DNA from: Alphaproteobacteria bacterium
GTDB lineage: Bacteria > Pseudomonadota > Alphaproteobacteria > Rickettsiales > SXRF01
NCBI GenBank assembly: GCA_013288305.1
Contig: JABDCD010000010.1
Coordinates: forward strand, 1 to 33,829
DNA: 33,829 bases
Direction: 5' to 3'
Numbering within the stretch: position 1 is the stretch's first letter; each line of letters opens with the position of its first letter. The notes beneath the pieces are model-generated. The model did no database searches. It had not been told where the DNA came from and saw nothing but the letters and a program-made list of their open reading frames with translations. Made by a program: the position numbers and the translations under genes. Positions 1-33,829 of this stretch are shown in pieces.

Positions 1-2
1 GG

Positions 3-1886
3 GGCCGCAAATTCGCCTACGCTGTATGGACACCGCTGACGGCAGCCAGCGCATTTATCAGTTACGGCATTACGCCGAATTGCGGAGCGATCATAGTCAA
101 CAATGCCGGCGGCGGTCGCCGTACGACTTTGGGCGCTTATACCCTTATCAGTTACGGGGCGGACGGGCATGGCGGCTATCTCAAGGGCGGTGCGCGCATG
201 AATGCCGGGGTGACCAACACCGACGAGTTGACGAATTGCCATTGCACCAGCGCCGCCGCCGCCGGAACCTATGCCGCCAGCTACGTGCAGAAAGACATTT
301 CGCTCGACGGCAGCGACGCGACGCACCCGTTCAACGATATCGTGCGCTTCAAGGAACGCTGGCAAATGCAGAATGCCTATGATGGGTTTAGCCCTGCGGG
401 TCAGGCCTGCATCCCGGGCTTCCGCGTTGATGGGGTGACCGCTACTTGGAGAACCGGTACAGGCATTACGTCCTGCGATGTGAACGGTGACGGCATTCCC
501 GATCTTATCATCCAGTCAGGTTTTGGCAATCGAGTGTATGTTATATTCGGCAACGCCACCGGTAATTTCATCAATCCTCTGCCGGTCGATCAACTCGACG
601 GCACCAACGGCTTTGCCATTTATGGCTTCACTGCCAGCGGCGATTACTTGCTTAATCTGGCGGTTGCCTGCGGCGATATCAACAATGACGGTACTGACGA
701 TATTATTATCGGAAACCCGACCGCGCATGAAGGAGGCGATTCAATAGCTGGCGCGGTGTATGTCATTTTCGGCCACAAGGCCGGCGACCCGGCCTGGCCT
801 GCTGTGCTTGACATACTCAACACACCTCTTACCGGCACTAACGGCTTTGAGATCTACGGCGTCAACCTTCGTGGCGTGGGCAGCTCGGTAGCTGTCGGCA
901 ATATCAACGGGGACGCGTACAAGGACATCCTAATTGGCGGCGACGGCGGCTATTATAACACCTACACGGATATTGGCTGGGTCATTTTTGGCCATTCCGG
1001 CTCTTGGCCTGCCAGAATAAATCTTGCAACCGACCCACTGGATGGGAGCGTTAACGGCACTAAAGGCACGTACATGCAGATCAGCGATCCTAATCTATAT
1101 GGTGCAACTAGTAGGATAGGAGCGAATATGGCCACCGGCGATATCAACGGCGATACTTATGACGACATCTTGATCGGGGGCAGCAATGTAGGCGACGGCT
1201 TCGTCGTGTTCGGCCATGCCGATCCCTGGCCCACCTCTCTCACCGTCGATACCTATGTTGACGGCACCAAAGGTTTCAAGGTTAGTATCCCGGGGCTATC
1301 TAATTACGACACCAAGTTAGTGGCCGGTGACATCAAGGGCCATGGAAACGGAACCAAAGATCTGATTGTCGCAAACCCTCTCGTCGGAGTATGGGTCTAT
1401 TTCGGTCATGCGACGCCTTGGAACGACGTCTCTCCCCTTACTTCGCCTCCCACCGGTAATGCGGGAGCGCGTCCCGGCTTCGCCTTGACCAACGCGGGTA
1501 AGGTCGCTCTGGGTATGAACGTCGCTGTCGGCGACGTCAACCATGACGGAACCCCCGATCTGCTGGTCAGCGATCCGTGGATAAACGGTGCGAAGGGAGC
1601 GGTATACGTGATCTTCGGTAGCGATTCTTACGCATGGTCGTCGACGTTTGACCTAGCTACCCTCAATGGGACGAATGGGTTTGCCATTACCGGTGTCGCT
1701 GCGAATGACGCTGCCGGCTTTGGCCTTGCCGTCGCCGACATTTATAAAGACGGCTATTCTGACGTGCTGATCGGCGCTTCGAACGCCTCTCCAAACAGCG
1801 TGACCAACGCCGGTTCCACCTATGTCCTCTTCGGCAAAAAGCAGAACGGCTGGCCCGCCAGCTATGATCTGAACAACCTTAACTAA
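3..1886 (+). CDS. Prepilin-like protein with C-terminal FG-GAP/integrin-alpha-type beta-propeller (5' truncated by window edge)
   Basis: Frame 3 is open from base 3 without a stop: GRKFAYAVWTPLTAASAFISYG...GAYTLISYGADGHGGY...DELTNCHC...FNDIVRFKERW. This matches the C-terminal region of the prepilin at 27319-28134. It is followed by seven FG-GAP-like repeats (DVNGDGIPDLII, DINNDGTDDIII, NINGDAYKDILI, DINGDTYDDILI, DIKGHGNGTKDLIV, DVNHDGTPDLLV, DIYKDGYSDVLI), most ending in a (V/I)xFG strand. The listed ATG at 129 is internal. Confidence 0.85.
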   Translation, partial: GRKFAYAVWTPLTAASAFISYGITPNCGAIIVNNAGGGRRTTLGAYTLISYGADGHGGYLKGGARMNAGVTNTDELTNCHCTSAAAAGTYAASYVQKDISLDGSDATHPFNDIVRFKERWQMQNAYDGFSPAGQACIPGFRVDGVTATWRTGTGITSCDVNGDGIPDLIIQSGFGNRVYVIFGNATGNFINPLPVDQLDGTNGFAIYGFTASGDYLLNLAVACGDINNDGTDDIIIGNPTAHEGGDSIAGAVYVIFGHKAGDPAWPAVLDILNTPLTGTNGFEIYGVNLRGVGSSVAVGNINGDAYKDILIGGDGGYYNTYTDIGWVIFGHSGSWPARINLATDPLDGSVNGTKGTYMQISDPNLYGATSRIGANMATGDINGDTYDDILIGGSNVGDGFVVFGHADPWPTSLTVDTYVDGTKGFKVSIPGLSNYDTKLVAGDIKGHGNGTKDLIVANPLVGVWVYFGHATPWNDVSPLTSPPTGNAGARPGFALTNAGKVALGMNVAVGDVNHDGTPDLLVSDPWINGAKGAVYVIFGSDSYAWSSTFDLATLNGTNGFAITGVAANDAAGFGLAVADIYKDGYSDVLIGASNASPNSVTNAGSTYVLFGKKQNGWPASYDLNNLN

Positions 1887-1957
1887 CCGTTACGATCCGT
1901 TTTATGAAAAGCCCTAACGAATACAAAAAGCAAAGCTCATTATCTAAGGAGCGTTTT

Positions 1958-4900
1958 ATGACCGCAACGCATCATACCGCCAAGCCACAATGGCGCCACG
2001 TCGCCCTGGCCGCCCTCTTGCTATTGCTGGGTAGCGTACTCATTCCCTCCGCCGGCTTTGCCTCCGGTAGCGCATCGTTCGTAGCTGCAGATTCGACGAC
2101 GTCGGGCAACTGGAAGGGAACCTACGGATATGACGGGGGCGATGTCGTTGGGGATCAGGGGCTCAGCCTGCCGGCTTACGCAACAGTCAAAGTGACGACT
2201 GCCGGTGGTGGCGGTTCCATGACAATGCTCCCTTCGACTTCGGACGTACGGGCGCTGCAGAAATCGTCCAGTTCCACGGATCGCGAAGTGTCGTTCTGGT
2301 ATTCGAACGGTGTTATGCCCATAGACATTGACATCAACGTGACCGACGGCAAAACGCACGCTATTTCTTTTTACGCCATCGATTGGAACAGCTATCCTCT
2401 CACCCAGACCGTTAAGGTCACGGATGGCGACAGCGGCGCGGTGCTCGATTCCCAGACTATGTCTTCCTTCTCCGGCGGCCTCTACCTCGTGTGGAATGTC
2501 AGCGGGCACGTTAAATTCGCAGTCACGCCCAACGGTGCCTATGCTGCTTACATGTATGGCGTCTTTTTTGGCATCCCGGATCCTTCGGCACCACCGCAGG
2601 TTATTTCCGTCACGCCGGCACAGCCCGTGTATATATCCCCTTCGAGCGCATTCACCGCTACCTTCAACAAGGCGATGGACGCGAGCACGCTCAACGCCAA
2701 CACCGTACAACTTCTCGACCCGTCTAACAAGCCCGTGCCCGCCACGGTGAGCTATAATGCCTCAACGAAGACGGTGACCTTGCAGCCGACGAATCCGCTG
2801 ACAGTGTCCACGGCTTACACTTTCACCGTGCTCGGTGGATCTTCCGGCGCGGTCGCCAAGGATGCAAACGGCCATGCCCTGGCCAGCACTTTCACCGTCA
2901 CGATGTCAACCCCCATGGGCGATTTCATCAAGGTGCCTTACGTAGCACCCGACGGCAACGGAGATGGGGGTACGCACGTCGAGTACATGAACATCCCGAA
3001 CTTCGGGTTGCATTCGACGGTAGGCAACACCAAATCCGGCAACTGGTCTGATCCAAGCATCTGGTCTACCGGCAAACTGCCCGGTACCGGAGACATCGTC
3101 AATATCGTATCCGGCACGACTGTGACCTACGATGTAAACAGCGCGGCTGTCCTGAACACTGTTGAAATCCTGGGGGGCGGCACACTTACCTTTAGCCCTA
3201 ATGTCACTACCAGTATGACTTTGCTCAACCTCTTGGTGCTGGACAAAGCAACGCTGAATATCGGCACGGTGAACAATCCAATCGCGTCCAACGTGACGGC
3301 CTCGGTTATTTTTGCCAATCAGCCGCTCAATGTTGACTTCGACCCGGAAGAATACCAGCACGCGCTCATTGGGCTGGGCACCGTAACCACGGCCGGAACG
3401 CCGAGGGTACTAACCTTCGTGCGCCTGAAGACCGAACCACAAGCCGGCGATACGACCTTGACGCTGGCCTCCGCTGTCAGCAACTGGAATGCCGGCGACA
3501 AGCTGATACTCTCCGACTCGCGCCAGTACCGCACTGCCCCAGATGAGAGCGAGCGCCCGACCATCGCCAGCGTGTCTTCCGACGGAACGGTCGTGACACT
3601 TACCGCGCCGCTCCAGTATGCCCATCCCGGGGTCAGGGACGCCAACGGGGTGCTTGACTACACACCCCACGTGGGCGATCTGACCAACAATGTCACCATC
3701 CGCTCGCAAAGCGCTACCGGTGTGCGCGGTTACGTCATGTTCACCCAGCGCGCCAACGTCGATCTCCGCTACACCACCTTTGCCGGGCTCGGCAGGACGA
3801 AGATAGACGCCTTAGACAATACGACCTTCGACACCAACAACAACCTGACCCACATTGGATCCAACCAGAATGAGCGCTCCGCCGTGGAGTTCCTCCACCT
3901 CATGGGACCGTCCACGACCCCGTCCAATGGCTACCAGTTCACTATGATCGGTGATGCGGTGTTCTGTCCGCTCGATCCCATGCCGTTCCGCTGGGGTATC
4001 GTCCTCGACGACACCAATTACGGTTTGCTGCAGGACAACGTCGTCTTCAACTGGGAGGGCGCCGGACTCATGACGGTGAGCGGCTCCGAGAGCTTTAATA
4101 TGGTTAAGCACAACTTCATCGTCAAAACCACCGGAGTGGCGGATCGCCCCGACGACCGGAACATAGGTAACTTTACCGATATCGGCATTGAGGGGTCGGC
4201 CTTCTGGTTGCGTACGCCCAATAATTACGTCGAGGGCAACGTGGCCGCCGGCACCGCCCGTTACGGCTACCAGTATTACGCCCGCTATGTTCCGAACATC
4301 ACGATCCCGCTCTTCCCGGGCGCTGATCTCGTGGCAGGGCAGTTCCACATGGCCCAGGTGAATTCCCTGCCGATCCTCGAGTTCAGCGGAAACGAGTCCT
4401 ATGGCGGGCGCTCGCTGAGCTACTGGTGGATCAACGCTATCGACCAGACCCCGGAAGGTGCTGGAACCAGCACCTTCAAGGATTTCACGGCATGGCACAT
4501 CCATCCAATCGGCGTATGGAGCTACGAGAGCAACGACGTCGTCCTCGATCACTTCGTCATGCGCAACGATGCCGGCGATCCTGCGCTTGTATCGTATGGA
4601 GACACGGCGATCGGACAGGCCGATTATTTCACCCAAAAGAATGTAATCACCAATGCCGACATTCAGGGGTTCTTGATCGGGTTCGCGCCCAGCACCAATA
4701 CCCGTGGGGGGACGATCACGATCCGTGATTCGTACCTGAGAAACTATATCAACATCGGGATAGGGTCCAGGTGGTTTGCGACGAGCGATCTCACAACCGT
4801 AGGCTCACGCACCGTGGTCGTCGACAATGTGCGTTTCGACAAGCTGAACCGTCCGGACGACGCGACATGGGGACCCCAGTCCAACATCCTCCGCTCGTCG

Positions 4901-5146
4901 TCTGCGTTTAACGCCGGTAGGACCAACTGGATCGCGCTCGACCAGACGTTTGTCTATAACTACAACGGCGTCAGCGGCGACAATTTCCAGGTCTTTTATC
5001 CGGATCAAGCGGCCAGCGCGCCGGCGCCGCAGACGGTTTACAGTGATGGCAGCTTAATCATGTTGGGCTGCCCCGTGGACGGCCTGCTCAATGGCGACTG
5101 CTGGAAATTGTACGGCGTCGCCCGGGCCGGTGAACTGGCACCGTGA
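1958..5146 (+). CDS. Secreted G8-domain / Ig-like (SbsA/Big_5-like) / parallel beta-helix protein, CEMIP-like architecture
   Basis: ATG at 1958 preceded by TAAGGAG; signal peptide MTATHHTAKPQWRHVALAALLLLLGSVLIPSAGFA; Ig-like segment 'PPQVISVTPAQPVYISPSSAFTATFNKAMDASTL..'; G8-like segment 'KSGNWSDPSIWSTGKLPGTGDIVNIVSGTTVTYDVNSAAVLNTVEILGGGTLTF'; then repetitive beta-helix-like sequence. Confidence 0.75.
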   Translation: MTATHHTAKPQWRHVALAALLLLLGSVLIPSAGFASGSASFVAADSTTSGNWKGTYGYDGGDVVGDQGLSLPAYATVKVTTAGGGGSMTMLPSTSDVRALQKSSSSTDREVSFWYSNGVMPIDIDINVTDGKTHAISFYAIDWNSYPLTQTVKVTDGDSGAVLDSQTMSSFSGGLYLVWNVSGHVKFAVTPNGAYAAYMYGVFFGIPDPSAPPQVISVTPAQPVYISPSSAFTATFNKAMDASTLNANTVQLLDPSNKPVPATVSYNASTKTVTLQPTNPLTVSTAYTFTVLGGSSGAVAKDANGHALASTFTVTMSTPMGDFIKVPYVAPDGNGDGGTHVEYMNIPNFGLHSTVGNTKSGNWSDPSIWSTGKLPGTGDIVNIVSGTTVTYDVNSAAVLNTVEILGGGTLTFSPNVTTSMTLLNLLVLDKATLNIGTVNNPIASNVTASVIFANQPLNVDFDPEEYQHALIGLGTVTTAGTPRVLTFVRLKTEPQAGDTTLTLASAVSNWNAGDKLILSDSRQYRTAPDESERPTIASVSSDGTVVTLTAPLQYAHPGVRDANGVLDYTPHVGDLTNNVTIRSQSATGVRGYVMFTQRANVDLRYTTFAGLGRTKIDALDNTTFDTNNNLTHIGSNQNERSAVEFLHLMGPSTTPSNGYQFTMIGDAVFCPLDPMPFRWGIVLDDTNYGLLQDNVVFNWEGAGLMTVSGSESFNMVKHNFIVKTTGVADRPDDRNIGNFTDIGIEGSAFWLRTPNNYVEGNVAAGTARYGYQYYARYVPNITIPLFPGADLVAGQFHMAQVNSLPILEFSGNESYGGRSLSYWWINAIDQTPEGAGTSTFKDFTAWHIHPIGVWSYESNDVVLDHFVMRNDAGDPALVSYGDTAIGQADYFTQKNVITNADIQGFLIGFAPSTNTRGGTITIRDSYLRNYINIGIGSRWFATSDLTTVGSRTVVVDNVRFDKLNRPDDATWGPQSNILRSSSAFNAGRTNWIALDQTFVYNYNGVSGDNFQVFYPDQAASAPAPQTVYSDGSLIMLGCPVDGLLNGDCWKLYGVARAGELAP

Positions 5147-5295
5147 TGATTTCCGATACCGATAAGAGAGGCAAAACCGGCATACCAATTATTTTCTACG
5201 GAGCGCAAAATTTATACGTGATCTTGCGTATATACGATGCTTCCATAGCGATTATCAGCCTTCTCTTGCCAAGTCAGCGTACAAATGAAGGCGGA

Positions 5296-6344
5296 CTAAC
5301 GGGATATAGCAGCTAACCCCATAGGAGAAAAACGGCCGGTGGCCGGATCCATTTCCTCAATGCGTTGAGTTGCCGGGTCGATTACCCAGCCGCGCACTTG
5401 GATAGAGTTTGTTTCCGGATAGCTCCTCTTCAAAGCCGCGACACTATGCCGAATTTTGTCCTTTTGGGCGGCGCGCGCTTCAGGCGAGTCATGCCCTCCT
5501 GTTTTGCCCAACACCACGATATCTTCGACCTTCCCGTCCAAAGCGAATTCGATCATTGCCGCTTCCTTGTCACTGGCGGGGCCTTTTACTACCCCATCCT
5601 GTGTACGGTAGATAAGTGCTTTGCCATCGCCCAGCGGTCCATCGGCAGTATGCAAATCGTCCTGCGGCAATAAAGTGGCATCCATGTTGCAAATAATCAG
5701 CATCTTCGGTTCATGCGGCGGCGGTTTGCATTCATGTTCGGAAAAATCACGCAGCGCCGTCTCCGGATCCATCAATTCCCCGGTAGCGGTATCGAGCAGG
5801 TATGGCTCAATCCTGAGCTTTTTTGCATCAAACGCTTCCTGTACGACCTTGTGCAATTTCAGCTTGTTCACGCTATCGAGCACGGATCGCGCTTCTAAAC
5901 ACCGTAGGTTCTTCGCATCGTTATCACTGAATTTCAATGCATCCTCATGCACATCGGCAAGAGACCCGAGATATTTTTTAAGACGAGGGCCGCCTTTCCC
6001 ACACATGCAGGCCCCGATGCCGCCGCAATGGTTATGCGGAATTATCCGGATACATTTCACCCCGCTCTTGATCGCTTCGGTGAGCAATTTTTCCTCTTCA
6101 TCCCCGTCCGGCCCACCGGGGCCGAGCACGCGCGCGGCAATATTGCGGACGATATATCCATTGCCAACCGCAAACGGTTTGCCGCCTTTCTTAAACCTTT
6201 TTGGATTTATCCGCGCATCGACGCAAGCTATCGCCAACACTCTATCGCCGGCAGGAGATACGCGATCAGCAGTACTTGCGGGGATAGCTTTAGCAGGCTG
6301 TAAATTTTGCTGCCAACCCCGTATTTCATCGACCAGTTTACCCA

Positions 6345-6345
<1 letters not shown>
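5296..6345 (-). CDS. Beta-carbonic-anhydrase-like protein with apparent degenerate second CA-like domain
   Basis: 349 aa; CVDAR and HNHCGG motifs (beta-CA CxDxR...HxxC zinc site). Second half repeats the layout (ICNMDATLLP...GDGKALIYR...VEDIVVLGKTGGH...VRGWVIDPATQRIEEMD). Start overlaps the thiC stop (ATGA). Confidence 0.65.
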
Positions 6346-8243
<1,898 letters not shown>

Positions 8244-8251
8244 CTAAAAAG

Positions 8252-9289
8252 TTGAATGTGCATTATCCTATGAATAAAAAATCTATACAAGCTTTTCATC
8301 GCCGCCTCCATCGCTGGTACGGCGCGCACGGGCGCAAGGACCTGCCGTGGCGCCATACGGCTGACCCTTATGCCATCTATGTCAGCGAGATCATGCTGCA
8401 ACAAACGCAGGTGGCAACCGTGCTGGAGCGTTATTATTTCCCATTCCTCAAACGTTTCCCGACGCTGGCGAAACTGGCCGCCGCCCGGCAGGACAATGTG
8501 CTTGCCGCCTGGCATGGGCTGGGTTATTACAACCGGGCGACCAATTTGCATAAGGCGGCGCAGAAGATAGTAAGCAGGGATTTGGCATTAGGCATTAGGC
8601 ATTGGGGAGAAGAAATGTCTACCCTAATGCCTAATGCCCAAAGCCTAATCCCTAACCTTCTTGCTCTTCCCGGCATCGGTCGCAATACCGCCCATGCCAT
8701 TGCGGCCTTCGCTTATCGTCAGCCGGTGGCCGTTATGGAAGCCAATGTCCGGCGGGTATTGTCGCGTATTTTTGCGCTTGAAACGCCCAGTGAGCCGGAA
8801 CTCTGGGACAAGGCGCAACTGTTATTGGATAAGGCTGAGCCCTTCGATTACAATCAGGCGATGATGGATGTAGGCGCGCTGGTCTGCCGCAAGCGCGCGC
8901 CTTTGTGTGGTCAATGTCCGGCAAATAGTATGTGTAAAGGTAAAACATCGCCGGAATCCTACCCCGCACTGAAAAGCAAAAAAACGCCGCCGGTGCGCAG
9001 AAAAAGTATTGTCCTATTGCGCAACGCCGAAGGAAAATATTATGCCACGCCGCGCAAAAGCCGATTTTTAAACGGGCTGTATCATTTTGTGGAAATGGAT
9101 ACTCCCCCTCCCCTTAAGAGCAAAGAACTTGGCCACATCCGCCAGCAATACAGCCACTTTACGCTGGAGGCGGCGATATTGCTTATGGAAGCAGAACACG
9201 GTAACAAAGGAAAAAACTGGTATACGCTTGCCCAACTCAAAAAACTCCCCGTTTCCATGGCGGAGAAGAAGATTTTAGAACTCTTATGA
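8252..9289 (+). CDS. mutY: A/G-specific adenine glycosylase MutY (start may be 8270)
   Basis: PWRHTADPYAIYVSEIMLQQTQVATV, LPGIGRNTAHAI HhH motif, [4Fe-4S] loop CRKRAPLCGQCPANSMC (C-x6-C-x2-C-x5-C). Confidence 0.95.
   Translation: MNVHYPMNKKSIQAFHRRLHRWYGAHGRKDLPWRHTADPYAIYVSEIMLQQTQVATVLERYYFPFLKRFPTLAKLAAARQDNVLAAWHGLGYYNRATNLHKAAQKIVSRDLALGIRHWGEEMSTLMPNAQSLIPNLLALPGIGRNTAHAIAAFAYRQPVAVMEANVRRVLSRIFALETPSEPELWDKAQLLLDKAEPFDYNQAMMDVGALVCRKRAPLCGQCPANSMCKGKTSPESYPALKSKKTPPVRRKSIVLLRNAEGKYYATPRKSRFLNGLYHFVEMDTPPPLKSKELGHIRQQYSHFTLEAAILLMEAEHGNKGKNWYTLAQLKKLPVSMAEKKILELL
8581..8655. repeat. Inverted heptanucleotide repeat array inside mutY
   Basis: tttggca-ttaggca-ttaggca-ttgggga then 13-nt centre then ccctaa-tgcctaa-tgcccaa-agcctaa-tccctaa: heptads TTAGGCA on the left and reverse-complement heptads on the right. 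Confidence 0.9.
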
Positions 9290-10350
9290 CACACACCGAC
9301 ATCCTCATCGCCGGCGGCGGGTTCGCCGGGCTGGCCTGTGCCAAGGCGCTGGCGGAGGCGGGCGTCGGCGTCACCTTGCTGGAGCGCAAGAAAGCGCCCG
9401 GCGTCGGGATGCACACCACCGGCATCATCGTCAAGGAATGCGCTGAAGAATTCGCCATCCCGCCTGCGCTTACACGCAAAGTGACCGACGTGCGGCTTTA
9501 TGCTCCATCGCTTCGCTTCGCCGATCTCAAATCGCCCGATTATTTTTTCCTGACCACCGATACGCCAGGGCTGATGCGGCATTTATCGGAAGAGGCCACA
9601 CGATCCGGAGCCTATATTATTTACGATACGGCCTATGAACATGGCCGGGAAGAGGGAAAATGCATCAGCATCAATAACGGCGCATTTTCCTGCCGGTTTT
9701 TGATCGGCGCCGACGGGCCGCGCTCGAAGGTGGCTGATGATTTCGCGCTGGGGCAGAATAGGCAATTCCTGCTTGGCGCCGAGGCGGAATATGAGGGCTT
9801 GCAGCTGATAGATAACCATAAATTCTATTGTTTTCTCGATCAAACATTGGCCTATGGCTATCTGGGCTGGGTGATTCCCGGCGTCGGCGTGACGCAGATC
9901 GGCCTCGCCCAGCGGATGCCGAAAAAGCCGGATATCGACGCATTTGTCCGGCGCATGAGCGGCATATTCGATTTTTCGCAGGCCAAAGTGGCGGCGCGGC
10001 GCGGCGGGCTGATTCCCGTCGGCGGGCTGGTCAGGCCTTTCGCGCGGGATAACGTCATCCTGCTGGGTGATTCAGCGGGCATCGTTTCGCCGCTGACAGC
10101 AGGCGGCATTCACACCGCCCTGCATTACGGCAAAATACTGGGCGACACCCTTGCCCGTCACATCAAGGACGGCGCGGAGCATCCGGCTTCCCTGCTTGAG
10201 CGTATCTACCCACGGTTTTACGCCAAGCAGGCACTCAGAAAATCCTATGAAACGCTGGCGCCCAACTGGCTGCTCGACGCCGTGGTGACCAACCCCCTGT
10301 TCACAACCCTGGCAAGCGCCGTTTTTTTCAGGAAAAAACGGTTGAAGTAA
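9286..10350 (+). CDS. FAD-dependent oxidoreductase, geranylgeranyl-reductase-like
   Basis: N-terminal Rossmann GGGFAGLACAKALAEAGVGVTLLERK; ILLGDSAGIVSPLTAGGIHTAL. ATGA overlap with mutY. Confidence 0.8.
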   Translation: MTHTDILIAGGGFAGLACAKALAEAGVGVTLLERKKAPGVGMHTTGIIVKECAEEFAIPPALTRKVTDVRLYAPSLRFADLKSPDYFFLTTDTPGLMRHLSEEATRSGAYIIYDTAYEHGREEGKCISINNGAFSCRFLIGADGPRSKVADDFALGQNRQFLLGAEAEYEGLQLIDNHKFYCFLDQTLAYGYLGWVIPGVGVTQIGLAQRMPKKPDIDAFVRRMSGIFDFSQAKVAARRGGLIPVGGLVRPFARDNVILLGDSAGIVSPLTAGGIHTALHYGKILGDTLARHIKDGAEHPASLLERIYPRFYAKQALRKSYETLAPNWLLDAVVTNPLFTTLASAVFFRKKRLK

Positions 10351-10414
10351 TCGATGATAAGCATAGTGCAGATTCTTGTGGCATAACGAAAATAATTCTT
10401 ATAGTGTCGTATAA

Positions 10415-10492
10415 ATCCTGTGAGACGCGGTAGCGGCTGCACAGGATCAAAGGTAACATAGATCCTGCGCAGCGCTCAAGCGCTCGCAAGAT
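10415..10492. repeat. Diverged intergenic copy of the double-hairpin element upstream of bactofilin
   Basis: ATCCTGTG-agacgcggtagcggctg-CACAGGAT (10415-10447), then ATCCTGCG...CGCAAGAT (10462-10492, one arm mismatch). Same arms and similar loop to the thiC/sdhA copies. Confidence 0.82.
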
Positions 10493-10512
10493 TGATACTT
10501 AGGAGATCAGCC

Positions 10513-11244
10513 ATGTTCCGTCGCAAAGAAGAAAGCCTGTTCGATGCCCCCACCGAGTCCGCCTACGCGCCCAGCGCGCCCGCGGAAACGACCACCGCTA
10601 TCCAACCGCCGGCCGCGCCCGCTGCAAACAGCGGCGCAGGCAGCACCTCCGGCTCGTCGTCGGCATCAGGAAGCGCGTCATCGTCCAGCGGCGGGGTTTC
10701 CCGTCCCCTGCCGGATTCGCGTCCGTCCCAGTCCGGTACTGCCTTCCGCCCGAATGCCTCGTCCATCGGGGCAGATATGTCGCGCAACCGGATGCCGGAA
10801 GCCAAGACGACCACGGTCACCTCGTCCAATGCCCTGATTGACAAAAGCAACAAGTCCGGCCGCCGCGTGCTCACCGTCGGCAACGATATTTTGCTCAAAG
10901 GCGAAATCGCCACCTGCGACCGCCTGGTCATCGAGGGTAAAGTCGATGCGACGCTCAACGACGTCCATACGGTGGAAATCGCCGAAACCGGGTCGTTCAA
11001 AGGCTCGGCGCAGATCGAAGATGCCGAAATCAGCGGCCTGTTCGAAGGCGACCTCATCGTGCGCAACCGCCTGGTGATTTACTCCACCGGCAAAGTGCGC
11101 GGCAAGATTACCTACGGGGAAATCGAGATCGAGCGCGGCGGCGAACTGACCGGCGAAATCAAAACCGTCACCAACTCCGGCCAGTCGAGCAATTCCCGCC
11201 CGACGACGCGCCCGGCCATGAAGGATGACAAGGTGGCCGCCTAG
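10513..11244 (+). CDS. Bactofilin (polymer-forming cytoskeletal protein)
   Basis: ATG at 10513 preceded by AGGAG; Ser/Pro-rich N-terminus then DUF583 beta-helix: GNDILLKGEIATCDRLVIEGKVDATLNDVHTVEIAETGSFKGSAQIEDAEISGLFEGDLIVRNRLVIYSTGKVRGKITYGEIEIERGGELTGEI. Confidence 0.9.
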   Translation: MFRRKEESLFDAPTESAYAPSAPAETTTAIQPPAAPAANSGAGSTSGSSSASGSASSSSGGVSRPLPDSRPSQSGTAFRPNASSIGADMSRNRMPEAKTTTVTSSNALIDKSNKSGRRVLTVGNDILLKGEIATCDRLVIEGKVDATLNDVHTVEIAETGSFKGSAQIEDAEISGLFEGDLIVRNRLVIYSTGKVRGKITYGEIEIERGGELTGEIKTVTNSGQSSNSRPTTRPAMKDDKVAA

Positions 11245-11291
11245 CGGCCATCCCGTGGAGGCTGTGCCCCTTCAGGCACCGAGCACGGGAT
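11234..11291. terminator. Two consecutive hairpins between convergent bactofilin and rnhA genes (possible bidirectional terminator)
   Basis: TGGCCGC-cta-GCGGCCA (11234-11250, spanning the stop codon) and ATCCCGTG...GTGCC-cttca-GGCAC-like inner stem...CACGGGAT (11250-11291). No clear T-tract. Confidence 0.45.
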
Positions 11292-11305
11292 CTCGTTCAA
11301 CTTGT

Positions 11306-11740
11306 TCAGAATGCCTTAAGCGCGTTTCGCGCCAGCATATCCGCGCGTTCATTATATTCATGCCCATCGTGCCCGCGCACCCAGTGCCACTTTACGTCGT
11401 GACCGACGGCGGCTTCTTCCAGCCGTTGCCATAAATCGGCGTTCTTGACCGGCTTTTTATCCGCCGTCCGCCAACCCCTGGCTTTCCAGCCCGGCAGCCA
11501 TTCGGTGATGCCCTTCTGCACATAGGTGCTGTCGGTAGTTAAATCGACGCGGCAGGAACCTTTCAACGCCTCCAGCCCGGCGATGGCCGCCATCATCTCC
11601 ATGCGGTTGTTGGTAGTGTGATCCTCGGCGCCGGTCAGTTCCTTTTCCACCTTGCCATGCACCAATATCGCCGCCCAGCCGCCCGGTCCCGGATTGCCGG
11701 AACAGGCGCCATCGGTGTAGATGTGTACGTGTTTTTTCAT
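11306..11740 (-). CDS. rnhA: Ribonuclease HI
   Basis: [80 protein letters not shown]. Confidence 0.97.
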
Positions 11741-11744
11741 TTCG

Positions 11745-12710
11745 TCACTCGCCAATTGTTCCCTGGCTTTGATGGAACTGCAACTTCGCTACATACTCCA
11801 TCGGGTCTTTGGGCGTGACCAGCGCGCCGGGGGAGCGGTTAAGCCAGTCATGCGCGCGCGTAACCAGAAAGCGTAGCGCCGCGCCGCGCACCAACACGGG
11901 AAATGCCGCCTCTTCTTCCGGCGTGAACGGACGCAGGTCGGTATAGCTGTGCATCAGGGCCTCAGCGCGCTCCGGGACGAAGCGATGCTTGTCGTCGAAA
12001 CACCAGGCATTCACACAAATCGCCAAGTCATAGGCCCAGGCGTCATGACAGGCGAAATAAAAATCGATGACGCCGGAAAGCACCGGCGGCTTTCCGAAGG
12101 GTTTATGGAAAAACACATTATCGGGAAATAAATCGGCATGAATGGGACCGGAGGGTAAGCCTTGCGGCCAATGCTCGCTCAGAAAATTAAATTCCTCGTT
12201 GATCAACGTTCGCAAGCCCGGCTCTATTTCATCCACGCGGTCAATAATCTTATCGATAATCGCCTCCCAGCCCTTGACCGATAAAGCATTGTCGCGGGAA
12301 TGGGGGAAATCCATGCCGGTGAGGTGCATGTCCGCCGCCAGCTTGCCCAGTTGCAGCATATGCTCAAGGGCGATTTTTTCGACGCCCGCGCCTTCGAGAA
12401 AACTCACCATCAGTGCCGGTTTTTCCTTAAGCGCCGCCAGCGTCCGCCCATCGCGCATTTTTATCGGCTGCGGGCAATGGATCCCGCGCACGTGCCACCA
12501 TTCCATCAGGGTGGTGAAATAGGGAAGGTCTTCGATCTTGACGCGTTTTTCGAAGAGGGTGAGGATGTATTTGTGGCGGGTAGTGGTGATAAGATAATTC
12601 GTATTCTCAATCCCCTCGGCAATGCCTTGGAAAGACACCAATTCGCCAACGTCGTATTGAGCGAGGAAGGATTCGATGTCCTGCTGGCTAAGGGGGGTGT
12701 AAACGGCCAT
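11745..12710 (-). CDS. thrB: Homoserine kinase, ThrB type II (APH-fold)
   Basis: [43 protein letters not shown]..., [40 protein letters not shown]. Confidence 0.93.
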
Positions 12711-12730
12711 TTATATGCTGCGGGATAATG

Positions 12731-13063
12731 TCATTTAACAGTCACGGCTTCCCATTCGCACAGTTTATTGACGCAATGAACCACGTAATCAGGCGGCTCC
12801 TTTTTAGGGGGAACAATTATGCAATTCATCGCCGCATCCGATCGGCTGATAATACTGCTGATGTTTTCTTTTGAAGCGTTATTCACCGGCAGATTGCCGA
12901 TACACCCTTCAACCGTCATATAGCTGCAATCCTCATCCAGATGACAGCCGCGATATTCAGCCTTCAATGCGCTGGCATCATGTTCTGATTCAAACACCGA
13001 ATCGTCCGCAACCGCTGACAGCCCAAAAGAACATAACGCCAGAAAAATAATAGCGCGATACAT
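12731..13063 (-). CDS. Small secreted Cys-containing protein of unknown function
   Basis: 110 aa ORF with signal peptide (MYRAIIFLALCSFGLSAVADD) and five Cys after it; same strand as its neighbours and fits the intergenic gap. Confidence 0.6.
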   Translation of the reverse strand: MYRAIIFLALCSFGLSAVADDSVFESEHDASALKAEYRGCHLDEDCSYMTVEGCIGNLPVNNASKENISSIISRSDAAMNCIIVPPKKEPPDYVVHCVNKLCEWEAVTVK

Positions 13064-13068
13064 AGAAT

Positions 13069-13869
13069 CTATACCACCCTCTCCACCATCAGTTTCTTAA
13101 TCTCCGCAATCGCCTTGGCCGGATTCAGGCCCTTGGGGCAGGTTTTGGCGCAGTTCATGATGGTGTGGCAGCGATAGAGGCGGAAAGGGTCTTCGAGATT
13201 ATCGAGGCGTTCGCCGGTGAATTCGTCGCGGCTGTCGATAATCCAGCGGTAGGCCTGCAGCAGGATGGCCGGGCCGAGGAAGCGCTCGGAATTCCACCAG
13301 TAACTCGGGCACGACGTCGAGCAGCAGGCGCAGAGGATGCATTCGTACAAGCCATCGAGTTTCGCTCGATCTTCCGGCGATTGCAGGCGCTCACGGCTGC
13401 CGGGCGCGGGCGTCGCCGTTTGCAGCCAGGGCTGGATGGATTCATACTGCGCGTAAAAATGCGTCATATCAGGTACGAGGTCTTTGATGACGCTCATGTG
13501 CGGCAGCGGATAAATATTGACCTCGCCCTGCACGTCGGCGATGGGCTTGGTGCAGGCCAGCGTATTCGTCCCGTCGATGTTCATGGCGCAGGAGCCGCAG
13601 ATGCCCTCGCGGCAGGAGCGGCGGAAGGTCAGCGTTGAATCCACCTCGTCTTTGATTTTGATCAGCGCGTCGAGCACCATCGGCGCCATCGCATCGAGAT
13701 CGAGCTCATAACGGTCGAGCCGCGGGTTTTTCGCTTTGCCGTCCGCGTCCACATCGTCCGGGTCCCAGCGATAAATATTGAACACCTTGACGCGCTTCGC
13801 CTTCTCGGGTGCTTTGAAATTTTTGCCCTTGCCGACTTTGGAATTGGGAGGAAGACGAAGTTCTGCCAT
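13069..13869 (-). CDS. sdhB: Succinate dehydrogenase iron-sulfur subunit
   Basis: [22 protein letters not shown] and [17 protein letters not shown]...[21 protein letters not shown] cluster motifs. Confidence 0.98.
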
Positions 13870-13871
13870 AA

Positions 13872-14372
13872 TTATAATCCTAAATTACCTGGCGTTGATT
13901 GAGCCTGTGGTTTTCGTGCTACAAATTCTTGCATCGTTCGTGGCCCGCTTTGTTCTTTCTTGGAAAGATTATGGAGGGTAACAGCTAATTTAACCGCGCC
14001 TTTAAGCCCATCTTTGCTGAAGGGTTTGTTTTGGAATGCACAATAACGCACATCTACTTCCATTTGAGCCGCCATATCCTTTATATTCTTCACCGGTGTC
14101 GCGGTAACAAACGCCGTAGGAAGATTATATTTTTCATCAAAAAGAGCCTTTAAAAACTCTAGGCCGTTCATAAGCGGCATCTCGAAATCGGTCATCACAA
14201 TCACCTCGCACCCACCTGCAATCTTATCCTTAAGTTCCCGAATCGCTGCAAGCGCCTCCTGGCCACTCGCATAAGAACGGACATCATAATCATTGCCCAA
14301 AATTCCTTCTACGCGCTCCCAGTTTACCGGGTCGTCATCGACATTGATAATAATGGTTTTCAACTCGGACAT
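13872..14372 (-). CDS. Stand-alone response regulator receiver-domain protein
   Basis: Receiver motifs: [10 protein letters not shown] (acidic pair), [14 protein letters not shown] (phosphoacceptor Asp), FVTATP (Ser/Thr), NKPFS (Lys). No recognisable output domain; short C-terminal tail. Confidence 0.85.
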
Positions 14373-14381
14373 AATTTTTTC

Positions 14382-16208
14382 CTAATACACCCTCGCCTTC
14401 GGCGGAATGGGCTGCACTTCGTTGGATAGCGTATTGAGATGCACCGGCCGGTAGTCGATGAAGGTTTCGCCCTTATCATCGAGCCAGGCCAGGGTGTGTT
14501 TCATCCAGTTTTTATCGTCGCGGTCGGGGAAATCCTCGCGGGCGTGGGCGCCGCGGCTTTCCTTGCGGTTGAGGGCGCTGTTGATGGTGAGCAGTGCCTG
14601 CGAGCGCAGGTTGTCGAGCTCCAGCGCCTCGACGAGATCGCTGTTCCAGATAAGCGAACGGTCGGAAAGCTGAAGCTGGTCGTAGCTTTTCCATATCTCG
14701 GCCATGTGCGACGCGCCTTCGGAAAGCACCTTGTCTTCGCGGAACACGGCGGCATGGTTCTGCATACAGCGCTGCATATTTTTGCGGATTTCGGAGGTTT
14801 TAAGCGAACCATTGGCCTGACGGATGGCATCGAAACGCGCCAACGCAGCATCGGCGGAAACCACCGGCTTGTGGGGCATTCCGGGCTTGACAATTTCGGC
14901 GGCGCGCTGGGCGGCGGCGCGTCCGAACACAACTAAATCCAATAATGAATTGGAGCCTAAACGGTTGGCGCCATGCACCGATACGCAGGCCGCCTCGCCG
15001 ATGGCCATGAGGCCGGGGACGATCACCTCATCCTGCGAGGCGCGAAGCGACTGCGCAGGATCCTGTGCTCTCGCCTTTGGCGAACCACAGGATTTAATAA
15101 CCTCTCCATAATAATTCGTCGGAATCCCACCCATATTATAATGCACGGTCGGCAGAATCGGGATGGGTTGCTTGGTCACATCGACGCCCGCGAAAATCTT
15201 GGCGGTTTCGGAGATGCCGGGCAGACGCGCGTGCAGCACTTCCGGGTCAAGATGATCGAGATGCAGGAAAATATGATCTTTATTAGGGCCAACGCCCCTG
15301 CCCTCGCGGATTTCCACCGTAATGGCGCGACTGACCACGTCGCGCGAGGCCAAATCCTTGGCGTGCGGCGCATAGCGCTCCATGAAGCGCTCGCCCTCGG
15401 AATTGACGAGATAGCCGCCTTCGCCGCGCGCGCCCTCGGTGATGAGGCAGCCGGCGCCGTAAATGCCGGTCGGGTGGAACTGCACGAATTCCATGTCCTG
15501 CAGCGGCAACCCGGCGCGCACGACCATGCCGTTGCCGTCGCCGGTACAGGTATGCGCGCTGGTGCAGGAGAAATAAGCGCGGCCATAGCCGCCGGTGGCG
15601 AGGACGACCATATGCGCGTTGAAGCGGTGGATGGTGCCGTCGTCGAGGTTCCATGCCATCACGCCGCGGCAGGCCCCCTCCTCGTCCATCAATAAATCGA
15701 TGGCGAAATATTCGATGAAGAATTGCGCGTTGTGGCGCAGCGCCTGGGTGTAGAGTGTGTGCAGGATGGCGTGGCCGGTGCGGTCGGCGGCGGCGCAGGT
15801 GCGCTGGGCGGTTCCTTTGCCGAATTCGGTGGTCATGCCGCCGAACGGACGCTGATAAATTTTTCCCTCCGGTGTGCGCGAGAACGGCACACCCTGATGC
15901 TCCAGCTCGATCACTGCATCCATCGCGTTCTTGCACATATATTCGATGGCGTCCTGATCGCCCAGCCAGTCGCCGCCCTTGACGGTGTCGTACATATGCC
16001 AGCGCCAGTCATCCGCGCCCATATTCCCCAGCGCCGCTGAAATCCCGCCCTGCGCCGCCACCGTATGTGAGCGCGTCGGGAAAACTTTGGTGACGCACGC
16101 CGTATTCAACCCCGCCGCCGCCATGCCGAATGTTGCACGCAGACCAGCGCCACCGGCGCCTACGACCACCACATCATGATAATGATCTATTATGGGGTAG
16201 GCGGTCAT
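14382..16208 (-). CDS. sdhA: Succinate dehydrogenase flavoprotein subunit (with in-frame palindromic insertion)
   Basis: [86 protein letters not shown]. Confidence 0.98.
15030..15093. repeat. Palindromic double-hairpin element, in-frame inside sdhA
   Basis: ATCCTGCGAGGCGCGAAGCGACTGCGCAGGATCCTGTGCTCTCGCCTTTGGCGAACCACAGGAT; two adjacent hairpins, the second with an inner TCGCC-TTT-GGCGA stem. Confidence 0.92.
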
Positions 16209-16619
16209 TTACATCCCCGCTCCAACATCGAGGAAATGTAATTTCAGAACTGCCAATATGCAAATCGCCGCAAAGCCGAAACAAACAAATGTATTCGCCA
16301 GCAACAGCGTATATTTCTTCACCGGCCCATGCACGTAATCCTCGATGACCACCTGCACGCCCAGCTTGGCATGGATGAACATGGCAATAATCAGCATGGC
16401 CATCAAAATCGTATGCAGCGGTGAGGCGAACCATTCGGCGACGTGAATGACGTTCGACGATAGCAGCGCCGTAATCAGCGACGACATGAACCACAGCGAT
16501 AGTGGAATCAGCGCCAGCGCGGTAATACGTTGCAGCCACCAGTGACCGACGGCATGACGCGACGCGCCGAGGCCTTTGACCTTGCCGAGTTCGCTGCGAA
16601 GATGTGAGGAAGATATCAT
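16209..16619 (-). CDS. sdhD: Succinate dehydrogenase membrane anchor subunit
   Basis: Multi-TM protein of 136 aa between sdhA and sdhC; AKLGVQVVIEDYVHGPVKKYTLLLAN is typical of SdhD. Confidence 0.92.
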   Translation of the reverse strand: MISSSHLRSELGKVKGLGASRHAVGHWWLQRITALALIPLSLWFMSSLITALLSSNVIHVAEWFASPLHTILMAMLIIAMFIHAKLGVQVVIEDYVHGPVKKYTLLLANTFVCFGFAAICILAVLKLHFLDVGAGM

Positions 16620-16620
16620 A

Positions 16621-17010
16621 TTACCCCGCCAGTGAATACACCAAACCCCACGTCGCTGCCGTCATCAGCGCCGTAAACGCGATGACGGCCCAGCCGGAGC
16701 GGTTCATGACCGGCAGGGCGAATCCCATGCCGATGTCCCAGAATAAATGCCGGATGCCGTTGCCCAGATGAAAATAAAAAGCCAGCGTCCAGCCGAGCAG
16801 ACACAACTCGCCGATGGGCGATGCCATGCCGTTATGCAGCGTCGCATAGGATACCGGGGCATAGGCTGCCGCCCACAGCCACGCCACCATTAGCCCCGTG
16901 CCCGCCACCAAAGCCAGTCCGGTCAGGCGGTGCAGAATGGACAGCACCGTCGAAATCTGCGGCCGGTAGATGGAAAGATGGGGCGAGAGAGGGCGGTTAT
17001 CGTTGGGCAT
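16621..17010 (-). CDS. sdhC: Succinate dehydrogenase cytochrome b556 subunit
   Basis: RPLSPHLSIYRPQISTVLSILHRLTGLAL and HLGNGIRHLFWDIG (heme-ligand region). Confidence 0.95.
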   Translation of the reverse strand: MPNDNRPLSPHLSIYRPQISTVLSILHRLTGLALVAGTGLMVAWLWAAAYAPVSYATLHNGMASPIGELCLLGWTLAFYFHLGNGIRHLFWDIGMGFALPVMNRSGWAVIAFTALMTAATWGLVYSLAG

Positions 17011-17053
17011 ATCAATTCCTTATAACGAACTCATGCTAATAATCCATAGGAAT

Positions 17054-17716
17054 CTATCGGAGAAGCCGTCCGTCCTTCAACCTTAATACCTGATAATCGA
17101 ACAGCGAAATCAGGTGCTCGTCATGCGTGGCGATCAGCACGGTCGTGCCGGTGCGGTTCAGCGCCTCGAACAAGTACATGAAGCGCAGGGACAGTTCCGA
17201 GTCGAGATTGCCGGTCGGCTCGTCGGCCAGTAATAAATCGGGCTTGGTGATGACGGCGCGGGCGATGGCGGCGCGCTGCTTTTGCCCGCCGGAGAGAACG
17301 GGCGGGCGCGAATCATGGTGCTCGGTGAGGCCGACCCAGCCCAGCAATTCCTTCACCTTGGCCTCGATGCCCGGCGGCGCTTCCCCGGCAACTTTCAGCG
17401 GCAGCGCCACATTCTCAGCGATGGTCAGGTGATCGAGCAGGCGGTAATCCTGCAATACGATACCAATGCGCCGGCGCAGGCGCGGCAATTGCTCGCGCGG
17501 CAACCAAGTGGTGTCTTCGCCGAACATGCGGATACGGCCTTTCGACGCGCGGTAGTGCAGCGACAGCAGCGACAGCAGCGTGCTCTTTCCCGCCCCGCTG
17601 GGGCCGGCGACGAAATGGAACGAGCCGCGCTTCAGCTGCAGCGAGACATCTTTCAATATCTCCTGCCCCGGCAGGTATTCCATGGCGACGTTTTCGAGGG
17701 TAATCATTCCGGTCAT
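17054..17716 (-). CDS. ftsE: Cell division ATP-binding protein FtsE
   Basis: ABC ATPase: [90 protein letters not shown]. Confidence 0.9.
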
Positions 17717-17744
17717 CAGTTGTCGGTTGCCAGTTATCAGTTGT
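17717..17744. repeat. Four tandem heptads abutting the ftsE start codon
   Basis: cagttgt-cggttgc-cagttat-cagttgt followed by cagg, directly adjacent to the ftsE ATG (complement of 17714-17716). Confidence 0.8.
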
Positions 17745-17793
17745 CAGGTATGCTATATCGTGTGCTCAACTGCAACCACATTGGAATAGCCAA

Positions 17794-18444
17794 ATGATCC
17801 TGCAATGCACAGAGTGCCAGGCGCGTTATGTGGTGCCCGATACGGCCATCGGCGCCGAGGGGCGCACGGTGCGCTGCGCCAAGTGCGGGCATAGCTGGTT
17901 CCAGGCCGCAGCCCAAGGCGCCGCGGCGCAGCCCCTGCCGGAGCTCGACAAGGTCCTGGGCGAGATCAACGCCAAGCCGAAGCCGATGGCGCCGGGTTCC
18001 AACCTGCCCGTCATCCGCCGCGCCGTAACGCCGCTGGGCCTTAGGCTATCAGCAGTGGCGGCGGCCGCCATCGCCGCTTCCCTGATTATACTGGCGGCGT
18101 GGCCGGCGTGGCTCGGGCTGCCGTCCAGCACGGGGCTGGCGCTTACAGACGTCGGCACCGTCAAGGTGACGATCGATAACCGCCTCGTCTATGAAATCAA
18201 CGGCAAAATTTCCAACACGTCGCAAACCGCCAGGGCCGTGCCTACCTTACGCATCACGCTGATGGGGGAAAGCGGCACGGCGCTGCAATATTGGGATTTC
18301 GCCGGTAACGGTAAAATGCTCGAGCCGGGCAAGGACATCCCGTTTACCACCGGCAACCTGGACGTGCATGGCGATAAGGGCGCGCGCTTCGTCCTCGACC
18401 TGGGCAGCCCGCTTGAACTGGCCCTGCGGCGGAAACCAGAATGA
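17794..18444 (+). CDS. Zinc-ribbon (MJ0042-type) membrane protein with DUF3426-like region
   Basis: [37 protein letters not shown]; single TM segment; C-terminal beta domain. Confidence 0.85.
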
Positions 18445-18998
18445 CAGCGGCAACCAGGCTGAGTAACGTCGAAATCCTGATCTCCGCCAGCGAGATCGCC
18501 AGGCGCGTCACCGCCCTGGCCGAAACTATCGTTACCAAACTGCCGCCCGACCTCATGATCGTCTCGCTGCTGCGCGGCAGTTTCGTCTTTACCGCCGATT
18601 TGATCCGCGCCCTGCATCTCGCCGGGGCCAAAAACGGCATCCGCCCGCAAATCGATTTCATGACGCTGGCCAGCTACGGCGCGCAGGCGACCTCCAGCGG
18701 CTCGGTGCAGATCGTGCGCGACTTGACGCAGAGCGTCGAAGGACGCCACGTGCTGATCGTCGACGATATTCTGGAGTCGGGGCGCACGCTGACCTTCGCC
18801 CGCGATTTGATAAAGCAGCGCGGCGCCGCCTCCATTAAAATCGCCGTGCTGCTTGAAAAACCGGGCAAGCGCAAGATGCCTATCGACGCCGATTTCGTCG
18901 GCTTCACCATTCCCGATAAATTTGCAGTAGGCTACGGGCTGGATTACGGGAATTATTATCGGGAATTGCCGTTTATCGGGGTGGTTGAGGTTAGCTAA
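18441..18998 (+). CDS. hpt: Hypoxanthine phosphoribosyltransferase
   Basis: [17 protein letters not shown] loop; [40 protein letters not shown] overlap with the preceding gene. Confidence 0.93.
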
Positions 18999-20247
18999 GC
19001 CACCCCGGCAATTTATCCCTCCCCAGCAACTCCTCATAGCTCTGCCGCGGGCGCACCAGCGCATATTGATTGTCGTTGACCATCGTTTCGGCAATCAGCG
19101 GGCGGGCGTTGTAGGTGGACGACATCGCCGCGCCATAGGCTCCCGCCGAGCGGAAAGCGAGCAGATCGCCGGGGCGGGGCAGCTTGAGCAGGCGTTGCTC
19201 GGCAAAAATATCGCCGGTTTCGCACACCGGGCCGACGATATCGGCCAGCTCGGTCGGCGCATCGCCCGGAGGTGCTGCGACATGGACGATATCATGATAT
19301 GCCCCGTACAGCGCCGGGCGGATCAAATCATTCATGCCGGCATCGACGACGATGAAGATGCGGCTTTCGCTTTTTTTGACATAAATCACGCGCGACACCA
19401 GGATCCCGGCATTACCGACCAGCACGCGCCCCGGCTCGAAAATCAAGCGGCAACCCAGCCCCTCGGTCTCACGTTTGGCGATCTCGGCATAGGCGTCGGG
19501 CAACGGCGGTTCTTCCTGCCCATAGGGAATGCCCAGCCCGCCGCCGAAATCGAGCGTTTTTACGGCGAACCCCTCAGCGCGAAGCTCGCCCACGAAAGCG
19601 CGCACGCGGGCGAAAGCCTGGGCGAACGGCTCCAGGTTGGTCAGCTGTGAGCCGATATGCACCGACACGCCCTGCACTTCGATGCCGCGCAGGGAGGAAG
19701 CCAGCCGATAGACCGGCATGGCATGTTCCATCGCCACGCCGAATTTGCTTTCCTTATGGCCGGTGGAAATTTTGGCGTGGGTTTTCGGATCGACGTCGGG
19801 ATTGACGCGCACCGCAATCCGCGCCTTGGTGTTTTTTGACAATGCCACGTCGTTCAATAATTCAAGCTCCGGCTCGGACTCAACATTGAATTGGAAAATG
19901 TTTTTTTCCAGTGCAAAGGCCATTTCGCCAGCCGTTTTCCCGACACCGGAAAAAACCATGTCGGCCGGTTTCATGCCGGCGGCCAGCGCCAATCGTATCT
20001 CGCCTTCCGACACCACGTCGGCGCCGCAGCCGAGCGATGCCAGGGTTTTCAGTATCGCCAGATTGCCGTTGGCCTTGACGGCATAACAGATTTTCGCCTC
20101 GGGGAAATGGCCGGAAAATACTTTGTAATGGCGCATCAGCGTCGCTGTCGAATAACAATAAAACGGCGTGCCGACTTCCTTCGCCAGCGCATCGAGCGCT
20201 ACGCCTTCGGCATGATAGACGCCGTTTTTATAATGGAAATGATCCAT
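18991..20247 (-). CDS. lysA: Diaminopimelate decarboxylase
   Basis: FYCYSTATLMRHYKVF, CYAVKANGNLAILKTLASLGCGADVVSEGEI, GPVCETGDIFAEQR, SAGAYGAAMSSTYNARP. Confidence 0.97.
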   Translation of the reverse strand: MDHFHYKNGVYHAEGVALDALAKEVGTPFYCYSTATLMRHYKVFSGHFPEAKICYAVKANGNLAILKTLASLGCGADVVSEGEIRLALAAGMKPADMVFSGVGKTAGEMAFALEKNIFQFNVESEPELELLNDVALSKNTKARIAVRVNPDVDPKTHAKISTGHKESKFGVAMEHAMPVYRLASSLRGIEVQGVSVHIGSQLTNLEPFAQAFARVRAFVGELRAEGFAVKTLDFGGGLGIPYGQEEPPLPDAYAEIAKRETEGLGCRLIFEPGRVLVGNAGILVSRVIYVKKSESRIFIVVDAGMNDLIRPALYGAYHDIVHVAAPPGDAPTELADIVGPVCETGDIFAEQRLLKLPRPGDLLAFRSAGAYGAAMSSTYNARPLIAETMVNDNQYALVRPRQSYEELLGRDKLPGWLS

Positions 20248-20249
20248 GA

Positions 20250-20447
20250 TTAATTCCCTGCCCCATTCGTAGAAGGAGTTGGGGTGGGTATGTTTTCATC
20301 CTGTTGCGCCGCCTTGGCATCTTTTTTCGCCTTCTTGGCTTCGTCGCTTGCAATCTGTGAAGGCGATCTAAGCGGGCCCTTATTGGCGCAGGCGGAGAGG
20401 CCGCATGTCATCGCCGCAAGCAGCAACAGCGGCACCCACATCCTCAT
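20250..20447 (-). CDS. Small lipoprotein, LptM/YifL-like
   Basis: 65 aa, lipobox LSAC followed by ANKGPL; located between argH and lysA, a recurrent proteobacterial arrangement. Confidence 0.8.
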
Positions 20448-21850
20448 AACCCGAACCTTTTTTTGGCCGCGGCAATGGCTTTCCTGACATTCTCCGGCGC
20501 CGTGCCGCCGAAGCTTTTTCGGCTGGCTACGGAATTTTCTACGCTAAGTACGGAAAATATGTCCTTGCGGATTTTCGGCTCGACGCTTTGCAATTCCTTC
20601 AGCGATAATTCCTCCAGTTTTTTATTTTTCCCCGAGGCGAATTTCACGATACGCGCCGCGACGTGATGCGCCTCGCGGAACGGCATTTTGAGTTCGCGCG
20701 CCAGCCAGTCAGCGAGATCGGTGGCGTTGGCATAAGCCTCGCCCGCCGCCGCCGCCATCCGCTTTTTATCGGCGGTGAAATCGAGCGCCATGCCGGTCAT
20801 CGCCTGCACGCACAGCATGATATTTTCCGCCGTGTCGAACAGCGGTTCCTTATCTTCCTGCATGTCCTTGTTATAGGCCAGCGGCAGCGCTTTCATCGTC
20901 GCCAGCAAACTCATGAGATTGCCGAACATGCGCCCGGCCTTGCCGCGCACCAGTTCCGCTGCATCGGGATTGCGCTTCTGCGGCATGATCGAGCTGCCGG
21001 TGGACCAGGCATCGGAAAAACGGATGAAGCTAAACTGCGCGCTCGACCACAGCACCATTTCCTCGGCCAGCCGCGACAAATGCACGGCGCAAATGGCAGC
21101 GACCGACAAAAATTCCAGCGCGAAATCGCGGTCGGACACGGCGTCGAGTGAATTGGCCATCGGCCTATCAAAACCCAGTTCCTTCGCGGTAAATTCACGA
21201 TCAATGGGAAACGATGTTCCGGCCAGCGCCGCCGCACCCAGCGGCGATTCGTTGAGGCGTTTGCGCACATCCTGCACACGCGAGCGGTCGCGCCCGAACA
21301 TTTCCACATAGGCCAGCAGATGGTGCCCGAGCGTCACCGGCTGCGCTATTTGGAGATGCGTAAATCCCGGCATCAAGGTAGCGACATGTTCTCCGGCGCG
21401 TTTGAGTAGCGCCGCCTGCAATGCTCTGAGCGCAGCGTCCAGCGCATCGAGCGCATCGCGCACATAAAGCCGGAAAGCGGTCGCCACCTGGTCGTTGCGC
21501 GAACGTGCCGTGTGCAGCTTTCCCGCCGCTGCGCCGATGTTATCTTTAAGCGCCGCCTCGATATTCATGTGAATGTCTTCGAGGCTATCCTTGAAAACGA
21601 AACGCCCGGATTCGATGGATTTCAAAATATCATTAAGCCCGGCGACGATGGCCTTGGCATCGGCATCGCTGATGATTTTCTGTTTGGCGAGCATCCGCGC
21701 ATGGGCAATCGACCCGGCGATGTCCTGCCGGTAAAGCCGCTTGTCAAATGCGACGGATGCGTTAATCTTGGCCAGCGCGTCGGCAGGCGGGCGCGCGAAC
21801 CCACCGCCCCACATCGGGTTGGCGTTTTTATCTTTTTTCGAATCAACCAT
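20444..21850 (-). CDS. argH: Argininosuccinate lyase
   Basis: [80 protein letters not shown]. Confidence 0.98.
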
Positions 21851-21862
21851 AGGGATTCCTTT

Positions 21863-22390
21863 ATGTTGCATGTAAATATAAGGTTTTTAGGGCTTCTGGC
21901 AAGCTGTGTATTGATGGCCTCCACCGTGAGCGCGCAGGAGTTAGCCCCTCTCGACACCTCATCCCCCAAAACCGCGTCAGCGGTGCTTTTCAAGGATGAA
22001 TCGGGCAACCTGCACCCCTTAAACCCGCAGCAGCACAAGCTCAGCATCGTGCATTTCTGGGCGACGTGGTGCACCCCCTGCGTCGCCGAATTGCCCGAGG
22101 TCGATAAGGCCGCCGAAGCCTATGGCGGCAAGGGCGTGCGCGTGGTGGCGATTTCGCTGGATGGCGATGGCCATATCGACAAAGTCAAAAAATTCCTCGC
22201 CGACCACAAGATCACGCATCTCGCCCCCAACCTCGATTTTGGCAATGCCTCCTTCAAGGCCTCCGGCCTGAAAGGCCTGCCCGGTACGCTGTTCATCGAT
22301 GCCACCGGCAAAGAAATCGCCCGCGCCGACGGCCCGCTGGACTGGAAAAATAAAGAGACGGTGGAATTTATAGAGAAGGCATTGCGTTGA
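21863..22390 (+). CDS. TlpA-like periplasmic thiol-disulfide oxidoreductase
   Basis: Signal peptide then [24 protein letters not shown] (WCTPC active site), [24 protein letters not shown]. Confidence 0.9.
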
Positions 22391-22393
22391 TAT

Positions 22394-24544
22394 TTAAGCC
22401 GCCTTCCGCTTTTTCTCCACCAGCTGCAACACCTTCTCCGCAGCTTCGGGGATGTTGGTGCCGGGGCCGAAGATGGCGGCGACGCCGGCTTTTTCCAGGA
22501 ATGCGTAATCCTGCGACGGGATGACGCCGCCGCAGACGACCAGAATATCGGGCCGCCCAGCCTTGCGCAGCGCAGCGATCAGCTGCGGCACCAGTGTTTT
22601 ATGCCCGGCGGCATGGCTGGAGACGCCGACGAGATGCACATCGTTCTCAATGGCCTGGCGCGCGACTTCCTCCGGCGTGGCGAACAGCGAGCCAACATCG
22701 ACGTCGAAACCCATATCGGCAAACGCCGTGGCGATGACTTTGGCACCGCGGTCGTGCCCGTCCTGCCCCATCTTGGCGACGAGCAAGCGCGGGCGGCGGC
22801 CTTCGGCTTTGGCGAAGGCGGCGACCTTGTCGCGGATGGGTTTTAAGCTGTTATCCTCGTCGTACAAAGCGCCGTACACTCCCGAAATGGTTTTGACCTC
22901 GGCATTATAGCGCCCGAAAATTTTCTCCAGCGCAAATGAAATCTCGCCGACGGTAGCGCGCAACTTCGCCGCCTCAACCGCCAGCGCCAGCAGATTGCCG
23001 GTTTTTTTGAGCGCCGCATTGGTCAACGCTTCCAGCGCCGCCTGGCATTTTTTCTCATCGCGTTTCGCCCGCACTTCCGCCAACCGTTTAATCTGCCCTT
23101 CGCGCACCTTGGCGTTATCGACATCGAGAATCGCAATGGGGTCTTCTTTTTTGAGCTGATATTTATTGACGCCGACGACGATGTCCTCGCCGCGGTCGAA
23201 GCGCGCCTGTTTGCGCGCGGCCGATTCCTCGATGTGTTGTTTGGGAATTCCGGCCTCGATGGCTTTGATCATGCCGCCGGATTCCTTCACTTCGGCGATT
23301 AATTCCTCAGCATGTTTGACCAGGCTGGCTGTCAACGCTTCGATATAATAGCTGCCGCCCAGCGGATCGACGACGTTGGTAACGCCGCTCTCATGCTGGA
23401 TGACCAGTTGCGTATTGCGGGCGATGCGCGCCGAGAAATCGGTGGGCAGCGCGATGGCCTCGTCGAGCGCGTTGGTATGCAGCGATTGCGTGCCGCCGAG
23501 CACCGCCGCCAGCGCCTCGATGGTGGTGCGGATGACGTTGTTGTACGGGTCTTTTTCAGTCAGCGATACGCCGGAGGTCTGGCAATGCGTGCGCAATGCC
23601 AGCGACACCGGGTTTTTCGGTTTGTATTTTTCCATCGTTTTCGCCCACAGCAGCCGTGCGGCGCGCAGCTTGGCAATTTCCATGAAAAAATTCATGCCGA
23701 TGGCAAAGAAAAACGACAGGCGCGGCGCGAAATCGTCCACGCCCAATCCCTTGCCCAACGCGGCTTTGACGTATTCATCGCCGTCGGCAATGGTGTAGGC
23801 CAGTTCCTGCACCGCGGTGGCGCCCGCCTCGTGCATGTGGTAGCCGGAGATGGAAATCGAATTGAACTTGGGCATGTTTTTCGCCGTGTATTCGATGATG
23901 TCGGCGACGATGCGCATCGACGGCTCGGGCGGATAAATATAGGTGTTGCGCACCATAAATTCTTTTAAAATATCGTTCTGGATGGTGCCGGAAAGCTCGG
24001 AAAGTTTCACGCCCTGCTCCAGCCCGGCGACGATGTAATTGGCCAGGATCGGCAGCACCGCGCCGTTCATGGTCATCGACACGGACATTTCATTCAAGGG
24101 TATCTGGTCGAAAAGAATCTTCATGTCCTCGACGGAATCAATCGCCACGCCCGCCTTGCCGACGTCGCCCTCGACGCGAGGATGATCGGAATCGTAACCG
24201 CGATGCGTCGCCAGGTCGAACGCCACCGACAAGCCCTTTTGCCCGCCCGCGAGGTTGCGGCGGTAAAAGGCATTGCTTTCCTCGGCAGTGGAAAAACCGG
24301 CATATTGCCGCACCGTCCACGGCCTGACCGCATACATCGTCGCCCTGGGTCCCCGCACGTAAGGCGCGAATCCGGGCAGCGTATCGACATATTCGAGATT
24401 TTCGAGGTCGGCGGCCGTATAAAGCGGCTTGACCTCAATCCCCTCCGGCGTCTGCCAGACCAGATCATCCAGCGATTTGCCCTCGCCAACGTCCTTTTGC
24501 GCCAGTTTCTGCCAGTCGGCGAGGTTTTTAGGGGGAAAAGGCAT
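22394..24544 (-). CDS. scpA: Methylmalonyl-CoA mutase
   Basis: [68 protein letters not shown]-terminal B12-binding [24 protein letters not shown]. Confidence 0.97.
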
Positions 24545-24663
24545 GATTTTATTCCTGTTGTTGCCGAAATATCGATTTTACGCCACAAATGTTAACAAAT
24601 ATTTTAATATTTTCCCGTATGATGAGAATATTATGCACCGAAAAGTTGCAAGGAGCAATCGTT

Positions 24664-25155
24664 ATGGATAAGCTGAAAGCGTTGAACCAGGGACATGGCG
24701 TTGTCGCCGTCGTGCTTATGCGCGACCATGTCCGGCCGGAAACGCTGCCCGATACCAGGCATTTCCTGATCGAGGCGATCAGCACGGCAGGGGGATACAA
24801 AACCCTCATTGTCGACGTATCGCGGCTTGATCATAAGGACATGATGTTTGGCCTTAAATATCGGGATGGCCGGACGACCAGAGCCGATGCGGACGGGATG
24901 CCCATCCATAACCCATCTTCCGGCGAAAGCCCGACGCTTGCCAAAGAATTGCTATATATCAATAAGATATTAGGATTTCTTGGGAAAACACTTATCATTG
25001 CCGGCGCCGACCAGGAAACACGGCAAATGATGCATAAATCAAAAATCGACCGGGTGCTCACTCTTAAAGATACAATGGAGAACGCGGTAGAGGAAATGCA
25101 GGCCATCGTCCCCGGGCAGGGCTGGTCGGGGACATCCGATACCGTGCCGGCCTAA
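24664..25155 (+). CDS. STAS-domain-like protein of unknown function
   Basis: ATG at 24664 after AAGGAG; alternating pattern TLIVDVSRLDHKDMMFGLKY ... NKILGFLGKTLIIAGADQETRQMMHKSKIDRVLTLKDTMENAVEEM resembles a STAS fold. Confidence 0.5.
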   Translation: MDKLKALNQGHGVVAVVLMRDHVRPETLPDTRHFLIEAISTAGGYKTLIVDVSRLDHKDMMFGLKYRDGRTTRADADGMPIHNPSSGESPTLAKELLYINKILGFLGKTLIIAGADQETRQMMHKSKIDRVLTLKDTMENAVEEMQAIVPGQGWSGTSDTVPA

Positions 25156-26495
25156 AGATTTCCCACCTGATTAGCCGCTGCCGGACACGGAATCCCAATC
25201 CCCGCCTTCCTGAATTTTTCCAACATGGCCATCATCACTTCGCTCTGCGGCCCCATGCGACCGTCGCGCACGTCGGGGATCCAGAAAGTCAGCATGAATT
25301 GCAACGCATTATCGCCGAATTCACGCAAATAGCAGGACGGCGCTGGATCCTTAAGGCATAAGGGATGCTCACGCGCCGCTTCCAGCATCAGCGCGATGAC
25401 TTTTGCCGGATCGCTGTTATAGGCGGCGTTGACCTTGACGTCGATGCGCGCCGCGTTGCTGGTATGCGTCCAGTTGGTGACGCGGGTCGATACCAGTTCC
25501 TCATTGGGAATCATCACCTCGCGGCCGTCGGCGGTTTCAATTAATGCATAGCGGATATTGAGCTGGCGCACGCGGCCGGTTACGCCGCCGACTTCGATGA
25601 GGTCGCTGATCTGGAGCGATTTTTCCATGAGCAACGTAATGCCGCTGACGAAATTGGCGGTGAGCTTCTGCAAGCCGAGGCCGACGCCGACACCCAGCGC
25701 GCCGCCGAATACGGCAAACGCCGTCAGGTCAACGCCCACCGCCGACAGGGTAATCATCAGGGCGATGAAATAAACGAAGACGCGGAAGAATTTGACGGTC
25801 AGCTCGCGGGCGTTATAGGACAGGCGCGAGCTGCGGCGCAGGAAGCTTTCCAGCGTACTCGACAGCAGTCCGGCGATCCAGAACACCACCACCAGGATGA
25901 CGATGCCATGCACGATGTTGAGCATGGAAATCTGGTATTGCCCGATGTCGAATTGTATCGAGCGCAGGTAGCTGACGGTGGAGCGGATGAAGCCGGTAGC
26001 GCGCAGCAAGCCGACCACCATGACGACAAAAGCGATGAACCACGCCACCGGCCGCGAGCGCACCACTAGCAGGACGCATCTGGCCACCAGCCAGGCGAAA
26101 GCGATTTGAATGACCGTCTCCGTACAGTCGCCACCGCTTACGGCATAAATTTCGGCCAACGGCTTGACCAAGGTCAGGTAAAGCAGCGCCAGCAACGTCC
26201 CCAGCAGCGACAGCGGCTTCATGATGAATTCGGCGTCGATATGTTTGGGCGGATGCGCCGCCAGGCGCTTCTGCACGCGCCGCCGTACCCATGCCGCCGT
26301 GAGCCATGCCAGCGCTAGCGCAACGCCGATGAGCATCCATTCGATATAAAAATCCGGATTGCCGAGCGCCGCCAGAATCTCATCGCGGCGATAATCAAAT
26401 TTTTTGACCAGGTGCGCGGAAGGATCGAGGTGACCCGCGCCTTCTGTTACCATCGGGGACGGCAGCGGTGGCGCGACGTTGTTGGCTGAGGGCAT
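25152..26495 (-). CDS. MscS-family mechanosensitive ion channel
   Basis: FAVFGGALGVGVGLGLQKLTANFVSGITLLMEKSLQISDLIEVGGVTGRVRQLNIRYALIETADGREVMIPNEELVS. Confidence 0.93.
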   Translation of the reverse strand: MPSANNVAPPLPSPMVTEGAGHLDPSAHLVKKFDYRRDEILAALGNPDFYIEWMLIGVALALAWLTAAWVRRRVQKRLAAHPPKHIDAEFIMKPLSLLGTLLALLYLTLVKPLAEIYAVSGGDCTETVIQIAFAWLVARCVLLVVRSRPVAWFIAFVVMVVGLLRATGFIRSTVSYLRSIQFDIGQYQISMLNIVHGIVILVVVFWIAGLLSSTLESFLRRSSRLSYNARELTVKFFRVFVYFIALMITLSAVGVDLTAFAVFGGALGVGVGLGLQKLTANFVSGITLLMEKSLQISDLIEVGGVTGRVRQLNIRYALIETADGREVMIPNEELVSTRVTNWTHTSNAARIDVKVNAAYNSDPAKVIALMLEAAREHPLCLKDPAPSCYLREFGDNALQFMLTFWIPDVRDGRMGPQSEVMMAMLEKFRKAGIGIPCPAAANQVGNL

Positions 26496-26517
26496 GGATG
26501 ATAATCCTTAATGGGAA

Positions 26518-26847
26518 CTAAAGCATATCCCCGCTATGCATATCAGGGGATATGCCGGGGAAAATCTTCGCAGGCTTCCAGTTTTTGATTTTCTGCCTGG
26601 CATCCCACAGATCGACCGCATTTTGCAAATTCAGCCATATCTGCGCGCTCGTACCCAGCACGGCAGCAATGCGCGTCGCTAATTCAGCTTCAATGCGCGC
26701 CTTGCCGTGCACAATATTGCTCACATGCTTGCGTGTACAGCCGATGGCTGCGGCAAAGGCAGTAAGGGAAATTTTGCGATCCTTCAGAAAAAGTTCAACC
26801 AGTATTTCTCCGGGAATGGTCGGGCGGCGCTTTCGCGGCAATAACAT
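26518..26847 (-). CDS. higA: HigA-type antitoxin (XRE/HTH)
   Basis: RRPTIPGEILVELFLKDRKISLTAFAAAIGCTRKHVSNIVHGKARIEAELATRIAAVLGTSAQIWLNLQNAVDLWDA is classic HigA. Confidence 0.9.
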   Translation of the reverse strand: MLLPRKRRPTIPGEILVELFLKDRKISLTAFAAAIGCTRKHVSNIVHGKARIEAELATRIAAVLGTSAQIWLNLQNAVDLWDARQKIKNWKPAKIFPGISPDMHSGDML

Positions 26848-26858
26848 AATGTATTCTC

Positions 26859-27137
26859 CTAATGATAATCTTCAAAATTCACATCGTACATGTCATGACC
26901 GTCCCATTTGAATGTAATGCAGTAATTGCCGGTGACGTGCATGGAATACGTACCTTTTCTTTTTCCTTTCAATTCATGAAAATCTTTGACGTCTTTGCAG
27001 TCTTCGATGCTTGTTACTTGGTCAAGATAATCCAATATTGCCGCAACGTTTTTGACATATCGGCTGCCCACTTTTCGGCTCTCGCCTTGAGCAAGCACTT
27101 CGGCCAATCCTTTATGCTTAAAGCTTACGATACTCAT
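26859..27137 (-). CDS. higB: HigB-type toxin (RelE superfamily)
   Basis: 92 aa: FKHKGLAEVLAQGESRKVGSRYVKNVAAILDYLDQVTSIEDCK..FHELKGKRKGTYSMHVTGNYCITFKWDGHDMYDVNFEDYH; immediately upstream of higA on the same strand. Confidence 0.88.
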   Translation of the reverse strand: MSIVSFKHKGLAEVLAQGESRKVGSRYVKNVAAILDYLDQVTSIEDCKDVKDFHELKGKRKGTYSMHVTGNYCITFKWDGHDMYDVNFEDYH

Positions 27138-27138
27138 A

Positions 27139-27167
27139 AGCGTAACCTATAAGGTAACGAATGTCAA
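27139..27167 (-). promoter_or_regulatory. Candidate higBA promoter with GTTAC direct repeats in the spacer
   Basis: Minus strand TTGACA-N17-TACGCT immediately before the higB ATG; GTTAC-CTTATAG-GTTAC direct repeat lies within the spacer. Confidence 0.35.
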
Positions 27168-27318
27168 GGCTAATCGAAGGCGTGTCGAAGGCGTTTTATA
27201 GCAGTCCATGGCGGCTTGTAAAAGCGCGATCTATAGCATCTCATGAGTTAACCCATTCTTAAGGCCTGGCGGAATATTATAGTATTTAATTCCGTAGCAA
27301 AATAGATGAGAACATTCC

Positions 27319-28134
27319 GTGAAATCCCCGCGTGCCACCGCATCCAACGCCGCTTTTACCCTGCTTGAGCTTTCGCTGGTATTGGGCGTTCTTTCCTTGC
27401 TGATCGCCGGCATTTTATCCGTAGTGACGCAAAACACGCGGCGCGCCGCCATGATGGAAGTAAGCCGGAAGATGGACGTCATCGAGGCGGCATTGCTCAA
27501 TTTCAGGCGACTAAACGGCCGTCTGCCCTGCCCGGCTGATGGGTCTTATGCCATCACCAGCCAGTATTTCGGCATCGAAGGCGCTACTACCGGCACCTGC
27601 ACCGGCGGCACACCTGCGGCGAATTTCACCGACGGTAGCAATACGATCGGCGGCGTGGTTCCAATCAAGACTCTGGGGCTGTCGAACGATTATGCGTTCG
27701 ATCCGTGGAACGGGCGTTTTTTCTATGCCGTCGACAAACGCATCACGGGAGCCTCGGCATTTACCACCTACACCGTGACGAGCACCAGCATAGGCAGTAT
27801 GTCGATCTACGACGGCAGCAGTACTCCGACGGCTATATCGGGTACGGCGCGTACCACTGTAGCGATCGCGATGGTGATGAGCTTTGGACCAAACGGTCAT
27901 GGGGCCTATCAGTTCAGCGGAGTACGTAAATCGTCGGGATCAAACAACATCGATGAATTGCAGAATTGCCATTGTGATAACACAGCTACCGCCACTGCCT
28001 TCGACTACAAATTCGTCCAGCACCCTCCGACAACGACCAGTTCCAGCGATCCCACCTATAATTTCGACGATATCGTCCGTTATTATCTGCGGTCATCCTT
28101 CCTAAACACCACGGATACGACGATATCGCGGTAA
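27319..28134 (+). CDS. Prepilin-type N-terminal cleavage/methylation domain protein
   Basis: GTG start; type IV/II prepilin motif AAFTLLELSLVLGVLSLLIAGILSVVTQ; C-terminal DELQNCHC and YNFDDIVRYY motifs shared with the CDS at 3-1886. Confidence 0.85.
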   Translation: MKSPRATASNAAFTLLELSLVLGVLSLLIAGILSVVTQNTRRAAMMEVSRKMDVIEAALLNFRRLNGRLPCPADGSYAITSQYFGIEGATTGTCTGGTPAANFTDGSNTIGGVVPIKTLGLSNDYAFDPWNGRFFYAVDKRITGASAFTTYTVTSTSIGSMSIYDGSSTPTAISGTARTTVAIAMVMSFGPNGHGAYQFSGVRKSSGSNNIDELQNCHCDNTATATAFDYKFVQHPPTTTSSSDPTYNFDDIVRYYLRSSFLNTTDTTISR

Positions 28135-28238
28135 CGCTGCAAATTCTCTTCCCTTGCGTGATTTTTTGATGAATAATAGAGGGTCAGCGTACCGTCTCTA
28201 TAGTTGATTAATTTACTAGGGTATATTATACTAATCTC

Positions 28239-28298
28239 ACCCCGCACTAGTTGCGGGGTCGCCCTCGATAGGTGGAGATCCCGCAATAAATGCGGGAT
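28239..28298. repeat. Paired hairpin (REP-like) element upstream of iscS
   Basis: ACCCCGCA-ctagt-TGCGGGGT (28239-28259) and ATCCCGCA-ataaa-TGCGGGAT (28278-28298). Confidence 0.88.
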
Positions 28299-28314
28299 GA
28301 CAAGGAAAAAACAT

Positions 28315-29550
28315 ATGAAAACTCCGGCAAACAGCAATGTAAAATTTCCGGTGTACCTGGATTACCAGGCAACGACGCCGATGGATAAGCGCGTACTAGA
28401 CAAAATGATGCCCTATTTCGTCGAGAAATTCGGCAACCCGCACTCGCGCAGCCATGCCTTCGGCTGGGAAGCGGAAGCGGCAACCGACCTCGCCCGCGAG
28501 CAGGTGGCGGCGCTTATCGGCGCCACCGAGAAGGAAATCGTGTTCACCTCCGGCGCCACGGAATCGAATAATATCGCCATCAAGGGCATCGCGCATTTCT
28601 ACAAGGACAAAAAAAATCACATTATCACGCCGGTGACCGAGCATAAATGCGTGCTCGATTCCTGCCGCCACCTGGAGCAGGAAGGGTTTGAAGTCACCTA
28701 TTTGCCGGTAAAAGCCAACGGCCTGATTGATTTGGACGAGTTGCGCGCGGCGATGACGGATAAGACGCTGCTGGTATCGGTGATGGCGGTCAATAACGAG
28801 ATCGGCGTCATCCAGCCGCTGGCGGAAATCGGCAAGCTCTGCCGCGAAAAGGGCGCATTTTTCCATACCGATGCAGCGCAGGCTTTCGGCAAAATCCCGC
28901 TCGACGTCGAGGCGATGAACATCGATCTGATGAGCATTTCCGGCCACAAGATTTACGGGCCCAAGGGCATCGGCGCGTTGTACGTTCGCCGACGCCCGCG
29001 CGTGCGCCTGGAGGCAATTTTCTCCGGCGGCGGCCAGGAGCGTGGTTTCCGTTCTGGCACGCTGGCGACGCCGCTGGTGGTGGGGCTGGGCGAAGCGGCC
29101 GCGATTGCCAAGGCCGAAATGAGCAAGGACACTGAACATGCGCGCAGGCTCTACAATAAATTCCTGACGGAAATTCTCGACGGCGTGAAAGATGTGTACC
29201 TCAATGGCGACCGCGAGCAACGCTGGCCCGGCAATATAAATTTAAGCTTCGCCTATGTCGAGGGCGAGAGCATGATCATGGCACTGAAAGATTTGGCGGT
29301 ATCCAGCGGCTCGGCCTGCACCTCGGCGTCGCTGGAACCGTCTTATGTGCTGCGCTCGCTGGGGGTAGCTGAGGATATGGCGCATACGTCGATCCGCTTC
29401 GGCTTCGGGCGGTTTACGACCATGGAAGAAATCGACTTCGCCATTCATTTAATCAAAAACAGCATCGACAAACTGCGCGCCATGAGCCCATTATGGGAAA
29501 TGGCGCAGGAAGGGATTGATATTTCCAAGATTGAATGGGCGGGACATTGA
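28315..29550 (+). CDS. iscS: Cysteine desulfurase IscS
   Basis: [124 protein letters not shown] at 28315 is the likely start; the longer ORF runs into a repeat. Confidence 0.97.
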
Positions 29551-29551
29551 T

Positions 29552-30028
29552 ATGTTTGCGAATTTTGACGAAGAAAAAATAGAATCGCTGGAAAATTTAG
29601 CCACTGTTATTAAGTTTTATCGACAAGATGACTTATGGAAATCATTGCCGGAGACGAGTGCAAATGAAGAAATTTTCAATGCGCTAATTCATAGGTTAGC
29701 GGAAAGAGATCAAGAAGTTGAGACATCTTTCAATGACCGTGAATGGAATATGCTACTTCATGTTGCAGGAGGAGTCTTTGGCAAGGACCGCTTTGCTGAT
29801 ATGGCGGTCGAACCCAGAGAGATGAGAGCTTTGAAAATCAATCAATATTTTGAGTTAGCATGTTGTAATGTGGCTGTTGATGAGTATCTTAACGATAAAA
29901 GAATAGATGATCCTAATCTATTGGCAAATGCAGTAGCTGCGAATCTTGGAATGATTGTTGGAGTTCAATCGGAACGATTGAAGCCCCAAGATCCGGGATC
30001 ACAACGTATGAAAAAGATGGAAAGGTAA
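29552..30028 (+). CDS. Uncharacterised protein inserted between iscS and iscU
   Basis: 158 aa ORF starting 1 nt after the iscS stop and ending 6 nt before iscU; visibly AT-richer than its neighbours; no recognised motif. Confidence 0.7.
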   Translation: MFANFDEEKIESLENLATVIKFYRQDDLWKSLPETSANEEIFNALIHRLAERDQEVETSFNDREWNMLLHVAGGVFGKDRFADMAVEPREMRALKINQYFELACCNVAVDEYLNDKRIDDPNLLANAVAANLGMIVGVQSERLKPQDPGSQRMKKMER

Positions 30029-30034
30029 GAAATT

Positions 30035-30439
30035 ATGGCATACAGCGAAAAAGTCATCGATCATTATGAAAACCCGCGCAACGTGGGGTCGATGGAGAAG
30101 GACGACCCGGATGTCGGCACCGGTCTGGTCGGCGCCCCGGCCTGCGGCGACGTGATGAAACTGCAGATCAAGGTCAACGCCGAAACCGGCATGATCGAGG
30201 ACGCGAAATTCAAAACCTTCGGCTGCGGCTCGGCGATTGCCTCGTCGTCGCTGATTACCGAATGGGTCAAGGGCAAGTCGCTCGACGAAGCGTCAACCAT
30301 TAAAAACACGCAGATTGCCGAGCATCTGTCGCTGCCGCCGGTCAAAATCCATTGCTCGGTGCTGGCTGAAGACGCTATTAAAGCGGCGGTAGAGGATTAT
30401 AAGGCTAAACACAGCAAGGGCAGCAAAGACGCCGCCTAG
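30035..30439 (+). CDS. iscU: Fe-S cluster scaffold IscU
   Basis: MAYSEKVIDHYENPRNVGSMEKDDPDVGTGLVGAPACGDVMKLQI; KTFGCGSAIASSSLITEW; LPPVKIHCSVLAEDAIKAA. Confidence 0.98.
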   Translation: MAYSEKVIDHYENPRNVGSMEKDDPDVGTGLVGAPACGDVMKLQIKVNAETGMIEDAKFKTFGCGSAIASSSLITEWVKGKSLDEASTIKNTQIAEHLSLPPVKIHCSVLAEDAIKAAVEDYKAKHSKGSKDAA

Positions 30440-30446
30440 ACTAGCT

Positions 30447-30782
30447 ATGGCAAACCCCATCATTACCATATCCGATGCGGCATTAGGCCGTATCCACGAA
30501 TTGCTCGGCAAGCGCGGCAAGGCCGCCGCCGGCATCAAGGTCGGCATCCGCACGCGTGGCTGCTCCGGCCTGTCCTACACCATCGAATATGCCGATGAAG
30601 TCAGCAAGTTCGACGAAGTCGTTGAAAAAGACGATATCAAAGTACTGATCGACCCCAAGGCGGTGATGTTTTTAATCGGCACCGAAATGGACTACGTTGA
30701 AGAAAAACTCAAAAGCGGCTTCATCTTCCGCAACCCCAACGAAAAGGGACGGTGCGGGTGTGGGGAGAGTTTTCATGTGTAG
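30447..30782 (+). CDS. iscA: Fe-S assembly A-type protein IscA
   Basis: GIKVGIRTRGCSGLSYTIEYAD...DPKAVMFLIGTEMDYVEEKLKSGFIFRNPNEKGRCGCGESFHV with the three conserved Cys. Confidence 0.96.
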   Translation: MANPIITISDAALGRIHELLGKRGKAAAGIKVGIRTRGCSGLSYTIEYADEVSKFDEVVEKDDIKVLIDPKAVMFLIGTEMDYVEEKLKSGFIFRNPNEKGRCGCGESFHV

Positions 30783-30787
30783 TACGC

Positions 30788-30847
30788 GTCATTCCCGCGA
30801 AGGCGGGAATCTATTCGCGAATGGATCCCCGCCTACGCGGGGATGAC
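30788..30847. repeat. Composite palindromic (REP-like) element between iscA and hscB
   Basis: GTC-ATTCCCGC-gaag-GCGGGAAT ... ATTCGCGAAT ... ATCCCCGC-ctac-GCGGGGAT-GAC; outer GTCAT/ATGAC also pair. Confidence 0.92.
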
Positions 30848-30852
30848 GGGCA

Positions 30853-31353
30853 ATGAATCACTTTGCCCTCCTCAATTTCCCACCCGCTTTCGACCTCAAC
30901 ATGCAGGCCCTCGAATCCGCCTATTTCGCTGCCCAGCGCCAATATCATCCCGACCGCTTCGCCGGAAAACCACCCGCTGAACGCGCGGCGGCGCTTGAGC
31001 GCTCGGCGGACATCAACCGCGCCTACGAAGCACTCAAAAACCCGCTGCCGCGCGCGCAATATCTGTTGCAATTGCAGGGGATTGCGGTAGGCACGGAAGC
31101 GGACAGCGTCAAGCCCTCCCCTGGCCTGCTTACGGAAACCATGAAATGGCGCGAGCAAATTGCCGAGGCGAAAAATGCGGAAGAACTGGATAAGCTGGAC
31201 GAGGCGCTGAATAAAATATTGATTCGATCTATAAAAATTATTTCCAATGCGCATCTATACACTCAATGGGACGCCATGGCGCAGGAAACCTTGCGACTGG
31301 GGTATATTTTGAAGGCGCAGGACGCGATAAAACAACGGCAAAAAACGCTATGA
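30853..31353 (+). CDS. hscB: Fe-S co-chaperone HscB
   Basis: [72 protein letters not shown] (HPD motif). Confidence 0.95.
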
Positions 31354-33140
31354 ACTTATTACAAATCCACGAACCCGGACAAACCCCGCTGCCGCATGAA
31401 AATGCGGCTGCCGTCGGTATCGATCTGGGGACGACCTATTCGGTGGTAGCAGTCGCCTCAGATACGACAGCGGAAGTCATCCACAATATCCACGGCCATG
31501 CGCTGGTGCCGTCGGTGGTGTATTACGCACCGGACGGCGGCATCGAAGTCGGCTATCCGGCAAAAGCGCGCTGGGAGCGCGGGGAAGAATGCGTCATCAG
31601 CTCAGTCAAGCGGCGGATGCACGAGGCCAATGTCAGGCTCAAGGCCGGAAACCGCGAGGTCACGCCAGTCGAAGTCTCGGCGGAAATCCTCAAGGAATTG
31701 AAACGCAATGCCGAGCGCGCATTGGGGCGGGAAGTAACCCAAGCCGTTATCACCGTGCCCGCCTATTTCGACGACGCCGCCCGCGCCGCCACCAAGGACG
31801 CCGCACGCCTCGCCGGACTTGAAGTCCTGCGCCTCATCAACGAACCGACCGCCGCCGCGCTGGCTTATGGGCTGGATAAAAGCGCGCAAGGCATTTACGC
31901 CATTTACGACCTCGGCGGCGGTACGTTCGACATGTCGCTGCTCAAGCTCGAAAAAGGCATCTTCCAGGTGCTGTCCACGGCGGGCGACACGGCACTGGGC
32001 GGCGACGATTTCGACCAGGCCATCGCCGCCTGGCTGCTGACCGAACTGGGTTTTGCCGAGGACACGCTAAAAAGCCAGCAGGTCGGCGCGCTGGTGGCGC
32101 TGGCGCGGGCGGCCAAGCACGAGCTTACACAAAACACCTCCGCCGTCATTACCTATAACGGCAAATCCGCCAGCTTAAGTCGCAACGCTTTCGACGAACT
32201 CATTTATCCTTATGTCGAAAAATCCCTGTCGGTGTGCCAGCAGGCGCTGCTCGATGCTAAACTCTCCATCGTCGATGTTAAAGGCGTGGTCATGGTCGGT
32301 GGATCGACTCGCGTAAAGCTGGTCTATGAGCAGGTCAAAGAATTCTTCGGCAAGCCGCCGCTGATCGACGTCAATCCCGACGAGGTGGTGGCCATCGGCG
32401 CGGCGCTGCAGGCGCATGGGCTGACGCAAGGCTCCGATAATTTATTGCTCGATGTCAACCCGCTGTCGCTGGGGCTGGAGACCATGGGCGGCCTCACCGA
32501 AAAAATCATCCAGCGCAATACTCCAATTCCGGTTTCGGCGTCGCAAGAATTCACCACCTACCAGGACGGACAGGACGGGATGCAAATTCACGTCGTGCAG
32601 GGCGAGCGCGAGATGGTGCGCGACAACCGCTCGCTGGCGCGCTTCGAACTGACCGGCATCCCGCCGCTTCCCGCCGGAATCGCCCGCGTGCGCGTGACGT
32701 TTACCATCGACGCCGACGGGCTACTCACCGTCTCCGCGCAGGAAAAAACCACCGACGCGCAGCAGGCCATCCATGTCAAGCCGTCTTACGGCCTTGCGCC
32801 CGAGGAGATGGAAAAAATGCTCATCGCCAGCATGGAAAACGCCCGCGGGGACATTACCGAACGGCTGCTAGTGGAAGCCCGCACCGAGGCCGAGCGCGCC
32901 ATTGTCGAGCTGCAATCGGCGATGAAGCAGGATGCCAATCTATTGGAAACTGCCGAAAAATCCCGCATCGACCGGCAGATTATGGTGCTGCGCAACGCCG
33001 CGCAGGGCACCGACCGCGATTACATCGACGCCGAACTCCATGAGCTTGGCCGCCTGGCGCAACCGTTTGCCGAAAGAAGAATGGACAGGGCGATTGGCAC
33101 GGCACTGGTGGGGCAAACAGTGGACAAGGTGCGGCCATGA
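31350..33140 (+). CDS. hscA: Fe-S chaperone HscA (Hsp70 family)
   Basis: [100 protein letters not shown] overlap with hscB; listed start 31266 is inside hscB. Confidence 0.97.
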
Positions 33141-33829
33141 GTGAACAATCAATAAATCCTGCCTCATTAAAACCCTTAAGCTATAGCTGGTTCAAGCATT
33201 ACCTTGGCTTGCAAAAGGATGAGATATTACGTTCCATTGCCGATATAGATTCTCTTTTAGCGCCTTACGAAGAGAAAGCTGAAAAATACGGATATTCTTT
33301 TCTTAGTAATTCCAATTTTTTTGAGATTAAGGCGAAGGAGCGTTATGTCTATCGCTATAAAATCCATATATTCCCAAAAGAAAAACAGGTTGAGGCGGCA
33401 TGGGATGCCATCCTCCCTATTCTGCTGCGCGAGGGCATTACCGCGAAAGTAGTCACGCCGGATCTAGGCAAAGCCTGGTCGAATCCCAAAAATTACGAGT
33501 GCGGTAAAATGATTACGCTTTATGCGGATTATACCGATGGCCCCCTGCGGCGCGACTGGCAGGCAATGCTGACCGAAATCATGCAAACGCTGGTGGCTCA
33601 TGGCATTGAGCGAGGGCTGATTCCTTTTGACGAGGCGACTATCAGCGTCAGGGACGAAGGAAAAAAGGTGCCACCCTTGATGGCTTACAGGGATGAATGG
33701 CAGTTCCGCCCTGGTGTGGAGGGAAAAACGGTTGAACATACCTCTTCGCCCGACCGGACGAATACGGATAGTCCGTTTGGCAAAATGATTCTTGATTTGA
33801 ATGCGCCTGTCCGCAAAATCAAGACCGAC
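33137..33829 (+). CDS. Uncharacterised protein, 3' truncated by window edge
   Basis: ATG at 33137 overlaps the hscA stop (ATGA) and the frame stays open to the window end ([106 protein letters not shown]...[21 protein letters not shown]...). Not in the supplied ORF track because it has no stop in the window. Confidence 0.8.

What the first reader, a model, noticed from the sequence alone, without database searches (positions are those of the whole stretch)
3..1886. Prepilin-like module fused to a complete seven-repeat FG-GAP propeller
Seen: the open frame at the window start aligns with the C-terminal half of the prepilin at 27319 (GR-F-YAV..T.ASAF..Y; (S)(Y/F)G.(D/N)GHG.Y; DEL.NCHC; (F/Y)(N)(F)(N/D)DIVR) and continues into exactly seven FG-GAP-like repeats, the number of blades in an integrin-alpha propeller. 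Inference: a minor pilin carrying an adhesive, calcium-binding propeller at the pilus tip.
Basis: partly seen in the sequence, partly recalled or inferred. Interest (0 to 1): 0.8.

Follow-up and report, generated by a model that had tools for sequence, protein, structure and literature searches.

The report
Pilin carrying an integrin-like propeller
A bacterial pilus subunit has a propeller-shaped binding domain fused to its end; two complete sister genes in the same genome carry a short DNA repeat in the right place to switch the gene on and off, so this looks like a family of switchable, exchangeable pilus adhesins.

Summary
Window 3-1886 is one uninterrupted frame: the C-terminal half of a pilin domain followed by seven FG-GAP units. 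The window starts at a contig end, so its prepilin N-terminus is missing, but two full-length paralogues on other contigs of the same genome (C7, C21) have it (GFTLLELSIVL) fused to the same pilin domain and to FG-GAP repeats. It is best filed as a modular type IV pilin with an integrin-alpha-like propeller.

(2) A second FG-GAP class lacks Glu5, as tip-capping pilins do. (3) Both full paralogues have (GCAA)7 between the only upstream ATG and the prepilin motif, out of frame as assembled, a contingency-locus layout. Among 37 genomes (GCAA)5 or longer occurs at three places, all 5' of pilin genes. (4) Two of the three copies are followed by a G8-domain protein. (5) Both complete copies lie in insertion-like settings. 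(6) Between paralogues heads are 69-79% identical and propellers only 31-36%.

Surface display, tip position, ligand and actual switching are inferred.

The parts
3..383 (+). C-terminal half of the pilin head domain (GRKFAYAV ... SYGADGHGGY ... DELTNCHC ... FNDIVRFKERWQMQ); N-terminal half lies beyond the contig start
   Evidence: 73-79% identical to heads of C21 and C7
411..1883 (+). Seven-unit FG-GAP, integrin-alpha-like beta-propeller
   Evidence: Pfam PF01839 2e-29; AF2 pLDDT about 80, best PDB matches integrin alpha; PDB profile match
474..512 (+). FG-GAP unit 1 loop CDVNGDGIPDLII (canonical Ca2+ motif)
672..710 (+). FG-GAP unit 2 loop GDINNDGTDDIII (canonical)
897..935 (+). FG-GAP unit 3 loop GNINGDAYKDILI (first D replaced by N)
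1137..1175 (+). FG-GAP unit 4 loop GDINGDTYDDILI (canonical)
1326..1370 (+). FG-GAP unit 5 loop GDIKGHGNGTKDLIV (degenerate)
   Evidence: by eye
1530..1568 (+). FG-GAP unit 6 loop GDVNHDGTPDLLV (canonical)
1734..1772 (+). FG-GAP unit 7 loop ADIYKDGYSDVLI (partial)
1904..5146 (+). Linked downstream gene: likely secreted protein (hydrophobic N-terminal stretch by eye) with Big_5, G8 and CEMIP-type beta-helix domains, starting 17 nt after the pilin stop
   Evidence: the C7 paralogue has the same neighbour
27319..28134 (+). Pilin-only member of the same head family (FTLLELSLVL, no propeller)

Best explanation
The window gene encodes a modular type IV pilin: a prepilin-peptidase-processed pilin head that joins a type IV filament and carries a seven-bladed, FG-GAP, integrin-alpha-like propeller out to the cell exterior, where it most likely acts as a ligand-binding adhesin. 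It belongs to an alphaproteobacterial family of pilin heads with exchangeable C-terminal modules, mostly beta-propellers. In this genome it is one of three diverged copies. The two complete copies have a GCAA tract between start codon and prepilin motif, so slipped-strand changes of tract length should switch the gene on and off. Shown: domain order, fold prediction, paralogues with prepilin N-termini, module exchange across the family, tract and reading frames, linkage to G8 genes. Inferred: processing, surface display, tip position, ligand binding, phase switching, and that the window copy has the same leader as its paralogues.
For: Full-length paralogues C21 (864-aa frame) and C7 (975-aa frame) have GFTLLELSIVL plus the same head plus FG-GAP. 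Orthologues with an in-frame start codon occur in four related genomes. Head homologues with NHL, WD40-like, RCC1 and LamG modules show a carrier head with swappable effectors. A retraction-capable pilus machine is present: an MshE-type ATPase with c-di-GMP domain next to a PilC/GspF, and two PilT/PilU-family ATPases above cut-off. Nine genomes tested with the head family have a PilB-class ATPase (E below 1e-118); five without it do not (no match better than 1e-38). (GCAA)7 sits exactly 5' of both complete fusions and nowhere else in the genome. The upstream ATG is out of frame at n=7 in both, in frame at n=5, 8, 11 (C7) or n=3, 6, 9 (C21), and no other ATG, GTG or TTG lies in frame before FTLLEL. 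(GCAA)5 or longer occurs at only three places in 37 genomes, all 5' of pilin genes. Paralogue heads are 69-79% identical, propellers 31-36%, with broadly similar fourfold-site divergence. Modular pilins with bulky C-terminal adhesin modules are experimentally established in Streptococcus sanguinis (PMC8179133, PMC9934059).
Against: The N-terminus, leader and start of the window copy are not in the assembly. The genome is a 55%-complete MAG; tract lengths are consensus values without read support. No ribosome-binding site is obvious before the proposed start. The G015 tract lies in an in-frame leader that also has nearer ATG codons, so switching is not required there. The genome also encodes a type II secretion system (GspD and GspE), and no T4P genes adjoin the fusion, so assignment to the pilus machine is indirect. 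The AF2 model is poor over the pilin head (few sequences). Nothing shows a ligand.
Confidence: 0.72

Rival explanations
1. It is a type II secretion pseudopilin rather than a pilus subunit: the propeller sits in the periplasm at the pseudopilus tip and gates or binds substrates.
For: The genome has a GspD secretin and a GspE above its cut-off. The head matches GspG models weakly, and the tip pseudopilin GspK is known to carry an extra domain.
Against: In the relatives G001, G005, G010 and G013, which have the fusion, the ATPase search lists no second GspE-class match next to the MshE-type one. Strong divergence of the propeller and exchange of whole modules suit outward ligands better than a conserved secretion gate.
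Confidence: 0.15
2. The GCAA tract and propeller divergence mean the copies are decaying pseudogenes: the frames are simply broken 5' of the prepilin motif and the propellers drift under relaxed selection.
For: Neither complete copy has an in-frame ATG, GTG or TTG before FTLLEL as assembled. Several blades are degenerate.
Against: Frames of 864 and 975 codons are otherwise intact. The leader parts on both sides of the tract (MQKMH..KIASKQ and ACLGF) are conserved between copies, with mainly silent changes in the ACLGF part. The break is precisely a hypermutable tract with the same unit in both copies, also found before a pilin in another genus.
Confidence: 0.12
3. The FG-GAP propeller is an enzyme (such as a glycan-degrading propeller) displayed on the pilus together with the G8/CEMIP partner, as a surface polysaccharide-processing unit.
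For: Two of the three copies are followed by a G8/CEMIP beta-helix gene; by general knowledge the eukaryotic relatives of that domain act on hyaluronan.
Against: The closest matches are non-enzymatic integrin alpha propellers. Other heads in the family carry different propellers or a lectin, pointing to binding. C21 has no G8 neighbour.
Confidence: 0.1

Closest known systems
Modular type IV pilins (PilB with vWA and PilC with lectin module of Streptococcus sanguinis; PMC8179133, PMC9934059)
   Same: Pilin head with class III signal peptide fused to a bulky non-pilus binding domain; family with many exchangeable modules; proposed tip display
   Different: Module is an FG-GAP propeller; FG-GAP is not named in the main text of PMC8179133; the head family is alphaproteobacterial, with mostly propeller modules and, in some copies, a repeat tract in the leader
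PilY1/PilC pilus-tip adhesin of T4aP, phase-variable in pathogenic Neisseria (PMC5953494, PMC5231331)
   Same: Beta-propeller carrier or adhesin at the pilus tip; frame switching by a simple repeat inside the reading frame
   Different: PilY1 is not a pilin. Its Pfam model PF05567 finds nothing in 37 relatives but rings in 23 of 80 genomes of the phylum. Here the propeller is fused to the pilin itself and is of another propeller family
Integrin alpha-subunit FG-GAP beta-propeller
   Same: Seven FG-GAP units, DxNxDxxxD loops, best sequence-profile and fold match in the PDB
   Different: About 15% identity, prokaryotic, no integrin leg or transmembrane parts; integrin-type partner unknown
GspK / K-type minor pilins (no Glu5, tip cap)
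   Same: A second FG-GAP pilin class in relatives lacks Glu5 (GFSLLQTSIIL, GFSLIMVSIL), as tip-capping K subunits do (PMC9934059)
   Different: Extra domain is a C-terminal propeller, not an alpha-domain inserted in the pilin sheet; the window copy is of the Glu5-bearing class, judged by its paralogues

Membership tests
Modular type IV pilin | Class III signal peptide / prepilin motif at the N-terminus | tested here: inconclusive
   Beyond the contig end for the window copy. Met in paralogues C7 and C21 (TIGR02532 above cut-off; PF07963 above cut-off in C21)
Modular type IV pilin | C-terminal domain not specific to pilus biology, in the same frame | tested here: met
   FG-GAP, one open frame
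Modular type IV pilin | Pilus assembly machine in the genome | tested here: met
   MshE-type ATPase, PilC/GspF, two PilT/PilU ATPases
Modular type IV pilin | Presence in the filament and processing by prepilin peptidase | not testable with these tools
   Needs protein work
Integrin-type FG-GAP propeller | Seven FG-GAP units folding as a seven-bladed propeller | tested here: met
   Seven units; AF2 model and Foldseek to integrin alpha
Integrin-type FG-GAP propeller | Ca2+-binding DxNxDxxxD loops | tested here: met
   Four of seven canonical; binding itself not tested
PilY1/PilC tip adhesin | PF05567 C-terminal propeller domain | tested here: not met
   No PF05567 in the Pfam scan of the window protein, none in own genome or relatives; positive elsewhere in the phylum
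Phase-variable contingency gene (repeat-mediated) | Simple repeat of five or more tetranucleotides in the reading frame near the 5' end | tested here: inconclusive
   Met in C7 and C21; the window copy's 5' end is not assembled
Phase-variable contingency gene (repeat-mediated) | Tract length varies between cells and changes expression | not testable with these tools
   No reads available; only consensus n=7
K-type tip-capping minor pilin | Absence of Glu5 | tested here: inconclusive
   Window copy unreadable; its closest paralogues have Glu5 (FTLLEL). A separate Glu5-less FG-GAP class exists in relatives

The most novel reading that the evidence does not exclude
In this alphaproteobacterial lineage (probably basal Rickettsiales), pilus-tip adhesion is handled by a set of propeller-pilins that replace PilY1: a conserved head displays interchangeable propellers (FG-GAP, NHL, WD40-like, RCC1), some copies are switched by a GCAA contingency tract in the leader, and new copies arrive as small insertions, some with their own G8 partner. 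This would be a convergent equivalent of the phase-variable PilC/PilY1 system, built from pilins.
Probability: 0.35. Interest if true: 0.8.

Novelty: new variant of a known kind. Interest (0 to 1): 0.62.

Why it matters
It would show that bacteria can put an integrin-alpha-like propeller directly on a pilin and exchange it for other propellers while keeping the head, offering a natural series for asking how pilus tips choose ligands. The leader repeat makes expression switching directly testable, and the absence of detectable PilY1 suggests a different answer to the question of what sits at the tip of a type IV pilus. The lineage seems close to the root of Rickettsiales, where type IV pili are discussed as host-attachment devices (PMC9352585, PMC10847448).

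Tried and rejected
A dinucleotide (CG)7 tract in the leader of the G001 orthologue looked like a parallel to GCAA, but the 13-base form occurs at about eleven sites in that 2-Mb genome, so I give it no weight. PF11104 (PilM) gave only weak, uninformative matches. The first alignment used for the genome-collection scan was too divergent; a narrower one worked. A missing 5' half of the window gene on another contig of the bin was sought and not found. Ntox43 on the 27319 pilin (E 0.001, below cut-off) lies over the pilin head and I regard it as chance. A transfer of whole propellers onto existing heads was considered for the paralogues and disfavoured because fourfold-site divergence is broadly similar in head and propeller. 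Searches for papers holding FG-GAP together with pilin or prepilin returned none in the held library, which covers open-licence papers only. The supplementary list of 264 modular pilin architectures in PMC8179133 could not be read, so an FG-GAP pilin may be listed there.

Full report
What was checked. The window is bases 1-33829 of contig C10 of a 1.04-Mb, 55%-complete genome. Frame 3..1886 (+) is open from the contig edge to a stop, 627 codons, without a break. Its first ~127 residues match the C-terminal half of the prepilin at 27319 (38%, E 4e-18); the rest is FG-GAP (Pfam 2e-29). I count seven units, six above Pfam's threshold and one degenerate; four keep the full DxNxDxxxD loop. The AF2 model is confident from residue 137 onward and poor over the pilin part, where only five sequences informed it. 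The best solved structures are integrin alpha-V and alpha-5 (Foldseek E 9e-12, TM-score by target length up to 0.65), and a profile of the family finds integrin alpha-V at 1e-18.

The missing half. The same genome holds two complete relatives. C21 has an 864-aa frame and C7 a 975-aa frame. Both contain GFTLLELSIVLAIIAVITAGTMSMG followed by the same head and FG-GAP repeats, with TIGR02532 above its cut-off in both, and N_methyl above cut-off in C21. Orthologues with an in-frame start codon occur in four related genomes (alignment). No contig of the bin carries the lost 5' half.

A family of propeller pilins. A search of 37 genomes found matches to the C21 fusion protein in 32, mostly to its pilin head. 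In the long members that I classified with Pfam the added module is FG-GAP (many, including one of 2445 aa with twenty FG-GAP stretches), NHL, WD40-like, RCC1, or a LamG lectin with DUF2341; a few have no recognised module. I chose long frames for this, so the count is not a random sample. In several genomes of the same family a second FG-GAP pilin has Q or M in place of Glu5. Lack of Glu5 is the mark of the capping subunit in tip complexes (PMC9934059). Modular pilins as a class are known (PMC8179133); the main text there does not mention FG-GAP, and no paper in the held library combines FG-GAP with pilin or prepilin.

Which machine. The genome encodes an MshE-type ATPase with a c-di-GMP-binding domain beside a PilC/GspF, and two PilT/PilU ATPases above cut-off, but also a GspD/GspE pair. 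Nine genomes with the head family that I tested have a PilB-class ATPase match below 1e-118; five without the family have none better than 1e-38. In the relatives carrying the fusion no second GspE-class match was listed. I therefore favour the retractile pilus, without proof. PilY1 (PF05567) was not found in any of 37 relatives, while the same search rang in 23 of 80 genomes across the phylum.

The repeat in the leader. Both complete fusions have (GCAA)7 shortly before the prepilin motif. It occurs nowhere else in the genome. Upstream lies ATGCAAAAAATGCAT; at n=7 it is out of frame in both copies, in opposite senses. In-frame lengths are 5, 8, 11 for C7 and 3, 6, 9 for C21. No ATG, GTG or TTG lies in frame before FTLLEL in either. 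The peptide on both sides of the tract is conserved between the copies when read in frame. In 37 genomes (GCAA)5 or longer occurs at three places: these two, and 5' of a pilin in another genus (G015), where the tract is in frame but nearer ATGs exist. This is the layout of a contingency locus; one Neisseria survey took tetranucleotide tracts of five or more units as its threshold (PMC5953494). The closest parallel is pilC of pathogenic Neisseria, whose tip protein is switched by a poly-G tract (PMC5953494, PMC5231331). Actual length variation cannot be seen in a consensus assembly.

Neighbours and mobility. The window copy is followed after 17 nt, and C7 after about 130 nt, by a gene with G8 and CEMIP-type beta-helix domains. 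These are the only two G8 genes in the genome, and the other same-family genomes searched have none. C21, with its leader, lies between two 97-bp direct repeats (95% identical) of the 3' end of the upstream ubiA-like gene. The C7 pair lies between a tRNA-Pro gene and a 54-bp, 76%-identical tRNA-like 3' fragment. Both settings look like insertions.

Divergence. Among the three copies heads are 69-79% identical but propellers 31-36%. Between species both parts diverge to similar degrees (G005 against G010: 60 and 63%). Fourfold-site differences are broadly similar in head and propeller. The propellers have changed faster at the protein level, as expected for diversifying binding surfaces or, less likely, relaxed constraint.

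Taxonomy. A same-family contig of identical length belongs to a record titled Rickettsiales bacterium CoA8N_M8; others are titled Alphaproteobacteria. Placement in Rickettsiales is tentative. Basal Rickettsiales are reported to have type IV and Tad pili (PMC9352585, PMC10847448).

Verdict. A new variant of the modular pilin kind, with strong support for domain order and family behaviour, good but indirect support for frame switching in the paralogues, and no direct evidence on display or ligand.

Noticed in passing
L010:6865-6961 and 9746-9842 (G000:C21): 97-bp direct repeats, 95% identical, copying the 3' end of a ubiA-like gene, bracket the C21 propeller-pilin gene and its leader
   Followed up: partly
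L009:6791-6867 and 12525-12578 (G000:C7): The C7 pilin plus G8 pair lies between a tRNA-Pro gene and a tRNA-like 3' fragment, an island-like setting
   Followed up: partly
L099:2-1384 (-) (G005:C56): A 461-aa frame with two prepilin-like motifs in tandem (AAFTLLEL..., GAFTLIEV...) before one pilin head, ending in a long proline-rich repeat tail
   Followed up: no
L063:4957-12291 (+) (G035:C30): 2445-aa prepilin with about twenty FG-GAP stretches, next to a second pilin-like frame
   Followed up: no
G016:C2:39067-42300: FG-GAP repeats inside a 4965-codon open frame in a 1.3-Mb genome of the same order
   Followed up: no
L062:3181-5340 and 5413-7497 (-) (G027:C20): Two tandem pilins, each with an RCC1 propeller
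   Followed up: partly
L114 (G015:C29), just 3' of the GCAA tract: A palindromic, repeat-like insert lies inside the leader-coding stretch of a pilin, reminiscent of in-frame palindromic elements known in rickettsiae
   Followed up: no
window 27319-28134: Weak Ntox43 match (E 0.001, below cut-off) over the pilin head, probably chance
   Followed up: no
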